DNA of 64,000 nt. It comes from Sphingomonas cremea. GTDB taxonomy: Bacteria; Pseudomonadota; Alphaproteobacteria; Sphingomonadales; Sphingomonadaceae. The translations under genes and the position numbers were made by a program. Shown here piece after piece: positions 1 through 64,000 of this stretch. Position 1 is the stretch's first letter; each line of letters opens with the position of its first letter. A model generated the notes under the pieces. The model made no database searches. It was not told the origin of the DNA and was given only the letters and a program-made list of their open reading frames with translations. The DNA is taken from NCBI RefSeq assembly GCF_021502585.1, contig NZ_JAKFGM010000001.1:992001-1056000 (forward strand), read 5' to 3'.

Positions 1-682
<682 letters not shown>

Positions 683-689
683 CCTACAT

Positions 690-759
690 CGTCATTGCGA
701 GGAGCGTAGCGACGCGGCAATCTAGACAAATGGATTGCTTCGCTTCGCTCGCAATGACG
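690..759. repeat. Imperfect palindromic intergenic repeat (REP/MITE-like)
   Basis: Two arms face each other: CGTCATTGCGAGGAGCGTAG... from 690 and its near-complement ending ...CTCGCAATGACG at 759, with a short TAGACAAA-type loop around 722-730. The outer 12 bases are perfectly complementary and the inner GCAATC/GATTGC blocks also pair. It begins 7 bp after the glnB stop. The CGTCATTGCGAG terminus is a type of dispersed palindromic repeat seen in many proteobacterial genomes. It could act as a transcript-end hairpin for glnB. Confidence 0.8.
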
Positions 760-775
760 GTTAGCGTCTGAATTC

Positions 776-985
776 ATGGACGACCCCCGCCTCGCCTCAA
801 TGTCTCCAGACGAGCTTCGGCGCCACATGCGGGCGCTCGGCTACAAAACGCAAAGCGACCTCGCCAACGCGATCGGGGTCAGTCGCTCGGCGGTCAGCCT
901 GTGGCTGGAAGGCAAGGTCGGCGTGCCACGTCCGGTGGCAATGCTGCTCCGCATGCTGGTCGGAGCGCAAAGGCGAGCCTTCTAA
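776..985 (+). CDS. Small helix-turn-helix (XRE-like) DNA-binding protein
   Basis: A 69-residue protein that is almost entirely one HTH domain: QSDLANAIGVSRSAVSLWLEGK (residues ~26-47) is a textbook Cro/C1-type motif with recognition helix around SRSAVSLWL. There is no effector or oligomerisation domain. Start uncertain: ATG 776 has no good Shine-Dalgarno, and ATG 800 (MSPDELRRHM) is an in-frame alternative. It lies directly after the palindromic repeat and converges on msrB. Target genes unknown. Confidence 0.7.
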   Translation: MDDPRLASMSPDELRRHMRALGYKTQSDLANAIGVSRSAVSLWLEGKVGVPRPVAMLLRMLVGAQRRAF

Positions 986-986
986 C

Positions 987-1469
987 CTAGAGTAACGGCT
1001 CTCCCTCCGGAGCGCCGCGATCAAGCTTGTCCGGAAGCGGATCTCCCTTGGGCGTGAATTCAAGCGATACGGAGTTGATGCAATAACGTTCGCCGGTCGG
1101 TGGCGGTCCATCCGGGAAGACATGCCCTTGATGTGCGCCGCAACGGGCGCAGACGATCTCGGTCCGGATCATGCCGAAACTTGTATCGCGAATATTGCGG
1201 AGATGGCCTTCAGCGAAAGGCGATGTGAAGCTAGGCCATCCCGTGCCGCTATTGAACTTCTCGCCAGCCATGAACAAGGGCAGCCCGCATAGCCTGCAGG
1301 TATAAACCCCGGCGCGCTTCTCATCCAGGAAAACGCCGCAAAACGGCGCTTCCGTGCCATGTTCGAGGAGGACATGCCGCTCCTCTTCGCTGAGATCCGA
1401 TTCAAGCGAGCGCAGTTCATCCTCTGTTGGCGGGGTAAGGTCGAACTGGATCGTTGCAGCATCATTCAT
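987..1469 (-). CDS. msrB: Peptide-methionine (R)-S-oxide reductase, cytoplasmic
   Basis: MsrB reduces the R-epimer of methionine sulfoxide in proteins using thioredoxin. The 160-residue protein has the complete family signature: zinc cysteines Cys58/Cys61 (CRLC) and Cys107/Cys110 (CARC), the GTGWPSF substrate loop, [16 protein letters not shown], and catalytic Cys130 in RYCINS. There is no signal peptide, in contrast to the second msrB at 36.5 kb. Residues 1-40 form a family-specific helical extension. It stands alone, convergent with the small HTH gene. Confidence 0.96.
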
Positions 1470-1525
1470 GTTCGGTCCTTTCGGGATAGGCGCTTACAGC
1501 TTCATATCAACTCGCACGATTTGGT

Positions 1526-2188
1526 TCAGGGGCATGATCGTTCAAGCCCGTGATTGTCCGCCGAACGTGGGACTTTCACCGGAGCGCGAATGATCGGCAG
1601 GAACAGCATCGGCGGAACAATCACAAAGCAGACCCATGCCAGCCAGGGATTTACGAAGGCCAGCGGGATCGAAGCGGCATAGATGGTTAGAAACAGCCAT
1701 GTCCGTCGGATAATGCGTTTGTGGATTTCTTTATGCAGTTCATTGCGAGTCATTCGGGCGGCATGGGACCGAAGCAGCATGAATGAGCCCGTGCAAGCGA
1801 CCGCGACCAGGCCGTAGGCGGCTTGGGCTCTGGGCGAAGTTGGGTGCATCCCCAGGAAGCGTGTCGAGAGCGGAACGAGCGTGACGCAGAACAGCAGAAG
1901 GTTGTTGAACCAGATTGTGCCCCTGGTCGGCATGGTCACTGTGAAGATCAGATAATGATGACTGGTCCACAGGTTGGCGATGACGAGGAAACTCAGGCCA
2001 TATGCGGCCACCACCGACCCCAAGAGTGATAACTCGGTGTAGTCGTGGCCGAAGGCGAGGCTGTCGGGGATATGAATTTCGATCACCATGATCGTCACGA
2101 CGATCGCGAACACGCCATCCGAAAATGCCTCGATGCGGTGATTGTTTGGCTTGAGTTCGGCTTCAATGGCCGAGCGCGCGGCCTTCAC
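1526..2188 (-). CDS. TMEM175-family membrane protein (putative K+ channel)
   Basis: Prokaryotic TMEM175 proteins are six-helix membrane proteins related to the lysosomal K+ channel. The diagnostic first-helix motif RIEAFSDGVFAIVVTIMVIEI is visible at residues ~18-38 (R-x-E-x-F-S-D-G-V-F-A-I). Further hydrophobic segments follow at ~60-85, 95-120, 125-145 and 165-205. Start is GTG 2188, overlapping the upstream cupin stop by 4 nt (GTGA), so the two are translationally coupled. Last gene of a three-gene operon with the epoxide hydrolase. Ion selectivity is not provable from sequence. Confidence 0.88.
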   Translation of the reverse strand: MKAARSAIEAELKPNNHRIEAFSDGVFAIVVTIMVIEIHIPDSLAFGHDYTELSLLGSVVAAYGLSFLVIANLWTSHHYLIFTVTMPTRGTIWFNNLLLFCVTLVPLSTRFLGMHPTSPRAQAAYGLVAVACTGSFMLLRSHAARMTRNELHKEIHKRIIRRTWLFLTIYAASIPLAFVNPWLAWVCFVIVPPMLFLPIIRAPVKVPRSADNHGLERSCP

Positions 2189-2592
2189 TTGGCAATCACC
2201 ACCAGCGGCTTCCCCTTCTCGACGACATAGGTCGCGAGTTCGGCACCGCTGTCGGTTCCGACGTTCCGAGCGGCGTGGATTACGCCGTTCGGGACGAACA
2301 GCACGTCCCCGGCTTTCAATATGACTGGGGGCTTGCCGTCGAGGGCATATTCTAGCGTACCACTGAGAACGTAGATGATCTCTTCACCCGGATGGCTGTG
2401 CCGGGGGAAGGATGCTCCAGGCGCGAAATCGACACGCGCCTGGAGCACTTCCCAACCATTCATGATGAGGTCGTGGCGCTGCAGGTCTGTGCGTGCAGTG
2501 CCGGCCGGACGCGGTTGAGCGGGGAGCGGCGAACCGCTCCCCGCGACCAGAATGGCTGCCATTAGCGCGGCCGATGCCCGGTCCATTGCCAA
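2185..2592 (-). CDS. Exported single-domain cupin protein
   Basis: The 135-residue product has an N-terminal export signal (residues 1-25, ending around LPAQP) followed by one cupin barrel at ~50-125. Metal-ligand motifs are present: PRHSHPGEE (cupin motif 1, two His and a Glu) and PNGVIHAARN (motif 2 His). Such small cupins are metal-binding proteins of varied or unknown activity; there is no basis here for a substrate. It sits 3 nt after the epoxide hydrolase stop and overlaps the TMEM175 gene, so the three are co-transcribed. Confidence 0.85.
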   Translation of the reverse strand: MAMDRASAALMAAILVAGSGSPLPAQPRPAGTARTDLQRHDLIMNGWEVLQARVDFAPGASFPRHSHPGEEIIYVLSGTLEYALDGKPPVILKAGDVLFVPNGVIHAARNVGTDSGAELATYVVEKGKPLVVIAK

Positions 2593-2595
2593 CCC

Positions 2596-3930
2596 TTACT
2601 GGCGCAGCGACTTGAACGCAGTCCTTAGCTCCGCGACTAGATACTCCGGCTGCTCGAAAGCGGCGAAATGCCCGCCCTTCGGCACCTCGCCATAATGGAT
2701 GAGCTTCGGATAGGTCCGTTCCGCCCAGCTGCGCGGAACTGGGTAGAGCTCTTCGGGGAACTTGCTCACCGCAATCGGAACCGAGACGCCGAACGGCTCA
2801 AAGAAATGAACGTTGTTGCGCTCGATGCCGAAGCCGGCAGAAGTGCGCGGCAACGCCTCCCAATAGAGCCGCGCCCCAGAAATCGCCGTGTTGGTCAGCC
2901 AGGTGATCGTGATGTTGTCGAGAACGTCGTCGCGCGACAGTCCCTCGGGCTCGCCGTCAAAGGTGCGGGCGATCATCTGGTAGCTCGAAATATCGTGATC
3001 GAGGAACCAGGCGGCGAGGCCGATTGGCGAATCCGCGATCCCGTACAGCGTCTGCGGGCGATGGCCCATCTGCTGCGCATAGGCGAGACCATGGGTGAAG
3101 AATAAGTCGAGCCTCTCGTAGGCGCGGCGTTCTTCGTCCGAAAGGTCGGCGGGCGGGCCCTTCCCATCACGTAACGCCTGGTAGATTTCCGGCGGCACAG
3201 TGGATGGCATGTTGGTGTGGATCGCCGCCAGTTCCGGGGGCGCCATCACGCCAAGGATCTCGGTCATCAGCGCGCCCCAGTCGCCGCCCTGGGCCAGGAA
3301 GCGGGTATATCCAAGCCGCTTCATCAACGTCACCCAAGCCTGCGCAATACGTGCCGGATTCCATCCGGCAGCAGTCGGCCTGGCGGAGAATCCATAGCCC
3401 GGAATTGACGGGATCACGACATCGAAGGCGTCTTCGGCATTTCCTCCATGCGCGGTTGGGTCGGTCAGTGGCTCGATGATCTTGAGCTGCTCGACGATCG
3501 ATCCGGGCCAGCCGTGGGTAATGATGATCGGCAGCGCATTTTCGTGCTTCGAGCGGACATGGATGAAATGGATGTCTAGTCCGTCGATCTCGGTGATGAA
3601 GTTCGGGAACGAGTTCAGCCGAGCCTCAACCTTGCGCCAGTCATATTCGCTAGCCCAATAGTCGGCGAGCTTCTGCATCGTCGCGAGCTGCACTCCCTGA
3701 GTGTCGTCAGCGACCGTCTCGCGATCGGGCCATCGGGTTGCCAAAATTCGGCGGCGGAGGTCGGCAAGATCCTCATCGGACGCGCGAAACTGGAATGGCC
3801 TTATCGACGCCTCACCGGTTGCCACGAAACCGATCGCTGGGGATTCGGCAGCTGGGGCGCCTGTGGATGTAGTCGACGGTGCGGGCGCCAGTGTGTCGGC
3901 ACCACCTGGCTTCGTTTCGGCCATGTTCAT
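2596..3930 (-). CDS. Epoxide hydrolase-family alpha/beta-hydrolase (EHN type)
   Basis: Resembles microsomal/juvenile-hormone type epoxide hydrolases, which open epoxides through an Asp nucleophile. Residues ~45-155 form the EHN N-terminal domain (RPFQFRASDEDLADLRRR). The hydrolase core has the oxyanion-hole motif HGWPGS at 139-144, the nucleophile elbow GGDWG with Asp217, and a late catalytic His in GGHFAAFEQPE. Residues 1-40 are a Pro/Ala/Thr-rich tail rather than a signal peptide. ATG 3924 is an alternative start. First gene of an operon with the cupin and TMEM175 genes. Physiological substrate unknown. Confidence 0.92.
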   Translation of the reverse strand: MNMAETKPGGADTLAPAPSTTSTGAPAAESPAIGFVATGEASIRPFQFRASDEDLADLRRRILATRWPDRETVADDTQGVQLATMQKLADYWASEYDWRKVEARLNSFPNFITEIDGLDIHFIHVRSKHENALPIIITHGWPGSIVEQLKIIEPLTDPTAHGGNAEDAFDVVIPSIPGYGFSARPTAAGWNPARIAQAWVTLMKRLGYTRFLAQGGDWGALMTEILGVMAPPELAAIHTNMPSTVPPEIYQALRDGKGPPADLSDEERRAYERLDLFFTHGLAYAQQMGHRPQTLYGIADSPIGLAAWFLDHDISSYQMIARTFDGEPEGLSRDDVLDNITITWLTNTAISGARLYWEALPRTSAGFGIERNNVHFFEPFGVSVPIAVSKFPEELYPVPRSWAERTYPKLIHYGEVPKGGHFAAFEQPEYLVAELRTAFKSLRQ

Positions 3931-4290
3931 TCTCCGGTCTGAGGGGGCTTTGTAAGCTTAAGCAACGCGGAAATCGGCCGTAAGAATAAGCTGGTGCGCA
4001 ACCGGACTGGCGGCCCGGCGCCGCTCTGCGCTCCGACCGCGAGTCGGTCAAGACAACCAATATACATTAATTGCATTTGTTAAAATTCGACCAGAGAACC
4101 CTGATGCTGGCATAGGAGCCGGCCGGGGAATCCGTGGAAGTTTCCCAATCGCTAGAATGGCCCCTCGCTTCCTTTAGTTCACGTCAAATATTCACCCTGC
4201 TCGTGACTCTCATGCTCCGCGCTGGAATCGCTGGCCTGGAACCGGGGCCGACGGCCTTGGGCGATTCTTTTCATTCAAACGAGGTCCGTC
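3931..4290. promoter_or_regulatory. 360-nt divergent intergenic region upstream of glnA
   Basis: No gene seen. It must hold promoters for the epoxide hydrolase operon (leftward) and glnA (rightward). The AT-rich core around 4060-4085 (CAATATACATTAATTGC) is the most promoter-like stretch. A small hairpin GACCG-CGAGT-CGGTC lies near 4038-4052. I looked for a GG-N10-GC sigma-54 element in front of glnA and saw no convincing one. The glnA ribosome-binding site is GAGGT about 6-8 nt before ATG 4291. Confidence 0.45.
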
Positions 4291-5703
4291 ATGGCGAACG
4301 CCGCATCCAAAGTGCTGAAGCAGATCGAAGAAAATGAGATCGAATATGTCGACCTGCGTTTCACCGATCCGAAGGGGAAGTGGCAGCACCTGACCATGGT
4401 TGCCAGCGTGATCGACGAAGACATGCTGACCGACGGTTTTATGTTCGATGGCTCGTCGATCGCGGGGTGGAAGGCAATCAACGAGAGTGACATGATCCTC
4501 ATGCCCGACCTGGACGCAGTCTATGTCGACCCCTTCTCGTCTACTCCGATGCTGATCCTGGTCTGCAATGTGGTCGAGCCTTCGACCGGCGAGCTTTATG
4601 CCCGCGATCCGCGCTCGACCGCCACTCGCGCCGAGTCCTATCTGAAGGCTACTGGCGTCGGCGACACCGTGTTCGTCGGCCCCGAAGCCGAATTCTTCAT
4701 GTTCGACGACGTCCGCTTCGAGGACAGCTATAATGCCTCCGGCTTCAAGATTGACGACATCGAGCTCCCGACCAACTCGGGTCGCGAATATGAAGGCGGC
4801 AACCTCGCCCACCGCCCGCGGGCCAAGGGCGGTTACTTCCCGGTCGCACCGGTCGACAGCGCCGTCGATATTCGCGGGGAGATGGTCTCGACCATGCTCG
4901 AGATGGGGCTTCCTTGCGACAAGCATCACCATGAAGTCGCCGCCGCCCAGCATGAGCTTGGCCTGACCTATGGCAAGCTGGTCGAGACCGCCGATCGCAT
5001 GCAGGTCTACAAATATGTCGTGCACATGGTCGCGCATGCCTATGGCAAGACGGCAACCTTCATGCCCAAGCCGATCGCCCAGGATAACGGCAGCGGCATG
5101 CACACCCACATGTCGATCTGGAAGGACGGCAAGCCGCTTTTCGCCGGCAACGGCTATGCCGGGCTTAGCGAAATGGCCCTTTACTTCATCGGCGGCGTCA
5201 TCAAGCACGCCCGCGCCTTGAATGCCTTCACGAACCCGACCACCAACAGCTACAAGCGCCTGGTCCCGGGCTTCGAAGCGCCGGTGCTGCTGGCATATTC
5301 GAGCCGCAACCGCTCGGCATCCTGCCGCATCCCCTACGGCGCTGGTGAGAAGGCGAAGCGGGTCGAGTTCCGCTTCCCCGACGCGATGGCCAATCCCTAT
5401 CTCGCCTATGCGGCGCTGCTAATGGCGGGCCTCGACGGCATCCAGAACCGCATCCATCCGGGTGAAGCGATGGACAAGAACCTATACGACCTGCCGCCGG
5501 CGGAACTGGTCAACGTGCCCACCGTCTGCGGCTCGCTTCGCGAAGCGCTTAACGCACTAAGCAGCGACAAGGACTTTCTGTTGAAGGGCGACGTCTTCAC
5601 CGCCGACCAGATCGACGCCTATATCGAACTTAAGTGGGAAGAAGTAATGCGTTGGGAAACCACGCCGTCACCGGTCGAATTCGACATGTATTATTCGGCG
5701 TAA
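4291..5703 (+). CDS. glnA: Glutamine synthetase type I
   Basis: Catalyses ATP-dependent amidation of glutamate; the dodecameric GS-I-beta enzyme is the main ammonium assimilation point. The 470-residue length is typical. Visible motifs: DGSSIAGW (residues ~54-61), EAEFFMFD with metal-binding glutamates, [21 protein letters not shown] (ATP loop) and the NRSASCRIP region. The adenylylation site is Tyr399 in DKNLYDLPP, the mark of the GlnE-regulated class. With PII upstream this gives the standard PII-GlnE-GS cascade; glnE is not in the window. Confidence 0.99.
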
Positions 5704-5779
5704 TTTTCCCGCTAAAGTTACCGGATAGTAACCCTTCGCACGACATGGTGTTCGCGCCATGGCGTGCGAGGTCGTATCG

Positions 5780-6721
5780 ATGAACAGTTTCCGGAAGGCC
5801 ATCCTGTCAGGGAAGGGCCCGAATTCGGGCGACCCCCTGCAGCATGATAAACTGGCGCGCGGCGCCGAGCCTGACGATCTGTCATCGGTTGAAGTGCCGC
5901 GCAGCGAAGCCCGCAGCGAAAATCATCGCGACGACGATCGCCATCGGCTCGACCAGGAAACCGCAACCGTTCGCTTCGACGGAGAGGAGTATGAGGTAGA
6001 CCTCATCAACCTGTCCGGTGGCGGCGCGATGATCCGCGCCGATTTCGCCCCGCGCCTGTGGGAACGGATCGACCTTATTTTTGGCGAAGGCGCGGAAATT
6101 GAATGCGCCGTGCGCTGGCTCCGTTACGATCGCGTTGGCCTTGAATTCGCCCATGAAACCCGGATCGACTGCGATCCCGAGACGCGAGACGCGCTATTGC
6201 TCGACGTTATCCGCCGCAGCTTCGCCGATATGACAATTTCGATCGCAAGGCCGGATGTCGAGCCCGTGCGAGCCACACCCGCTGCCAAAGAGCGCGACAA
6301 TGACGCCATCGCCAACAGTCGCCGAACTGAGCGCCGCCACCCGCTGGTTTGGAAAGGCCAGGTCCTCTACAACCACGGCAGCGAAAAGGTTCGGCTGCGC
6401 AACATCTCCGCTAACGGCGCATTGATTGAGGCCCCGATCAGCTACCCGCTCGGCGCGGAAATCTACCTCGATCTCGACGACGCCGGGCAGCATTTCGCGA
6501 CGGTCAGCTGGACGCGCGGCGACAAGGTCGGGCTCAAATTCCAAAACCCGTTCGATTTGAGGCTGCTCGGCAAATCGAAGCCCGAGGTCGCCCCGGCAAT
6601 GATGATCCGCCCTGGGCCCAGCCGAATCTACGCCGACCAGGACAATCCCTGGGCCGAGGGATGGCAGCGCCAGTCTCTCGACGAACTTCGCGAGGACCTC
6701 GAAGGTTACCTCAAGCGCTAG
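5780..6721 (+). CDS. Tandem PilZ-domain protein
   Basis: PilZ domains usually bind cyclic di-GMP. This protein (313 aa from ATG 5780, preceded by GAGGT at 7-nt spacing) has two: one at ~45-150 (R-L-D-Q-E motif region, then DLINLSGGGAMIR) and one at ~180-280, whose ERRHPLVWK and NISANGALI match the RxxxR and D/NxSxxG c-di-GMP signatures. In the first copy the arginine motif reads DDRHRLDQE and is less canonical. No membrane segment. It may be a c-di-GMP effector, perhaps for motility or envelope; partner unknown. Confidence 0.85.
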   Translation: MNSFRKAILSGKGPNSGDPLQHDKLARGAEPDDLSSVEVPRSEARSENHRDDDRHRLDQETATVRFDGEEYEVDLINLSGGGAMIRADFAPRLWERIDLIFGEGAEIECAVRWLRYDRVGLEFAHETRIDCDPETRDALLLDVIRRSFADMTISIARPDVEPVRATPAAKERDNDAIANSRRTERRHPLVWKGQVLYNHGSEKVRLRNISANGALIEAPISYPLGAEIYLDLDDAGQHFATVSWTRGDKVGLKFQNPFDLRLLGKSKPEVAPAMMIRPGPSRIYADQDNPWAEGWQRQSLDELREDLEGYLKR

Positions 6722-6728
6722 TTGCGCG

Positions 6729-8009
6729 TTATTCTTCGATAAGGCTGATGCGCTTGGTATCTCGCATGGTCGCGTAGGTAATCAGGCTCAATCCAATCAC
6801 GACGCTCACATAGACATAAAACCATCGCTCATGGCCGATGTCCTTGAGCTTGAGAGCAACATATTCGGCGGTGCCGCCGAACAGCGTGTTGGCGATGGCA
6901 TAGGGCAGCGCGACACCCAAAGCGCGGATATGGCCGGGAAACAGTTCCGCCTTCACCACGGCGTTGATCGACGTATAGCCTGTCACAATCAACAGGCTGG
7001 CCATCACCAGCAGAAACGCTGTTACGGGGTTCGTTGCCGTCTCCAGCGCGGTGAAAATCGGATAGGTCAGCACCATTCCGGCGACACCGAAGAAGATCAT
7101 CACCGGCTTGCGGCCAATCCGATCGCTGAGCATTCCGGCCAGCGGCTGGAGCAACATGAAGACTGCCAGTGCCAGCGTCATGATTTGCGACGCGGTCTCG
7201 CGGTCAAAGCCGACCGTGTTGGCCAGATATTTCTGCATGTAAGTTGTGTAGGCATAGAAGGCGAGCGTGCCCCCAGCAGTCAGCGCGACTACCAATAGTG
7301 CCTCACGCGGATGCTCCAGGATCAGGTTGCGCCCGCTCGACATTGGCCGCCCCTCGCCCATCGCCACGACCCGCTCGTAGCTGGCCGTCTCGGTCAGGCG
7401 CCGCCGGATGAAAAAGACAACGATCGCCAGCACGGCTCCAACGGCAAAGGCAATGCGCCAACCCCAGGCCTCAAGCTCCGGCTCGCCCATCGTGGCCTGC
7501 AGCAACAGCAGCAGCGCCAGTGCGAACAGCTGACCGGCAATCAGCGTCACATATTGGAAACTGGACCAGAAACCGCGGCGTTTCTCGCCTGCCATTTCAC
7601 TCAAATAAGTCGCGCTCGACCCATATTCGCCGCCCAGGCTCAATCCCTGAACCATTCGCGACACGACCAGGATCGCGGGCGACAGTAGTCCGACCTGCGC
7701 GTACGTCGGCGACAGGGCAATTGCGAGGGAGCCCAGGCACATCAGGCTGACCGACAGCGTGAGGCCCGCCTTTCGCCCCCGACGATCGGCGTAAATGCCC
7801 ATCACCCAGGCGCCAATCGGCCGCATCACGAAGCCCACCGCGAACACCGCCGCAGTCGACATCAGCTGCGCGGTCTGGTCGCCCTTGGGAAAGAAACTCG
7901 GCGCGAAATAGAGGGCGAACGCGGCATAGACGTACCAGTCGAACCATTCGACCAGGTTGCCGGCTGACCCACCAATGATGTTGATCAGCCGGCGGCGCTG
8001 ATCATGCAT
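6729..8009 (-). CDS. MHS-family MFS transporter, 2-oxoglutarate permease-like
   Basis: A 12-helix proton symporter of the metabolite:H+ symporter family. The start region (RRRLINIIGGSAGNLVEWFD), the GIYADRRGRKAG loop between helices 2 and 3 and QGLSLGGEYGSSATYLSE are very close to what is known for E. coli KgtP, so 2-oxoglutarate or a related dicarboxylate is the probable substrate. I choose ATG 8009 (MHDQRRRL, 426 aa) over the longer frame, because it overlaps the APC permease stop and matches the family N-terminus. Co-transcribed with the amino-acid permease upstream. Confidence 0.88.
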   Translation of the reverse strand: MHDQRRRLINIIGGSAGNLVEWFDWYVYAAFALYFAPSFFPKGDQTAQLMSTAAVFAVGFVMRPIGAWVMGIYADRRGRKAGLTLSVSLMCLGSLAIALSPTYAQVGLLSPAILVVSRMVQGLSLGGEYGSSATYLSEMAGEKRRGFWSSFQYVTLIAGQLFALALLLLLQATMGEPELEAWGWRIAFAVGAVLAIVVFFIRRRLTETASYERVVAMGEGRPMSSGRNLILEHPREALLVVALTAGGTLAFYAYTTYMQKYLANTVGFDRETASQIMTLALAVFMLLQPLAGMLSDRIGRKPVMIFFGVAGMVLTYPIFTALETATNPVTAFLLVMASLLIVTGYTSINAVVKAELFPGHIRALGVALPYAIANTLFGGTAEYVALKLKDIGHERWFYVYVSVVIGLSLITYATMRDTKRISLIEE

Positions 8010-9414
8010 TCGCCCGGGCCCGCTCCGCACGTGGGCTGCCGTACACCGAATAGACCACCAGCCCGATCGCATTCCAGATCAGAAAATAAGTCTGCGTCTT
8101 CACCGGCAAGCTCCAGAAAAGATAGGCACAGCCGAGAATTCCCGCCGTGCCGATCAACCAAGGCAGCGGCGTGGTGAATTTCCGCGGTGCATCGGGCGCG
8201 CGGCGCCGCATTGTCAGCATTGCCGCACAGACGGCGACGAAGGCTGCCAGGGTCCCCGCATTAGCCAGCGCGGCGATTTCGGCCAGCGGGAAGATGCCGG
8301 CGATCATCGCCACGATGACTGCGGTGAAAAGCGTGATCCGAACCGGCGTGCCGCGCGACGACACCCGTGCCAGCTTGGCGGGAAGCAGTCCATCGCGCGC
8401 CATGACGAAGAAGATCCGGCTTTGACCGTAAAAGAAGGCGAGAATCACGGTCGGCAGCGCGATCACCGCCGAGACACCAAGGATCTTTGCAGCCCAGCCT
8501 TGGCCGATTTCTCTCAAGATCAGTGCGAGGGGCTCGGGCGAATTGGCGAAATGCGTATAGGCCAATGCACCGATCGCAGCAGCAGCGACGGCCATGTAGA
8601 TAAGCACGCATACGACCATCGAACCAACGATTCCGATTGCGAGGTCGCGCTCAGGGTTCTTGGCCTCCTCGGCGGCGGTTGCGATGGCGTCGAAGCCATA
8701 GAAGGCGAAGAAGATGATCGCAGCTGCCGCCATCACTCCAACCTCGGCCCCCGGAGGACCGGAGCGCGGGAAGCCATAAGGCATGAAAGGCTCGAAATTG
8801 CCTGCGTCGAACACCGGCAGGCAAACCGTGATGAATAGCGCCAGCGCCAGCAGCTTCACTACCACCAGGATCGCGTTGAGGGTTGCGCTTTCGCGGGTAC
8901 CGTAGATCAGCAAGCCGGCGACCGCGGCGATGATGAAGATGGCGGGCAGGTTGATGACGCCGCCCAGCTCCGGTCCCTGGATCAGCGCTGTGGGCAAGCC
9001 CAGGCCGATACTGTTCAAAAAGCCGCTGGCATAACCCGACCAGCCGACCGCCACCGCGCTGACCACAAGGCTATATTCGAGCATCAACGACCAGCCGATG
9101 ACCCAGGCAACGAGCTCCCCGAACACGATGTAACTATAGGTGTAGGCTGAACCCGAGGCCGGGTACATGGTCGCCATTTCGGCATAAGCTAGCGCCGCGC
9201 AGGCGCAGATTACGCCCGCAATGGCAAAGCTAAGGATCACCGCAGGGCCGGCCTTCGCCGCACCCACGCCGGTCAGCGTCAGGATGCCGGTTCCGACAAT
9301 TGCGCCAACGCCCAGCGCGACAAGATGCGGCCACGACAAGGTCTGGGATAGCCGATGATGCTCCGGCATATCCTCCCGGGCAATTATAACCTTGCGGACG
9401 TTCCAATTCTTCAC
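8002..9414 (-). CDS. APC-family amino acid permease
   Basis: A 470-residue integral membrane protein with about 12 helices. LVALGVGAIVGTGILTLTG at residues ~33-51 is the unwound helix-1 substrate site of APC transporters, and FFAFYGFDAIATAAEEAKNPERD is the helix-6 signature typical of the cationic amino acid transporter (CAT/YhdG-like) branch. Specific substrate not assignable. It starts 12 nt after tamB and its stop overlaps the MHS transporter start, suggesting one transcript for both transporters, possibly read through from tamAB. Confidence 0.9.
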   Translation of the reverse strand: MKNWNVRKVIIAREDMPEHHRLSQTLSWPHLVALGVGAIVGTGILTLTGVGAAKAGPAVILSFAIAGVICACAALAYAEMATMYPASGSAYTYSYIVFGELVAWVIGWSLMLEYSLVVSAVAVGWSGYASGFLNSIGLGLPTALIQGPELGGVINLPAIFIIAAVAGLLIYGTRESATLNAILVVVKLLALALFITVCLPVFDAGNFEPFMPYGFPRSGPPGAEVGVMAAAAIIFFAFYGFDAIATAAEEAKNPERDLAIGIVGSMVVCVLIYMAVAAAAIGALAYTHFANSPEPLALILREIGQGWAAKILGVSAVIALPTVILAFFYGQSRIFFVMARDGLLPAKLARVSSRGTPVRITLFTAVIVAMIAGIFPLAEIAALANAGTLAAFVAVCAAMLTMRRRAPDAPRKFTTPLPWLIGTAGILGCAYLFWSLPVKTQTYFLIWNAIGLVVYSVYGSPRAERARANA

Positions 9415-9426
9415 CGAGATTCCCCC

Positions 9427-12400
9427 TCAATAGTCCTTGCTGACCCGCACGTTGGCACTGGTCCGGCCGATCGTCGAGACCGACGACAAAATCGAAAGCC
9501 AGCGCGTGACCTGATATTCGGCGCGGGTCGCCGAATAGCCCTGCCCGTCGGTGATTACCTCCACGAACAGCTTTCGGGTGATATATTTGCCCGCGGAAAC
9601 GGCGGTCTTCTGACCCGTCGCCACGTCGGCCGGCACGATCCGAAGTCGGTCAAGTCCAACAGCTCGTCGCAAGGCATTGATCGGATCGAGGTTGCCGGAA
9701 CCCGACTGGAGCGCGGCCACTGCCGAGGCAAGCTGGAGCGCTTCGGGTGCCGAAAGGTTGGTGATCGACGTACCGAACAACAGCCGCGACAGTAACTCAT
9801 CCTGGGGCAGCTGCGGGACCGATGCGAAGCGGATTTCGGGTTTCAGGCCAGTGCCAGTTACCAGGATGCTTGCGTCGAGCCCCTGGACCTGTGCGCCGGC
9901 GCGAATATCGAGCAGCGGGTCAGGCGGACTTTCGCCGCGGAAACGAATGATTCCGCGCTCCAGCCGGAAGCTGCGGCCCGCAAATTCATAATCGCCTCGC
10001 GTAAGGTCGGCCCGGCCGGTTAGCCTCGGCGCGTCGACCGAGCCGCCAATGATTAGGTCCGTCGTCCAGCGGCTGTCTATCCCAAGTCCGCGAACGGTAA
10101 GGTCACCGCCACTAACATTCAGATCAAGCTTCCATGGCTGCAGTTCGGCGACCTCGATCACGGTATCGGCGTCTTGCCCGACGTCTCGCACCTTCAGCTG
10201 CGGCACGGAGGCGGCGGCGCTTGCCCGGCCCAGCGTGAAACGCCCGCTGTTGAGCCGCAGCTTGCCGCTGATCGTCCCACCCTGCCCGTTCGATTTGATT
10301 GCTATCGGCCCGGTGACCGTTGCCGCAATATCGTCGCGGTCGAGCAACCGCGCCCGGCTCGTTTCGAACTTTAAGTCGAGGCCCGCGCGCCCACCTGAAA
10401 AGTCCACTACGCCGCCACCGCTAACCGATCCTCCGCCAGGCGTCGAACCGCTGATACCGCTCAGCACCAGGCGCGGCCCGCTGAACCGGCCACTGGCGTT
10501 GATCTTGTCGACCACCATTCCGGTGACCGCGCTCTCGATCCGCGCGCCGTTGGCCTGTAGCGATCCACGGATCTGGGGATCGACCAGCCGCCCGCTGATG
10601 TCGGCGCCGATCGCCACCGGCCCCGACAGGTCGAAGACCTCGACGCCCGACAAGCGCCAAAGCGTGTCGGCCGGCCCGGCATATCGCATCTGCAAAAGCA
10701 TCGGCGCGTGCATCAACTCAGCTGCGATTGGTCCGCGGCCGATCGGCGCGAAACGGGCCTGTGCTCGGCCAATGGTCTTGCCGTCACTGACCGCCACCGC
10801 GCGCATCGCTGCCCGGCCGCCACCGAGCACCGCGTTGAAGCCGACATCGATCGGCTTCGATGACAGGACCAACCCGGCTCTCGACAGGCCGCGAATCCGT
10901 AGATTGGCGCTGCCTGACGGCTGGCCTTCCCAGCGATATTCGACATGCCCGCTAGCGATGCCGCCGAGGCTCGCCTTGGGCCATACGATGTCGAGCAGTT
11001 GCATCGGCATCGTCTCAATGTCCGCCCGGAATTCGGGCCGGTCCCCGGTACGGCCGGACAAAGTGCCGCGCCCGCCGCCGAAGCGCACACGGGTCGGGGC
11101 CACTTCCCATCCACCGTCGATCCGGGTCAACACCGCCGGCCCGTCGAATATCAGCGGACGCCGGTCGAGCTCGCCTCGGCCGGTAACGCTGATGCTGTCC
11201 GGCGTGACATTGGCAAGAGTAACCAGCTGGAATGCAGACCCGCGCGTCCCCGCAAATGCCGCCCGCACCTCGCCGGATCCGTTCACTAGCCGCGCGTTGG
11301 CAGTCAGCCGGGCAAGCGATACGCCGCTGGTTGTCAGGCCTCTCGCGGTAACCACCCCGTCAAGCGTCGTGCGCCCCTCGGCAAGGAGGATCGTCCCGTC
11401 GACCCGGCCCGAACGGACGCTGAATGCCGGCGGCCCTGGCAGGCTCAGATTATTGGCAAGAAGGTGCGCTTCAATCTGCTGGTCGTCATTGATTGGCGCG
11501 AAATCAAGCGACCCGTTGAGCCCACCCCCCGCCAACTGCAGCCGGCCTGAAAAGCCGCCCGGATCCGCCCTGAGCGAGCCTTTTCCGGTAGTCCCGGCTA
11601 CGTCGAGCGCGGCGATGGCAATGGTTGTGCGGGCACCTTTCGGCAGCAGGATTTGCCCGTGCGAGGTGAACGGCCCAAGTCGCGACTGGCCATCGGCGCG
11701 ATAATCGAACCCTGCTGCTGTGGGGTCGAGGAATAGCCGCATGTCGCGGATCCCAAGCGCCTCGTTCGGACGATCGAGGAAAAGTTCGACCTTGGGCCGC
11801 TCGATCCGTCCGTCGAGCCGCATCCGCACAGGCCCATATTGCGCCTGCTGGCCCCGCGCTTCGATCAGGAAGGTTCCGTCTTTGCGCCGGATACCCTGCC
11901 CCGACAGCCGGAGCTTGGGCGAATAAAGCTGAAGGTTGGTAAAGTGGAGAACGCCGTCATTGCCGCGCTCGAGATCGGTGGTCAACCGCGGCAGTCCGCC
12001 GGTCAGCCCGGCGAAAAACTCATTGTCCAGCCTCCGGACCCATGCCTGGGCCTTGCCGACGACACGCGAACCTTTGTTGTTCGGACCGGGGACGACTTGC
12101 AGCTGGGTTTCGACATCAACGATCCCGATACCGGGAATCAAATAGCGCTTGAGTCCACCGGAAATGGCGATGTCGAACCGGCCGTTTCGAAGGTCGATAA
12201 GCAACGACATTGTGCCGTTGAGCCGGGAGCTTGTGAGCTTGAGCTTTTCCCCTCGCACCAGCTGCGGCGTAATCGACAACATTCCCTCGACGCTGAGGTT
12301 GGCCAGGATCCCGCCGGCAACATCGCCGACCCCGGTAATCGCCCGCGCTTTCAGCAGCAGTGGCACCCGCATCGGCCACGGCGTCAGCTTGCCCCGCCCT

Positions 12401-13608
12401 TCCGCTCGAACGTCAACGAAGCCGGTCTTGTCGAACGCCACTTGCGGGCTGGTCAGGCGGTAGGCGTAATCGGCCCGGTCTCGAGGCCCGTCGAGCGTCC
12501 ACACGAAGCGAACGTTGCGGCCAGTCATGTTTGGAAATAGCGCCGGCGGCTGAAGCAGGTCGAGGCCCAGGCTGACCTTGTCGTAGCGCCCCTCGGCAAA
12601 ATTCATTTTACCCGACGCCACTGCCCGGAGCGATGGCGAAGCGAGCGTCAGCCTGCCGTCCAACACCCGCTGAACGAAAGTGGCGTTTCCAGCGACTTTG
12701 ACCACTGGGTTGGTCAGCCGCTGCAGCTTGCCCTTCAGGAATGGAGCTGGAGCTACCAAACCCGACAGTCGATAGCGCCCGCTGTCCGCCGCCAGCGCAA
12801 GGTCAGCGGACTTGCGGTGCTCAACCACGAGCCGCGCTGTCCCGCGCCAGCGAGTCCAGCTGCCATCGCCTTCGATAGTGAGATCGATCGGCCGCTTCAG
12901 GCCGATTAGCGCCGGGATGAGGCCGTCGCGAGGCGCGATTGCACGAACGTCGACATCAAAGCGGTTGCGATCGGGTTCGACGTCCAGCTTGGCCGCCAGC
13001 TTGTCGCCGTTCAGCATTCTCAGCTGCAGGCCGATCATCGCCCTCCCGGCGCGTATCTCTGCTTCGCCGAGCAGGCTTCCGGTTCGAGCAGCTCCACTTA
13101 CCCCACGGGCAAGCTCCAGTCGGTCGATCCGCAGGCTGCCGATATGAATGTCGAACTTGGGAAGCAGTGGTCCCTTGCGCCCGGTCTTGCGCAGCTTGGG
13201 CAGTCGCTCGACCCGGATCAGCGGCGACTCCAGCCGGTCAATGTGCAGATTATTGTAGAGCCACGCTCCCGGTGCCCAATCGACAATAATTTCGGGACTG
13301 GTCAGGAACACGCCTTGCGGGTCGCTCACCGCGACGCCTTTAAGCTTCGCCTCCCCGTAGATTGATCCCTCGATCCGGGCGACGCGGATCCTGAGGCCCG
13401 TGGCGGTTTCGACCCGGCCAATGCGGTCGACGATGAAGCGATGTCCCGGCGCCGTGTCGAGCAGCAACAGCCCGCCGAACGCCAGCGCCAGAAGCACCAG
13501 CAAAAGGACGAGAAGTTCGGTGGCCAGCCGCTTCGCCCAATGTCGTCGCCTGGCTATGACGATCCGCCCGCCGCCCGCTTCACCGGAAGAGACGGCGACG
13601 TCCGCCAT
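9427..13608 (-). CDS. tamB: Translocation and assembly module subunit TamB
   Basis: A very large (1393 aa) inner-membrane-anchored, periplasm-spanning protein of the AsmA/TamB (DUF490) superfamily, which with TamA helps outer-membrane protein assembly and is implicated in phospholipid transport. One N-terminal transmembrane helix (residues ~30-52, LLVLLLVLLALAFGGLLLL) is followed by long beta-rich repeats that in this family form a hydrophobic groove. The C-terminal ~300 residues hold the conserved TamB domain (LTRGDYEFAGRSFRLERG, then PELRF-like and QLPQDELLSRLLFG motifs). Its ATG overlaps the tamA stop by one base (TGATG). Confidence 0.95.
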   Translation of the reverse strand: MADVAVSSGEAGGGRIVIARRRHWAKRLATELLVLLLVLLALAFGGLLLLDTAPGHRFIVDRIGRVETATGLRIRVARIEGSIYGEAKLKGVAVSDPQGVFLTSPEIIVDWAPGAWLYNNLHIDRLESPLIRVERLPKLRKTGRKGPLLPKFDIHIGSLRIDRLELARGVSGAARTGSLLGEAEIRAGRAMIGLQLRMLNGDKLAAKLDVEPDRNRFDVDVRAIAPRDGLIPALIGLKRPIDLTIEGDGSWTRWRGTARLVVEHRKSADLALAADSGRYRLSGLVAPAPFLKGKLQRLTNPVVKVAGNATFVQRVLDGRLTLASPSLRAVASGKMNFAEGRYDKVSLGLDLLQPPALFPNMTGRNVRFVWTLDGPRDRADYAYRLTSPQVAFDKTGFVDVRAEGRGKLTPWPMRVPLLLKARAITGVGDVAGGILANLSVEGMLSITPQLVRGEKLKLTSSRLNGTMSLLIDLRNGRFDIAISGGLKRYLIPGIGIVDVETQLQVVPGPNNKGSRVVGKAQAWVRRLDNEFFAGLTGGLPRLTTDLERGNDGVLHFTNLQLYSPKLRLSGQGIRRKDGTFLIEARGQQAQYGPVRMRLDGRIERPKVELFLDRPNEALGIRDMRLFLDPTAAGFDYRADGQSRLGPFTSHGQILLPKGARTTIAIAALDVAGTTGKGSLRADPGGFSGRLQLAGGGLNGSLDFAPINDDQQIEAHLLANNLSLPGPPAFSVRSGRVDGTILLAEGRTTLDGVVTARGLTTSGVSLARLTANARLVNGSGEVRAAFAGTRGSAFQLVTLANVTPDSISVTGRGELDRRPLIFDGPAVLTRIDGGWEVAPTRVRFGGGRGTLSGRTGDRPEFRADIETMPMQLLDIVWPKASLGGIASGHVEYRWEGQPSGSANLRIRGLSRAGLVLSSKPIDVGFNAVLGGGRAAMRAVAVSDGKTIGRAQARFAPIGRGPIAAELMHAPMLLQMRYAGPADTLWRLSGVEVFDLSGPVAIGADISGRLVDPQIRGSLQANGARIESAVTGMVVDKINASGRFSGPRLVLSGISGSTPGGGSVSGGGVVDFSGGRAGLDLKFETSRARLLDRDDIAATVTGPIAIKSNGQGGTISGKLRLNSGRFTLGRASAAASVPQLKVRDVGQDADTVIEVAELQPWKLDLNVSGGDLTVRGLGIDSRWTTDLIIGGSVDAPRLTGRADLTRGDYEFAGRSFRLERGIIRFRGESPPDPLLDIRAGAQVQGLDASILVTGTGLKPEIRFASVPQLPQDELLSRLLFGTSITNLSAPEALQLASAVAALQSGSGNLDPINALRRAVGLDRLRIVPADVATGQKTAVSAGKYITRKLFVEVITDGQGYSATRAEYQVTRWLSILSSVSTIGRTSANVRVSKDY

Positions 13609-15632
13609 CAGAAGGCCTGCCCAAGGCCGACCACAACCGTGATCCGGCCATCGCCCTCTTGACGGTTGAGCGGCGTCCCGATGTCGAGACGGATCGGGCC
13701 GAAGCTCGAATAATATCTTACCCCAAGCCCCGTGCCGAACTGCCAGTCCTTCATGCTTGGAAACGCGCCTGTCGACAGAGTGCCGCCGTCAAAGAACGGA
13801 ACGACTCCGAAATTGCCTCCGAAGGCCTTCAATTTGATCCGCGCCTCCAGCGCGAACTCGGCCAGGCTGCGTCCGCCGATGGGATCGCCATCGATATCGC
13901 GCGGGCCAAGCCGTTGGTAGCCATAGCCGCGCACCGATCCGCCACCGCCGGAATAGAAACGTCGCGATGGCGCGATATCGTCGCGCTGCGCGCCCACGAT
14001 CGTGCCCAGCCGGATCCTGCCCGCCGCGACGATCGTATCCGACAGCGGATGATAGGCGCTGCCGTCAAACTGCGTCCTCGCATAGGGGAATGCTCCCCCT
14101 TCGAAGCTCAGCTCCGGACTGACCCGGCCGAGCAATCGAAAGCCCTTGGTCGGATTCAGCAGGTCATCGCTTGCGTCATAACCAAGGGTCCCCGGGATGG
14201 CCCCGATGAAGAAGGTCCGCCGCCTTGGCTCGCCGGTTGCCTTGATCGTGTCCCGTTCGTCAGTTGCGATCAGTTCGCCGCCAAGGCTCCAGGTCCATTT
14301 CTTATGCCAGATGAAATTGCTCTGCCGTTCGAAGCCGGCCGACAACGACAGTGTTTTGGCGGAATAGGCGTCGCGGTCGACATGGCTGGCCAGTGCCTGG
14401 GCATTGAGCACCTGGTCGCGCCGCAGCCAATTGTTGCGGCGGAGCGAGACGGCGGCAAGTTGTTCCTGGGTTCCAGCTACCCCTCGAACGGTCAGCGCAC
14501 CTTCGGGGTTGAAGAAGTTGCGGTGCTGCCAGCTGGCCTCGGCGCGGAATCCTTCCCCAGTTCCATATCCCAGCTCGCCCGCGATGGTCCGCATCGGCGC
14601 GGGCTCCAGTTTGACCGCTAGGTCGATTGTCCGCCCCTCGTCGCGCGGAATCTGCGTTACTTCGACGGAAGAAATCAGCCCGGTCGCGATCAGTGCGCGG
14701 CGAAGATCGGCTACTTCGTCGGCTTCATAGCGGTCGCCTGCCTTGAATCGCGCAATTCGCTGTACGTGCCGGTTGGAGAAGGGCGGCTCGCCGCTAACGG
14801 TAAGCTCGCCAAATCGCGCGACTGGCCCGGGAGTTACCGGCAACACCAGTCGGGCCGCCTGCGCCTCATGATCGATGACAATGTCCTGCTCGCCGACTTT
14901 GGCTGTGGCAAACCCTCGCTCGCCCAGCGCAACCTGGAGCGCGATCCCGGCATCAATCACCTTCTGAGCTATAACCGGGTCGCCTGCCTTCACCGCAAAC
15001 GCCTCTCGAAGCAGCTGTGCATCGTCGCCAGCGGCCTGGTCGAGGCCCGGCAGCTCGACGCTCTCGAACCGATAAAGCTGGCCCGGCGTCGCCATAAGCG
15101 CCACGATCAGTCCATTATCCGACACGTCGATCTGAGGCTCGACCGTGGCATCATAATAGCCCTTGCTGTGGAGCAGCTCGGCCAGAAGTTCTGCGTCCGC
15201 CCGCGCCCTGCGGTCGATCTGTGCGGCATTGGCGGTCTGCTTTCGGTCGGACTTTAGTGTCGAGCGCTCGTCAAAGCCGGCAAGGATGGAATCCGCCTCC
15301 GCAACCCCCTCAAGCCCGCTGATTGTCCAGCGATAGCCGCGGGCGGCGGAAGCGTCTTCTACCTGCTCGGCGGCGTTCTCGGTTGCCTCGGCCGCAGCCT
15401 CGGGCGCTACGCCTTGGACCTCGGGCGGCGCGGCGGGTTCAGGTTGATTAAGGTCGGGCCATTCCACCCCCAGGTCGGGCATGGGGTCGAGCGGTGCCGA
15501 CGGGTCCAGTTCGGCCGGATCCGCCGGTTGCGGGGGCAATTGCGCGCGCAAGGGTTCCGCGCCGAGCGCAAGCCCGGCACAGCCCGCAAGCCAAAAAGAC
15601 GCGGTTACCCGCCCGGTGCTACGCTGACCCAT
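13608..15632 (-). CDS. tamA: Outer membrane assembly protein TamA (BamA/Omp85 family)
   Basis: Omp85-type barrel working with TamB. The 674-residue precursor has a signal peptide (residues ~1-30, ending PLRAQ), then a Pro/Glu-rich linker to ~95, POTRA-like repeats at ~95-335, and a 16-strand beta-barrel ending in the classical C-terminal phenylalanine (VVVGLGQAF). The lid-loop motif appears as GGGGSVRGYGYQRLGP, matching the conserved VRGY element of Omp85 proteins. The acidic, Pro-rich linker before the POTRA domains is longer than in E. coli TamA. Confidence 0.95.
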   Translation of the reverse strand: MGQRSTGRVTASFWLAGCAGLALGAEPLRAQLPPQPADPAELDPSAPLDPMPDLGVEWPDLNQPEPAAPPEVQGVAPEAAAEATENAAEQVEDASAARGYRWTISGLEGVAEADSILAGFDERSTLKSDRKQTANAAQIDRRARADAELLAELLHSKGYYDATVEPQIDVSDNGLIVALMATPGQLYRFESVELPGLDQAAGDDAQLLREAFAVKAGDPVIAQKVIDAGIALQVALGERGFATAKVGEQDIVIDHEAQAARLVLPVTPGPVARFGELTVSGEPPFSNRHVQRIARFKAGDRYEADEVADLRRALIATGLISSVEVTQIPRDEGRTIDLAVKLEPAPMRTIAGELGYGTGEGFRAEASWQHRNFFNPEGALTVRGVAGTQEQLAAVSLRRNNWLRRDQVLNAQALASHVDRDAYSAKTLSLSAGFERQSNFIWHKKWTWSLGGELIATDERDTIKATGEPRRRTFFIGAIPGTLGYDASDDLLNPTKGFRLLGRVSPELSFEGGAFPYARTQFDGSAYHPLSDTIVAAGRIRLGTIVGAQRDDIAPSRRFYSGGGGSVRGYGYQRLGPRDIDGDPIGGRSLAEFALEARIKLKAFGGNFGVVPFFDGGTLSTGAFPSMKDWQFGTGLGVRYYSSFGPIRLDIGTPLNRQEGDGRITVVVGLGQAF

Positions 15633-15698
15633 CAGGCGTCAGCCTAGCATGGGTGATTAGAGACTCCACCTCCCGCGCGCGGGGAAGTGGACGCTGAT

Positions 15699-15908
15699 TT
15701 AATGTATCGTGCCGCGAACTTCCTGGTCGGACAGGGTGACGATCACTCGCTCGATCTGCCGCCAATGGCAGAATTTCAGGACATTCCCCTTTCCACGACT
15801 GTCCTCGGCTCGAGCTGCGGCTTCGAATCCGGCGTCGTCGCCAAAGGTTTCGAGCAGCAGCGCAGCATCCGCCAGCGCAGCGCGGTCAGGGATGAAGGGC
15901 GTATCCAT
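15699..15908 (-). CDS. Small conserved-looking protein of unknown function
   Basis: A 69-residue protein if started at ATG 15908 (GGGGC ribosome-binding site 3-4 nt upstream); a start at 15938 would add 10 residues. The sequence (ALLLETFGDDAGFEAAARAEDSR, then GNVLKFCHWRQIERVI) is amphipathic-helical, with no signal or membrane segment, and reminds me of short sphingomonad proteins seen repeatedly in genomes. Function not known to me. Confidence 0.65.
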   Translation of the reverse strand: MDTPFIPDRAALADAALLLETFGDDAGFEAAARAEDSRGKGNVLKFCHWRQIERVIVTLSDQEVRGTIH

Positions 15909-16022
15909 TTGCCCCAAATAACTCGCCGGTCCTTGCATTTCGGGGCACAGACAAGGTCAACGAACTGTCAACCATGAATTTCTGACCTCCGTATTGCACG
16001 AGGGGCTAGTGGTGGGCATGGC

Positions 16023-16202
16023 ATGTCCATGCCAAAACCTCGCACCCCCGCCGCCGGCGGAATCTTCCTTTTCCTTGGCCCGGTCATCGGCGCATTGTAC
16101 GGAATCGGCCGCGGCGAACCGATCCTCTGGATGCTCTACGGCTTCGGCATTGGCTTCGCGCTGGCGGTTATCATCTGGCTGGTGGACAAGCGGCGGGGCT
16201 GA
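16023..16202 (+). CDS. 59-residue two-helix membrane protein
   Basis: This short frame opens MSMPKPRTPAAGG and contains two hydrophobic helices, roughly residues 14-29 (IFLFLGPVIGALYGIG) and 35-53 (ILWMLYGFGIGFALAVII), then a basic VDKRRG end. The composition is strongly membrane-like and the frame ends 5 nt before the convergent S24 regulator stop. ATG 16029 is an alternative start. No family recognised. Confidence 0.7.
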   Translation: MSMPKPRTPAAGGIFLFLGPVIGALYGIGRGEPILWMLYGFGIGFALAVIIWLVDKRRG

Positions 16203-16206
16203 CCGC

Positions 16207-16857
16207 TCAGGCGATCTTCCGCCCGGTCCAGATTACTCGGCCCACGCATTCGATCTCGTCCAGGCTGCAATCGGGCAAATCGCCATAAGCCGGATTGTCC
16301 GACTGGACCGTGACCCGCCGTCCGACCGGATGAATCGCCAGCCGCTTGACCAGCAGAGTGCCGTCGACCCGCAAAACGTAAATGCCGTCACGCAGGCGCT
16401 CGGGGCCGTCGGCCAGGTCGACCAATATGTCATCGCCCGCACTCAACGTCGGCGCCATCGAATCTCCTTCGACCCGGATCAATGACAGCTTCGATGCGGG
16501 CGACCCGGTCAATGCCTTGAGCCAACGTGGGTCAAAGGCAAAATATGGTTGCGTTCCTTCCTCGCCGGGAATCGCGCCGGGACCGGCCGATGCCCGGACC
16601 GGGCTGCGCATCACCGGCACCAGCTGGCCATATTGGGCAGTCGAGTCCTCGGGCAATCCGCCGAGTAGGGATTCGGGAATCTGGAAATAGCGGGCCAACG
16701 TCCTCCGCTCGCGTTCCTTGAGCTGGCGAGGCGTGCCCTTGCGCAGATATTGTTGGATGTATGCGTCGTTGCGACCGACCAGCCGCGACAAGGAGGCAAA
16801 ATTCTCCCCTCTCTCCGCACAAAGCGACTCAAGCACCTGGCGAGGGTTCGAACTCAT
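16207..16857 (-). CDS. S24-family (LexA/CI-like) transcriptional regulator
   Basis: The 216-residue protein joins an N-terminal HTH (residues ~5-62; LSRLVGRNDAYIQQYLRKG) to a C-terminal peptidase S24 domain. The Ser-Lys dyad is intact: Ser133 in VEGDSMAPTL and Lys171 in LLVKRL. An Ala-Gly pair at residues 91-92 (ASAGPG) lies 41 residues before the Ser, a plausible self-cleavage site. This is the architecture of phage CI and stress-responsive repressors. It diverges from two small genes across a perfect palindrome (16873-16888) that I infer to be its operator. No phage genes are near. Confidence 0.9.
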   Translation of the reverse strand: MSSNPRQVLESLCAERGENFASLSRLVGRNDAYIQQYLRKGTPRQLKERERRTLARYFQIPESLLGGLPEDSTAQYGQLVPVMRSPVRASAGPGAIPGEEGTQPYFAFDPRWLKALTGSPASKLSLIRVEGDSMAPTLSAGDDILVDLADGPERLRDGIYVLRVDGTLLVKRLAIHPVGRRVTVQSDNPAYGDLPDCSLDEIECVGRVIWTGRKIA

Positions 16858-16872
16858 AGCAAAGCATTAACC

Positions 16873-16901
16873 CTAGGAAATTTCCTAGACAAGTAGGAAA
16901 T
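16873..16901. promoter_or_regulatory. Probable S24-repressor operator: 16-bp palindrome plus extra half-site
   Basis: CTAGGAAATTTCCTAG at 16873-16888 is a perfect dyad. A second TAGGAAAT starts at 16894, exactly 20 bp after the first copy at 16874, i.e. on nearly the same DNA face two turns away. It lies 15 bp upstream of the S24 regulator start and ~55 bp before the rightward small genes, so it can control both. Operator function is inferred. Confidence 0.7.
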
Positions 16902-16954
16902 GCATTGGAAATGAAGCGGAGGCCGAGTCGCCAAAGTGATGGGGACAGACAACC

Positions 16955-17128
16955 GTGCATCTTCTCAGGGACGTGGAAAAATATCTTAAGAGCAGCAACA
17001 CCCCGGCCGCCCGGTTCGGGCGCGAAGCAATGGGCGATCCTCGATTCGCATTCGATCTGCGGAGGGGCCGCGAACCGCGGGCCCGGACCGTCGAACGCGT
17101 CCGCGCTTTCCTGGAGACGGTTCAATGA
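16955..17128 (+). CDS. 57-residue conserved-looking protein
   Basis: Starts at GTG 16955 (GGGGAC about 8 nt upstream) and reads MHLLRDVEKYLKSSNTPAAR, continuing with FGREAMGDPRFAFDLRRGREP. The MGDPRFAFDLRRGREP pattern followed by VERVRAFLE looks like a compact HTH-like alpha-proteobacterial family: a short helix pair, a basic turn, then another helix. No annotated function known to me. Its stop overlaps the next gene (ATGATGA), so the two are coupled; both face the S24 repressor across the palindrome. Confidence 0.75.
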   Translation: MHLLRDVEKYLKSSNTPAARFGREAMGDPRFAFDLRRGREPRARTVERVRAFLETVQ

Positions 17129-17463
17129 TGAAGCCGGCCCTCTCGCCTGCCGCGGCAGGCCTATTGCGCGCCCTGATCGCCAGAGGTGGAATTGATCGCG
17201 ATAGGATTTTGCTTACCGATTTCCGGTCAACAGATTGGCAATCGCTCATATTCCTAGGCGAACGGCATGAAATGGAGCTTCGGGTGCCGGGCCCGGACGC
17301 AATACAGCTGGCCGAGCGTCTCACCCAAGGACTGGCGGATGCCGAATTCTCCATTCCGGGGCAGATTGTCGCTGACATCGGCCTCGAACTGCCGCCGATC
17401 CGCAATTTCGACGGCTCGGTCAGCCTCTATATCGAGGCGCTGACAATCTCGGAACAAGGTTAG
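17125..17463 (+). CDS. Hypothetical protein, 112 aa
   Basis: Second gene of the probable S24-regulated pair, starting inside the stop of the previous frame (ATG 17125 or 17128). The sequence is a mixed alpha/beta cytoplasmic-type protein (ILLTDFRSTDWQSLIFLGERHEMELRV) with no signal peptide, membrane segment or catalytic motif I recognise. The stop overlaps the convergent gene at 17460. Confidence 0.75.
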   Translation: MMKPALSPAAAGLLRALIARGGIDRDRILLTDFRSTDWQSLIFLGERHEMELRVPGPDAIQLAERLTQGLADAEFSIPGQIVADIGLELPPIRNFDGSVSLYIEALTISEQG

Positions 17464-17933
17464 CGCAGCGACGCGCGAATATTGGCCAGTGCGGCGTGTA
17501 GTGCGGCGCTGGCATCGGCCGGGCGCTGGTCGGGCTTCGCTGGGTCCGGTTGGGGTGCACGGCGCCCGTCATTCAAATAATCTTCGATCCGCAGGACAAG
17601 CTCTCCGGGGGTGGGCTCCGTCCGCGCGAACAGCTGCACAACGCGCGAATCACCTGCGATCTCTACCAGCGGATCGTCGAGCAGCAGCTCGTCCGACGTG
17701 CTTGCCGCACCCTCGATCGGCACCGGCTCAAAGCCCGCTTCAGTTGCATTCGCGGCTCCGCCTGCAAACCGCAATGCGACAATTGCGACAGACACCGCAA
17801 CGACGCCAACAGCCGCAGTTGCGGCCTGGGACAGCCCAGCCATCCACGCAGCCCAGCTGGCCGCAGCCGCCAACAAGGCGGGTGCAACCCATTCGGCGGT
17901 GACTTCGACGGGATGTTTCTTTGCCCAGGCCAT
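17460..17933 (-). CDS. Membrane-anchored hypothetical protein
   Basis: About 157 residues from ATG 17933 (161 from ATG 17945). Two hydrophobic segments at residues ~18-33 and ~37-57 anchor the N-terminus; the rest is an acidic, soluble tail with EPVPIEG, a RIEDYLNDGRR helix and a Pro-rich stretch. Convergent with the S24-linked pair. No family recognised. Confidence 0.65.
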   Translation of the reverse strand: MAWAKKHPVEVTAEWVAPALLAAAASWAAWMAGLSQAATAAVGVVAVSVAIVALRFAGGAANATEAGFEPVPIEGAASTSDELLLDDPLVEIAGDSRVVQLFARTEPTPGELVLRIEDYLNDGRRAPQPDPAKPDQRPADASAALHAALANIRASLR

Positions 17934-17976
17934 GAACCACACCATAGGGCAAATTGCTTGCCAAGCGGTTTAAGCC

Positions 17977-18519
17977 TCAGGCCATTGCTTCAATCGCCTT
18001 GATCAGCGCGTTGGTGAAGGCGGGGACGTCGTCGGGCTTGCGGCTGGTGATGATGTTGCCGTCGGTCACCGCCTCTTCGTCAACGACATCGGCACCTGCG
18101 TTCCTGAGGTCGGTTCGGATCGATTTCCAGCTGGTCGCCCTTTTGCCGCGCAACACATCGGCTTCGACCAGCAGCCAGGGGCCGTGGCAGATCGCCGCAA
18201 CCGGCTTTCCCGTATTGGCGAATTCTCGGATCAAATCGACCGCGTCCTCATGCATGCGCAGCTGGTCCGGATTGCCGACCCCCCCGGGCAGCAGCAATGC
18301 GTCGTAATCGGCAGCCGTCGCCTCACTGATAAAAATGTCGGGAGTGATCCGCTTGCCCGGCTCGTCGTGAACCGTGCCCATGATCTCGTCCAGGCTAAGC
18401 GACGCAAGCGTCACCTCCGCGCCCCGGTCAAGCAACCGCTCGCGCGGGCCGAAGAGCTCGCTTTCCTCGAACCGATTAGTGGCCATGATCAGCACCTTGG
18501 CTTCGCCGATCGGGGGCAT
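17977..18519 (-). CDS. DJ-1/PfpI superfamily protein
   Basis: 180 residues from ATG 18519, which follows CAGGAGAAG at good spacing. The PfpI signature is clear: nucleophile elbow AAICHGPWLL with the catalytic Cys and His, LLLPGGVGNPDQLR, and an N-terminal FEESEL segment with the conserved Glu. Members include the intracellular protease PfpI and the YhbO/YajL deglycase-chaperones, so it is probably a stress protein acting on damaged proteins; the exact activity is disputed for the family. Confidence 0.9.
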   Translation of the reverse strand: MPPIGEAKVLIMATNRFEESELFGPRERLLDRGAEVTLASLSLDEIMGTVHDEPGKRITPDIFISEATAADYDALLLPGGVGNPDQLRMHEDAVDLIREFANTGKPVAAICHGPWLLVEADVLRGKRATSWKSIRTDLRNAGADVVDEEAVTDGNIITSRKPDDVPAFTNALIKAIEAMA

Positions 18520-18571
18520 GGACTTCTCCTGTTTTAAACCGGCCGCGGAACCGCTTCGCCTCAGCACGCTT

Positions 18572-19612
18572 ATGACTCGACCAACGATGGAAAGCGCCAA
18601 AAGGATGCTGCGTCATAGCTCAGACGACGAGCCGGGTTACAGCCGTCAAAAGAAAGGGCGCTCCTGGGCCTATTTCGACGAACATGGCAAGCGGGTAACC
18701 GACCGCGCTGCGATCGACCGGCTGAACGCAATCGCGCTTCCTCCGGCCTATACCGACGCATGGTTCTGCAAGGACCCTGACGGCCACCTCCAGGCAACCG
18801 GCCGCGACGACCGCGGGCGCAAGCAATATCGCTATCACGAGCAATTTCGTTCGAAGCGCGACAATTCAAAATACGCCGGCTGCCGCGAATTCGGTGAGGC
18901 ACTGCCACGACTGCGCGCCAGGGTCGAGCGCGATCTCAAGAAACGCAAGCTGGAACGCACCACCGTGATCGCCGCGGTCGTGCGACTTCTCGATCGCGAG
19001 CATATCCGCGTAGGCAATGAAGAATATGCACGCGAAAACAAGAGCTTCGGCGCGACAACGCTGCGCGCCCGGCACGTGAAGCGGACAGGCGGCAAGCTCA
19101 AGATGCGGTTCGCGGGCAAAAGCGGTGTGATCCACGAAAAGACCATCACCGATCGCAGCCTGCAGCGCGTCGTCAAGAAATGCCAGGACCTGCCAGGGCA
19201 AATGCTGTTTCAATATGTGAACGGCGATGGCAATCCTCAGGCGGTCACCTCCGCTGACGTAAATGACTATATCCGCGACGCGACCGGAGGTGATTTCACC
19301 GCCAAGCATTTTCGCACCTGGGGCGCCAGCGTCCTCTTCTTCAAGCAAATGCTCGCCAAGGCCGAGGAGAAGCGCCTTAGCCTCAAGACCGCGCTCGAGC
19401 CGGTCGCCGAAGCGCTCGGCAACACGCCCGCCATCAGCCGCAAAAGCTACGTCCACCCGATGCTGATTGATGTGCTTCAGGAAGATCCCCGTGATCCGCT
19501 TCGCGGCTTCACCCCGCCGCCTGCGCGTCGTCGCTTGTCGAGCGCTGAAACCGCCTTCCTGGCCTTCCTCAAACGGAAGGGACGGAGCCGCAAGCGGGAC
19601 ACCGTGGCTTGA
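18572..19612 (+). CDS. DNA topoisomerase IB (poxvirus type)
   Basis: Relaxes supercoils through a 3'-phosphotyrosyl intermediate. The 346-residue product has the viral-type two-domain layout: N-terminal domain (~1-110), then the catalytic domain with VIAAVVRLLDREHIRVGNEEYARENKSFG... spanning ~130-155, the KHFRTWGASVL motif, and the active-site Tyr293 in ISRKSYVHP. ATG 18587 is an alternative start. Topoisomerase IB of this type is common but not universal in bacteria, usually alongside topo I, gyrase and topo IV (parC is at 51.6 kb). Confidence 0.95.
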   Translation: MTRPTMESAKRMLRHSSDDEPGYSRQKKGRSWAYFDEHGKRVTDRAAIDRLNAIALPPAYTDAWFCKDPDGHLQATGRDDRGRKQYRYHEQFRSKRDNSKYAGCREFGEALPRLRARVERDLKKRKLERTTVIAAVVRLLDREHIRVGNEEYARENKSFGATTLRARHVKRTGGKLKMRFAGKSGVIHEKTITDRSLQRVVKKCQDLPGQMLFQYVNGDGNPQAVTSADVNDYIRDATGGDFTAKHFRTWGASVLFFKQMLAKAEEKRLSLKTALEPVAEALGNTPAISRKSYVHPMLIDVLQEDPRDPLRGFTPPPARRRLSSAETAFLAFLKRKGRSRKRDTVA

Positions 19613-20775
19613 ACCTTGCCGCGTCCGCCTTCACAAGCCCGTTCATGAACAAGTTGGACGTGGCCACCGCTCCTCGAGAGTTTGGGAATGTCATCGATTG
19701 GCTGCTGGCCAATCTGGACCGGCTGGCGATCGGGGCAATCGTTGCTGCCGCCATCGTCGGCATCATGCTGGTCATGCGCTGGATTGGAAATCGAATCCTC
19801 GCAGGCGACACCGAAGTCCTCGGCTGGAAAGGCATAATCGGCCGTGTTCTTTCGAAAACCAGCGTCCTCTTCATGGTCGCGGCGGCGGTCGACATTGTCT
19901 GCACCTATACCGACGTTCCGCCCAAGCTCGCGCGCCTCGCCGACATATTCTTCATCATTGCTTCGACCTTGCAGGTGGCGATTTGGGCTCGCGAGGTCAT
20001 CATCGGCATGATCCGGGCCCGCGTCGGCGACGATCCGGCAAGTTCGACGCTGGGCAATGCGATGGCCATCATTCGCGTGCTGGTCAGCGTGGCCGTATTC
20101 GCCATCGCAATCATCGTCATCCTCGACAATCTTGGCGTCAACGTAACCGCGCTGGTGGCTGGCCTCGGCATCGGCGGCATTGCCATCGGCCTTGCCGCCC
20201 AAGGCATTTTCTCCGACTTGTTCGCCGCGCTTTCGATCCTCTTCGACAAGCCTTTTCGCCGCGGGGAGACGATCCGCTACGGTTCAGGCACCGATGTCAC
20301 GATCGGCACGGTCGAGCGCATCGGCCTCAAGACAACCCGCCTGCGCAGCCAGACTGGCGAGCAGGTCATCATGGCCAATACCAAGCTGCTGGAGCAGGAA
20401 GTTCGCAACCTGGCCGAAGCAAAGGTCAGGCGCGTCGCGCTGACGTTCAGCCTGACCTACCGGACATCGCCGGAAACGCTCGAACGATTGCCCGCGATAG
20501 CCGAAGACGTGATCAAGGCCGTCAAGACCGCGAAGCTTGTACGCTGCATCCCCACGGCATTTGCGCCAAGCTCGATCGATTGTGAGCTGGTCTATGACGA
20601 CCGCACCATCAACCCCGACACGCTGGCGCATCACAAGGCGGACGTCATCGTCGGCATCGCCCGCGCATTCGTGCGAGAGAAGATCGAGTTCGCTTACCCG
20701 ACCCAGACCACCTACACCGCCGCGCCGGACGGGACGCTGGTGATGCCCTGGGCTCCGCCAATCGACCGAAAATAG
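19609..20775 (+). CDS. MscS-family mechanosensitive channel
   Basis: 388 residues if started at TTG 19609, which overlaps the topoisomerase stop; ATG 19645 (MNKLDVATAP) is an in-frame alternative. Helices lie at ~37-62, 80-100, 103-125 and 140-165, with the pore-lining helix at ~175-200 (ALVAGLGIGGIAIGLAAQGIFSDLFAALSIL..., positions 20152-20245), which has the Gly/Ala packing of MscS TM3. The beta-domain (RRGETIRYG, then LRSQTGEQVIMANTKLL) and the alpha/beta C-terminus complete it. A tension-gated safety valve. Confidence 0.93.
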   Translation: MNLAASAFTSPFMNKLDVATAPREFGNVIDWLLANLDRLAIGAIVAAAIVGIMLVMRWIGNRILAGDTEVLGWKGIIGRVLSKTSVLFMVAAAVDIVCTYTDVPPKLARLADIFFIIASTLQVAIWAREVIIGMIRARVGDDPASSTLGNAMAIIRVLVSVAVFAIAIIVILDNLGVNVTALVAGLGIGGIAIGLAAQGIFSDLFAALSILFDKPFRRGETIRYGSGTDVTIGTVERIGLKTTRLRSQTGEQVIMANTKLLEQEVRNLAEAKVRRVALTFSLTYRTSPETLERLPAIAEDVIKAVKTAKLVRCIPTAFAPSSIDCELVYDDRTINPDTLAHHKADVIVGIARAFVREKIEFAYPTQTTYTAAPDGTLVMPWAPPIDRK

Positions 20776-20841
20776 GCTTGCCGTAGCGTCGGCGGCGCGG
20801 GCCTTGCCAGCATCGCTCGGCGAGGCCTAGGACATCGGCCG

Positions 20842-21297
20842 ATGCCCATTTCCACGCTCGACGAAATCCGCTCCAAGATCGGCCAGCCGGTCGGTTCCTC
20901 CGACTGGATCGAGGTCGGCCAGGACCGCATCAGCCAATTCGCCGACGCGACCGAGGATCACCAGTTCATCCACGTCGATCCCAAGGCCGCGGAGGCGGCC
21001 GGTTTGGGCGGGACCATCGCCCATGGCTTCCTGTCGCTGTCGCTGCTCAGCCGCATGGCCGCCGACGTCATGCTGATCCCCGACACCACTAAAATGGCGC
21101 TCAATTACGGCCTCGACCGCGTTCGCTTCCTAGCCCCGGTCAAGGCTGGGAAGCGCGTCCGCGGCCATTTCACGCTGGATGGGATCGACGAGAAATCTCC
21201 CGGACAGCTGCTCATCCGCCAGACCGTCACGGTCGAGATTGAGGGCGAGGACAAACCCGCCCTCACCGCCCAGTGGCTCGGCCTGATTTTTACCTAG
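20842..21297 (+). CDS. MaoC-family hot-dog dehydratase
   Basis: 151 residues with the (R)-specific enoyl-CoA hydratase/NodN-like signature: [16 protein letters not shown] (catalytic Asp and His), then [16 protein letters not shown]. Lies 11 nt upstream of a thiolase with which it probably forms an operon. The likely role is hydration of an enoyl-CoA in fatty-acid or PHA-related metabolism; a PHB depolymerase gene is 8 kb away. Confidence 0.9.
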
Positions 21298-21308
21298 GAG
21301 AACCCCCA

Positions 21309-22493
21309 ATGTCCGTCCGCGACGCCGTCATCGTCTCCACCGCCCGCACGCCGATCGGCCGCGCTTACAAGGGCGCGTTCAATGCCACCGCCGGCGCCAC
21401 CCTCGGCGCGCTTTCGCTCGCACCCGCAATCGAACGCGCGGGGATCGAGGCAGGCGAAATAGACGACGTCGTATGGGGTTGCGTCCTGACCCAGGGCACC
21501 CAGGCCGGCAACATCGGCCGCCAGGTCGCGCTCCGCGCCGGATGCCCGGTAACCGTCAGCGCTCAGACTATCGACCGCCAATGCGCGTCGGGCCTCATGG
21601 CGATCGCCACCGCCGCCAAGCAGGTCATTATCGATCGCATGGATATCGTCGCCGCCGGCGGCCAGGATTCGATCAGCCTTGTACAGACGCCGGAGATGCG
21701 GATCAGCGGAGATCCCTCGCTGATTGCCATGCACAAGGACGTCTACATGCCGATGCTGGGGACCGCCGAGACCGTCGCCCAGCGTTACGGCATCAGCCGC
21801 GAGGCGCAGGACGAATATGCGCTCCAGTCGCAGCAGCGCACCGCCGCCGCCCAGGCCGAGGGCCGCCTGTCGGCCGAGATCGTCCCCGTTACGACCAACA
21901 TGGCCATCAAGGACAAGGAAACCGGCGAGGTCTCGTTCAAGGAAGTGACCATCGACAAGGATGAGGGCAACCGTCCCGACACCACGTTGGAAGGTCTATC
22001 CTCGCTCCAGCCGGTGCTGGGCCCGGGCACCAGCATCACTGCCGGCAACGCCAGCCAGCTGAGCGACGGCTCGTCGGCTTGCGTCATCATGGATGCCGCT
22101 GCCGCCGAGAAGCGCGGGCTGGAACCGCTCGGCCGCTACATCGGCATGGCGGTCGCTGGCACCGAGCCCGACGAGATGGGCATCGGCCCGGTGTTCGCGA
22201 TTCCCAAGTTGCTCCAGCGTTTCGGCCTCAAGATGGACGACATCGGCCTGTGGGAATTGAACGAGGCGTTCGCGGTGCAAGTCCTATACTGCCGCGACAA
22301 ACTCGGCATTCCCAATGACATCTTGAACGTCGATGGCGGCGCCATCTCGATTGGCCACCCCTACGGAATGTCAGGCGCGCGCCTGACCGGCCATACGCTG
22401 ATCGAAGGCAAGCGCCGGGGCGCCAAATATGTCGTTGCGACGATGTGCATCGGCGGCGGAATGGGCGCGGCGGGCCTGTTTGAGGTGCTCTGA
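21309..22493 (+). CDS. Acetyl-CoA C-acyltransferase (thiolase)
   Basis: 394 residues from ATG 21309, after AGGAGAACC. All thiolase catalytic elements are visible: nucleophilic Cys92 in [28 protein letters not shown] with the activating His, and the C-terminal [10 protein letters not shown] with the second cysteine. Whether it runs in the degradative (3-ketoacyl-CoA) or biosynthetic (acetoacetyl-CoA) direction cannot be told from sequence. Operon with maoC-like gene. Confidence 0.95.
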
Positions 22494-22534
22494 GTCTTGA
22501 CGGCACCGCAACGATCCTTGCGCGTTAGGGCCGA

Positions 22535-23140
22535 ATGACGCCGGTCGAACTCGTCGCCCTCGCCGCCTCCACCAGCCTGCTGGCTGGCTGGCGGCTTTAC
22601 TTGGTGACCTTGGTCACTGGACTGGCGATGAAGTTCGGCTGGATCGCCCTTCCCGAGCATCTCCATGCGCTCGACGTGCTCGCCAATCCCTGGGTGTTAG
22701 GCATCGCCGCGGTCGGCACTTTCATGGAATTCTTCGCCGACAAGATCGCCTGGGTCGATAGCGCCTGGGATACGGTCCACAGCATTATCCGCCCGCTTGG
22801 GGGCGCGCTGCTCAGCCTCGCCATCGTCGATAGCGCCGATCCGGCCTGGCAGGTCGGCAGCTTCCTGCTGGGCGGCGGCGCCGCGCTGGTCGCTCATGCC
22901 GGCAAGGCAGGCGCGCGAACGCTGGTAAACGTCAGTCCCGAGCCCTTCTCCAATGTTATCGTCTCTACCGCAGAGGATGTGGCGACCGGCGGCCTCCTGG
23001 CCCTGGCCATCGCCAATCCGATTGCTGCGGCGATCATCGCGGTAGGTTTGGTATTGCTGTCTCTCTGGCTCGTAATTTCCGCCCGCCGCGCCTTGCGTCG
23101 CCTCATCGATCGTTTGAATCCGCCCCGGATTGGCGTGTGA
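22535..23140 (+). CDS. DUF4126 membrane protein
   Basis: 201 residues with four or five hydrophobic segments (about 5-25, 50-66, 85-100, 105-125, 150-180). The pattern MEFFADKIAWVDSAWDTVHSIIRPLGGALL followed by SPEPFSNVIVSTAED is the DUF4126 signature. Function unknown for the family. The stop overlaps the GTG of the following MFS gene by 4 nt, so the two are translationally coupled. Confidence 0.88.
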   Translation: MTPVELVALAASTSLLAGWRLYLVTLVTGLAMKFGWIALPEHLHALDVLANPWVLGIAAVGTFMEFFADKIAWVDSAWDTVHSIIRPLGGALLSLAIVDSADPAWQVGSFLLGGGAALVAHAGKAGARTLVNVSPEPFSNVIVSTAEDVATGGLLALAIANPIAAAIIAVGLVLLSLWLVISARRALRRLIDRLNPPRIGV

Positions 23141-24534
23141 ACCGAGAAACGTCTTCGGCCCGGCACGAGCCACGCTGGACGCTGGTCATGTCGATCGCCG
23201 CCTCCTCGCTCAGCTTCATCGACGGATCCATCCTCAACGTCGCCCTTCCCACGATCCGCGCGGGAACCGGCGCCGGTGCCGCCGAGGTACAATGGGTCGT
23301 CAATGTTTACACATTGCCGCTCGCGGCGCTGATCCTGCTGGGCGGCGCGCTCGGCGACCACCAGGGGCGCCGGCGCTGGCTGGTAATCGGAACCACCCTG
23401 TTTGGCCTTGGCTCCCTGGCCTGCGCCCTCAGCGGGTCGCTCGAACCGCTCCTCGCCGGCCGCGCGCTGCAGGGGATTGGTGCGGGCTTGCTGCTCCCCA
23501 ACAGCCTGGCGCTGCTCAATGGTGCCTATGATGGCGAGGCCCGCGGCCGTGCCATCGGGACGTGGGCAGCGTCGGGAGCGATCGCGGCGGCAATCGCCCC
23601 GATGATCGGCGGCTGGCTGGTCCAGAATGTCGGCTGGCCGAGCATTTTCTACATCAACCTGCCCTTTGTCGCCGCCGCGATATTTATCGCGCAGACAAAG
23701 GTTGGGGAGGTCAAGGAGCCTGAAAAGGCAAGGCTCGATTTGATTGGAGCTTTGCTCGCGACCCTCGGGCTAGGCGCCGCCACCTACGGCCTGACTTTAT
23801 GGTCGCAGACATTTTCGCTCACACCGGCCGCGTCGGTCGGATTGGCCGCCGGAGCCGTCCTGTTGCTCATATTCCTGCTTTGGGAACGGCGCCTTGGCCT
23901 GAAGGCGATGGTTCCGCTGTCATTGTTCGACAATCGCTGCTTCTCGGCGCTCAACCTGCTGACCTTCCTGCTCTACGGGGCATTCGGCGGCGCCATGCTG
24001 CTCATTCCCTATGTGCTGATCGAGGCCGGCGGCTATTCGCCGATCCAGGCCGGCCTGTCGCTCCTTCCACTCTCGATCCTGCTCGGCCTTGCGTCACCCA
24101 TCATGGGCAAGCTCGCGGTGCGGGTCGGGCCGAAGCTGCCCTTGACCCTCGGCCCGATCATCGTCGGCGCCGGCCTGATCCTCGCCACGCGGATTGCGTC
24201 GGACCAGGCCTATTGGACCAACGCCTTCCCGGCGATCCTCGTCATGTCGATCGGAATGACCCTGGCGGTGGCGCCGCTGACCAGCACCGTCCTGGCCGCG
24301 GTCGACAAGCACCAGACGGGAATGGCATCAGGCTTCAACAGCGCGGTGGCGCGGCTTGGCGGATTGATCGTGGTCGCGCTACTTGGCGCGGTCCTGGCCG
24401 GTACTGGCGACGCCTTGTTAGCGCCATTTGCCAAAGCACTGATCGCAATGGGCATTATCGCCGCGCTCGGTGGACTTTGCGCCCTGTTCGGCCTGCGCGG
24501 TCAATGGATTCGAAACCCCGAGCCATTGAGCTGA
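23137..24534 (+). CDS. DHA2-type MFS transporter (EmrB/QacA-like)
   Basis: 465 residues starting at GTG 23137 inside the DUF4126 stop. The helix-1 SFIDGSILNVALPTI motif and GGALGDHQGRRR loop are diagnostic for the 14-helix DHA2 drug:H+ antiporter branch, as is the GAGAAEVQWVVNVYTL helix-2 region. Probably exports a drug, detergent or metabolite. No EmrA-type membrane fusion partner is adjacent. Confidence 0.92.
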   Translation: MNRETSSARHEPRWTLVMSIAASSLSFIDGSILNVALPTIRAGTGAGAAEVQWVVNVYTLPLAALILLGGALGDHQGRRRWLVIGTTLFGLGSLACALSGSLEPLLAGRALQGIGAGLLLPNSLALLNGAYDGEARGRAIGTWAASGAIAAAIAPMIGGWLVQNVGWPSIFYINLPFVAAAIFIAQTKVGEVKEPEKARLDLIGALLATLGLGAATYGLTLWSQTFSLTPAASVGLAAGAVLLLIFLLWERRLGLKAMVPLSLFDNRCFSALNLLTFLLYGAFGGAMLLIPYVLIEAGGYSPIQAGLSLLPLSILLGLASPIMGKLAVRVGPKLPLTLGPIIVGAGLILATRIASDQAYWTNAFPAILVMSIGMTLAVAPLTSTVLAAVDKHQTGMASGFNSAVARLGGLIVVALLGAVLAGTGDALLAPFAKALIAMGIIAALGGLCALFGLRGQWIRNPEPLS

Positions 24535-24587
24535 TTGAACTGTCTGCCTCGACGCGGGTTTGAACCGGCAATCAGGAGGTTTCGCTT

Positions 24588-24836
24588 ATGCCCGAATCCG
24601 CAACCCCGCTGGCCCAGCGCATTGCCCGGGTGCTCGCCGGATCGCAGCTTAGCAGCAATGCCGAGGGCAGCGATCCCTCAGCCGGCAGCAAGGTCGACGC
24701 GGCCTGGCCGGAGCATATGAACCAGGCGTTGGCCGTGCTGCACACCATGCGCGAACCGGACGAGAAAATGGCCGCCGCAGGGGATACCGAGACCTGGCGG
24801 AAGATGGTCAAAGTGGCGATCCGGCAAGCCGAATAG
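24588..24836 (+). CDS. Small soluble hypothetical protein
   Basis: 82 residues behind a perfect AGGAGG ribosome-binding site. The sequence is polar with a helical C-terminus (HMNQALAVLHTMREPDEKMAAAGDTETWRKMVKVAI). No signal, metal site or known domain. It sits alone between the MFS transporter and the TPR protein. Confidence 0.75.
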   Translation: MPESATPLAQRIARVLAGSQLSSNAEGSDPSAGSKVDAAWPEHMNQALAVLHTMREPDEKMAAAGDTETWRKMVKVAIRQAE

Positions 24837-24910
24837 CAGCAGCGCAAGCGCTACCGCGACTCCCGTATATTTTGTGATAAATAACCACCTCGACTCAGTG
24901 GGAGGTGGCA

Positions 24911-26680
24911 ATGAATCGCGTAGATCGCGCAGCATTGGCCCTGGCGTCGACCACATTGTTTGGCGCCTCGGCCCCTCTGGAATTTTCTTCTCAAACGCTA
25001 TCAATGCTGGATCCGTCGGCGGCCTTTACGGCGCTTTGCGGCGGAGGCGGCAGTCCCTCGATGCGGGGCAAGCTGGCCATGTCAGCGGCAATCGTCCAGG
25101 CGATGGCTCAATCTCCAGCGGGCATCCGGCTCTACGACGGGTTGGGCAAGGTCCACTTCCCGATCACGACGGCCAGCCCAGAGGCCCAGCGCTATTTCGA
25201 CCAGGGGATGGCGTTCGCTTATGGCTTCAACCACGCCGCCGCGATCGCCTCCTTCCGGGAGGCTCAGCGGCTCGATCCCTCCTGCGCCATGTGCTGGTGG
25301 GGCGAATCCCTCGCCTATGGCCCCAACATCAATGCACCGCTGACGCCCGACGCCAATGAGTTGGCATTGAAAGCGATTGCCCGGGCGCAGCAATTGTCGA
25401 CCAGCGTAACGCCGCCGGAGCGGGCGCTGATCATGGCCCTGACCAAGCGCTATTCGGCAGATCCCAATGCGAAACGGACCGATCTCGACGGCGCCTATGC
25501 CGACGCGATGCTGACCATTGCGCGCTATTATCCGCAGCATGACGACATAGCATTGTTGGCCGCGGAATCGGCGATGGACACATTGCCTTGGGACTATTGG
25601 GAACCAGACAAGCAAAGCGCCAAGCCGCGGCTCGGTGAGGCTATTCGCCTGGTCGAGATGGTCATGGCACGCAACCCGGACCACCCGCAGGGCGCGCACC
25701 TCTATATCCACCTGATGGAAAATGGTCCGGACCCGAAGCGCGCCGAAGCGGCGGCCGACCGGCTGTCGAGGCCGCTTGCCGGCGACGCCGGGCACCTCGT
25801 CCACATGCCGGCGCACATCTACTACCGGCTGGGCCGGTGGAAGGATTCCATCCGCGTCAACATCGACGCCGCCCATCAGGACGAGGCCTATATCAAGGAA
25901 TCCGGGGACAAAGGTTTCGTCCGCTACGGATATTATCCGCATAACGTCCATTTCATCGTGACGTCCGCCCAAATGGGCGGCGACCTGCCGACCGCGATCA
26001 GCGAAGCGAAGCGGCTTGCATCCATCGTCGATGCCGGCACCGCGGCGCAGCTTGCCTGGGTGCAGGCGATCAATGCCGCGCCATATTTCGCGACGCTGCA
26101 ATTCGCCTCACCGGCGGAAGTGCTTGCAATGCCGGAACCCGATCCGCGCCTCGTATACGTCCAGGGAATCCGCCATTATGTTCGCGCGGTTGCCTACGCC
26201 GAACAGAACAACCGGCGCGGCTTCGACAGGGAACTGGCCGATCTCAAGCGCCTGCAAGGCTCCGAATTGCTAAAGCCGATGGTCGACCAGGGCATGCCGG
26301 CGCCCGACCTCCTGGCGCTGGCGGAACATGTCGCACTGGGCAAGCAGGCCTCGTTCCGTGGCCGCCACTTGCAGGCCGCCGATCACTTCCGTGCGGCGCT
26401 CGCGATAGAGAACGGCATTCCCTACATGGAACCGCCCTGGTGGTATTATCCTGTCAACCAGTCGCTGGGCGCAGCCCTCTACCGCGCCGGAAAATATGAG
26501 GAGGCGCGCCAAGCCTTCACCGCCGCGCTTGCCAAATATCCGGGTAACGGCTGGGCGCTCTACGGGCTGGCGATGGCCGAACGGGCGCAGGGCCGCCCGG
26601 CCCAGGCAGCGGCGGCCAGGGCAGCGCTGGGCCGCGCCTGGCTGGGCGACTATCGCTGGCTGAAGATGGAGCGAATTTAA
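24911..26680 (+). CDS. Exported tetratricopeptide-repeat protein
   Basis: 589 residues from ATG 24911, preceded by GGAGG. An N-terminal hydrophobic stretch (~6-22) suggests export. TPR-like helices begin at ~95 (YFDQGMAFAYGFNHAAAIASFREAQRLDP) with the unusual CAMCWWGESLAYGPNINAPL insertion, and recur at ~490-575 (ALYRAGKYEEARQAFTAALAKYPGNGWALYGLAMAERAQGR). Two close cysteines (CAMC) might bind metal or form a disulfide. The family is known as TPR proteins of unknown function; a scaffold role is inferred. Confidence 0.85.
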   Translation: MNRVDRAALALASTTLFGASAPLEFSSQTLSMLDPSAAFTALCGGGGSPSMRGKLAMSAAIVQAMAQSPAGIRLYDGLGKVHFPITTASPEAQRYFDQGMAFAYGFNHAAAIASFREAQRLDPSCAMCWWGESLAYGPNINAPLTPDANELALKAIARAQQLSTSVTPPERALIMALTKRYSADPNAKRTDLDGAYADAMLTIARYYPQHDDIALLAAESAMDTLPWDYWEPDKQSAKPRLGEAIRLVEMVMARNPDHPQGAHLYIHLMENGPDPKRAEAAADRLSRPLAGDAGHLVHMPAHIYYRLGRWKDSIRVNIDAAHQDEAYIKESGDKGFVRYGYYPHNVHFIVTSAQMGGDLPTAISEAKRLASIVDAGTAAQLAWVQAINAAPYFATLQFASPAEVLAMPEPDPRLVYVQGIRHYVRAVAYAEQNNRRGFDRELADLKRLQGSELLKPMVDQGMPAPDLLALAEHVALGKQASFRGRHLQAADHFRAALAIENGIPYMEPPWWYYPVNQSLGAALYRAGKYEEARQAFTAALAKYPGNGWALYGLAMAERAQGRPAQAAAARAALGRAWLGDYRWLKMERI

Positions 26681-26682
26681 GG

Positions 26683-27450
26683 CTAGAAAGCGAGCAGGAA
26701 GTCGGTGAACCGGTACCAGGCGTCGCTATAGCCGACCACCAGCCGCAACACTTGTACCGCAATCGTCACGCCAAAACCCCACCAATAGGCCGGATGGACT
26801 CGGCCTTGGCTGCGCCAATCGTGAACCATGGCCGCGACGATCAATAGTACGACCAGGGAAACCGGAACCATCGTCCGTTCGATCGGCAAAGGCGGCGCGA
26901 GCCCCGGCCGAAGCCCTGGTCCTCCACCGGTCGCGGCGAGGAAGAAAAAGCGCGCTACGGCCGCTTGCAGCAAGGCGGTGGTGGCCAGCAGCATCTGCCG
27001 CTTGTGCCATTCCGGCCGCTTGAGATTGACCACCGCCGCAGCGACAAATCCCGCAAACAGCAGCACCGCCGTAACCGGTACAATAGTGAAAGCGCGCGCC
27101 CCGTCGCCATACCCTAGATCAAGCCTCGCCTGGAGGCCCTCGATGGTAACCGCTAGGCCGGTGAACAGCATCGCCGTCGCAAGCGAAATGCCGAGCAGTC
27201 CCCACGCCCGGTGCTTTTTGATCTTGCCGTTGGCGACCAGTAAAGCCTGCGACAGGAAGAACACGGTCCAAAGCGAAAACAGCAAGCCGTGGAGGTGCAT
27301 CATCGGCGAGCCGGTGAATGTACCTTGGGCAATCTGCAGCCAGTAAGTCTCGAAGAAGCCGCCGAAAGCGATGGCCACGAAGATCGCCGCCATCGTCACG
27401 TAGAATTTGCCGACCATCGGTCGCCGGCGCGGGGCTTCAATCGTTGCCAT
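26683..27450 (-). CDS. Seven-helix membrane protein of unknown function
   Basis: 255 residues with about seven hydrophobic helices (near 17-37, 52-72, 82-102, 125-145, 155-175, 195-215, 225-243). Conserved-looking histidines occur in MMHLHGLLFSLW and KKHRAWG, reminiscent of haem-binding four-helix membrane families, but I cannot place it. It ends 2 nt from the convergent TPR gene. Confidence 0.75.
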   Translation of the reverse strand: MATIEAPRRRPMVGKFYVTMAAIFVAIAFGGFFETYWLQIAQGTFTGSPMMHLHGLLFSLWTVFFLSQALLVANGKIKKHRAWGLLGISLATAMLFTGLAVTIEGLQARLDLGYGDGARAFTIVPVTAVLLFAGFVAAAVVNLKRPEWHKRQMLLATTALLQAAVARFFFLAATGGGPGLRPGLAPPLPIERTMVPVSLVVLLIVAAMVHDWRSQGRVHPAYWWGFGVTIAVQVLRLVVGYSDAWYRFTDFLLAF

Positions 27451-27524
27451 GGCACTGTTCCCCTGCCGGCGTCACGCCGACGGGATTAGCTTAGCGAAGA
27501 ACGGCTGAAGACTCTAGGCAGCGC

Positions 27525-29357
27525 TCAGCGGTTCGCTGCGATGTACCGATCGATCACCGTTTCGAGCAGGGTCATCGGAACGCTCCCGCCAAGGACAACG
27601 GCGTCGTCGAATTTGCGGAGGTCATATTTTGGTCCAAGCGCCGCCTTGGCCTTGTCGCGCAGCCGGACGATTTCGAGATGGCCGACCTTGTAGCCGCATG
27701 CCTGTCCGGGCATCGAGCAATAGCGGTCAACCTCCCCAGTGACAGAGTTGCGATCATCCCCATTGGTCGAAACGAACCAGTCGATTGCCCGATCACGGGT
27801 CCAACGCTTGGCGTGAAGCCCCGTATCGACCACCAGGCGGCAGGCGCGGAAGCTCGACGACTGCAGGTAGCCAAGCTGGCCCATCGGATCGTCGGCGTAG
27901 ACACCGAGCTCGTCCGCCAGCTGCTCGGCGTAGAGCGCCCAGCCCTCGCTATAGGCATTAAACGCCAGCATCGACCGGATAAGCGCCATGCGGTTGGCAT
28001 ATTCGCCCTGCCAGACGTGGCCCGGAATGCCTTCGTGATAGGTCAGCGTCGGCAGCGAGAAGCGCGGCCATTCCGCCGTGTCGCGGAGGTTGATGTAATA
28101 TTGGCCCGGCACCTTGCCGTCGATCGATCCGGCCGAAGCATAGCCGCCAGGAGCGCCGGCCTCGATCTCCGGCGGCACGCGCTTGATAATGAGCTTGCCC
28201 GGGACCAGCGTTGCAAAAGCTTGCGGCAGGCGACCTCTGACATCCGCGACCCGATCGTTCAAATAGGCCAGCAACTGCTCACGCCCCGCCGCCGTGTTCG
28301 GATAAAGCTGGCTCGGGTCCTTGCCGAGCGCCGCCATCCTCTCGCCAACGGTTCCGCCGGTCATGCCCTGCTTGGCCATGATCGTTTCCATCCGCGTCTG
28401 GATCGCCTTGACCTGCTCCAGGCCGAGCTGGTGGATGTCGTCGGGGCTTCGATTGGTGGTCGTTCCGGCTTTCAGCGCCCAGGCATAATAGGCGTCTCCA
28501 TCGGGCAGGTGCCACGCGCCCGCATCGGACTTGGCGACCGCCCGGTGGCGCTTCAGCTCGTCGGCCTGCCGATGCAGCGCCGGAAGCACACCTGTCGTAA
28601 CCGTTTGCCGAACCCGCTCGACGATCTTCGGATCGAGCCCTGCCTTGGCCACCGACTTGGAAATGGAAGAAACCAGGGTCGTCTCATCCGGCTTTTGCGC
28701 CGCACCGCCGCTGATGACCGCAATTGCCTTGTCGAGCACGAAATCGGGCGCAACCACACCGATACCGCGATCATGGGCCATTCGATCGGTTTCGCCATCG
28801 AGCGCTTTGACATAGCCCTCGACCCGATCGGCATAAGCCTCGGCATCCGCTGTAGTCGCGACCGTGTGCCGGCTGCTCAGGAAATCCGGAATCTCGATGA
28901 AGGCGCCGGCCAGCTGGTTCACCACATAGGGTGTGTTGCGATAGCCGATGTTGGGATCGAGGTTGACGACGTCGCCATAGGGAAAGCGATAACCCTCGTC
29001 GGTGATCTCATGCGCAGAAAGCGCGACCGCCGCATCCAGGTTGGCGGGGACGCCAAGGTCGGAAAGGTCGAGTGACTTGAGCTGGGAAAGCCGCGCCCGC
29101 GCCGCCTCGGCCAATGCCGCCCGCCCCTCTGCCGTGCGGTCGGTAAGGCGATGGGCAAGTGGCTCGCGGGCGCCGGTCGCGATGCCGAGGATGGTGGCAT
29201 TCTCGGGATATTCGGCGAGCATCTGCTCCGCCATGTCGGACAGTTGCTTGGGAAGCTCCGCGCCGGGCTTTACCTGCTGGTTGCCAACCTTGCAGCCACC
29301 AAGAAGACCTGCAGCGGCAACGCCGCCCAAAAATTCACGCCGTGCCAGTTGCAACAT
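27525..29357 (-). CDS. DUF885 family secreted hydrolase-like protein
   Basis: 610 residues from ATG 29357 (MLQLARREFLGG). The RREFLGG followed by a Gly/Ala core and GGCK looks like a Tat signal with a lipobox-like cysteine. The DUF885 fold is an M32-like metallopeptidase; the diagnostic metal motif TYHEGIPGHVWQ (HExxxH-type) and a following SEGWALYAEQLADELG, which supplies a third ligand, are both intact. Probably a periplasmic or membrane-anchored peptidase of unknown substrate. Confidence 0.88.
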   Translation of the reverse strand: MLQLARREFLGGVAAAGLLGGCKVGNQQVKPGAELPKQLSDMAEQMLAEYPENATILGIATGAREPLAHRLTDRTAEGRAALAEAARARLSQLKSLDLSDLGVPANLDAAVALSAHEITDEGYRFPYGDVVNLDPNIGYRNTPYVVNQLAGAFIEIPDFLSSRHTVATTADAEAYADRVEGYVKALDGETDRMAHDRGIGVVAPDFVLDKAIAVISGGAAQKPDETTLVSSISKSVAKAGLDPKIVERVRQTVTTGVLPALHRQADELKRHRAVAKSDAGAWHLPDGDAYYAWALKAGTTTNRSPDDIHQLGLEQVKAIQTRMETIMAKQGMTGGTVGERMAALGKDPSQLYPNTAAGREQLLAYLNDRVADVRGRLPQAFATLVPGKLIIKRVPPEIEAGAPGGYASAGSIDGKVPGQYYINLRDTAEWPRFSLPTLTYHEGIPGHVWQGEYANRMALIRSMLAFNAYSEGWALYAEQLADELGVYADDPMGQLGYLQSSSFRACRLVVDTGLHAKRWTRDRAIDWFVSTNGDDRNSVTGEVDRYCSMPGQACGYKVGHLEIVRLRDKAKAALGPKYDLRKFDDAVVLGGSVPMTLLETVIDRYIAANR

Positions 29358-29420
29358 CAGGCCGCTCTCCCTCATTTTTTAAAGCGCGCTTATCGTCGGC
29401 GCGCGCGATTTCAAGCGGCG

Positions 29421-30650
29421 TCAGTCGTTCGCCGCGATGAATTTCTCGACTACCGGCGCAATTTTCTCGCGCCATTTGCGGCCGTTGAAGATGCCGTAAT
29501 GGCCGACGTCCTTGGCCAGATGATATTGTTTCTTGGCCGCTGGCAACTTGGTCGCCAGGTCCAGCGCGGCGCGGGTCTGGCCAATGCCCGAAATATCGTC
29601 ACGCTCGCCTTCGATCGCCAGCAGGGCCGTATTCTTGATCGCCGCCGGGTCGACCCGCTTCCCGCGATGCTTGAATTCGCCCTTGGGCAGCAAATGGCGC
29701 TGGAAGACAACGTCGACGGTCTGGAGGTAAAATTCCGACGTCATGTCGCACACCGACAGATATTCGTCGTAAAATGATCGGGTTGCATCGGCGCTCTCAT
29801 CGTCGCCGACGACGAGATGCTTGAACATCTCCCAATGGCTGACGAGGTGCGATCCAAGGTTCATGGTCATGAACCCGGCCAGTTGCAAAAACCCCGGATA
29901 AACCTTGCGGCCTGATCCGGGGTAAATCATCGGTACGGTGGCGATCACGTTGCGTTGAAACCATGCGTGTGGGCGCTCGGTCGCCAGCGTGTTAACGGCG
30001 GTCGGCGCGCGTCGCGTGTCGATCGGCCCGCCCATCATCGTCAGCGTCTTCGGGGTCGCCGGATGCTTGTCGGCGTTCATGATCGCGGTCGCGGCATATG
30101 CCGGCACCGACGGCTGGCACACCGCAAGCACATGCGGCCGCTTGCCAGTCCGCTTTAGGACCGCTTCGCTGAACTCGATCAGATAATCGATATAATCGTC
30201 GAGGTCGAAGCTGCCCTCGTCCATCGGCACCAGCTTGGCATCACGCCAGTCGGTGATGAACACGTCATGCTTCGGCAGCATCCGCTGCACCGTGCCGCGC
30301 AGGAGCGTCGCATAGTGACCCGACATCGGCGCGACGATCAGCAGGGGCTCACCTGGCTCCGCCCCTACTTTGCGGAAATGCTTCAATTGCCCGAACGGCT
30401 TCCTCAGCGCGATATCCTCGTCGACCGCGACCTGCTTCTTCCCGACCAGCACTTCCTCGATGCCGAATTCGGGCTTGCCGCGCGGTGCCGATGCATGGGC
30501 AAAAACTTCAAGGCCCGCTGCAACCAGCGGGCCCATCGATGCATAGCCGAACGGATTGCTCGGGTTGCTGAGCCATCCGGCGCCGAGGCCCGCTAGCTTG
30601 CTCGCGCTGGTCAGCAGCGAACGCTGCACCTCATAGGCGTCGTAAAGCAT
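29421..30650 (-). CDS. phaZ: Intracellular poly(3-hydroxybutyrate) depolymerase
   Basis: Mobilises native PHB granules in the cytoplasm. 409 residues from ATG 30650, preceded by AAGGA; the frame continues upstream but without family similarity. The sequence YDAYEVQRSLLTSASKLA opening and the LAVCQPSVPAYAA elbow are characteristic of intracellular PhaZ, in which the nucleophile is a cysteine (Cys178 here) rather than serine. Candidate acid and His are in EGERDDISG and VGHYGIFNG. No phaC or phasin gene is recognised in the window. Confidence 0.93.
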   Translation of the reverse strand: MLYDAYEVQRSLLTSASKLAGLGAGWLSNPSNPFGYASMGPLVAAGLEVFAHASAPRGKPEFGIEEVLVGKKQVAVDEDIALRKPFGQLKHFRKVGAEPGEPLLIVAPMSGHYATLLRGTVQRMLPKHDVFITDWRDAKLVPMDEGSFDLDDYIDYLIEFSEAVLKRTGKRPHVLAVCQPSVPAYAATAIMNADKHPATPKTLTMMGGPIDTRRAPTAVNTLATERPHAWFQRNVIATVPMIYPGSGRKVYPGFLQLAGFMTMNLGSHLVSHWEMFKHLVVGDDESADATRSFYDEYLSVCDMTSEFYLQTVDVVFQRHLLPKGEFKHRGKRVDPAAIKNTALLAIEGERDDISGIGQTRAALDLATKLPAAKKQYHLAKDVGHYGIFNGRKWREKIAPVVEKFIAAND

Positions 30651-30787
30651 CAAAGATCCTTGAGATGTGGAGCACGTGGAAAGGGAATGTGGAACCGCTT
30701 TCCCGCAACGGCAAGTAAATTGCTGCGCCGCACCCGCGGCGTCGCGGCAATTGAGGCAAAGCGGACACACTGCTAGGTCGCGTACCC

Positions 30788-32560
30788 ATGGCCAGCGTCC
30801 CCGACGATAAGCAGAAGAAGAGCCTCTCCAACCTCGGCATGGTATGGAGCTTCGCGCGCCGCTATCCCGGCCACCTCGCCATCGCTGCGGTGGCGCTACT
30901 GGTCGCCGCGGCCGCCACGACCGGCGTGCCCTATGCCTTCAAGCTGATCATCGACCGCGGCTTTTCCGGCGGCGGCGATATCTCCCGCTGGTTCGAATAT
31001 CTGCTCATGCTGGTGGTGGTGATGGCGCTTGCGACCGCCGTCCGCTTCTATTTCGTCAGCTGGATTGGGGAGCGGGTCGTCGCCGACATTCGCCTCGCCG
31101 TGCACCGCAATCTCCTCCGCCTCGCCCCGGGCTTTTTCGAGGAAAATCGCCCGGCGGAGATCACCAGTCGCATGACCGTCGACACGACTATCATCGAACA
31201 GGTGGTCGGAACGACCATTTCGGTCGCGCTACGTAACGTCGTACTTGGCATCGCGTGTACGGTCATCCTGTTCGTGCTTGCACCGAAACTTGCCGCATAC
31301 CTGCTACTCGGCATTCCGCTGGTTGTGGTTCCGATCACGTTCATCGGCCGCCGGGTTCGCGCCATCTCCAAAAAGAGCCAGGACCGCATCGCCGATGTTG
31401 GCACCGTCACCAGCGAGGTGCTCGGCGCAATGAAGATCGTCCAGGCGTTCGGCCAGCAGGGCCGGGAGACCGAGCGATTCGCCCAGGCGACCGAGACCGT
31501 GTTCTCGGTGGCCAAACGCCGAATCCTCCTTCGCGCCTTGATGTCGGCGATTGTCATCGCCCTGATGTTCTCGGCGATCACCCTGGTCATCTGGCAGGGC
31601 GCGATCGACGTGCGCGCTGGTGTGATTACCGGCGGCACCATTGCCGCGTTCGTACTCTACGGCGGCCTGCTCGCCGGCGCGTTCGGTGCCCTCTCCGAAG
31701 TCTATGGCGACCTGCTTCGCGCCGCGGGAGCGTCGGAACGGCTCAACCAGCTGCTCTCGGCCAAGCCTGAAATCCGCGCTCCCGAAAACCCTGTCCCCCT
31801 CCCCAATCCGGCCGAGGGCCGGCTGGTCTTCGATCAGGTGACGTTCCATTACCCGACCCGCCCCGAAACATCGGCGCTCGACGGATTCAGTCTTGCAGTA
31901 AGGCCGAAGGAGCGACTTGCCGTTGTCGGCCCGTCGGGAGCCGGCAAGACCACCATTTTCCAGCTTGCCCAGCGCTTCTATGACCCTGAGAGCGGCCGAG
32001 TGATGCTTGACGGCGTCGACTTGAAAGACGCCGACCCGGCCGACGTCCGCCAGCGCATCGCCATGGTTCCGCAGGACGTCGTCATCTTCGCCTCCTCGGC
32101 CCGCGACAACCTCCGCTACGGCAATTGGGAAGCAACCGAGGACGAGATCTGGGAGGCCGCCCGCGACGCCAACGCGGAAGCCTTCCTGCGCGCGCTTCCG
32201 CAAGGCCTCGATACTTTCATGGGCGAAGGCGGCGCGCGCCTGTCCGGCGGCCAGCGGCAGCGCATTGCAATTGCCCGCGCCCTGCTTCGCCGCAACGCGC
32301 CACTGCTGCTGCTCGACGAGGCCACCTCTGCCCTAGACGCTGAAAGCGAGCGGTTGGTTCAGGAAGCGCTCGACCGGTTGATGGGCGACCGCACCACCAT
32401 CGTCATTGCTCATCGCCTCGCCACCGTCCGCGCCGCCGACCGGATCATCGTCATGGACCATGGCCGGATTGTCGAGGAAGGCGACCACGGTACCCTCACC
32501 GCCCAGGGCGGCCTATACGCCCGCCTGGCCCGCCTCCAGTTCGACGGGCTGGCGGCATAG
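30788..32560 (+). CDS. ABC exporter half-transporter (MsbA/ABCB type)
   Basis: 590 residues: six-helix ABC transmembrane domain (~20-310) fused to an ATPase (~340-585). Walker A GPSGAGKTT, signature LSGGQRQRIAIARALL, Walker B LLLLDEATSALDAES and the H-loop IVIAHRLAT are all intact, so it should be an active homodimeric exporter of lipids, drugs or peptides. Divergent from phaZ; no partner gene adjacent. Confidence 0.94.
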   Translation: MASVPDDKQKKSLSNLGMVWSFARRYPGHLAIAAVALLVAAAATTGVPYAFKLIIDRGFSGGGDISRWFEYLLMLVVVMALATAVRFYFVSWIGERVVADIRLAVHRNLLRLAPGFFEENRPAEITSRMTVDTTIIEQVVGTTISVALRNVVLGIACTVILFVLAPKLAAYLLLGIPLVVVPITFIGRRVRAISKKSQDRIADVGTVTSEVLGAMKIVQAFGQQGRETERFAQATETVFSVAKRRILLRALMSAIVIALMFSAITLVIWQGAIDVRAGVITGGTIAAFVLYGGLLAGAFGALSEVYGDLLRAAGASERLNQLLSAKPEIRAPENPVPLPNPAEGRLVFDQVTFHYPTRPETSALDGFSLAVRPKERLAVVGPSGAGKTTIFQLAQRFYDPESGRVMLDGVDLKDADPADVRQRIAMVPQDVVIFASSARDNLRYGNWEATEDEIWEAARDANAEAFLRALPQGLDTFMGEGGARLSGGQRQRIAIARALLRRNAPLLLLDEATSALDAESERLVQEALDRLMGDRTTIVIAHRLATVRAADRIIVMDHGRIVEEGDHGTLTAQGGLYARLARLQFDGLAA

Positions 32561-32581
32561 GATTCGCTGCCTTTGCAGCTC

Positions 32582-32809
32582 CTAAACGAGCTTAAATTTT
32601 CTAGCGACGAATAGTGGCCCAAACACCGAAATTGCGATTCCGGTGAGCGAGCAGAAGGCCAACCACATTGCCATTGCCGTACCGCCCGCTTCGTACATCC
32701 CGTAAAGCACCGGGCCAGCGAGAATGAGCCCGCGAACCTCGTTCGCCACAAGAGCAGCAAAGCCGGCCTTCACCAGCAGTCGAATGATGTTCCGCGGTTG
32801 GGTGCGCAT
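32582..32809 (-). CDS. Small two-helix membrane protein
   Basis: 75 residues with a basic N-terminus (MRTQPRNIIRLLVKAG) and two hydrophobic helices at ~15-35 and ~44-66, ending FVARKFKLV. Composition favours a real inner-membrane protein. No family recognised. Convergent with the ABC exporter. Confidence 0.65.
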   Translation of the reverse strand: MRTQPRNIIRLLVKAGFAALVANEVRGLILAGPVLYGMYEAGGTAMAMWLAFCSLTGIAISVFGPLFVARKFKLV

Positions 32810-32926
32810 TCGCCCTTCATCGCACGCAGGCAGTTAAGAAGCGGTTGATCGCACCGCATTTCCGGGCATTGGCTCAATGAGGTTCGGGAGGTGGCAAACG
32901 GCCGCTGCCGGCCCTATGGCATTGGC

Positions 32927-34144
32927 ATGCGCAGCACAAAGGCCGGATCGACGTCCTCACCGAGGCGAAGGACAAATATTCCGGCCATCTTGATGTTTGC
33001 CAATCTGGCCGGAGGAGCATTGGCGCAAACCGGCCAAACCGCGAGCGACTATGCCATCGACGCCAGAGCGCTCGAACCGCTGATCGCCGCGAACTATGCT
33101 TATCTCGACCATCTGCCGAATGGCAGCGTTCCTTCATCGCCGAAACTGATCGCCGAGCGGGATGCGGTGCACGACCGGGATTCCCTGCTTCATTATGCCG
33201 AAGACATGATGGCTTCGCTTGCGGATCATCATGCGATCACCGGTAGCTCGTTTGGGGACAGCTGGGCGGTCGTGCCTACCTATAGCGACCTTTGGATCGT
33301 CATGGATTCGCAGGGATATGTTGTCGATGCGGTGCGGGAGAATAGTCCGGCGTCCGCCGCGGGGATCAGGCCAGGCGATCATTTGACGAAGATCGGCACT
33401 CAACCGGTCGCAGAAGCCGTTGCCCAATTCTGGTCGGCTCTCGGATTGGAGCAAACTCCCGAGCGATCCGCCTTTGCCGCCCGGGTGCTTGCTGCCGGCC
33501 GGCGTGATCGACAGCGCCAGCTTGTGTTCGATGGAGTGGGAGGCCGCCGGGCCGTCACGCTCGACAATCTCTATGTAAAGTCTGCGGACATGCCGCCGCT
33601 GACGGTTCTTCGGAATGGCCGTGGCGATACGGAGATACGGCTCAACAATTCCCTCGGGGAGAATGGTACGATCGCGGCATTCGATGCGGCGATGTCTGCG
33701 ATCCCTACTGGGAGCCGTCTGATCCTTGACCTGAGCGACACGCCGAGCGGCGGAAACACAACCGTTGCTCGGGCAATAATGGGTTGGTTCGTCGACCGGC
33801 CGGTGTCGTATCAAATTCATCAGCTGCCAGCCGAGGAACGCGAGACCGGCATTCCGCGTCAATGGATCGAGCAAGTCCTGCCGCGCCCTGGAAAATATTA
33901 CCGAGGTCCCGTCGAGATCAAGGTGGGTCGGTGGACTGGCAGTATGGGTGAAGGCCTTGCCATCGGCCTGCAGGCAATCGGCAAGCCGCTCTGCGGCGGC
34001 GGCATGGCGGGGCTGAAAGGTGCGGTTTACGACTTTCCACTGCCCGCTACCGGAATGGTGGTGAAGTTTCCTGCCGAGCGTCTTTACACCGTCTCGGGAA
34101 CGCCGCGTGAAGCGGTCGTGCCACGCGCTTGTCAGCCGCACTGA
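32927..34144 (+). CDS. Exported S41-like serine protease with PDZ domain
   Basis: About 405 residues from ATG 32927 (GTG 32891 is an earlier option). A signal-like segment around residues 18-34 ends GGALAQTG. An N-terminal helical domain is followed by a PDZ (VVDAVRENSPASAAGIRPGDHLTKIG, ~135-160) and a tail-specific protease core. The nucleophile position reads VGRWTGSMGEGLAIGLQ, matching the S-x-G-E/S-A-E-x-F family pattern loosely. Similar to the C-terminal processing peptidase group but with an unusual leader; activity is inferred. Confidence 0.75.
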   Translation: MRSTKAGSTSSPRRRTNIPAILMFANLAGGALAQTGQTASDYAIDARALEPLIAANYAYLDHLPNGSVPSSPKLIAERDAVHDRDSLLHYAEDMMASLADHHAITGSSFGDSWAVVPTYSDLWIVMDSQGYVVDAVRENSPASAAGIRPGDHLTKIGTQPVAEAVAQFWSALGLEQTPERSAFAARVLAAGRRDRQRQLVFDGVGGRRAVTLDNLYVKSADMPPLTVLRNGRGDTEIRLNNSLGENGTIAAFDAAMSAIPTGSRLILDLSDTPSGGNTTVARAIMGWFVDRPVSYQIHQLPAEERETGIPRQWIEQVLPRPGKYYRGPVEIKVGRWTGSMGEGLAIGLQAIGKPLCGGGMAGLKGAVYDFPLPATGMVVKFPAERLYTVSGTPREAVVPRACQPH

Positions 34145-34173
34145 ACCTCTGAGGTAGCCTTAGCCCAGAGGAT

Positions 34174-34809
34174 TCAACGCGGCTGGGGACAGCAATCCGG
34201 ATCGATCAGAAGCTCTGGTTCAGCGCTTTCACGCTCGTCGGCGATGGTGAAAATGGGCAGCATCAGGTGAACGATGGGCCCGATGGCAATTGCATATAGC
34301 GCCGTCCCGAGACCCAGCGTGCCGCCCATTACCCAGCCCGTCGCGATCACGACCAGCTCGATGCACGTGCGCACGAACCGTACCGACCGCCCGGTGCGCT
34401 TGACCAGTCCGGTCATCAGCCCGTCACGCGGACCGGGGCCCAGGCCGGCGCCGATATAGGCTCCCCCGGCCACGCCATTCAGGAAGACGCCGGCGAACAG
34501 CATCGCCCAGGCCATTGTCAGGGAACCCGCCGGCGGGATCAGCCACAGGCTGATGTCGGTCCAGATACCGATCAGGAAGACGTTGCTGATTGTACCGATG
34601 CCGGGCCGCTGCCGAAGCGGAATCCACAACAATAGCACCGCCGCGCCAATGATGATGATGATCGTGCCAAGCCCAAGGCCTGTGCGGGCCGATAGGCCCT
34701 GGTGAAACACGTCCCACGGGTTAACGCCAAGGTCGGACCTGACCATCAGGCCGACCGAAAGACCGTATAGCGCGAGGCCGAGGAAAAGCTGGATCAATCG
34801 ACGAGTCAT
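34174..34809 (-). CDS. YczE-family membrane protein
   Basis: 211 residues from ATG 34809 with about five to six helices. MTRRLIQLFLGLALYGLSVGLMVRSDLGVNPWDVFHQGL is diagnostic for the YczE/YyaS/YitT group (the G-x-x-P-W-D-V loop), with AGLGPGPRDGLMTG later. Function unknown. It is divergently paired with a MocR regulator, the arrangement for which such regulators are called YczR. Confidence 0.88.
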   Translation of the reverse strand: MTRRLIQLFLGLALYGLSVGLMVRSDLGVNPWDVFHQGLSARTGLGLGTIIIIIGAAVLLLWIPLRQRPGIGTISNVFLIGIWTDISLWLIPPAGSLTMAWAMLFAGVFLNGVAGGAYIGAGLGPGPRDGLMTGLVKRTGRSVRFVRTCIELVVIATGWVMGGTLGLGTALYAIAIGPIVHLMLPIFTIADERESAEPELLIDPDCCPQPR

Positions 34810-34826
34810 GCCTATAGGATCGTTAC

Positions 34827-34853
34827 AAGTGGCATTGATTAATATAGCCACTT
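34827..34853. promoter_or_regulatory. Inverted repeat between yczE-like and mocR-like genes
   Basis: AAGTGGC at 34827-34833 and GCCACTT at 34847-34853 form a perfect 7-bp dyad around an AT-rich 13-bp spacer (ATTGATTAATATA). It lies 17 bp before the yczE-like start and 16 bp before the regulator start, the expected place for shared autoregulatory control. A further GTGGCC half-site-like element occurs at 34863. Confidence 0.6.
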
Positions 34854-34869
34854 TCGTGAAGGTGGCCTG

Positions 34870-36315
34870 ATGACCATGCGGAAGATCGGAGCGGCGTCGC
34901 TACAACGGCTGATGGGCGGCTGGCGGGCGGATGCGGCCCGGGTGCCGACCTACCGGCAAATTGAACAGGCGCTGCGGCTGCTCATTCTCGACGGCCGGCT
35001 GCCTGTGGGAATCCGCCTCCCCGGGGAGCGCCTGCTGGCGCCGGAGCTGGGTGTCAGTCGAACGACCGTGACTGCCGCCTACTCCGGGCTTCGTTCACAG
35101 GGCTTCATTGCCAGCCGGCACGGGTCCGGCAGCGTGACCAGGCTTCCGCGCGGGGCGGCGCCAGACCCGGCGGGCGCCCTTGATGAGACAGATATCGACT
35201 TTTCGATCGCCGCCATGCCGGCACCCAAGGAAGTGCACGCCGCCTATGCCCAGGCGCTGGAAGAGCTGCCCCGACACCTTCCCGGAATCGGCTATGAACC
35301 GGCCGGCATTCCCAGCCTCCGTTCGGCGATCGCAGAGCGTTACACCTGGCGTGGCGTGCCCACTTCGGCGGACGAAATATTGGTGACCCAGGGCGCGCAG
35401 CACGGACTGGTGCTGGTATTGAGCCTGCTCGCCCGCCCGGGCGACCCGATCGTGGTCGATCACCCCACCTATTCCAAGGCGCTCGAGGCCATCCGCGGCG
35501 CATCCTGCCAGCCCATTCCCGTCCAATTGCCCGCCGCGGGTTGGGACCTGGACCAGTTGCGGGCGACGATCGTGCAAACCGGGGCGCGGCTAGCCTATCT
35601 GCTGCCCGATTTTCACAATCCGACCGGCCGTTTGATGGGTTTCGACTGCCGGTCTCGGGCTGCAGCTATTGCCGCGAAGACAGGCTGCCACTTGATCGTC
35701 GACGAAACCATGTGCGACCTTTGGCTCGACCAGCCACCGCCACCGCCGCTCGCCTCCTTCGATCGGGCCGCCAAGGTCATTTCCATCGGGTCGATGGGCA
35801 AAAGCTTTTGGGGTGGCCTTCGTATGGGCTGGATCAGGGCGGACCGCGAATTGATTGCCGCCCTCAACGTTGTCCGCTCGGCAGTGGATATGGGTAGCCC
35901 GATCGTTGAGCAGCTCGCTGCAGCCATTCTGCTTCGCGACCCGGAGCCGACGCTGGGGGAGCGGCGGCAGGCGATCCGCGGACAACGCGATTATCTGCTC
36001 GATCTTGTTGCGGAACGCCTGCCTGAATGGCGATTTCAGCGTCCTTCGGGCGGATTATCGGCCTGGGCGGAACTCCCACGCCCAGTCAGCACCGCGCTGG
36101 CGGCGGCGACGCACAGCCTCGGCGTTCGAATTGCAGCAGGCAATCGCTTCGGAGTGGACGGCGCGTTCGAACGATTTGTCCGCCTGCCCTATGCGCTGCC
36201 CACCGACCGGCTGCTCCAGGTCGTCGAGCGGTTGGAGCAGGCTTGGGGTCAGGTCACGACACCGGGCGCGAGGCGGCTGGCCCCGGCAATGGCCGAGCTT
36301 ACGGAGGGCATTTGA
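34870..36315 (+). CDS. MocR/GntR-type regulator with aminotransferase domain
   Basis: 481 residues: winged HTH of the GntR family (~20-90; ERLLAPELGVSRTTVTAAYSGLRSQGFI) joined to a fold-type I PLP aminotransferase domain (~115-470). The PLP lysine is in ISIGSMGKSFWGGLRMGW, and the LPDFHNPTGRLM and VDETMCDL motifs are present. MocR proteins sense PLP or amino compounds and regulate a neighbour, here most likely the divergent yczE-like gene. ATG 34876 is an alternative start. Confidence 0.92.
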   Translation: MTMRKIGAASLQRLMGGWRADAARVPTYRQIEQALRLLILDGRLPVGIRLPGERLLAPELGVSRTTVTAAYSGLRSQGFIASRHGSGSVTRLPRGAAPDPAGALDETDIDFSIAAMPAPKEVHAAYAQALEELPRHLPGIGYEPAGIPSLRSAIAERYTWRGVPTSADEILVTQGAQHGLVLVLSLLARPGDPIVVDHPTYSKALEAIRGASCQPIPVQLPAAGWDLDQLRATIVQTGARLAYLLPDFHNPTGRLMGFDCRSRAAAIAAKTGCHLIVDETMCDLWLDQPPPPPLASFDRAAKVISIGSMGKSFWGGLRMGWIRADRELIAALNVVRSAVDMGSPIVEQLAAAILLRDPEPTLGERRQAIRGQRDYLLDLVAERLPEWRFQRPSGGLSAWAELPRPVSTALAAATHSLGVRIAAGNRFGVDGAFERFVRLPYALPTDRLLQVVERLEQAWGQVTTPGARRLAPAMAELTEGI

Positions 36316-36475
36316 GGAGCAATTACGGCGCGGGCGCGATCGCCGGGAATCAATAAACCGACGTTCGCCCACACGCTGTAACCTTTGGGCCGGTCATTTC
36401 GAACTATCCTGCATGATGGCCCTTGCAACGTCGCGAGCCGACTGACCATGTTAACTGATAGCGGAAGTGATGCCG

Positions 36476-36964
36476 ATGAAAGCCCAATCGAACCGCCGCG
36501 CCTTTCTTGGCCTGTCGGGTGCAGCGACTGCCGCCGCGATTTGCGTCCTGGCCAGCGGACGTACCGCTGCTGCGGATTTTGAAGTCCGGCGCAGCTCGGA
36601 CGACTGGCTTCGCCGGCTTGGACCGGCACGCTACCAGATCCTGCGCGAGGCGGGCACCGAACGTCCGTTCACCAGCCCTCTGCTCAAGGAACATCGCAAG
36701 GGTATCTTCGCCTGCGCTGGCTGCGACCTGCCGCTGTTCAGTTCGGTCGCCAAATATGACAGCGGCACCGGCTGGCCCAGCTTCAATAAGGCATTGCCCA
36801 ACTCGATCAAATATCGCCGCGACCTGACGCTCGGAATGGTCCGGACCGAGGAACATTGCCGCCGCTGCGGCGGGCATCTTGGCCATGTGTTTGACGACGG
36901 ACCGCCGCCCACCGGCAAGCGGCATTGCATCAACGGCCTTTCCTTAACGTTCAAGCCCGCCTGA
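36476..36964 (+). CDS. msrB: Tat-exported methionine-R-sulfoxide reductase
   Basis: 162 residues from ATG 36476 (GGAAG 8 nt upstream; GTG 36467 and ATG 36470 also in frame). The N-terminus NRRAFLGLSGAATAAA is a twin-arginine signal peptide. The mature domain keeps zinc Cys80/Cys83 and Cys128/Cys131, GTGWPSF and the catalytic Cys151 in RHCING. Its stop overlaps the start of dipZ by one base (TGATG), so the periplasmic enzyme is made together with a membrane electron conduit. This is the second msrB of the window; the one at 1 kb is cytoplasmic. Confidence 0.93.
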   Translation: MKAQSNRRAFLGLSGAATAAAICVLASGRTAAADFEVRRSSDDWLRRLGPARYQILREAGTERPFTSPLLKEHRKGIFACAGCDLPLFSSVAKYDSGTGWPSFNKALPNSIKYRRDLTLGMVRTEEHCRRCGGHLGHVFDDGPPPTGKRHCINGLSLTFKPA

Positions 36965-38667
36965 TGCTGCTTTTCCTCCTCGCCTATCTTGGCGGCATTC
37001 TCACCATATTATCGCCTTGCATCCTGCCGGTGCTGCCGTTCGTCTTTGCCCGCGCGGATCGCCCCTTCCTCAGGAACGGCCTGCCCCTTCTCGCCGGAAT
37101 GGCGATTACTTTCGCCGGTGTCGCTACGCTGGCCGCGGTCGGAGGTGGCTGGGCGGTCGCAGCCAATAGTGCGGGCCGTTGGATCGCTATCGTCCTGCTC
37201 GCCGGCTTCGCCCTGCTGCTGATCTTTCCGCAAATGGCGGAACGCGCCATGCGCCCGTTGGTCGGCCTTGGGGAGCGATTGTCGACCAAGGGTAATGAGG
37301 ACCGGATCGGCGGAGCCTTACTGCTCGGCGTCGCAACCGGCCTGCTGTGGGCGCCCTGCGCGGGACCCATTCTCGGCATCATCTTGACCGGTGCAGCCTT
37401 GTCGGGAGCCAGCGCCGCCACTGCCGGCCTGCTTCTCGCCTATGCGCTTGGCGCCGCGACCAGCCTTGCCCTTGCCCTGCTGGTCGGCGGCAGGATGTTC
37501 GCGGCCATGAAGAGGTCGATCGGTGCCGGCGAGGGCGTGCGCAAGGTGCTGGGCGTGCTCATCCTCATCGGCGTCGCAACCATCGCACTTGGCCTCGACA
37601 CCCGCGTCCTGGCCCGCCTGTCGACCGCACAGACGTTCGGTTTCGAACATCGCATCGCCCAATTGCTCGGCATGCAGGAGGAAGAGCTCGGCACGAAAAC
37701 CGGGGGCATGTTGCCTGTCGAAGGACCGTTACCGTCGCTTGACGGCGCGGTCCTGTGGATCAACTCGCCGCCGCTGACCCGCGAGCAGCTGCGCGGCAAG
37801 GTCGTGCTAATCGATTTCTGGACCTACAGCTGCATCAATTGCATCCGCTCCATTCCTTACACCAAGGCTTGGTCGGCGCGGTACAAGGACCAGGGGCTGG
37901 TGGTGATCGGCGTGCATGCGCCCGAATTCGCGTTCGAGCGGGATGCTGTCAACGTCCGCAAGGCCGTACGCGACTTCGGCATCCGCTACCCGGTCGCGCT
38001 AGACAACAACCTCGCCATCTGGCGCGCTTTCGACAACCGCTATTGGCCCGCCCATTACCTCGTCGATGCGCAAGGGCGGATCCGTTATCATCATTTCGGC
38101 GAGGGCCATACCGACGAAACGGAACAGGCGATCCGCGCGCTGCTGGCCGAAAAGGGAGCCAAGCTCGGCGCTACTGCCCGCGTCGCCGCGTCGGGTGCCG
38201 GCGCCGCTGCCGATTTCGCGTCGATCCGGAGCCCCGAAACCTATGTTGGCAGCAGCCGCGGGCGGTCGTTCGCCTCCCCTGGCGGACTGCGTGCCGGCGT
38301 CAACGACTATCGCTTGCCGCCCTCATTCAAGCTCAATGATTGGGCCTTCGACGGCCGCTGGAAGGTCGAGCCCCAACGGTCGATCGTCCAAAGTGCAGGC
38401 GGAAAGATCGCCTTCCAGTTCCGCGCGCGTGACCTCCACCTCGTGCTCGGCAGCTCAACCGGAAGACCTGTCCGCTTCCGCGTACTGCTCGATGGCAAGG
38501 CGCCGGGAAGTGACCACGGCATGGACATTGACGCCACCGGCTTCGGCCAGGTTTCCGAACAACGCCTCTACCAACTCGTCCGCCAAAAAAATGCCGCACA
38601 GGAACGGCTTTTCACGATCGAGTTCCTCGAACCCGGCGCCGAGGCCTACGCGTTCACGTTCGGCTAG
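36964..38667 (+). CDS. dipZ: DipZ-type CcdA-thioredoxin fusion
   Basis: 567 residues: CcdA/DsbD-like membrane domain (~1-215) with its two redox cysteines Cys19 (LSPCILP) and Cys132 (WAPCAGP), a TlpA-like thioredoxin domain (~255-390) with the CINC active site (Cys290/Cys293) and WPAHYLVD cis-Pro region, then a C-terminal domain (~420-567) as in Mycobacterium DipZ. It should carry electrons from cytoplasmic thioredoxin to periplasmic thiols. Start ATG 36964 is fixed by its overlap with msrB. The context argues that its client is the Tat-exported MsrB. Confidence 0.93.
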   Translation: MLLFLLAYLGGILTILSPCILPVLPFVFARADRPFLRNGLPLLAGMAITFAGVATLAAVGGGWAVAANSAGRWIAIVLLAGFALLLIFPQMAERAMRPLVGLGERLSTKGNEDRIGGALLLGVATGLLWAPCAGPILGIILTGAALSGASAATAGLLLAYALGAATSLALALLVGGRMFAAMKRSIGAGEGVRKVLGVLILIGVATIALGLDTRVLARLSTAQTFGFEHRIAQLLGMQEEELGTKTGGMLPVEGPLPSLDGAVLWINSPPLTREQLRGKVVLIDFWTYSCINCIRSIPYTKAWSARYKDQGLVVIGVHAPEFAFERDAVNVRKAVRDFGIRYPVALDNNLAIWRAFDNRYWPAHYLVDAQGRIRYHHFGEGHTDETEQAIRALLAEKGAKLGATARVAASGAGAAADFASIRSPETYVGSSRGRSFASPGGLRAGVNDYRLPPSFKLNDWAFDGRWKVEPQRSIVQSAGGKIAFQFRARDLHLVLGSSTGRPVRFRVLLDGKAPGSDHGMDIDATGFGQVSEQRLYQLVRQKNAAQERLFTIEFLEPGAEAYAFTFG

Positions 38668-39332
38668 CGCAGCAACATCACGGTCATGGCAACCAATAGG
38701 AGCCACTGCCCGATCATGATGGCTGCGTTCCCGAACCCCACCGCCAGCGACCCCTTTGCCTCGACTGCGAACCACCGTGCTTCCACCACGAGCAGCCAGA
38801 GCAGCGAGAGCGCCAACAGCGAAAAATAGACGGCGACGGGCAATGAAAAGCGCTCTGCGGCGAAAAGCGACGCTACGTCCCACATCAGTGCGAATAGACC
38901 CGTGACATAGCATTGGGCATAAAAAGGCGCCCTCAACGACTCCTTTCCAAGCTTGATTCCACGCAGCCTGAGCAGCCTGACGGCAGCCGCCAGCGGCAGT
39001 ACGGCAAATGTCAGGATTCTGAAGATGATGAGGGCGGTATCGCTGCTGATCAGTCCGCTGAAGCCCTGGGTGTTGGTCACTATTTCACTTTCGCCGACCG
39101 TCACCAGCTCGACCGAATGCACCAGGATCAGCGTAAGGAGCAGGAATATTGGCGGCGACACCAGCTCGTCGAACAGCGCCTTTCCGGGCTCCAGCGCGTC
39201 TTTTTCCGCAAGCTTCAGCGTTGCAATGGGCGAACGAATGATCCGCCACAACGTAATCGGATAGAAGACCAGCTAGCTCACCACCTCGTAGAGAAGTTCG
39301 TCCAGCGACTGGAGCAGCTTGAAGAAGTCCAT
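38664..39332 (-). pseudogene. Multi-helix membrane protein gene interrupted by an amber codon
   Basis: The natural start is ATG 39332 (MDFFKLLQSLDELLYEVVS), which after 19 codons meets TAG at 39275-39273; the same frame then continues LVFYPITLWRIIRSPIATLK for another ~200 codons. Four or five hydrophobic helices follow (LFDELVSPPIFLLLTLILVHSV and others), typical of a small permease-like family. The residue lost is probably Trp (TGG to TAG) given the flanking SxLVFYP hydrophobic pattern. Either a recent nonsense mutation, a base-call error, or translation restarting downstream without the first 27+ residues. Stop overlaps dipZ's stop by 4 nt. Confidence 0.75.
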
Positions 39333-39338
39333 GATTCC

Positions 39339-39356
39339 GGCCCCCGTTTGGGGGCC
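39339..39356. other. Short perfect hairpin GGCCCCC-GTTT-GGGGGCC
   Basis: A 7-bp perfect stem with a 4-nt loop, between the disrupted membrane gene (starting 39332) and the gene ending at 39401. On the minus strand the 3' arm lies 6-12 nt before the ATG, overlapping where a ribosome-binding site would be, so it may affect translation or attenuate the upstream transcript. No T-tract follows, so not a typical terminator. Confidence 0.5.
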
Positions 39357-39400
39357 AATGTGCCCAGCCCCACCATCAAGGCAATCAGGGGAAACCCTTC

Positions 39401-40195
39401 TTAGGCTGCCAGTTCGAAGGCGCCGGGCTCCCGGTCGCAGGCCTCGCGCCACTGCTGCCGTCGCCGCTCCTGCAACATATGCTGAAGCGCATAGAAATGC
39501 TGTGCTGGATTGGCTCGGAAGGACGGAGGCAGCGTGGTTTCGTTACGGAGTTGCCGCTCGACCCGCGCCCAGCCACGCCGCTTGTCTCGGCACATATGTC
39601 GCGACAGGACCTTCGCACCTACTAGCCGTCGCGCCGCACGCCCCAGGGCGGTCGCGCTGACCGCCGTCCACGCATCTTCAATCGACTGCATGTCGACCGT
39701 GGCAGCTGCAAACCGCTCGCTCTCCTCGGCAAGCGCGCACTCTTCCTCGACCGAAAGATATTCTCCCGCCCGCCTGGCCGAATGGCAACGATCGAGCAGT
39801 GCCAGCAGCCCCGGCGGAATATTCGTTTCGGCTTCGCACCGCAACGCTGCTGTGGCGCTTAGCCTGTAGGCGCGATAGGCCGCTTCGGTGCGCGACCGCG
39901 CGGCTTCCCCCAGCGCTTCGGCCAGCAGGTTGAGCCCCGCCCGCGCTTCGTCGCGCCCCTTGGTCATCCAGCCCCATCGCTCGATCCGTTTACCCAGCGC
40001 CTCCAGGCCAGCGGCAATTCGCAAACCCTGGCGGGCTTCCCCAAGCGCCCAGCCATGACTTCCGCGGGCATGGTCATAAAGGTGATGGAGCACCACGGTC
40101 CGCTGCCCATGGTCGCGCGCACGTCCGGCAAGCGCCGCGGCGTCCGCCTCCAACTGCTCGATCAGCCCGTGCTGGTGCGCTGCTATAATGTCCAT
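39401..40195 (-). CDS. Helical protein of unknown function
   Basis: 264 residues, almost entirely predicted helix, rich in Ala, Glu and Arg; no signal peptide or membrane span. Notable segments are VLHHLYDHARGSHGWALGEAR and a basic block SRHMCRDKRRGWARVERQLR. Codon use is like its neighbours. I do not recognise a domain. It reads in the same direction as the TonB operon upstream but a strong terminator lies between. Confidence 0.7.
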   Translation of the reverse strand: MDIIAAHQHGLIEQLEADAAALAGRARDHGQRTVVLHHLYDHARGSHGWALGEARQGLRIAAGLEALGKRIERWGWMTKGRDEARAGLNLLAEALGEAARSRTEAAYRAYRLSATAALRCEAETNIPPGLLALLDRCHSARRAGEYLSVEEECALAEESERFAAATVDMQSIEDAWTAVSATALGRAARRLVGAKVLSRHMCRDKRRGWARVERQLRNETTLPPSFRANPAQHFYALQHMLQERRRQQWREACDREPGAFELAA

Positions 40196-40280
40196 AAGTC
40201 TCGCACTAGCCGCCGACCGGTTGAAAAGCGGTTACCCCGCCACTGCTTCAGAAGCAGTTTTCCCGACGTTTCTGCTGCAA

Positions 40281-40310
40281 CGAAAAGGGCGGCCCCTTTC
40301 GGGACCGCCC
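40281..40310 (-). terminator. Rho-independent terminator of the tonB operon
   Basis: Read on the minus strand, GGGCGGTCCC-GAAA-GGGGCCGCCC forms a 10-bp stem with a stable GNRA-type GAAA loop and one G-U pair, followed directly by TTTTCG. It is 25 nt beyond the stop of the last exbD. Confidence 0.9.
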
Positions 40311-40335
40311 AAATCTCGTTCAAGGCAGATTTGCC

Positions 40336-40770
40336 TTAGAAGACCGTCATATAGGCTTCGTTACCGACGAATCCCATTTTGCTGACCTTCGCTTGCTTCG
40401 TCACCGCAAGCACCTGGTCAACAACCAGGTAGCGCGCGTTGGGATCGGGCTGCAGGTGGAGCTCGGGAATCGGGTCCATCTGCTGCGTCACGTCCAGATA
40501 CTGGCGCAACTGCGTCAGATTGACTGGCGTTCCGTTCCACAGCACCGCGCCTTCCGGCGTGACCACGACCTTGTTCTTGACTGGATCGATCGGCGGCGGC
40601 GGTTGGTCGCTTTGATCCTGCGGCAAGTCCAGCTTCACGGCATGGGTCTGCGGCGGGATGGTAATGATCAGCATGATGATAAGAACCAACAAGACGTCGA
40701 TCAGCGGCGTCGTGTTGATGTCCATCATGGGCTCGCCTTCGGTATTCGAGCCAGTGGTTTGCATCGCCAT
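40336..40770 (-). CDS. exbD: ExbD-family biopolymer transport protein (second copy)
   Basis: 144 residues, single N-terminal transmembrane helix (~22-42; PLIDVLLVLIIMLIIT) carrying the proton-carrying Asp in NTTPLIDV, then a periplasmic domain. Pairs with ExbB to energise TonB. Two different exbD genes in tandem, as here, are frequent in Alpha- and Gammaproteobacteria. Last gene before the terminator. Confidence 0.95.
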   Translation of the reverse strand: MAMQTTGSNTEGEPMMDINTTPLIDVLLVLIIMLIITIPPQTHAVKLDLPQDQSDQPPPPIDPVKNKVVVTPEGAVLWNGTPVNLTQLRQYLDVTQQMDPIPELHLQPDPNARYLVVDQVLAVTKQAKVSKMGFVGNEAYMTVF

Positions 40771-40788
40771 GGTGGCTTGCTCCTAAAC

Positions 40789-41283
40789 TTACAGCCGCGT
40801 GACCGGCCCACCGGCCGGAGGTTGCGAAATGAACCCGACGCGGGCGAAGCCGGCGCGCTGCATGGTAAACACCGCGCCGCCAATGCACTTGTAAGGCGTG
40901 TTGATGTCACCGCGGATATGCACTTCGGGCATATTCTCTTCGGTGATGTTCTCGACGCCGCCGACCTTTTTGATCTGGTCTTCCAGCGCCTTCACCGCAC
41001 GGTCGAGCAATTGCTCGTTGGTCACCGGAATCAGGTTCCAGTAGACCTCACACGTTCCCCCGGGCCCGCCGCGGATCGTCAGCGAGACGTTCTCCGGCTT
41101 GGTTTCCGTCGGCTCGTTGCGGACATCCGGCAGGGTAATCGGCACCGACTGGATCACCACCGGGACGGTGATGAGGAAGATGATCAGGAGCACCAGCATC
41201 ACGTCGACCAGCGGCGTGGTGTTGATGTCCGACATCGGGACGTCTTCGTCGGCCGAGTCGGCAAAGCCCGCGTTCATTGCCAT
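40789..41283 (-). CDS. exbD: ExbD-family biopolymer transport protein (first copy)
   Basis: 164 residues with the same layout: NTTPLVDVMLVLLIIFLITVP at ~20-40 with the essential Asp, then a periplasmic domain that is longer than in the downstream copy and has a cysteine (GTCEVYW). The two copies share only the N-terminal helix closely and may form a heteromeric dimer in the ExbB pore. Confidence 0.95.
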   Translation of the reverse strand: MAMNAGFADSADEDVPMSDINTTPLVDVMLVLLIIFLITVPVVIQSVPITLPDVRNEPTETKPENVSLTIRGGPGGTCEVYWNLIPVTNEQLLDRAVKALEDQIKKVGGVENITEENMPEVHIRGDINTPYKCIGGAVFTMQRAGFARVGFISQPPAGGPVTRL

Positions 41284-41357
41284 GAGGCGTCAATCCTTCT
41301 TCGTTCAAGTCTCACCGGGCCCGCCACGATCGCGCGGCAGGCCCGGAAAGGTTCGGC

Positions 41358-42119
41358 TTAGCGCGCGGCCGTACCAGCGGCCGGTGCCGGACGGGCAGCC
41401 TGCGCCGGCTGCTTCGGAGCAGCACTTGCCATGACCGGCTTCACCGCGCCGTTCGACATCAGGTAGCCGTGGACGTCGTTGGTGAAGGCGGCGAGATCCT
41501 CGGTGATCGACTTGTTGCGACGGATCAGCCAGTTGTAGGCGAGCACCGCCGGAACCGCGACGACCAGGCCGAGCGCGGTCATGATCAGCGCTTCGCCGAC
41601 CGGGCCGGCCACGGTCGAGATCGACGCCGAACCCGTCGCGCCGATCTTGATCAGAGCGCGATAGATGCCGATGACGGTACCGAACAGGCCGATGAACGGC
41701 GCGGTCGAACCGACGGTCGCCAGGAAGGCCAGGCCTTCGCCGAGGCGGTTGGTGATCGCACCCTGCGAACGAGCGAGCGAATTGGCCATCCAGTCATGCT
41801 GGTCGACCGGGTCGGTCAGCTTGCTGTGCTGGTCCTGGGCAAGCAGCGCGTCTTCGACGATCGCGCGATAGGCGCTGCGCTGCTCTAGCTTGTTGGCAGC
41901 CTCACGCAGGTTCGGCGAGTTCCAGAAACTGGCTCGGACCTTGTTGGCCTGGCTCATGATCTTCTGCTGCTGAAGCAGCTTGGTGAACAGGATGTAGAAG
42001 CTGAAGATCGACATGGCGACGAGGATGATGAACACGGTCCATGAAATCAGGCCGCCTTCTTGCAGAGCCTGCAGCAGGCCGTACGGGTTGTCGCCGGCGG
42101 GGGTGGTGGGAGCTGCCAT
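41358..42119 (-). CDS. exbB: MotA/TolQ/ExbB proton channel family protein
   Basis: 253 residues, three-helix proton channel subunit. Helices at ~27-50, ~130-155 and ~170-195. The second and third carry GEGLAFLATVGSTAPFIGLFGTVIGIYRALIKIG, the classic ExbB/TolQ signature, and GEALIMTALGLVVAVPAVLAYN. The C-terminus (~230-253) is an Ala/Pro-rich tail. Between tonB and two exbD genes in one operon. Confidence 0.96.
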   Translation of the reverse strand: MAAPTTPAGDNPYGLLQALQEGGLISWTVFIILVAMSIFSFYILFTKLLQQQKIMSQANKVRASFWNSPNLREAANKLEQRSAYRAIVEDALLAQDQHSKLTDPVDQHDWMANSLARSQGAITNRLGEGLAFLATVGSTAPFIGLFGTVIGIYRALIKIGATGSASISTVAGPVGEALIMTALGLVVAVPAVLAYNWLIRRNKSITEDLAAFTNDVHGYLMSNGAVKPVMASAAPKQPAQAARPAPAAGTAAR

Positions 42120-42168
42120 ATGTTTGACTTTCCTATTGAAACTTTGGGTTCGTTAAGTTGAGCTAAAA

Positions 42169-42828
42169 TCAGTCTTCGGGCAGTTCCCAGCGAATGCGCT
42201 GGGAGAATGTGTCCGAAATCGGGTTTCCTGCCTGATCCTTGGCCGGTGTGAATCGCGCACGGCGCCTCAGGATGTTGCAGGTTGCTGCGTCGAGCGCGGA
42301 CGATCCCGACGATCCGGTGATCGAGCAGTCTGTCACTCGGCCATCGGTGCCGATGCTGAGGCGTACCGCCGTGGTGCCCTGCTCTTCATTGCGAATCGCG
42401 GACTGCGGATAATCGTCGGTCGAGAATAGCGACGTCAGGTTCGCCTTCGCCTTCGCGGCCTGCGAGACCCTTGGCGGCGGCGGAGCCGACGGCGCGGGCG
42501 GAGCCGGGCGCTCGGTGATCACCGGCGGCGGCGCGACGGGAACCGAAATGACCGGCGGCGCGACCGAATTGGTTCGGACGATCGGCGGAGGCGCAACCAC
42601 CTGCGGCGGCGGCGGCGTATTCTGGTCCGGCGGTGGCGGCGGCTCTTCCGGCGGCGGCGGCGGTTCGTCCTCCACGTCGAAAGTCTTCAGATCCTCTGCA
42701 GCTTTCTTGATGACGTTATAGGCAAGGCCGGTCACCAAGGCATAGCCGAGAGCAATATGGATGAGTGCCACGATGATGATCGCCGCAGTGCGGTTGGAAC
42801 TCATCTGTTTGCGATTGGCGTAAGACAT
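42169..42828 (-). CDS. tonB: TonB energy transducer
   Basis: About 219 residues from ATG 42828 (MSYANRKQ, with GGAG 15 nt upstream); ATG 42861 would add 11. The N-terminal anchor is at ~14-34, followed by the periplasm-spanning Pro-rich region (~52-125, long runs of P with E/Q) and the C-terminal TonB domain containing YPQSAIRNEEQGTTAVRLSIG and ending in a WELPED tail. Energises TonB-dependent receptors, which sphingomonads carry in large numbers; none is in this window. Confidence 0.94.
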   Translation of the reverse strand: MSYANRKQMSSNRTAAIIIVALIHIALGYALVTGLAYNVIKKAAEDLKTFDVEDEPPPPPEEPPPPPDQNTPPPPQVVAPPPIVRTNSVAPPVISVPVAPPPVITERPAPPAPSAPPPPRVSQAAKAKANLTSLFSTDDYPQSAIRNEEQGTTAVRLSIGTDGRVTDCSITGSSGSSALDAATCNILRRRARFTPAKDQAGNPISDTFSQRIRWELPED

Positions 42829-42910
42829 TAAGCCGCAAATCTCCTCGATGGTCGATTCCATGACTTCCCGGAGACGGCGAATTCAACGCGACCCGAGTTG
42901 TCGTGAAACC

Positions 42911-42935
42911 GCCGATGTACTAACATATCATCGGC
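42911..42935. promoter_or_regulatory. Inverted repeat upstream of tonB
   Basis: GCCGATG (42911-42917) and CATCGGC (42929-42935) form a perfect 7-bp dyad around an AT-rich spacer that contains a TATGTT-like -10 on the minus strand. It lies about 80 bp before the tonB start in the 217-nt region between folB and tonB. It does not resemble a 19-bp Fur box, so the regulator is unknown. The rest of this region shows no gene. Confidence 0.5.
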
Positions 42936-43045
42936 AGATACGCGCCACCCTTAATGAAGCGATAATGGCCGCGCAACGAATTTTGTTCCGAATGCGGCAA
43001 GGACCGCGCAAATTCGCGGCGCGCCCGATGCTATTCCCCTACGTT

Positions 43046-43465
43046 TTATGGGGTTTGTCCGGGGAAGGAGGCAATTTCGACTCCCACCCCCTGGGCCTCG
43101 GAATAGATGTCGGGCTTGACGCTCTTGACCCTTAGCGCCTTGACTCCACGATAGGCTGCAACCCGCTGAAAAATAGCGTGAACCAGCGTTTCCTGGAGAT
43201 TGTATCTCCGCTCCTGGGCAAGCCGGATGACCTCGGTTTTCAGATAGTCATAGTTCCAGGCGGACCGATGATCGTCGTCGCCTGGCGGTTCGAGATCCTC
43301 CAGCCAAAGCTCGATGGTGATCAGCAGGCGCTGCGGGGTCCCAACCTCGAATTCATGGAAACCGATATCGGTCATCACCTCCAGCGAATCGAGGAGGATT
43401 CGGCTTTGCCGGACCTTCAGATGGTCCGGCACCATGCCCTGCAGCCTGATCGCCTCATCGCTCAT
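43046..43465 (-). CDS. folB: Dihydroneopterin aldolase-like protein
   Basis: 139 residues of the FolB/tunnelling fold; folate biosynthesis step cleaving dihydroneopterin. Motifs: FEVGTPQRLLITIELWL, NYDYLKTEVIRLA, and NLQETLVHAIFQRV, containing the conserved Glu-Thr-Leu segment of the active site. The N-terminal ~20 residues extend beyond the usual FolB start. Overlaps the upstream SDR gene by 11 nt. Confidence 0.92.
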   Translation of the reverse strand: MSDEAIRLQGMVPDHLKVRQSRILLDSLEVMTDIGFHEFEVGTPQRLLITIELWLEDLEPPGDDDHRSAWNYDYLKTEVIRLAQERRYNLQETLVHAIFQRVAAYRGVKALRVKSVKPDIYSEAQGVGVEIASFPGQTP

Positions 43466-44189
43466 TCAAGCCCTCCAGGAATTGCACGTCGCGTTTCAGG
43501 TTCATGAAATGCTGGCCACCGTCGAGGACGAGCGTCTGGCCGGTCATGCTCGCCGAATCAATCAGGAAGCGCAGCGCGGCGACGACGTCGCCGATTTCCA
43601 CGCCGCGACGCAGCGGATTGAGCTCATGCACTGCTGCGAAATTGGCCCGGTCCTGCTCGCCCGAGGGCAGCATCAGTGCCGGTGCAATCGCATTCACCCG
43701 GATGCCCTGCCCCGCCAGCGCCCTCGCCGCGACCTCGGTGAGGCCGGCCAGGGCATATTTGGACAATGTATAGCTAAGGAAGTCGGGGTTGGGCGCGGCC
43801 AGTTTGGAATCGAGCAGGTTGACCGCCAGCGCCTCCCCGCCCGCATGCCGCCGCGCCAGCTCGTCAATCAGCAGCATCGGCGCCCGAGCATTGACCTTCA
43901 TATGCGAGTCGAATTCCTCGGCGCTCGCATTGCCGAATCCGTCAAATGCGAACCGGGCGGCATTATTGACGAGCAGCCGAACCGGCGGCAGGCCGTCGGC
44001 CGCTGCGAATATCCGGCCGGCACAGTCCGCTTCGGCCAGATCGGCAACCGACTTCACCGCTCCTTCAGGCACGGCATCGTCCGTGCGGTGGACATGCGCA
44101 ACGACTGTCCAGGCGTCATCTATCAGCGCCCGCACAAGCGCCTCGCCGACCCGCTTGCCGCCGCCCGTAACGATTGCTGTCCTGCTCAT
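43455..44189 (-). CDS. SDR oxidoreductase, FolM/pteridine-reductase-like
   Basis: 244 residues with Rossmann motif TGGGKRVGEALVR (TGxxxRxG, the pattern of pteridine reductases), NNAARF, and the catalytic SYTLSKYAL (Y-x-x-x-K). The RxG motif in the cofactor loop and the downstream folB overlap argue for a dihydrofolate/dihydromonapterin reductase of the FolM type. Substrate remains inferred. Confidence 0.88.
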   Translation of the reverse strand: MSRTAIVTGGGKRVGEALVRALIDDAWTVVAHVHRTDDAVPEGAVKSVADLAEADCAGRIFAAADGLPPVRLLVNNAARFAFDGFGNASAEEFDSHMKVNARAPMLLIDELARRHAGGEALAVNLLDSKLAAPNPDFLSYTLSKYALAGLTEVAARALAGQGIRVNAIAPALMLPSGEQDRANFAAVHELNPLRRGVEIGDVVAALRFLIDSASMTGQTLVLDGGQHFMNLKRDVQFLEGLNER

Positions 44190-44237
44190 TGGACGGCACT
44201 ATCATCCAACTGCGCGCTCGCCTACATCGCCGCTCCG

Positions 44238-44804
44238 ATGCCCGAACGACGTCCACCCATCGAAGCCCAGGGACAGAGCCTTGCCGACCTCGCCGCAGCG
44301 ATCGAAGCGCGTGGCGAATCTCCGCCGGTCGATCGCTGGAACCCCCGGCACTGTGGCCACTCGGGCATGCGGATCGCCCGCGACGGCAGCTGGTTTCACG
44401 AAGGCAGTCCGATTGGCCGTCCGGCGATGGTCCGGCTGTTCGCATCGGTGCTGCGACGGGAACCCGACGGCAGCCATGTATTGGTCACCCCGGTCGAAAA
44501 GCTGACGATCGACGTCGAGGCGACGGCCTTCCGCGCCACGCAAATGACCATGGCGGGCGAGCGGGAACAGCGTCGCATTGGCGTCATGCTGGATAGCGGC
44601 GATGCGCTGATCGTCGGGCCTGCCCATCCGTTGACCGTAATCGAAACGGCCGAAGGTCCGTCGCCTCGCGTTGCGGTGCGCTTCGGCCTGGAAGCCGAGC
44701 TTGCACGGCCTTTATATTATGAGCTCGCCGATATCGCGCTGGCTGAAGGCCATGAGCCGCCCGGCGTGTGGTCCGATGGTGCTTTCTTCCCGCTTGTCCC
44801 ATGA
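44238..44804 (+). CDS. DUF1285 protein
   Basis: 188 residues from ATG 44238. The sequence CGHSGMRIARDGSWFHEGSPIGRPAMVRLFASVLRREPDG is the DUF1285 signature, a beta-rich conserved alphaproteobacterial family of unknown function. Its stop overlaps the NudL start by 4 nt (ATGA), beginning a tightly coupled DUF1285-NUDIX-cca operon. Confidence 0.92.
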   Translation: MPERRPPIEAQGQSLADLAAAIEARGESPPVDRWNPRHCGHSGMRIARDGSWFHEGSPIGRPAMVRLFASVLRREPDGSHVLVTPVEKLTIDVEATAFRATQMTMAGEREQRRIGVMLDSGDALIVGPAHPLTVIETAEGPSPRVAVRFGLEAELARPLYYELADIALAEGHEPPGVWSDGAFFPLVP

Positions 44805-45376
44805 ACCTGATCGAACGCATCACCCTATCGCTGGCCGCCGACCCGCCGCACGACCTGTTGCCTGGCGACCTCATCGAAGGCCATGACGACGAACCGCGAC
44901 AGGCAGCGGTGCTGGTTGCAATCACCGACCGGCCCGATCCGGGGCTGATTCTTACCGTCCGAAGGGAGCATCTTCGAACCCACGCGGGCCAGGTCGCCTT
45001 CCCCGGCGGGCGGATCGACGATGGTGAGGACGCCCCGGCCGCCGCGCTGCGCGAAGCTCTGGAAGAACTGGCGCTCGACCCCGCGCTCGTTCGGCTGATC
45101 GGGACCGCCGATGCCTACCGGACTGTCACCGGATATGGCGTAACTCCCGTGGTCGGCGTTGTTCCACCGGACCTCGACCTTGTTCCCAATCCCGCCGAAG
45201 TCGCCGACTGGTTCGAGGCGCCGCTTGATTTTGTGCTCGATCCCGCCAACCAGCAACGCATGAGTGCTGAATATCAAGGCCGGCTTCGGCATTATTACAG
45301 GATCGACTGGAAGGGCCGCCAAATCTGGGGCGCCACCGCCGCGATGCTGGTCAACCTGTCCAGGCGGCTCGGATGA
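44801..45376 (+). CDS. nudL: CoA pyrophosphatase (NUDIX hydrolase)
   Basis: 191 residues from ATG 44801. The NUDIX box is complete: GGRIDDGEDAPAAALREALEEL (G-x5-E-x7-R-E-x-x-E-E). The preceding LRTHAGQVAFPGG segment is the UPF0035/CoA-specific element of the NudL/PCD1 branch, which hydrolyses CoA to 3',5'-ADP and phosphopantetheine. The stop overlaps the cca start by 4 nt. Confidence 0.93.
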   Translation: MNLIERITLSLAADPPHDLLPGDLIEGHDDEPRQAAVLVAITDRPDPGLILTVRREHLRTHAGQVAFPGGRIDDGEDAPAAALREALEELALDPALVRLIGTADAYRTVTGYGVTPVVGVVPPDLDLVPNPAEVADWFEAPLDFVLDPANQQRMSAEYQGRLRHYYRIDWKGRQIWGATAAMLVNLSRRLG

Positions 45377-46542
45377 AGCTCGATCCGCAACATTTCCTCA
45401 AGCGTCCGGGAATCAATCGGCTGTTGAAGGCGCTAGATGCAAAACACGGCACGGCGCGCTTCGTCGGCGGCGCCGTCCGCGACCAGTTGCTCGACGTACC
45501 CCATGACGACCTCGACCTCGCCACGACGCTTCCGCCGGACGACGTGACCCGCCGGCTCGAGGCGGCGGGCATCAAGGCCGTTCCCACGGGAATAGAACAT
45601 GGCACCATCACCGCCGTGTCTTCCGGAACAGTGGTCGAAGTCACGACCCTCCGCTCCGACGTTTCGACGGACGGCCGCCGCGCCACCGTCGCTTTCACCG
45701 ACGATTGGCGGCAGGATGCGGGAAGGCGCGATTTCACCATCAACGCCCTCTACGCCGACCCCTACACTGGCGAGCTGTTCGATTATTTCGGCGGGCTCGA
45801 TGATCTGGATACGCGCACGGTCCGCTTCATTGGCGATCCGTTGCAGCGCATTGCCGAGGATCATCTGCGCATCCTCCGCTACTTCCGGTTCCACGCCCGC
45901 TATGGCCATGGGGCGCCCGACGCCGCGGCGCTCAAGGCCTGCACCGATCGCGCCAACGACCTCATGGCCTTATCGCGGGAGCGGATTGCCGACGAGCTGT
46001 TGAAGCTGCTCTCCCTATCCTATCCGACCCCGACTGTTCGGCTGATGCACGCGCACGGCTTGTTCGAACCGGTGGTGCCGGAAGTTGCCGGCGTCGAACG
46101 TCTCGCCAAACTGGTCGCCGCCGAGCGCAAGGCCAATATCGCACCAGACCCATTGCGCCGCCTCTCCGCACTATTGCCGCCCGACCCGCCGAGCGCCGAG
46201 CGCGTGGCCGCGCGCCTCAAGCTGTCGAACAAGGCCAGGAAACGCCTTGCCAGTGCCGCCGACCTGTCGCTGCGCGAAACGCCTCAGGGGCTTGCCTATC
46301 GGCTTGGTACCGAAGGCGCGGTTGATCGATTGCTGTTGGCGTCGAAGCCGGCGGACGCAGCCCGGATCGCCAATTGGGCCCCGCCCCGGCTGCCGATCGG
46401 CGGCCGGGAACTGATGGCGCTTGGGATCGCCGAAGGCCCGGCAATCGCAAAAGCGATCAAGCGGATCGAGGACGCCTGGGAAAAGGCAGGCTTCCCCAAG
46501 GGCGGTGATTTCAAACGGATCGTCGAAGAAGCCCTGCGCTAG
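45373..46542 (+). CDS. cca: CCA-adding tRNA nucleotidyltransferase
   Basis: 389 residues, class II nucleotidyltransferase. RFVGGAVRDQLLDVPHDDLDLAT (~29-50) gives the GGxVRD and D-x-D catalytic motifs, RRDFTINAL and DHLRILRYFRFHARYG complete the head and neck domains; the tail is helical and matches the alphaproteobacterial enzyme. Adds or repairs the 3' CCA of tRNA. Third gene of the coupled operon; stop overlaps the convergent PilZ gene. Confidence 0.96.
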   Translation: MKLDPQHFLKRPGINRLLKALDAKHGTARFVGGAVRDQLLDVPHDDLDLATTLPPDDVTRRLEAAGIKAVPTGIEHGTITAVSSGTVVEVTTLRSDVSTDGRRATVAFTDDWRQDAGRRDFTINALYADPYTGELFDYFGGLDDLDTRTVRFIGDPLQRIAEDHLRILRYFRFHARYGHGAPDAAALKACTDRANDLMALSRERIADELLKLLSLSYPTPTVRLMHAHGLFEPVVPEVAGVERLAKLVAAERKANIAPDPLRRLSALLPPDPPSAERVAARLKLSNKARKRLASAADLSLRETPQGLAYRLGTEGAVDRLLLASKPADAARIANWAPPRLPIGGRELMALGIAEGPAIAKAIKRIEDAWEKAGFPKGGDFKRIVEEALR

Positions 46543-46805
46543 GCTACGAACACCGGCTCCAGGAACACCGCGCCAGCTTCGTTGCCGAGTGCCCAGCGGA
46601 TCTGGGCCGGGAAGGTGCCATATTTCGGCACCTTGATCTGGACATTCTCACCGATCTTTAGCGTGCCCTCGGTTTCCATCCGGCAGCCCTCGCGGCTGAT
46701 GTCGATCACCACGACCGAAACGGTGTTGCCGTCGCTGTCGATCAACGTCGTATCGAACCTTGTATCCACGCGCGGCGCGCGTTTGATTTCACCAGGCTCC
46801 CGCAT
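46539..46805 (-). CDS. Single-domain PilZ protein
   Basis: 88 residues, one PilZ domain: KRAPRVDTRFDTTL (the arginine-containing N-terminal element) and VIDISREGCRMET (D-x-S-x-x-G). The RxxxR motif is present only in part (RAPRVDTR), so c-di-GMP binding is plausible but not certain. Second PilZ gene of the window besides the tandem one at 5.8 kb. Confidence 0.85.
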   Translation of the reverse strand: MREPGEIKRAPRVDTRFDTTLIDSDGNTVSVVVIDISREGCRMETEGTLKIGENVQIKVPKYGTFPAQIRWALGNEAGAVFLEPVFVA

Positions 46806-46961
46806 GAAATGCCCCCATTCGAACGCAATAGGTCTAGCTAATATATATTAAAATCAAGTCAAAACGGCTCAATTTTACAACCGGATCGACCGAATCCGTT
46901 ACCAATCGAAATCAACCGTCTGGCTTGACGCGCGCCCTGCGGACGCCACGCTCGGTGCACA

Positions 46962-48482
46962 TCAATTCTGGTGAGGACCTGCCGTTTCGATTTTCTCCAT
47001 GACGTCGCTGACCGTGAAGCTTGCAGCTTTGGCGCGCGGCGGGAATTCCTTGAAGCTTTCCATATACTTCGCGATGATTTCCTGTGCCGGAACCAGCAGG
47101 AACGCTCGGTGGCATTCCCAATCGGGGAACCAGCTGCTCTCGATGCCGCGTTCGAACGGGTCGGCCCGGATGTTCGTCATATAGGGTACGCGCAGCCTCG
47201 TGAACTCGCGCTTCCAGACATCCATTCCGTGATGCTCCTGAATCATGAAGCTCATCTTCCAATTGCGGACGCGGAGCGCCATGAGATCGCCATCGTCGCT
47301 CCAATAGAGGAATCCCTGCCGCGGACTGGACTTCTCCTTGCCCGCAAGGAAGGGGATGAGGTTCTCACCGTCGAGGTGTACCTTGAACTTCTTCCCGTTG
47401 AGCGTGTGGCCGTTCTTCAACTTGCTAACGAGATCCGTGTTGCCTGCGGCTGCGGCGAAGGTTGGCATGAAGTCCTCATGCGCGCAGATGTCGTTGACGA
47501 CTGTCCCGGCCTTGATGACGCTTGGCCAGCGGATTGCGCAGGGCACGCGAAACGCGCCTTCCCAGTTCGTCGCCTTCTCGCCCTTGAACGGTGTCGATCC
47601 GCCATCGGGCCAACTCATGCATTCGGCGCCATTGTCGGTCGTGTAAACGACGATCGTATTGTCGGCGACGCCAAGCTCGTCGACCAGGGCCAGCAATTGA
47701 CCGACGTGTCCGTCATGTTCGACCATTCCGTCCGGATAGACGCCGAGGCCGGTCTTGCCGCGTGATTCCTTCTTCAGGTGCGTGAAGATGTGCATCCGGG
47801 TGCTGTTGAAGTAGCAGAACCAAGGGTCGCCGCTCTTGTGCTTCCGCTTGATGAAGTCCTTGGCAGCGGCGAGGAATTCCTCGTCGATGGTTTCCATGCG
47901 CTTCTTGCCCATGGGGCCGGTGTTCTCGATAACCTGCTTGCCTACGCGGCCGAATGCGGGATCGACGGTGGCGTCATCCTTGTCAGAAGCCTTGCACTTC
48001 AGGACACCCCGCGGCCCGAACTTTTCGCGGAACTTCGGGTCCTTTGGATAATCGTCGTTCTCCGGCTCCTCTTCGGCATTGAGGTGGTATAAATTGCCAA
48101 AGAACTCATCGAAGCCGTGCACGGTGGGAAGATGTTCGTTGCGATCACCGAGGTGGTTCTTGCCGAACTGACCGGTCGCATAACCGTAAGTCTTCAGCAC
48201 ATCGGCAATTGAAGGATCGTTCGGCCCGAGGCCCAGTTGGGCGCCCGGAAGGCCCACCTTTGTCAGGCCGGTCCGGATCGGCGACTGACCGGTTAGGAAC
48301 GCGGCCCGGCCTGCCGTGCAGCTTTGTTGGCCATACCAATCCGTGAAAAGCGCTCCCTCATGCGCAATGCGATCGATATTGGGCGTGCGATAACCCATCA
48401 GGCCCATGTTGTAGCAGCTGGGATTAAACCAGCCGATGTCGTCCCCCATGATGAACAGGATATTTGGTTTGCCGTTGGGCAT
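46962..48482 (-). CDS. Cysteine-type arylsulfatase
   Basis: 506 residues from ATG 48482 (AGGAG 8 nt upstream). Core motifs: NILFIMGDDIGW with the two metal Asp, and the formylglycine motif SCTAGRAAFLTG, where the third position is Ala rather than the commoner Pro. The metal site DNGAE is also present. The frame is open to TTG 48545 and there encodes LGGTALGVILGLSQRSAGATP, which looks like the hydrophobic half of an export signal without its basic start; two TAA codons lie just before. Either a TTG start or a partly eroded signal peptide. Confidence 0.9.
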   Translation of the reverse strand: MPNGKPNILFIMGDDIGWFNPSCYNMGLMGYRTPNIDRIAHEGALFTDWYGQQSCTAGRAAFLTGQSPIRTGLTKVGLPGAQLGLGPNDPSIADVLKTYGYATGQFGKNHLGDRNEHLPTVHGFDEFFGNLYHLNAEEEPENDDYPKDPKFREKFGPRGVLKCKASDKDDATVDPAFGRVGKQVIENTGPMGKKRMETIDEEFLAAAKDFIKRKHKSGDPWFCYFNSTRMHIFTHLKKESRGKTGLGVYPDGMVEHDGHVGQLLALVDELGVADNTIVVYTTDNGAECMSWPDGGSTPFKGEKATNWEGAFRVPCAIRWPSVIKAGTVVNDICAHEDFMPTFAAAAGNTDLVSKLKNGHTLNGKKFKVHLDGENLIPFLAGKEKSSPRQGFLYWSDDGDLMALRVRNWKMSFMIQEHHGMDVWKREFTRLRVPYMTNIRADPFERGIESSWFPDWECHRAFLLVPAQEIIAKYMESFKEFPPRAKAASFTVSDVMEKIETAGPHQN

Positions 48483-48656
48483 GGGAGTCGCTCCTGCGGA
48501 ACGTTGGGAAAGACCCAAAATTACGCCCAGGGCCGTGCCACCCAATCGGGTGAATCCCTGATATCTTTATTAATATTGTTAATCTGCAGGAGAGAATCAG
48601 AGAATTGCGTTATGTCTGGCGCGGGGACTTTCCAGGATTCTGCATGGCCGGATGGC

Positions 48657-49670
48657 TCATTCCGATTGAGGGACACCGGGCGGCATGATCACATGCAGGG
48701 GCATCGTCAGTGAGAAAAAAGCTGTGGTGGAGTCGAGGCGATTCTTGACGCCGAATTCCTCAAAGAAACGCGCCCTGGCCACGACGGGGATTTTCCCCAG
48801 GTTGAAATTAAAGGCGGCCGTCGCTCCAACACCCGTAGTCCGGCCCTTGAAGGCGCCTAGCCTGGCACCTTCGCCACTGTCGCCGCTAACCTGTTGGAAG
48901 TGATATGCCTGCAGCCCCGCTGAAAATTTCGGCGAGAATATTCTTTCTACCGATGCTTCGAGGTGGAATTCCGTCCCCGTGTCGTAATCGGTGAAATCAT
49001 TTTCTCCGTTGAACGTTAGGCCGGCCTTGCTCGAAACATCCCAGCCCGCCTTGGCGTCATGCCAGCTGAGCGCCAGTGACGTATCTACGACCCAGCGGTG
49101 AAAGGCTAAATTGGCCAGCTTACTCTCCCGATAGTTGCCGACCGGGATGTTGAGGACGGTACTGAGCGCAACATGGGTATTGGTCGCCACGGGCCAGCTC
49201 AGGGTCGCGGAAGTGATCGGATCGCCTATTATCGTTGCCGCGTCATCTGCCGAAAGCTCGATCGTATTTCCGCGGGGTCCGGTGAGTATGACATCAACGT
49301 CGACGTCGGGTCGCCCGATAGGCAAGGCCATTCCGACGCCCAAAGTACCACCAAGAAAATCGGTTGTTGGCACCCATAGCAATGTCGCGAAGTCTGCGTT
49401 GATCTTGGCCTTGAGTCCGGCAACCACATTACCGCCGACGACGAATTCACGATCGCCCTTGGCCTTGCCGGACAGGTGAAAAGCGGTATTATCGAAGAAT
49501 ATTCCCCGGATCGGCGGCAGGAGCGCGGCTCCAGGTCCGCCCGACCCAAGCAAGTAGAAGCTGGCGCCGCCTTCCGACGCATAGGCCGGGGTTGCAAAGA
49601 AAGACACCGGTCCCAGGATGGCTGACAGCAATATAAGCTGGCGTCTGTTTGCGAAATGACTCATCGCCAT
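48657..49670 (-). CDS. MetA-pathway/SphA-like outer membrane protein
   Basis: 337 residues with a signal peptide (~1-32, ending PAYAS) and an all-beta sequence of alternating hydrophobics ending in a short PQSE tail. It resembles the phenol-degradation MetA-pathway transporter family, proposed as outer membrane channels for hydrophobic compounds. The GGASFYLLGSGGPGAALLPPIRGIF start is typical. It lies upstream of the arylsulfatase on the same strand with a 174-nt gap, so co-function is suggested only. Confidence 0.8.
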   Translation of the reverse strand: MAMSHFANRRQLILLSAILGPVSFFATPAYASEGGASFYLLGSGGPGAALLPPIRGIFFDNTAFHLSGKAKGDREFVVGGNVVAGLKAKINADFATLLWVPTTDFLGGTLGVGMALPIGRPDVDVDVILTGPRGNTIELSADDAATIIGDPITSATLSWPVATNTHVALSTVLNIPVGNYRESKLANLAFHRWVVDTSLALSWHDAKAGWDVSSKAGLTFNGENDFTDYDTGTEFHLEASVERIFSPKFSAGLQAYHFQQVSGDSGEGARLGAFKGRTTGVGATAAFNFNLGKIPVVARARFFEEFGVKNRLDSTTAFFSLTMPLHVIMPPGVPQSE

Positions 49671-49817
49671 CCGCTCCTCTGTCGAGTGGACCTTGGCGAT
49701 CTTAAATCGCTCGGTACAATTGCATTATCGGGGTAAACCCCAATTCGCCGATCTTCTTCAATGGCGAACCCGGGTCCAATAAATGGTGGACGTCATCGGG
49801 ATAGTCCCGATCCGCAA

Positions 49818-51563
49818 TCAATGCCGTCGGCGGCTCTTCCAATATTCAAGCGCGGCCTGGGCCTCGAGCGGTCTGGCAAAGTAAAAGCCCTGGCCGGATG
49901 AGCAGCCCAGCGCAGCCAATGTCGTCGCCAGCTCTACCGTCTCGATCCCTTCCGCCGTCGTCGACATGCCAAGCGCGTCGGCCAGGCTCAGCACCGCGCG
50001 GACGATCGCCACCGCGTCGGGGTCGCGCATCATTCCGGTGACGAAGCTCTTGTCGATCTTCAGCACGTCGATCGGCAGGCGCTGGAGGTAGGCCAGGCTC
50101 GAATAACCGGTGCCGAAATCGTCCATCGCCACGGTCGCATCCAGAGCCTTCAGCGCCTCGAACACGCGCATCGCCCGGCCGGGGTCCTGGACGATCGAGC
50201 TTTCGGTGAGCTCGAGCGTTAGCCGCTCGCCCTTGAGCCCGCTCGACCGAAGCGCGCTCTCGACCACGTCGGCGATATTGTCTCGAGCGACCTGGATGGC
50301 GCTTAAATTGACGCCGACATAGAGCGGCAGCGGCGCGCCCGCCTCCCGGTCCCACTCGGCGACCGTCTGCGCGGCCTTGTCCATCGCCCAGCGGCCGAGC
50401 TGGAGGATCAGCCCGCTTTCCTCGGCCACGGGAATGAATTCGGTCGGGCTGATCTCGCCGCGGTCCTCATGATTCCAGCGCGCGAGCGCCTCGAACCCGG
50501 CAACTTCGCCCGACTTCAGGTTGATCAGCGGCTGATAGAATAGCTTGAGCTGGTCCTTGTCGAGCGCCCGGCGCAGCTCGGTCTCGATCGAGAAACGGCG
50601 GCGCGCGGCGCTGGCTTCCTTGGGCTCATAGACCTGCGGCTTGCCCGCTGCCTTGGCCTGCTTGACTGCGAACTGGGCATTGCGGAACAGTTCCTCGGGA
50701 TCCTGGCCCGCTTGCATTAGCGCGACGCCAATTCCGCATTCGATGCGGATCTCCAGCTCGCTCAGCTTGAACGGCGTCGCCATCACCTGCTGGATCCGCT
50801 CCGCCGCGGCCAGCGCATCCTCGACCCCGCGCTTGAGGCCGACCAGGATTCCAAACTCGTTCCCGCCGGTCCGGGCCAGCACGTCGCCGCCACGCAGCGC
50901 CGATATCAGCCGCCGCGCAAAAGTGATCAGCAGCTCGTCGCCGGCAAGGCTGCCCATCGACTCGTTGATGCGGCTGAAGCGCAGCATGTCGACCACCAGT
51001 ACCGCATATTCGCAATCGCGGGCGCTGGTGCTGCCCTTGATCTCGATCGTTTCGGTGAAGGACAGGCGGTTGGGTAGGCCGGTCAGGCTGTCGCGCAGCA
51101 TCTCGGCGCGCAACGTGCGCTCGGCCTGGACCTCGACCGTGCGGTCGACCAAGCTGACCAGGCAACGCGGGCGCCCCTTCGCGCACCGCGACAGAGGCGC
51201 CAGCTTGATCCGGAAATATCGCGCGCCGATCCCCTCACCCTCGCAAAAGTCCAGCTCGTTGGTCGCGTCGAAATCGGCCAGGAACTCCTGCATCAGCTGG
51301 GCGATTCCCAGGTGCTGGCACTGGCGGAAGTCGCCGCTCATCATCGCTTCGTCGCCGGTCAGCGCGATGACCTCGTCGAAGCGCGAATTGCGGTCGATCA
51401 GGCAAAGCACGCCTCTGGACGTCTGGCCGACGATCGCGGCTGCGATCGGCAGGGCGGCAAGCAATGCATGATCGTCCGCCGACGCGCGGACGCTTGAGGG
51501 GTCATTCTGGACCGCAGGACCTACGCTTTTAGGCGTGGCCGAGCGGCGCGCTGCAGCCTGCAT
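49818..51563 (-). CDS. PAS-like/GGDEF/EAL protein, degenerate cyclase, likely c-di-GMP phosphodiesterase
   Basis: 581 residues: N-terminal PAS-like sensory region (~30-145), GGDEF domain (~155-315) with DSLTGLPNR but a degenerate active site GGNEF (233-237), and EAL domain (~325-575) with intact EAL at 358-360, NLSAIQV, ELTESSI, and DDFGTGYSS...KIDKSF. The Asn for Asp/Glu replacement argues against diguanylate cyclase activity, so the phosphodiesterase function dominates by inference. Works in the same second-messenger circuit as the PilZ proteins. Confidence 0.92.
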   Translation of the reverse strand: MQAAARRSATPKSVGPAVQNDPSSVRASADDHALLAALPIAAAIVGQTSRGVLCLIDRNSRFDEVIALTGDEAMMSGDFRQCQHLGIAQLMQEFLADFDATNELDFCEGEGIGARYFRIKLAPLSRCAKGRPRCLVSLVDRTVEVQAERTLRAEMLRDSLTGLPNRLSFTETIEIKGSTSARDCEYAVLVVDMLRFSRINESMGSLAGDELLITFARRLISALRGGDVLARTGGNEFGILVGLKRGVEDALAAAERIQQVMATPFKLSELEIRIECGIGVALMQAGQDPEELFRNAQFAVKQAKAAGKPQVYEPKEASAARRRFSIETELRRALDKDQLKLFYQPLINLKSGEVAGFEALARWNHEDRGEISPTEFIPVAEESGLILQLGRWAMDKAAQTVAEWDREAGAPLPLYVGVNLSAIQVARDNIADVVESALRSSGLKGERLTLELTESSIVQDPGRAMRVFEALKALDATVAMDDFGTGYSSLAYLQRLPIDVLKIDKSFVTGMMRDPDAVAIVRAVLSLADALGMSTTAEGIETVELATTLAALGCSSGQGFYFARPLEAQAALEYWKSRRRH

Positions 51564-51636
51564 GGCAACCGCGTTAACCGAAGGAGGTTAATGGGCAGTT
51601 TCGAGCGAGGTTGATGCAGGTTAGGAATTATGCCGG

Positions 51637-53898
51637 TTATCCGACTAATTCGCTCGTTTTTGGACTGATCGGAACCGCATCGAACCTATTCGATCGGGGG
51701 AAACCATTGGGCGCAATTCGCCCGCTCGCGCCGCGGATCGCGCGCCATGGCGTAAGGTCGGTTTCGGACCTCACCCGTCCACTGTCCCCACCCAGCGGCC
51801 AGCTGATCCCGTCGGCCAGCGCAAAGGCCATCGCGTCGCTGAGGCCTCCGTCGCGGTAACGCTGCAGCTGCACCCCCGACCCGCGGCCAAGCTCGGGCAG
51901 TTCGTCCAGCTTGAACACCAGCATCTTGCGGTTCTCGCCGATCACCGCGACGGAGTCCGCCTGCGCCCCTACCCGCCTAACCACCGCCACCTTCGCCTTG
52001 GGCCGAAGGTTCATTAGCTGCTTGCCCTTGCGCGTCTCCGCCAGGGTCGCTTCGCCCGTCGTCACGAACCCGCGCCCGTCGGTGCTTGCGACCAATATCT
52101 TATGCTCCGGCCGCACTACGAGCATGGCGATGATCTCGCATTCCGCCTCCAGGTCGATGGTCAGCCGGATCGGCTCGCCGAACCCGCGCCCCCCGGGCAG
52201 CTTGTCCCCGCCCAGCGTATAGACCCGCCCATTGTCCGCCGCGACCAGCAGCCGGTCGGTGGTCTGCGCGTGAAAATGGATGTGCGGCCCGTCGCCTTCG
52301 CGCCACTTGAGCTCGGCCATTTCGCTCAGCGCTACATGCCCCTTCATCGCCCGGATCCAGCCTCGCTGCGACAGGATCACCGTAATCGGCTCCTTCTCGA
52401 TCATCTGGCTCCAGTCGAGCTCGCGGGCTGGCGCCTGTTCCTGCACAACGGTCCGCCGCTCGTCGCCGGCATAAGCCTCCTTCAGCACCGCCAGGTCCTT
52501 CTTCAGCCGGGTCCGCTGCCGCGCCGGGCTCTCGACCAGTGCAGCCAGCCCTTCCCGCTCCTTGGCGAGGGCAGCGCGCTCCTTGCCGATCTCCATTTCC
52601 TCCAACCTGCGCAAGCTACGCAGCCGCATGTTGAGGATCGCCTCGGCCTGCCGATCGCTGAGCTTGAACTCCTCGATCATCACCGCCTTGGGCTCGTCCT
52701 CGGTGCGGATGATCTCGATCACCCGGTCGAGGTTTAGGAACGCCACCAAAAACCCGTCGAGCAGCTCCAGCCGGTCGTCGATCTTCCCGATCCGCGTCGT
52801 CGACCGCCGGACCAGCACCTCGATCTGGAACTCAAGCCAGGCGAGCAGCACCTGCCGCAGGCTCATCACCCCCGGCGTCCGCATCTTGTCGAGCACGTTG
52901 AGGTTCAGCGGAAATCGCACCTCCAGCTCGGTCAGTTTGAACAGGCTTTCCAGAAGCAGTTCCGGGTCGACCGTCCTCGATCGCGGCTCCAGCACGATCC
53001 GCACCTTTTCGTCGCTTTCGTCGCGGACGTCGGCCAGGATCGGCAGCTTCTTCAGCGCAATCAGGTCCGCAATCTGCTCGATCAGCTTGCCCTTCTGCAC
53101 GCCATAGGGAATTTCGTGGACCAGCAGGTGCCAGCCCCCGCCCTTCTCCCGCTCCACCTCGATCTTTGCGCGCAGCCGGAAGCTGCCCCGCCCGGTCGCA
53201 TAGGCGTGGGCGATGGTCTCGCGATTGTCGACCAGCACGCCGCCGGTCGGAAAGTCCGGCCCGCTGACGAAGTCCATCAGCGCCCTATCCTCGGCATGCG
53301 GATTGTCGATCAGGTGGCTTGCCGCCTCGATCAGCTCGCCGACATTGTGGGGCGGAATGCTGGTCGCCATTCCGACCGCGATCCCGCTCGCGCCATTGGC
53401 GAGCAGGTTGGGGAACAGTCCGGGGAAGACCTCGGGCTCTTCCTCCTCGCCATTATAAGTGGCGCGATAATCGACCGTTCCTTCGTCCAGCCCGGTCATC
53501 AGCCGCTGCGCCGTCGCGGTCAGCCGCGCCTCGGTATAGCGGTAGGCGGCGGCATTATCCCCGTCGATGTTGCCGAAATTGCCCTGCCCGTCGACCAGCG
53601 GATAACGGAGCGCGAAATCCTGCGCCAGGCGCACCATCGCGTCATAGACCGACTGGTCACCGTGCGGATGATATTTACCGATGACGTCGCCGACGACCCG
53701 CGCGCATTTCTTGTAGGCGGAGGCCGGATCCAGCTTCAGCAACCGCATCGCCCACAGCAGGCGGCGGTGCACCGGCTTCAACCCGTCACGAACGTCCGGC
53801 AGCGACCGGGCGGTGATCGTCGACAGGGCGTAGACGAGGTAGCGTTCGGAGAGCGCGGCGTCGAAGGGGATTTCAATTTCGGATTCGGTCGGTTGCAT
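51637..53898 (-). CDS. parC: DNA topoisomerase IV subunit A
   Basis: 753 residues. N-terminal [41 protein letters not shown] (QRDR region with Asp) and the catalytic Tyr in [13 protein letters not shown] are all present. Separates replicated chromosomes together with ParE (not in the window). The shortened C-terminal domain of ~250 residues, without GyrA-box QRRGGKG, supports ParC rather than GyrA. The stop is 74 nt from the GGDEF/EAL gene on the same strand. Confidence 0.96.
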
Positions 53899-53990
53899 TG
53901 GTTAGGGTTAGCAGGCGCGTCCCCTTCCCGTCATCCCGGACATCCGATTTTTGAGGCCGAGCGGGCATCATCGGAAGAAGCCAACCATCC

Positions 53991-54033
53991 GCAATGGCCG
54001 GATTGGGCGGAAAGCGGACGAAACGAGGTTGGC
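53991..54033. repeat. Intergenic repeat, copy A (AATGGCCGGATTGGG...GAAAGC)
   Basis: Between parC and marC. The stretch GCAATGGCCGGATTGGGCGG then AAAGCGG, ending AGGTTGGC next to the marC stop, is closely similar to 56551-56591 (copy B): shared core AATGRCCGGAWTGGGY-x-GAAAGC and the same AGGTTGGC end. Similar GAAAGC-containing intergenic segments recur in sphingomonad genomes as I know them. Function unknown. Confidence 0.65.
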
Positions 54034-54677
54034 TAAGCGGGGCGCAATCCGAAGAAGTCACTGAATCCGGTGAGCAGGAATTGGATGCCGATCGCGACCA
54101 GCAGGAAGCCGAAAATCCGCGTTAGGGCGTCTATGCCTGACGGGCCGAGAACCCGCGCCATTGAAGCCGCCGTTCGCAAGATGAGCCAGGCGATGAACAG
54201 CGTCACGGTAATGCCAATGATGACCCCGGCGTAAATAAGGCTGTAATTTTCTGGATGGTTGCTTTCGATCTGGGACGCCGCCGTCACTACAACCGAAATT
54301 GAACCCGGGCCTGCAAGGCTGGGCATGGCAAGCGGCGTGAATGCAATTTCAAGCTCGGGCTGCGTTGCTCCTTGCGAGGCGTCCGGCGCAATCGCCGGAA
54401 AGAGCATTCGAAAACCTAGCACCGATATGATCAGCCCCCCCGCAATCCTGATGCCAGGAACTGAAATTCCGAAGAATTCGATGATCGCCGATCCGAGGAG
54501 AAGGAATAGAACCAGGATACCAAAGGCATAGATGCATGCCATCAACGCATCGCGATCACGCCTTTTCTTTTCGAACCGGGCCGTCAGCGAAAGGAACAGG
54601 GGAGCGGTACTAAGCGGGTTCATGATCGGGAATAGAGTGCCGACCGTCAGTATAATCGCTTCACCGAAAATATTGAT
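54033..54677 (-). CDS. MarC family membrane protein; probable ATC start codon
   Basis: 214 residues if started at ATC 54677; 196 from the first ATG (54623). MarC proteins are six-helix membrane proteins of uncertain function. The 18 codons before the ATG, INIFGEAIILTVGTLFPI, belong to the first helix of the family, so the ATG cannot be the true start. GGAGG lies exactly 6 nt before ATC-AAT-ATT. Rare ATC/ATT initiation or a mutated ATG are the options. Core: MNPLSTAPLFLSLTARF and LAMPSLAGPGSISVVV. Confidence 0.85.
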   Translation of the reverse strand: MNIFGEAIILTVGTLFPIMNPLSTAPLFLSLTARFEKKRRDRDALMACIYAFGILVLFLLLGSAIIEFFGISVPGIRIAGGLIISVLGFRMLFPAIAPDASQGATQPELEIAFTPLAMPSLAGPGSISVVVTAASQIESNHPENYSLIYAGVIIGITVTLFIAWLILRTAASMARVLGPSGIDALTRIFGFLLVAIGIQFLLTGFSDFFGLRPA

Positions 54678-54844
54678 TGGCTGCCTCCGATTTCCGGGCC
54701 TGCGCTGCCAGGCTCGATACCTCGCGAATATCTGAAACGGCGGCAGCGCTCAATGCGGGCGTACCCCTGCCGTAAAACGACTGCATTGGGTGGAAGGCGG
54801 ACACTAGCGCAGGTTCTGACCGCTGGTTTGTAATCAGAGACCAG

Positions 54845-56542
54845 CTAATTAGGCCAGTAGACAAATTCCTGGTCAGCACTCCAAGGCGCGTCGGCTGAGA
54901 AATCGATGCGGATTGGTTCTTCAAGCAGCGCCGGCCACAGCGGCTTGGGCATCTCGCGATCGTGGGCAATGAGCTCGGCGTGAAGGCGTTGCACATGATC
55001 GGGCCGCTGGGTTGAAAGATCAGCCCGTTCGGTCGGATCGGTCGCCAGGTCGAACAGCCAGGTCCGGGCCGGATTTTTCGAAACCTGCAACTTCCAGTCG
55101 CCGTGCCGGATCGCCTTATAGTCGCCCGACCGCCAAAACAGCTTACGTTCGACCGGGGACGCCGCGCTCCCTGTCGCGAAGGGCAACAGGTTGAGGCCAT
55201 CCATTTGCCGGTCGCTCGGCATTGCCGCGCCCGCCGCTGCTGCCGCCGTGGCGAAGACATCGACGTGCTGAACCGGCATCGACAGCCGCTGGCCGGCAGC
55301 AATCTTGCCTGGCCAGCGGATGAAGAAGGGCACGCGAATGCCGCCTTCGAAGAAGGTCCCCTTCCAACCGCGAAAGGGTTTGTTGAGGTCGGGCAGACCC
55401 GCATACCACGCGCCACCATTGTCATTGGTGAAAATGACGATGGTGTCGTCATCGATGCCTTGCGCCTTCAATGCGTCCATGACCTGACCAACGCCTCGGT
55501 CGAGCGCACTGACCATGGCGCCATAGACACGCGTCTTGTGGTCCGTGATCGCCGACAGTGCGTCATAGTCGCTTTGAGTTGCCTGGAACGGCGTGTGCGG
55601 CGCGCTGTAGGCGAGGTACAGGAAGAACGGCCGGTTGCGGTTGGCCTCAATCGCCGCGACCGCCTGCCCGCTGAGATAGTCGGTAATATACTCGCCGGCG
55701 TGAAAATGCGGGCCGCCGTTGAACTGGACGGCGTCGGTCAGGGCCAACTAAAGGAGTCGGTCGAGGGGATCACCTGCAATCCTGGCCTCGACGCAATGGT
55801 CGGAAAGATATTTGATGGCTCCAGCCAGGAAGCCAAGGCTCTCGTCGAAACCCTGTTCCTCGGGTCGCATCCCGGGCGCCTCACCAACATGCCATTTGCC
55901 CAGATGTATGGTGTGATAGCCGCTCTGTTTCAGTATCTCGGCGATTGTCACTTCGCCGCCGGGTAAGCCCATTGCTTCCATCGGGGGCACCCGGCCTTGG
56001 CGCTCAGCGTGATAGATCGTCGGATACGGCCGCCCCTTGGGGGAGTGGCGCGGGACATACTTTGCCAGCTGGCTGGGAACTGCAGTGAATTCGAAGCCGA
56101 ACCGGGCGGGGTAGCGGCCGGTCAATAGTGCCGCGCGCGAAGGCGAACAGGTGGCGTGGGCGGCATAGCCCTGCGTGAACTGAGCGCCTTCATGGGCCAG
56201 GGCGTCGATTTTGGGCGTCTGGACCAGACCGCCGGCAACGCCGCAGCCGGCACCCTCAACGCTGATGTCGTTGAAGCCAAGGTCGTCGGCAACGATCAAG
56301 ACGATGTTGGGCGGGCGGTCGCCAGTGGGCAGCGCCGCGGGACCCCTTTCCCACGTCACCGGCTGCGTCGGTTTCACCGGCCGGCGGAGCCGGACAATCA
56401 GCACCATCAGTTGAACCGGAAAGAGGAGCCATAGGATCGACAAGCTTGCTGCCAGTAACGCGACTACGGCGACGGTAACCTCCACAAACCGCACAGCTCT
56501 CTCCTTGACCGTCAATAACTTCCGCAAGGCATTGTTGTTCAC
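54845..56542 (-). pseudogene. Membrane-anchored sulfatase interrupted by an amber codon
   Basis: One sulfatase reading frame from ATG 56542 to 54845 with a single in-frame TAG at 55750-55748 and no frame change. The N-part has a transmembrane anchor (~18-45), NIVLIVADDLGFND with metal Asp residues, the formylglycine motif ATCSPSRAALLTGRYPAR, and HLGKWHVG. The C-part continues GPHFHAG...RPFFLYLAYSAPHTPFQ, FTNDNGGAWY (DNG metal site) and IRWPGK. The codon lost is most likely TGG (Trp) in a DRLLx segment. The intact sulfatase at 47 kb shows the class is otherwise functional here. Confidence 0.85.
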
Positions 56543-56550
56543 TGGTCAAT

Positions 56551-56591
56551 GCGAATGACCGGAATGGGTCGAAAGCTGCCATTAGGTTGGC
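56551..56591. repeat. Intergenic repeat, copy B
   Basis: GCGAATGACCGGAATGGGTC then GAAAGCTGCC and AGGTTGGC; the counterpart of copy A at 53991-54033. It lies directly upstream of the sulfatase start. Same orientation as copy A. Confidence 0.65.
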
Positions 56592-56690
56592 ATGTAAATG
56601 AATGGCGACGATGCCTTCTCCGCTTCCGCAACCTTGGCGCTAACCCCCTCTCCTGCTAAACCAACCTCGCTCGGTCGATCAGGAGGCATT

Positions 56691-56807
56691 ATGGCCCATC
56701 CCGAGCCTATTCAGACGCGTCCCCCGGAACCCGTCCACCCCGTCTGGTGGATGCTTCCGATCACCTTTTGCATCTACACTGTCATCTTTCTTTCATTGCT
56801 CGTTTGA
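56691..56807 (+). CDS. 38-residue single-helix membrane peptide
   Basis: ATG 56691 follows AGGAGG at ideal spacing. The product is MAHPEPIQTRPPEPVHPVWW followed by one hydrophobic helix (MLPITFCIYTVIFLSLLV) that runs to the C-terminus. A tail-anchored or respiratory-complex-like microprotein by shape; no family known to me. A longer frame from 56598 has no ribosome-binding site. Confidence 0.65.
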   Translation: MAHPEPIQTRPPEPVHPVWWMLPITFCIYTVIFLSLLV

Positions 56808-56891
56808 GGCGCCGATATCCTGCCAGGGCGCGCTATTAATTTCCTGTTAAATAGACTATGACCGCCCGCTTCTCAGGACAAGGATCGCTCG

Positions 56892-57062
56892 ATGCCCTCC
56901 GAGCAACCGGAATATTATCTGAGGCGCGCGGCGGAGGAGCGCGACGCCGCGGCCAGCGCGCCCAACGCAAGCCTCGCCCGCGTCCATGACGATCTGGCGG
57001 CGATGTACGATCGAATGGCGAAGGAAGCGGCGCGAGAGCGCGAACCGGCCCTCGCCGACTGA
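56892..57062 (+). CDS. 56-residue charged helical protein
   Basis: ATG 56892 opens MPSEQPEYYLRRAAEERDAA and continues SLARVHDDLAAMYDRMAKEA, a clean amphipathic coiled-coil-like helix rich in Ala, Glu and Arg. This pattern is familiar from short sphingomonad proteins of unknown role. Translational signal is weak (GGATCG upstream). Confidence 0.7.
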   Translation: MPSEQPEYYLRRAAEERDAAASAPNASLARVHDDLAAMYDRMAKEAAREREPALAD

Positions 57063-57240
57063 CCGCTCCGCGGTTCGCGCCTTTCATTTTGCAACTAAAG
57101 CTCCAGGCCACCCGTTAAGGCATATGCTGACAGTCGGTATCGACGGTCCTGGGCACTGAGCCGCGCCTTTTTCCATCTTTTACGCCTCTTAGCCGCGAGA
57201 CGGTCAATCTTGGCCGTGTCGGCAAGGAAGGACCACTCCC

Positions 57241-57447
57241 ATGAAATATTTCGGAACCGTCAAATCGTTCGACACCGATACGGGCACCGGCTCGCTGAAG
57301 CCCGAAACCGGCGGCGATGAGCTGATGTTCGAACGCAGCGCCATTAGCTGGGACGCACCCAAGGCCCCCACCGTCGGCCAGCGCCTGTCCTATGACAAGG
57401 GCACGCTCAACAGCCAGCCCTGCGCCATCAATCTCGGACGGATCTAA
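57241..57447 (+). CDS. Degenerate cold-shock-domain protein
   Basis: 68 residues beginning MKYFGTVKSFDTDTGTGSLKPE. The overall CspA-like five-strand pattern is present (GTVKSF, then GGDELMFERSAI), but the RNA-binding RNP1 (normally KGFGFI) reads TGTGSL and RNP2 (normally VFVH) reads LMFE, so the aromatic nucleic-acid platform is lost. Likely a diverged paralogue with a different ligand. AAGGA precedes the ATG. The 178 nt upstream shows no gene and may be its 5' leader. Confidence 0.8.
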   Translation: MKYFGTVKSFDTDTGTGSLKPETGGDELMFERSAISWDAPKAPTVGQRLSYDKGTLNSQPCAINLGRI

Positions 57448-57458
57448 CTCGATCGCGC

Positions 57459-57478
57459 GCCGGGACTCCCCTCCCGGC
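57459..57478 (+). other. GC hairpin downstream of the cold-shock-like gene
   Basis: GCCGGGA (57459-57465) and TCCCGGC (57472-57478) pair perfectly across a 6-nt C-rich loop, 11 nt after the stop. No T-tract follows, so it is at most a weak terminator or mRNA 3' stabiliser. Confidence 0.5.
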
Positions 57479-57493
57479 CAATATGTCACGCGA

Positions 57494-57540
57494 GGCGGGG
57501 CCGTGGGCGCCAATGTACGGCGCCCACGTGCCGCCCCGCC
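57494..57540. other. Very stable long hairpin
   Basis: Left arm 57494-57511 (GGCGGGGCCGTGGGCGCC) pairs with 57519-57540 in two helices, 10 and 8 bp, separated by a 4-nt bulge and closed by a short AATGTAC loop. The 178-nt gap between the cold-shock-like gene and the next gene is largely this structure plus the hairpin at 57459. Role unknown: Rho-dependent pausing or 3'-end protection are possible. Confidence 0.6.
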
Positions 57541-57626
57541 CGCAAATGAACTTTCGCACCCGCCGGCGGTTGAATGAAGACGCCCGTTCCGGCGCTGCCC
57601 ACCCCTCGGTTCGAAAGCCCGTCCCC

Positions 57627-57914
57627 ATGAAACATTCCGAAAATGCGGCCTGGCTTAAGCTTGGCGTCGACGCCTGGTCGCTCGGCTGGCAAGCCGCTCG
57701 CGTCATGGGCCTTCGCACCGCCAAAATGGCCGAGGGCGGTCCCGCCGCGGGGATCGAGGCATGGCTGATGCTGTCGGAAAAATGGCAGGCCGCGGCGGAG
57801 CTTCATGCCGACCTGCTGACCCGCGGGTCCAGCGCCAGCCCCGTAACCGCCACCCGCCGCACCCTTGCCCATTACAAGCGCAAGGTCGCCGCCAACGACC
57901 GGCGCCTCCGCTAA
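57627..57914 (+). CDS. Hypothetical protein, phasin-like helical
   Basis: 95 residues from ATG 57627 (ATG 57546 is in frame; neither has a clear ribosome-binding site). The sequence WLKLGVDAWSLGWQAARVMGLR and WLMLSEKWQAAAELHADLLTR forms long amphipathic helices with conserved-looking Trp; the shape recalls phasin-like proteins, but I cannot assign it. End is basic (KRKVAANDRRLR). Confidence 0.7.
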   Translation: MKHSENAAWLKLGVDAWSLGWQAARVMGLRTAKMAEGGPAAGIEAWLMLSEKWQAAAELHADLLTRGSSASPVTATRRTLAHYKRKVAANDRRLR

Positions 57915-58100
57915 CCGCCGCTTGCGGCTGCGACGAGTTTCATTTTTTCAGCGCCGAAACGACTTTGGGACATATTGCCTACTAATCTAGTAGGGATTAG
58001 AAAATCCTTGTTAACCCGTGCGCGGCTCCCCTGCGGCGCGGTAAAACGGGGGCAGGTTTACCGAGCACTAGGCCTGCCCCCCATTATCTCCCACAGTATC

Positions 58101-58178
58101 TATCGAAATCAATTCGATACTTATCGAAATAAGGCTTGACTCCGCCTGGTTGATTTGTCATTTCGATTTCTATCGAAA
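58101..58178 (+). promoter_or_regulatory. Promoter and two ArsR-type operators of the arsenic operon
   Basis: First dyad: TATCGAA at 58101-58107 with TTCGATA at 58113-58119, perfect 7-bp arms, 5-nt spacer. A third half-site TATCGAA is at 58122-58128. Second dyad: TTTCGAT at 58161-58167 with ATCGAAA at 58172-58178. Between them is TTGACT (58136-58141), a good -35. The second dyad runs into the AAGGAGG ribosome-binding site at 58177-58183, so ArsR binding would also cover the start region. Confidence 0.8.
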
Positions 58179-58187
58179 GGAGGATTT

Positions 58188-58292
58188 ATGCGACTCATCG
58201 CTATCCTGCGCGGCCTGTGGAATCGCTGGACCGCCGCTCCGCCCGCTCCCTGCTGCTCCGGCTGCCCCATCCATTTTGCCAATTTCCGCTAA
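58188..58292 (+). CDS. 34-residue cysteine-rich ORF leading the ars operon
   Basis: ATG 58188 follows a perfect AAGGAGG 4 nt upstream, the best ribosome-binding site of the operon. The product is MRLIAILRGLWNRWTAAPPA then PCCSGCPIHFANFR: a short amphipathic helix, a Pro linker and a CCxxC with a nearby His (Cys22, Cys23, Cys26, His29). Its stop overlaps the arsR start by one base (TAATG). Metal(loid) binding, sensing or a translational leader role are all possible; inferred from position and cysteines only. Confidence 0.75.
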   Translation: MRLIAILRGLWNRWTAAPPAPCCSGCPIHFANFR

Positions 58293-58630
58293 TGGATATC
58301 GACGCCGCGATCGTAGCCCTCGGCGCCTTGGCGCAGGAGCATCGACTTGCCCTCTTCCGCCTGCTCGTCCAGGCCGGTGACGAGGGCATGTCTGCCGGCG
58401 CGATCGCGGGGAAGCTGGGCATTCCCAACAGCTCGCTGTCCTTCCACCTTGCCCAGCTCCGCGAAGCCGGCCTGATCACGCAGGAACGGCAGCACCGCTC
58501 GCTGATCTACCGCGCCGACTATGCCGCGACGAACGGGCTGGTCGCCTACCTCACCGAAAACTGCTGCGCCGGCGCCGACTGCTCGGCCCCCGCCTCCCCT
58601 GTTCCCCAAGCCAAAAGGAAAAGCGCGTGA
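58292..58630 (+). CDS. arsR: ArsR-family arsenite-responsive repressor
   Basis: 112 residues from ATG 58292. Winged-helix core with recognition helix in GIPNSSLSFHLAQLREAGLI. The metalloid ligands are at the C-terminal end: Cys91, Cys92 and Cys97 (ENCCAGADC), resembling Acidithiobacillus ferrooxidans ArsR (Cys95, Cys96, Cys102), not the alpha-3 CVC type of E. coli. It should repress the operon through the dyads at 58101-58178 and release on As(III) or trivalent organoarsenicals. Confidence 0.93.
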   Translation: MDIDAAIVALGALAQEHRLALFRLLVQAGDEGMSAGAIAGKLGIPNSSLSFHLAQLREAGLITQERQHRSLIYRADYAATNGLVAYLTENCCAGADCSAPASPVPQAKRKSA

Positions 58631-59118
58631 AGCGAATGCATGTCCATGTCGGGGTCGAGGATCTCGACGCCTCGACCCGATTCTATTCAACCCTGTTCGG
58701 CGCCGATCCGGCCGTCACAAAGCATGACTATGCCAAGTGGATGCTGGACGACCCGCGGGTCAATTTCGCTATCTCCGCGGGCCATCATGAGGTGAAGGGC
58801 ATCGAGCATCTCGGCATACAGGTCGAAACCGGCGAGGAGCTGGCCGAGGTCTATGGCCGGCTGAAGGCCGCCGACCGCCCGGTGCTGGAAGAAGGCGCGA
58901 CCACTTGCTGCTACGCCAAGAGCGAGAAGAACTGGATCAGCGACCCCGATGGCGTCGTTTGGGAAACTTTCTTCACCGGCGGCGACGCCACCGTCTACGG
59001 CGAAAGTCCGACGCTGACCGCTGCTTCGCTCAACGCATCGAGTGAAACCTGCTGCGCGCCGGCCTTGCGGGAAGCGCCGGTCTGCAATTCCAGCAACGCG
59101 AAATCGACAATTGGCTGA
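58627..59118 (+). CDS. arsI: ArsI/CadI-family vicinal oxygen chelate protein (C-As lyase-like)
   Basis: 163 residues from GTG 58627, overlapping arsR by 4 nt. ArsI cleaves the carbon-arsenic bond of trivalent organoarsenicals. Visible: N-terminal His5/His7 (RMHVHVG), His61 (IEHLGIQV), the diagnostic vicinal Cys94-Cys95 in TTCCYAKSEKNW, and metal Glu113 in DPDGVVWETFF. The substrate-binding pair and the three metal ligands are therefore all intact. The tail has a second CC (TCCAPALREAPVC). CadI-type naming is possible for the same family. Confidence 0.9.
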   Translation: MKRMHVHVGVEDLDASTRFYSTLFGADPAVTKHDYAKWMLDDPRVNFAISAGHHEVKGIEHLGIQVETGEELAEVYGRLKAADRPVLEEGATTCCYAKSEKNWISDPDGVVWETFFTGGDATVYGESPTLTAASLNASSETCCAPALREAPVCNSSNAKSTIG

Positions 59119-59647
59119 CCAGCTGACGATCCGCACCGCCGACCCCCGCGACGCAGCCGCGACCGCGGCGATCTATGCCCACCACGTCGCCCACGGCACC
59201 GCCTCGTTCGACACCGAACCGCGCAGCGAAGCCGAAATGGCGGCGAAAATCGGGGACTGCACCGCGCGCGGCTGGCCGTTCCTCGTGGCAGAGGCGGACG
59301 GCGAGGTGGTCGGCTATGCCTATGCCACCCAGTTCCGAGACCGCCCGGCCTACACTTCGACCTGCGAGAACAGCATTTACCTCCACCCCGACCATCTCGG
59401 CCAGGGGATTGGCTCGCAGCTGCTCGCTGCCCTCATCGACGCGGCGGAGCGTGCTGGATTCCGCCAGATGATCGCGGTGGTCGGCGGCGCCGAGCGTGCC
59501 TCCGCCGCACTCCACGCCAGGGCCGGTTTCGTCGAGGCCGGGCGGATGCGCTCGGTCGGCCGCAAGCTCGGCCGCTGGCTCGACACGCTCTACATGCAGA
59601 AATCGCTCGGCCCTGGCGACGCGGTCGCGCCTGACGTCGAGCCATGA
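59111..59647 (+). CDS. arsN: GNAT acetyltransferase, ArsN/phosphinothricin-acetyltransferase type
   Basis: 178 residues from TTG 59111, inside the arsI end; an earlier in-frame start at 59042 is less likely. The sequence RTADPRDAAATAAIYAHHVAHGTASFD and the acetyl-CoA loop HLGQGIGSQLL with YLHPDHLGQG are typical of the PAT/ArsN branch. ArsN1 proteins acetylate arsinothricin, an organoarsenical glutamine synthetase inhibitor; PAT acts on the phosphorus analogue. The operon context supports the arsenic role, but phosphinothricin activity cannot be excluded. Confidence 0.85.
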   Translation: MADQLTIRTADPRDAAATAAIYAHHVAHGTASFDTEPRSEAEMAAKIGDCTARGWPFLVAEADGEVVGYAYATQFRDRPAYTSTCENSIYLHPDHLGQGIGSQLLAALIDAAERAGFRQMIAVVGGAERASAALHARAGFVEAGRMRSVGRKLGRWLDTLYMQKSLGPGDAVAPDVEP

Positions 59648-60330
59648 GCGGCGAACCGCTTTCGCGGCGGCTGGCGGCGGAGGGACTGGGCTCCTTCTTC
59701 CTGTTCGCCACCGTCATCGGGTCGGGCATCATGGCCGAAGCGCTGGCGGGGGGAAATATCGCCATCGCCCTCCTCGGCAACACGCTTGCGACCGGCGCGA
59801 TGCTGTTCGTTCTGATCACCATGCTGGGCGCGATATCGGGCGCCCATTTCAACCCCGCGGTGACCCTGGTGATGGCCGGGCGGGGCGCACTGCCATGGCG
59901 CGACGCGGCGCCCTACATCCTAGCTCAGCTCTCTGGCGGACTCCTCGGTGCCTGGGCGGCGCATGTGATGTTCGACCTGCCGATCATCCAATATTCGCTC
60001 AAGGCCCGGACCGGCATCGGCCAATGGACTGGCGAGCTTGTCGCGACCTTCGGTCTCATCCTCACCATTCTCGGGACGCTGAAGCATCGACCCAGTGCGG
60101 TCCCCGCGTCGGTCGCACTCTATATCTCCGCCGCTTATTGGTTCACCTCCTCGACCAGCTTCGCCAATCCGGCGATCACGGTGATCAGGAGCTTGAGCAA
60201 CAGCTTCGCCGGCATCGCCCCGCGCGATGTCCCGCTGTTCATCGCCGCACAGCTTGCCGGCGCCCTGCTGGCCGCACTCGCAGCTACTTTCCTATTCGAT
60301 GAAGGCGCACGACGGCGCCGGACCTCTTAG
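59644..60330 (+). CDS. aqpS: Aquaporin-family channel, AqpS-like
   Basis: 228 residues, six helices with two half-helices. First pore motif HFNPAVTL (NPA) and second FANPAITV (NPA) are both intact. The position at the end of an ars operon matches aqpS of rhizobia, which conducts As(III) and methylated arsenicals down-gradient. It starts within the arsN stop (ATGA). There is no arsC, arsB or acr3 in the window, so efflux would rely on this channel. Confidence 0.9.
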   Translation: MSGEPLSRRLAAEGLGSFFLFATVIGSGIMAEALAGGNIAIALLGNTLATGAMLFVLITMLGAISGAHFNPAVTLVMAGRGALPWRDAAPYILAQLSGGLLGAWAAHVMFDLPIIQYSLKARTGIGQWTGELVATFGLILTILGTLKHRPSAVPASVALYISAAYWFTSSTSFANPAITVIRSLSNSFAGIAPRDVPLFIAAQLAGALLAALAATFLFDEGARRRRTS

Positions 60331-61256
60331 GCCGCCGCCTCCAGCGGCGATGCCTTGGACGCCTCGACCTGGCGCAGCAGCCATTGCTTGAAGCGCTTGA
60401 TCTTGGGGACGTTGCGTCGTTCCGGCGATATGCACAGCCAGTAACGGAAGCCGGCGGTGGCAGTCAGGTCGAACGGCTGGCACAACCGCTCGTCCTTCAG
60501 GTCGTTTTTCCAGAAAGCCGGGGTCAGCAACACGAAGCCCTGCCCGCCCATAGCCGCATGGCCCTCGTCCGCCTGGCTATCGAGCCTGAGGCCCGGCTTG
60601 CGCGGCCGATGCTCGGCCTCGACCCCCGCCGCCGCGAACCAGCGGTCCCACCAATAGTCTTCCGGGCTGATCAGCGGCAGGTGCGGAAGGTCGGCAGGCT
60701 CCGGCGGTCGGCCAAGCTCCTCTGTCATCCGCTTCCAGAAGGACGGAGCGCACATCGGCGTGAAATCGACCGTCATCAGCTCGGTGCAATCCAGCCCTTC
60801 CCACGGCTCCGCCCCGGCGCGGATCGCGACGTCGGCCTCGCCCGCCTTCAGGTCGACCAGCTTGTTGGCGGTCGCCAGGCGCACAGCCAGGTCGGGGTGC
60901 TCGACCTGGAAACCTCCCAGCCGCCATGCGAGCCAAGTGTTGGCGAAGGTAAAGGTGGTCGCCACGGTCAGCAGCGCCTCGTCTTCCTCCCGATGCGCGG
61001 CGAAGGCTTGTTCGATCATATCGAATGCCTGGCTCAGCTGCGGCAGCAGGCGCTGGCCCAACGGTGTTAGTCGCGCCCGCCCGCGTTCGCGCACGAACAG
61101 GGACGCGCCAAGCCGCTCCTCCAATAATTTGACCTGATAGGATACCGCTGCCTGGGTCATTCCCAATTCGGTCGCTGCAGCAGTGAAATTCTCTAGGCGA
61201 GCCGCCGCTTCAAATACGCGAACCGCAGCCAGTGGAGGAAGTCGTCTCATCGTCAA
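60327..61256 (-). CDS. LysR-family transcriptional regulator (GcvA-like)
   Basis: 309 residues. N-terminal HTH LPPLAAVRVFEAAARLENFTAAATELGMTQAAVSYQVKLLE is the GcvA-type signature, and the effector domain contains LAWRLGGFQVEHPDLAVRLAT. Convergent with aqpS (stop codons overlap) and divergent from a small gene at 61392, the more likely target. Effector unknown. Confidence 0.92.
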   Translation of the reverse strand: MTMRRLPPLAAVRVFEAAARLENFTAAATELGMTQAAVSYQVKLLEERLGASLFVRERGRARLTPLGQRLLPQLSQAFDMIEQAFAAHREEDEALLTVATTFTFANTWLAWRLGGFQVEHPDLAVRLATANKLVDLKAGEADVAIRAGAEPWEGLDCTELMTVDFTPMCAPSFWKRMTEELGRPPEPADLPHLPLISPEDYWWDRWFAAAGVEAEHRPRKPGLRLDSQADEGHAAMGGQGFVLLTPAFWKNDLKDERLCQPFDLTATAGFRYWLCISPERRNVPKIKRFKQWLLRQVEASKASPLEAAA

Positions 61257-61391
61257 TCTCTATAAGTCCAGCTTATTGACTCTGTCCAGCCTTTCATTGG
61301 GCGGAAAAGGCCGCCTCGACTAAATGGATATCAGCGCCGGTGGCAACCCTCTCCCACCCCCAGCCACCGGCGCAAAATGATGGAGGCGATG

Positions 61392-61568
61392 ATGAACGAT
61401 CAGATCTTCGACCGCGAGTATCAGGCCGGACGCGCTGCCCTCAACGACAGCATCAGCCGGTTGATCCACGGAGCCGGGCAGTCACTGCTCATGCTCCACA
61501 AGATCCAGTTCGACGCACCTTGGAAGCGGCGCGTCGGAGCCAGCCACGGCCGCGCAAAGGCGGCCTGA
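61392..61568 (+). CDS. Small hypothetical protein
   Basis: 58 residues from ATG 61392 (or ATG 61389), behind GGAGG. The sequence NDQIFDREYQAGRAALNDSI and SRLIHGAGQSLLMLHKIQFDA is helical and soluble. It is the first gene rightward from the LysR regulator, so it is the likely regulated target. Confidence 0.65.
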   Translation: MNDQIFDREYQAGRAALNDSISRLIHGAGQSLLMLHKIQFDAPWKRRVGASHGRAKAA

Positions 61569-61579
61569 GGAGTCCCAAG

Positions 61580-61747
61580 ATGCGACTCGACATCAATCAC
61601 GGCACGGTCTTCGCCAAGCCTGACACGCTTGGCGACGACTTCGCCCTTTTGTTCGAAGCGATCGCCGACGCCTTCCGCGGCATGTCGGCGTCGTCACGCC
61701 TTGAATCGCACTGGTCGCGGCAACGCTACTGTAGCGGGGATTGCTGA
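61580..61747 (+). CDS. Small hypothetical protein
   Basis: 55 residues from ATG 61580 with GAGGAG upstream, 11 nt after the previous stop. Residues MRLDINHGTVFAKPDTLGDD then FALLFEAIADAFRGMSASSR; two cysteines at the very end (YCSGDC). Probably co-transcribed with the preceding gene. No family recognised. Confidence 0.65.
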   Translation: MRLDINHGTVFAKPDTLGDDFALLFEAIADAFRGMSASSRLESHWSRQRYCSGDC

Positions 61748-61753
61748 CCAGCA

Positions 61754-62056
61754 ATGATCGCACGGAGATGGCATGGCCGCGTCCCCGCCGCAAAGGCGGA
61801 GGAATATCTGGAGCTGATGGCGACCGTCGGGCTTCCCGACTATCGCTCGACCGAGGGCAACCGCGGCGCATTGTGCCTGCATCGCCAGGAGGGTGACATC
61901 GTCCATGTGGAAATGTTCACCCTCTGGGAGGATGAAGCAGCGATCCACCGCTTTGCCGGGCATGATATGACCCGCGCCAAATATTATGATTTCGACCCGG
62001 CATTCCTGCTCGAACTGGAGCCGGAGGTAGTGCACTTCGACATCATCGAAGGTTGA
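61754..62056 (+). CDS. Antibiotic biosynthesis monooxygenase-like small protein
   Basis: 100 residues of a ferredoxin-like dimeric fold: MIARRWHGRVPAAKAEEYLELM and ALCLHRQEGDIVHVEMFTLWEDEAAIHRFAGHD. The family is the ABM/stress-response barrel group; activity not predictable. It follows 6 nt after the previous gene. The C-terminal FHFDIIEG-type end is normal. Confidence 0.75.
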   Translation: MIARRWHGRVPAAKAEEYLELMATVGLPDYRSTEGNRGALCLHRQEGDIVHVEMFTLWEDEAAIHRFAGHDMTRAKYYDFDPAFLLELEPEVVHFDIIEG

Positions 62057-62137
62057 ACTTCGCGCTCAATTGCGGACGAGGGACGGCTCGCCTATAGCCG
62101 CCCCTCTTCTCGTTTCTTGCCGGAGTCTTCAGCACCT

Positions 62138-62920
62138 ATGGTTCGTCGCCGCCAGATATACGAAGGTAAGGCCAAGATCCTTTACGAAGGCCCCGAGCCC
62201 GGTACGCTTATCCAATATTTCAAGGACGACGCGACGGCGTTCAACGCCCAGAAACGCGGCACGATCAGCGGCAAGGGCGTGCTCAACAACCGCATCTCGG
62301 AGCATATCTTCGTCGCGCTGCAAACAATCGGCGTCCCAACCCACTTCATCCGCCGCATCAACATGCGGGAACAGCTGGTCCGCCAGGTTGAAATCGTGCC
62401 GATCGAGGTGGTCGTGCGCAATGTCGCCGCCGGCTCGCTTTCGAAGCGGTTGGGGATCGAAGAAGGCACGCAACTGCCCCGCACGATTATCGAATATTAT
62501 TACAAGGACGATGCGCTGGGCGATCCGATGATCGCCGACGAGCATATCGCCTGCTTCGGCTGGGCCAGCCAGGACGAGATGAACGACATCGCCGACATGG
62601 CGATCCGCGTGAACGATTTCATGTGCGGACTGTTCGCCGGCATCGGCATTCGCCTGGTCGACTTCAAGCTGGAGTTCGGTCGGCTCTATGACGGCGATTT
62701 CAGCCGCATCATCCTGGCCGATGAGATTTCGCCGGATGGCTGCCGCCTTTGGGACATGAAGTCGAACGAAAAGCTCGACAAGGATCGCTTCCGCCAGAAT
62801 CTCGGCGGCGAGGCCGAGGCTTATCAGGAAGTTGCCCGCCGGCTCGGCCTGCTGCCTGAGGACAGCGAGGAAAGCGCCGTCCTCGATCTCGACAGCCACC
62901 GCAAGAAGCGGGGGCGTTAG
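62138..62920 (+). CDS. purC: Phosphoribosylaminoimidazole-succinocarboxamide synthase
   Basis: Purine biosynthesis step joining aspartate to CAIR. 260 residues from ATG 62138, family length. Motifs: [49 protein letters not shown] and KLEFGR...[12 protein letters not shown] are all present. The C-terminal ~25 residues ([19 protein letters not shown]) are an acidic-basic tail beyond the core. A frame starting at 62117 lacks a ribosome-binding site. Confidence 0.97.
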
Positions 62921-62928
62921 ACCGGGAC

Positions 62929-64000
62929 ATGGCGCTGCCCCGCGTTCGGGTGGTGACGCTCAACGCGGCGCTTGGCCCCCTCGACTATCGGGTTCCAGAT
63001 GGGATGGCGGTTGAGCCGGGCAGAGTGGTCGTCGCACCGCTCGGCCCGCGACAGCTAATCGGCGTTGCCTGGGAAGCCGATCGGCTCAAGACCGAAGAAG
63101 TCGGCGACAACCGACTGCGGCCTCTGGCCGGGCTGGTAGGTGTCCCGCCAATCCCCGCTCCTCTCCGCCGTCTGTGCGAATGGACGGCGGACTATTATCT
63201 TTCCCCGCTCGCAGCGGTCCTTCGAATGGTGATGCCATCGTCAGCAGCCCTGGCCGGTCCGCGACGGCTGGTCGAATATCACTCTACCGGCGCCGTCCCT
63301 CCCCGCCTCACCCCGCAACGGGAGCAAGCGCTGAGCAGGATCGACGGCCGGCAAGGCACAGTCCGAGAGCTTGCCGCCCATGCCGAGGTCAGCGAGGCGG
63401 TTATGCGCGGGCTGGTGCACGCCGGCGCACTTGAACGGATTGAGGTCGACGGAGACCAACCATTTCCTGCCCCTGACCCTGGCTTTGCACCGCCATTACT
63501 AAATGCCGAGCAGCTGCAGGCGTCGGACAGCCTGAAACAAGCGATCGGACGGGGTTTCGACCCGATCCTGCTCGACGGAGTGACCGGATCAGGCAAGACG
63601 GAAGTCTATTTCGAAGCGATCGCCGAAGCGATCAGGCAGGGCAAGCAGGTGCTGGTCCTATTGCCCGAGATAGCATTGACCGAACCGTTCCTTACCCGCT
63701 TCACTGCTCGCTTCGGCTGCGAGCCGGTCACCTGGCATTCGGACCTGCGTTCGTCACAACGCCGTCGCGCCTGGCGCGCGATCGCCAGCGGCGACGCTCG
63801 CGTCGTGGTCGGAGCGCGCTCGTCCCTGTTTCTGCCTTACGCCAAGCTGGGCTTGATCGTGGTCGACGAAGCGCATGAGCCGTCATTCAAGCAGGAAGAG
63901 GGCGTTCAGTATCACGCTAGAGACGTGGCCGTGATGCGCGGGCATTTCGAGGAAATCCCGGTAATCCTCGCCTCCGCCACTCCAGCCATCGAAACGCGGC
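62929..64000 (+). CDS. priA: Primosomal protein N' (PriA helicase), 5' part
   Basis: Starts at ATG 62929 and runs past the right edge (about 357 residues visible). The N-terminal 3'-DNA-binding domain opens ALPRVRVVTLNAALGPLDY, then ADYYLSPLAAVLRMVMPS. The helicase core begins with Walker A GVTGSGKTEVY, followed by LPEIALT, and the DEAH box in IVVDEAHEPSFKQEE. The zinc-binding cysteines would be beyond the edge. Restarts stalled replication forks. Confidence 0.95.
   Translation, partial: MALPRVRVVTLNAALGPLDYRVPDGMAVEPGRVVVAPLGPRQLIGVAWEADRLKTEEVGDNRLRPLAGLVGVPPIPAPLRRLCEWTADYYLSPLAAVLRMVMPSSAALAGPRRLVEYHSTGAVPPRLTPQREQALSRIDGRQGTVRELAAHAEVSEAVMRGLVHAGALERIEVDGDQPFPAPDPGFAPPLLNAEQLQASDSLKQAIGRGFDPILLDGVTGSGKTEVYFEAIAEAIRQGKQVLVLLPEIALTEPFLTRFTARFGCEPVTWHSDLRSSQRRRAWRAIASGDARVVVGARSSLFLPYAKLGLIVVDEAHEPSFKQEEGVQYHARDVAVMRGHFEEIPVILASATPAIETR

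Follow-up and report, generated by a model that had tools for sequence, protein, structure and literature searches.

Five genes in the genome of Sphingomonas cremea appear rather probably, on the evidence of their sequences, to form an arsenical-detoxification operon controlled by the repressor ArsR. The operon combines arsI and a channel gene with an accessory acetyltransferase gene, located in a slot whose contents are swapped between related operons, and with a microgene probably coupled to arsR. The genes lie between positions 58188 and 60330, all on the plus strand, of what is referred to here as the window, the whole stretch of 64,000 nucleotides of S. cremea DNA that was analyzed. Among regulatory circuits, the ars operon is a textbook case. 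A conserved microgene encoding a pair of cysteines exactly between the operator and the repressor gene would extend it, either by a layer of control at translation or by a small peptide that binds arsenic, and is of a size that is easily overlooked by annotation.

The activities and regulation that we infer are as follows. Trivalent arsenicals would release ArsR from twin palindromes, and ArsI, judging from its family, would cleave methylarsenite to arsenite. The arsenite formed in this way, together with that formed from arsenate by an ArsC encoded elsewhere in the genome, would leave downhill through the channel, as is suggested by AqpS. The acetyltransferase would play an accessory part from the slot that separates arsI from the transporter gene, and translation of the microgene, which opens the operon, would control that of arsR.

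Organization of the operon

The cluster has the order microgene (sORF), arsR, arsI, arsN-like, and aqp, with successive genes overlapping by 1, 4, 8, and 4 nucleotides; the first-pass annotation had described both the five-gene order and overlaps of 1-8 nucleotides, and all of these reading frames and overlaps are present. It had also described arsC, acr3, and arsM as missing from the cluster, and none of the three lies there. A convergent gene on the minus strand (60327-61256), assigned by eye as LysR-like, follows aqp.

Two ArsR-box-like palindromes precede the genes. The upstream copy, ATTCGATACTTATCGAAA (58112-58129), agrees with TTTCGA-N6-TCGAAA at 11 of 12 positions. The second, TTTCGATTTCTATCGAAA (58161-58178), found 49 nucleotides downstream of the first, agrees exactly, as no other site in the window does. 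The Shine-Dalgarno sequence of the sORF, AAAGGAGG, begins within this downstream palindrome. When up to two mismatches are allowed, the window contains six matches against 2.46 expected, a number reached by 2 of 100 shuffles, and the twin arrangement is found at 18 of 19 arsR loci compared in the genus. The second box is separated from the NSSLSFHL-type codons of ArsR by 259-269 nucleotides in the nine loci with the sORF and by 166-172 nucleotides in the ten others; the microgene forms a unit of around 100 nucleotides between the twin-palindrome promoter region and arsR.

The arsR gene (58292-58630, plus strand) encodes a three-cysteine (NCC-x4-C) AfArsR-like repressor, with a score of 59.2 bits against NF033788 (cut-off 55). 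The best solved relative is 6j05, with whose ENCC and DC residues C91, C92, and C97 align; we take these to play the role of the three C-terminal cysteines in AfArsR-type repressors. Such a layout would not point to a sensor of organoarsenicals only. The next gene, arsI (58627-59118, plus strand, GTG start), encodes an ArsI/CadI-family VOC enzyme and candidate C-As lyase (NF041414, 131.3 bits, cut-off 116). Alignment with the solved 5d4f and 5c4p places H5 (Q in those two), H61, and E113 at what are presumably the metal ligands of solved ArsI, and C94-C95 at its presumed Cys-Cys pair. Both assignments, as ArsR and as ArsI, appear well supported by these comparisons.

The final gene, aqp (59644-60330, plus strand), encodes a channel of the MIP (aquaporin) family (PF00230, 85.5 bits, cut-off 25) that is AqpS-like by context and whose two NPA motifs begin at residue 70 and residue 175. 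Within this family the selectivity filter separates water channels from the others. Counted from the NPA motifs, with no AqpS sequence in the comparison, the filter has T at the helix-2 position and, after the second NPA, I where many MIPs have Arg. An ars operon with aqpS and arsC was reportedly described in Sinorhizobium meliloti by Yang et al. in 2005. Two sources describe AqpS-type channels as arsenite exits, and the S. meliloti operon as one that shares ArsR control and an aquaglyceroporin in place of ArsB for arsenite exit (PMC6205960, PMC4435449). In S. cremea, in contrast, arsC lies outside the operon, elsewhere in the genome, and the operon includes arsI, the arsN-like gene, and the microgene in first place; the likeness to AqpS is one of context, not of sequence comparison.

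Arsenic specificity and the slot after arsI

In the first-pass annotation the operon was dedicated to organoarsenicals: ArsI would deal with methylarsenite, ArsN with arsinothricin, and the channel with organic arsenicals, while inorganic arsenic would fall outside its role. We consider this unlikely, and the description "specialized for organoarsenicals" only partly supported, because arsC is found on another contig and ArsC-family genes are found in 67 of 71 genomes of the genus. What stands is the presence of an ArsI that exceeds its cut-off in a cluster without arsC, acr3, or arsM. In the whole genome, rated 100% complete, a search confined to Acr3, ArsB, ArsP, ArsC, and ArsM gave no match to Acr3, ArsB, ArsP, or the LMW-type ArsC, and none of nine ArsM matches is over the cut-off; another arsenical route, for example through ArsH, ArsJ, or ArsK, may exist. 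The order arsR-arsI-arsN-aqp, sought in other genomes, recurs in two more of the genus, once with the sORF (G086) and once without it (G080). Against this stand the AfArsR-like repressor, a channel family described, as noted above, for arsenite exit, and a glutaredoxin-type arsC on contig 3 (136.4 bits, arsenate-reductase cut-off 106.05). Inorganic handling is therefore not absent from the cell. Of an arsC/acr3 set elsewhere under the same ArsR, the arsC was found and acr3 gave no match; the 3.3 kb around this arsC contain no ars-type palindrome.

The position after arsI is a swappable slot beside an arsR-arsI-transporter core. Across 17 operons of the genus it holds arsN in 3, arsC in 6, an arsC fragment in 2, a cupin-like gene in 2, and nothing recognized in 4, and the arsN-like gene of the window occupies the position where those six relatives have arsC. 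Neither an intact arsC nor an intact arsN is present in 8 of the 17, a further point against dedication to organoarsenicals, and a missing arsC alone therefore need not mean specialization. The slot suggests that arsenate reduction can leave the operon when arsC exists elsewhere, and a cluster without arsC is thus not to be read as specialized.

The gene in this slot of the S. cremea operon (59111-59647, plus strand, TTG start) encodes an arsN-like GNAT N-acetyltransferase. The first-pass annotation had taken it for ArsN1, an arsinothricin acetyltransferase, an identification that the comparisons do not bear out. The protein falls under the ArsN1a, ArsN1b, and PPT cut-offs, with 116.4 bits for NF040503 (cut-off 170) and 151.6 bits for NF040504 (cut-off 210), the latter being its ArsN1b score; seven homologs, five of them ars-linked and two not, are also below curated cut-offs. 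Among solved structures, other acetyltransferases are nearest to it and PpArsN1 (5jtf) comes much lower. Among its 29 other best homologs in the order (57-72% identical), 25 showed no ars gene, of those tested for, in the surrounding 1.5 kb, and ars genes occur within that distance at 5 of the best 30 loci, the window included. For PpArsN1, an Arg75 and Arg77 gate and Phe33 are named (PMC6465285); by position count rather than residue alignment to PpArsN1, the S. cremea protein has F33 and FRDR at 75-78, and R-x-R is found in the other aligned acetyltransferases as well. The same source (Nadar et al. 2019, PMC6465285) describes ars operons that likewise enclose a PAT-like acetyltransferase gene in the same bacterial group, and its arsN1 genome list takes in Sphingopyxis, Sphingomonas, and Porphyrobacter; the scores below the ArsN1a and ArsN1b cut-offs set the S. 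cremea protein apart. The enzyme probably acts on an amino acid resembling glutamate, for example arsinothricin, phosphinothricin, or methionine sulfoximine, and arsinothricin itself is a guess from position. The annotation had placed glutamine synthetase in the window, where a signature motif of this type is found near 5086; lying around 53 kb away, it is not linked to the operon, and its use as evidence for an arsinothricin role is rejected.

An ars-specific ArsN clade is not supported, since the 7 ars-linked proteins in a tree of 32 homologs require six changes, a number as low being reached in 209 of 500 shuffles (linkage meaning within 1.5 kb; for L126 the link is to a channel gene alone, and L121 lies at a contig end). 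A single gain of arsN in the operons is likewise not supported, the three rows requiring three changes on the ArsR-ArsI tree, as low as in 500 of 500 shuffles.

A conserved microgene ahead of arsR

The microgene (58188-58292, plus strand) encodes a peptide of 34 residues, MRLIAILRGLWNRWTAAPPAPCCSGCPIHFANFR, and its stop codon overlaps the arsR start (TAATG). It belongs to a family of 31-35 residues with a PPxPCC core, encoded directly upstream of arsR at 9 of 19 closely related loci and absent from the other 10. Strong profile matches (E 2.1e-7 or better, a cut chosen after inspection of the list) occur in 9 of 71 genomes of the genus. A chance reading frame is rejected, as these nine stand out and all are immediately upstream of arsR; the next match (E 9.2e-4) is partial and contains a stop, and at a limit of E 1 some match is found in 70 of the 71. 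The first profile recovered four members outside its building set, each directly upstream of arsR. Across 396 genomes of the order, the nine-member profile matches 9 at E 0.001 or better, comprising 4 strong matches, all in the genus, and 5 partial ones (E 1.5e-4 to 7.2e-4), 2 in the genus and 3 outside. No match was found in NCBIfam, in Pfam up to E=1 (three of the nine members), or, with the window's peptide, by tblastn against 72,556 plasmids.

The stop codon overlaps the arsR start by 1 nucleotide at seven of the nine loci and lies 1 nucleotide from it at two. Shine-Dalgarno matches before arsR are weak at these loci (1-4 of 6), and that before the sORF is better at eight of them, the exception being G071 (4 of 6 before arsR against 3 of 6 before the sORF); G024 likewise has 4 of 6 before arsR. 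Translation of the microgene most likely controls that of arsR, because in the window arsR has no recognizable Shine-Dalgarno sequence and its ATG overlaps the microgene stop. At one locus (G035), where no ars gene is recognized alongside, both the sORF and arsR are retained, and the sORF is therefore tied to arsR. We propose that the microgene is coupled to arsR and that its product is either a leader peptide or a small peptide that binds arsenic, and this tiny gene at the head of the operon may tune production of the arsenic repressor.

Possible modes of action of the microgene

A small helical peptide acting in trans, whose cysteine pair would bind arsenite or methylarsenite and either act as a buffer or pass the bound arsenical on to the channel or ArsI, is conceivable, although the odds are against it. 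It is consistent with conservation at the protein level, with a Cys pair in eight of the nine peptides and C-x-C in the ninth, and with an AlphaFold2 model that has a helix at residues 2-15 (first-block pLDDT 80, mean 66). The amphipathicity of the helix exceeds shuffles (uncorrected p < 0.05) in six of the nine; the peptide of the window (0.24) is not one of these, which counts against this role. All eight sORF loci with a recognized transporter gene have a channel, against six channels and four Acr3 at the ten loci without the sORF, a bias that shared ancestry may explain. The G035 locus, where ars genes other than arsR are not recognized, also argues against action in trans.

It is doubtful that the microgene is an arsenic-sensing leader, in which trivalent arsenicals would bind the Cys pair of the nascent or just-released chain and alter re-initiation at arsR. 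The pair comes after the prolines, 9-12 residues short of the C-terminal end, and would therefore not yet have left the ribosome tunnel when translation terminates; together with the preceding proline stretch, the arsenical-bound pair would change ribosome progress or release. Arsenic would then set repressor synthesis at translation as well as transcription. Searches of a limited literature, at the level of titles and the opening of abstracts, brought up no description of such an arsenic leader ORF. The copper upstream ORFs CruR and CutF (DUF2946 or CutF-like) are similar in that a small ORF with Cys and proline motifs heads a metal-response operon (PMC9426467, PMC9973294). The microgene differs in having no Pfam match (three of nine members, compared with Pfam models alone), in its length of only 31-35 residues, in its Cys pair after the prolines near the end, in its stop/start overlap where cruR has a long intergenic region, and in leaders without consensus RNA structure. 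An RNA attenuator or riboswitch in the leader is not supported: Rfam at gathering score gave no match within 57800-60500, the sORF leaders share no consensus pairs, folding z-scores (-0.89 to +1.63, six of nine folded) are nothing unusual, and start-codon pairing is 0.60 at the nine sORF loci against 0.66 at the ten others (arsR starts in the latter being chosen by a simple rule), with no excess accompanying the sORF.

It is similarly improbable that the microgene is a mere coupling spacer whose amino acids are irrelevant, a role that the weak Shine-Dalgarno matches before arsR and the close stop/start junctions would suit. Opposed to it are the PPxPCC-like core and terminal R kept across the peptides, and a pN/pS that, in the six members of equal length, is 0.59 when read in frame but 1.12 and 1.19 in the shifted frames.

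The small ORF at the head of the operon

As the first-pass annotation described, five genes lie on the forward strand with successive overlaps of 1, 4, 8 and 4 nt: the sORF (58188-58292), arsR (58292-58630), arsI (58627-59118), an arsN-like acetyltransferase gene (59111-59647) and, last in the cluster, aqp (59644-60330). The source genome comprises 2.55 Mb in 9 contigs, with a completeness rating of 100%. Within this operon, the sORF, a microgene encoding 34 aa, is the part worth experiment. A first profile, built from five sORFs spotted by eye upstream of arsR, gave some match at a lax limit of E 1 in 70 of 71 genomes of the genus. Nine matches are set apart from the rest (E 2.1e-7 or better; next best 9.2e-4), and each of them, including four from outside the profile-building set, has arsR immediately downstream. 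At 31-35 aa, the peptides share invariant M, L, P and C residues and an invariant last R. Their consensus runs from MRL through a helix-prone segment to PPxPCC and then a terminal FR. In-frame pN/pS is 0.59 across the six members of equal length, whose two other frames give 1.12 and 1.19; with all nine included, the in-frame value is 0.61. In seven loci the stop codon shares 1 nt with the arsR ATG, and in two (genomes G010 and G029) it stands 1 nt ahead of it. Upstream of the sORF the best SD match covers 3-6 of 6 positions, upstream of arsR 1-4 of 6; every locus of the nine except that of G071 has the stronger match at the sORF. AlphaFold2 places a helix at residues 2-15 of the peptide; confidence is low overall, at a mean pLDDT of 66.

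Of the 27 matches that the ArsR query gave in the 71 genomes, the closest 19, all at E 4.2e-37 or below, were kept and eight weaker ones left out; arsI is present at 17 of the 19 and was not seen at the three loci inspected among the eight. Two copies of the palindrome TTTCGA-N6-TCGAAA (at least 10 of 12 positions), 47-49 nt apart, are found at 18 of the 19 loci, with TTGAC between them at 17, and two loci outside the genus carry one copy each. Where the sORF is present (nine loci), the downstream palindrome lies 259-269 nt ahead of the NSSLSFHL-type codons of arsR; in the ten others the distance is 166-172 nt. The microgene is therefore a unit of about 100 nt that separates arsR from the palindrome and the ribosome-binding site belonging to it. 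By eye, GAGGA stands shortly before arsR in seven of the ten loci that lack the sORF. The ArsR-ArsI tree comprises 19 pairs (17 from the genus and two from outside; G035 and G066, without arsI, are omitted) and has support under 80 on 10 of its 16 inner branches. The sORF is clustered by descent on this tree, since its presence needs three changes, where shuffling gives a mean of 6.4 and 3 of 500 shuffles are as low.

Genome G035, which is 83% complete, retains the sORF and arsR with no adjoining ars gene recognised by tblastn over the first kilobases or by eye among the ORFs of 9 kb, and this favours a role for the sORF tied to arsR. CruR and CutF show that a leader ORF bearing Cys and Pro motifs can act as a metal sensor (PMC9426467, PMC9973294); because geometry, sequence and coupling differ in the microgene, the likeness is at most an analogy. 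In titles and abstract openings, from a set of papers with few subscription journals, no description of a leader, a small ORF or an upstream feature in ars operons turned up.

The encoded proteins

ArsR exceeds the metalloregulator family cut-off, and its CC and C align with those of its best solved relative, 6j05. ArsI scores 131.3 bits on NF041414 (cut-off 116); its residues 3-121 align with solved entries, with the Cys pair and ligand positions kept and H5 at a position that is Q in those entries. Beyond the aligned part, a second CC pair (window 59044-59061) is found near the C-terminus in 16 of 17 genus sequences, for example as ETCCAP or KCCLP; in the 17th, from G076, the aligned piece stops short of it. 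The channel scores 85.5 bits on PF00230, and plant NIP2-1 is its best solved relative. Threonine occupies the presumed helix-2 filter position, and isoleucine a presumed filter site at which arginine is common in MIPs. The channel gene of G010 (loci L066 and L152) gives a match in two pieces and may be broken.

The acetyltransferase falls below the cut-off of ArsN1b, its best model (151.6 bits; cut-off 210), of ArsN1a (116.4; 170) and of the PPT acetyltransferase model (107.9; 300). Its best solved relatives are 9igk, 9igl, 4jxq and 5dwm, at 145-155 bits, and 5jtf, named PpArsN1 in the arsinothricin paper (PMC6465285), scores 84.3 bits. Homologues at E 1e-30 or better occur in 124 of 396 genomes of the order. 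Among the 30 best loci, five, including the window, have ars genes within 1.5 kb, and the closest homologue without adjoining tested ars genes is at 72%, in G065 of the same genus. Seven homologues, five ars-linked and two not, all stay under the ArsN1b cut-off of 210, with scores from 122.7 bits, for a fragment, up to 153.7 bits. An ars-only lineage was not supported: on a tree of 32 homologues (the best 30 plus those of G086 and G080; seven ars-linked), linkage costs six changes, and 209 of 500 shuffles are equally good. Either arsN-like genes enter and leave ars operons, or linkage tells little about substrate. At locus L126 of genome G079 (1492-2674), an arsN-like gene is paired with a channel gene in 3.5 kb that match neither ArsR nor ArsI; arsN and aqp may travel together.

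Gene content of related operons

Next after arsI, the 17 operons with that gene carry arsN in three (window, G086 and G080), full-length LMW arsC in five, a glutaredoxin arsC in one, an arsC fragment in two, a cupin-like gene in two and nothing recognised by the marker-gene search in four. The fragments, a 65-residue ORF in G077 (L179, 2949-3146) and a 54-residue match in G019 (L155), fit a history in which these operons lost arsC more than once. The cupin-like gene lies between arsI and aqp in G072 and G068 (L176, 2204-2521; L177, 2114-2431) and is a candidate new ars accessory gene; its product is 105 aa long, and the one in G072 gives a hit to Pfam Cupin_2 that falls short of the cut-off (E 4.2e-4). 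The transporter is a channel in 13 operons and Acr3 in four. The Acr3 and LMW-ArsC labels come from clustering with one representative of each checked, the former exceeding its cut-off and the latter lying above the Pfam but below the NCBIfam cut-offs. An ArsI protein scan of genome contigs found 36 loci, and the ArsI profile exceeded its cut-off in 11 of 61 genomes, including the window's own. Among the resulting 47 loci, in which the two sets may overlap, an arsC-type gene lies within 6 kb in 31 and an arsN-like gene in two (L026 and the window).

Arsenic genes elsewhere and predicted function

Genome-wide searches for Acr3, LMW-type ArsC, ArsP and ArsB gave zero matches each; of 14 control genomes, between 6 and 11 were positive in each of these searches. 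The ArsM search gave nine matches, the best at 52.8 bits and none over the cut-off of 263; it was positive in all 14 controls, and over cut-off in one. Contig 3 encodes one ArsC-family protein which, at 136.4 bits on TIGR00014 (cut-off 106.05), is by that standard an arsenate reductase. Of the 71 genus genomes, 67 have the family, among them all 53 with a completeness of 90% or more and contamination of 5% or less, counts that apply at family level and imply neither one orthologue nor arsenate reductase throughout. The claimed lack of arsC thus holds for the operon but not for the cell. Control of this arsC by the same ArsR was not borne out, since the surrounding 3.3 kb contain no ars-type palindrome.

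Most likely, ArsI would detoxify methylarsenite and arsenite would leave through the channel, which is predicted also to serve the ArsC encoded elsewhere in the genome. The proposed specialisation for organoarsenicals is partly right, but its strong form, organoarsenicals only and arsinothricin, is not established.

Elsewhere in the window, on the reverse strand at 54845-56542, a sulfatase-like frame is split, by eye, into the abutting ORFs 55748-56542 and 54845-55747 in a frameshift-like manner; either a pseudogene or an error in the sequencing may lie behind this.
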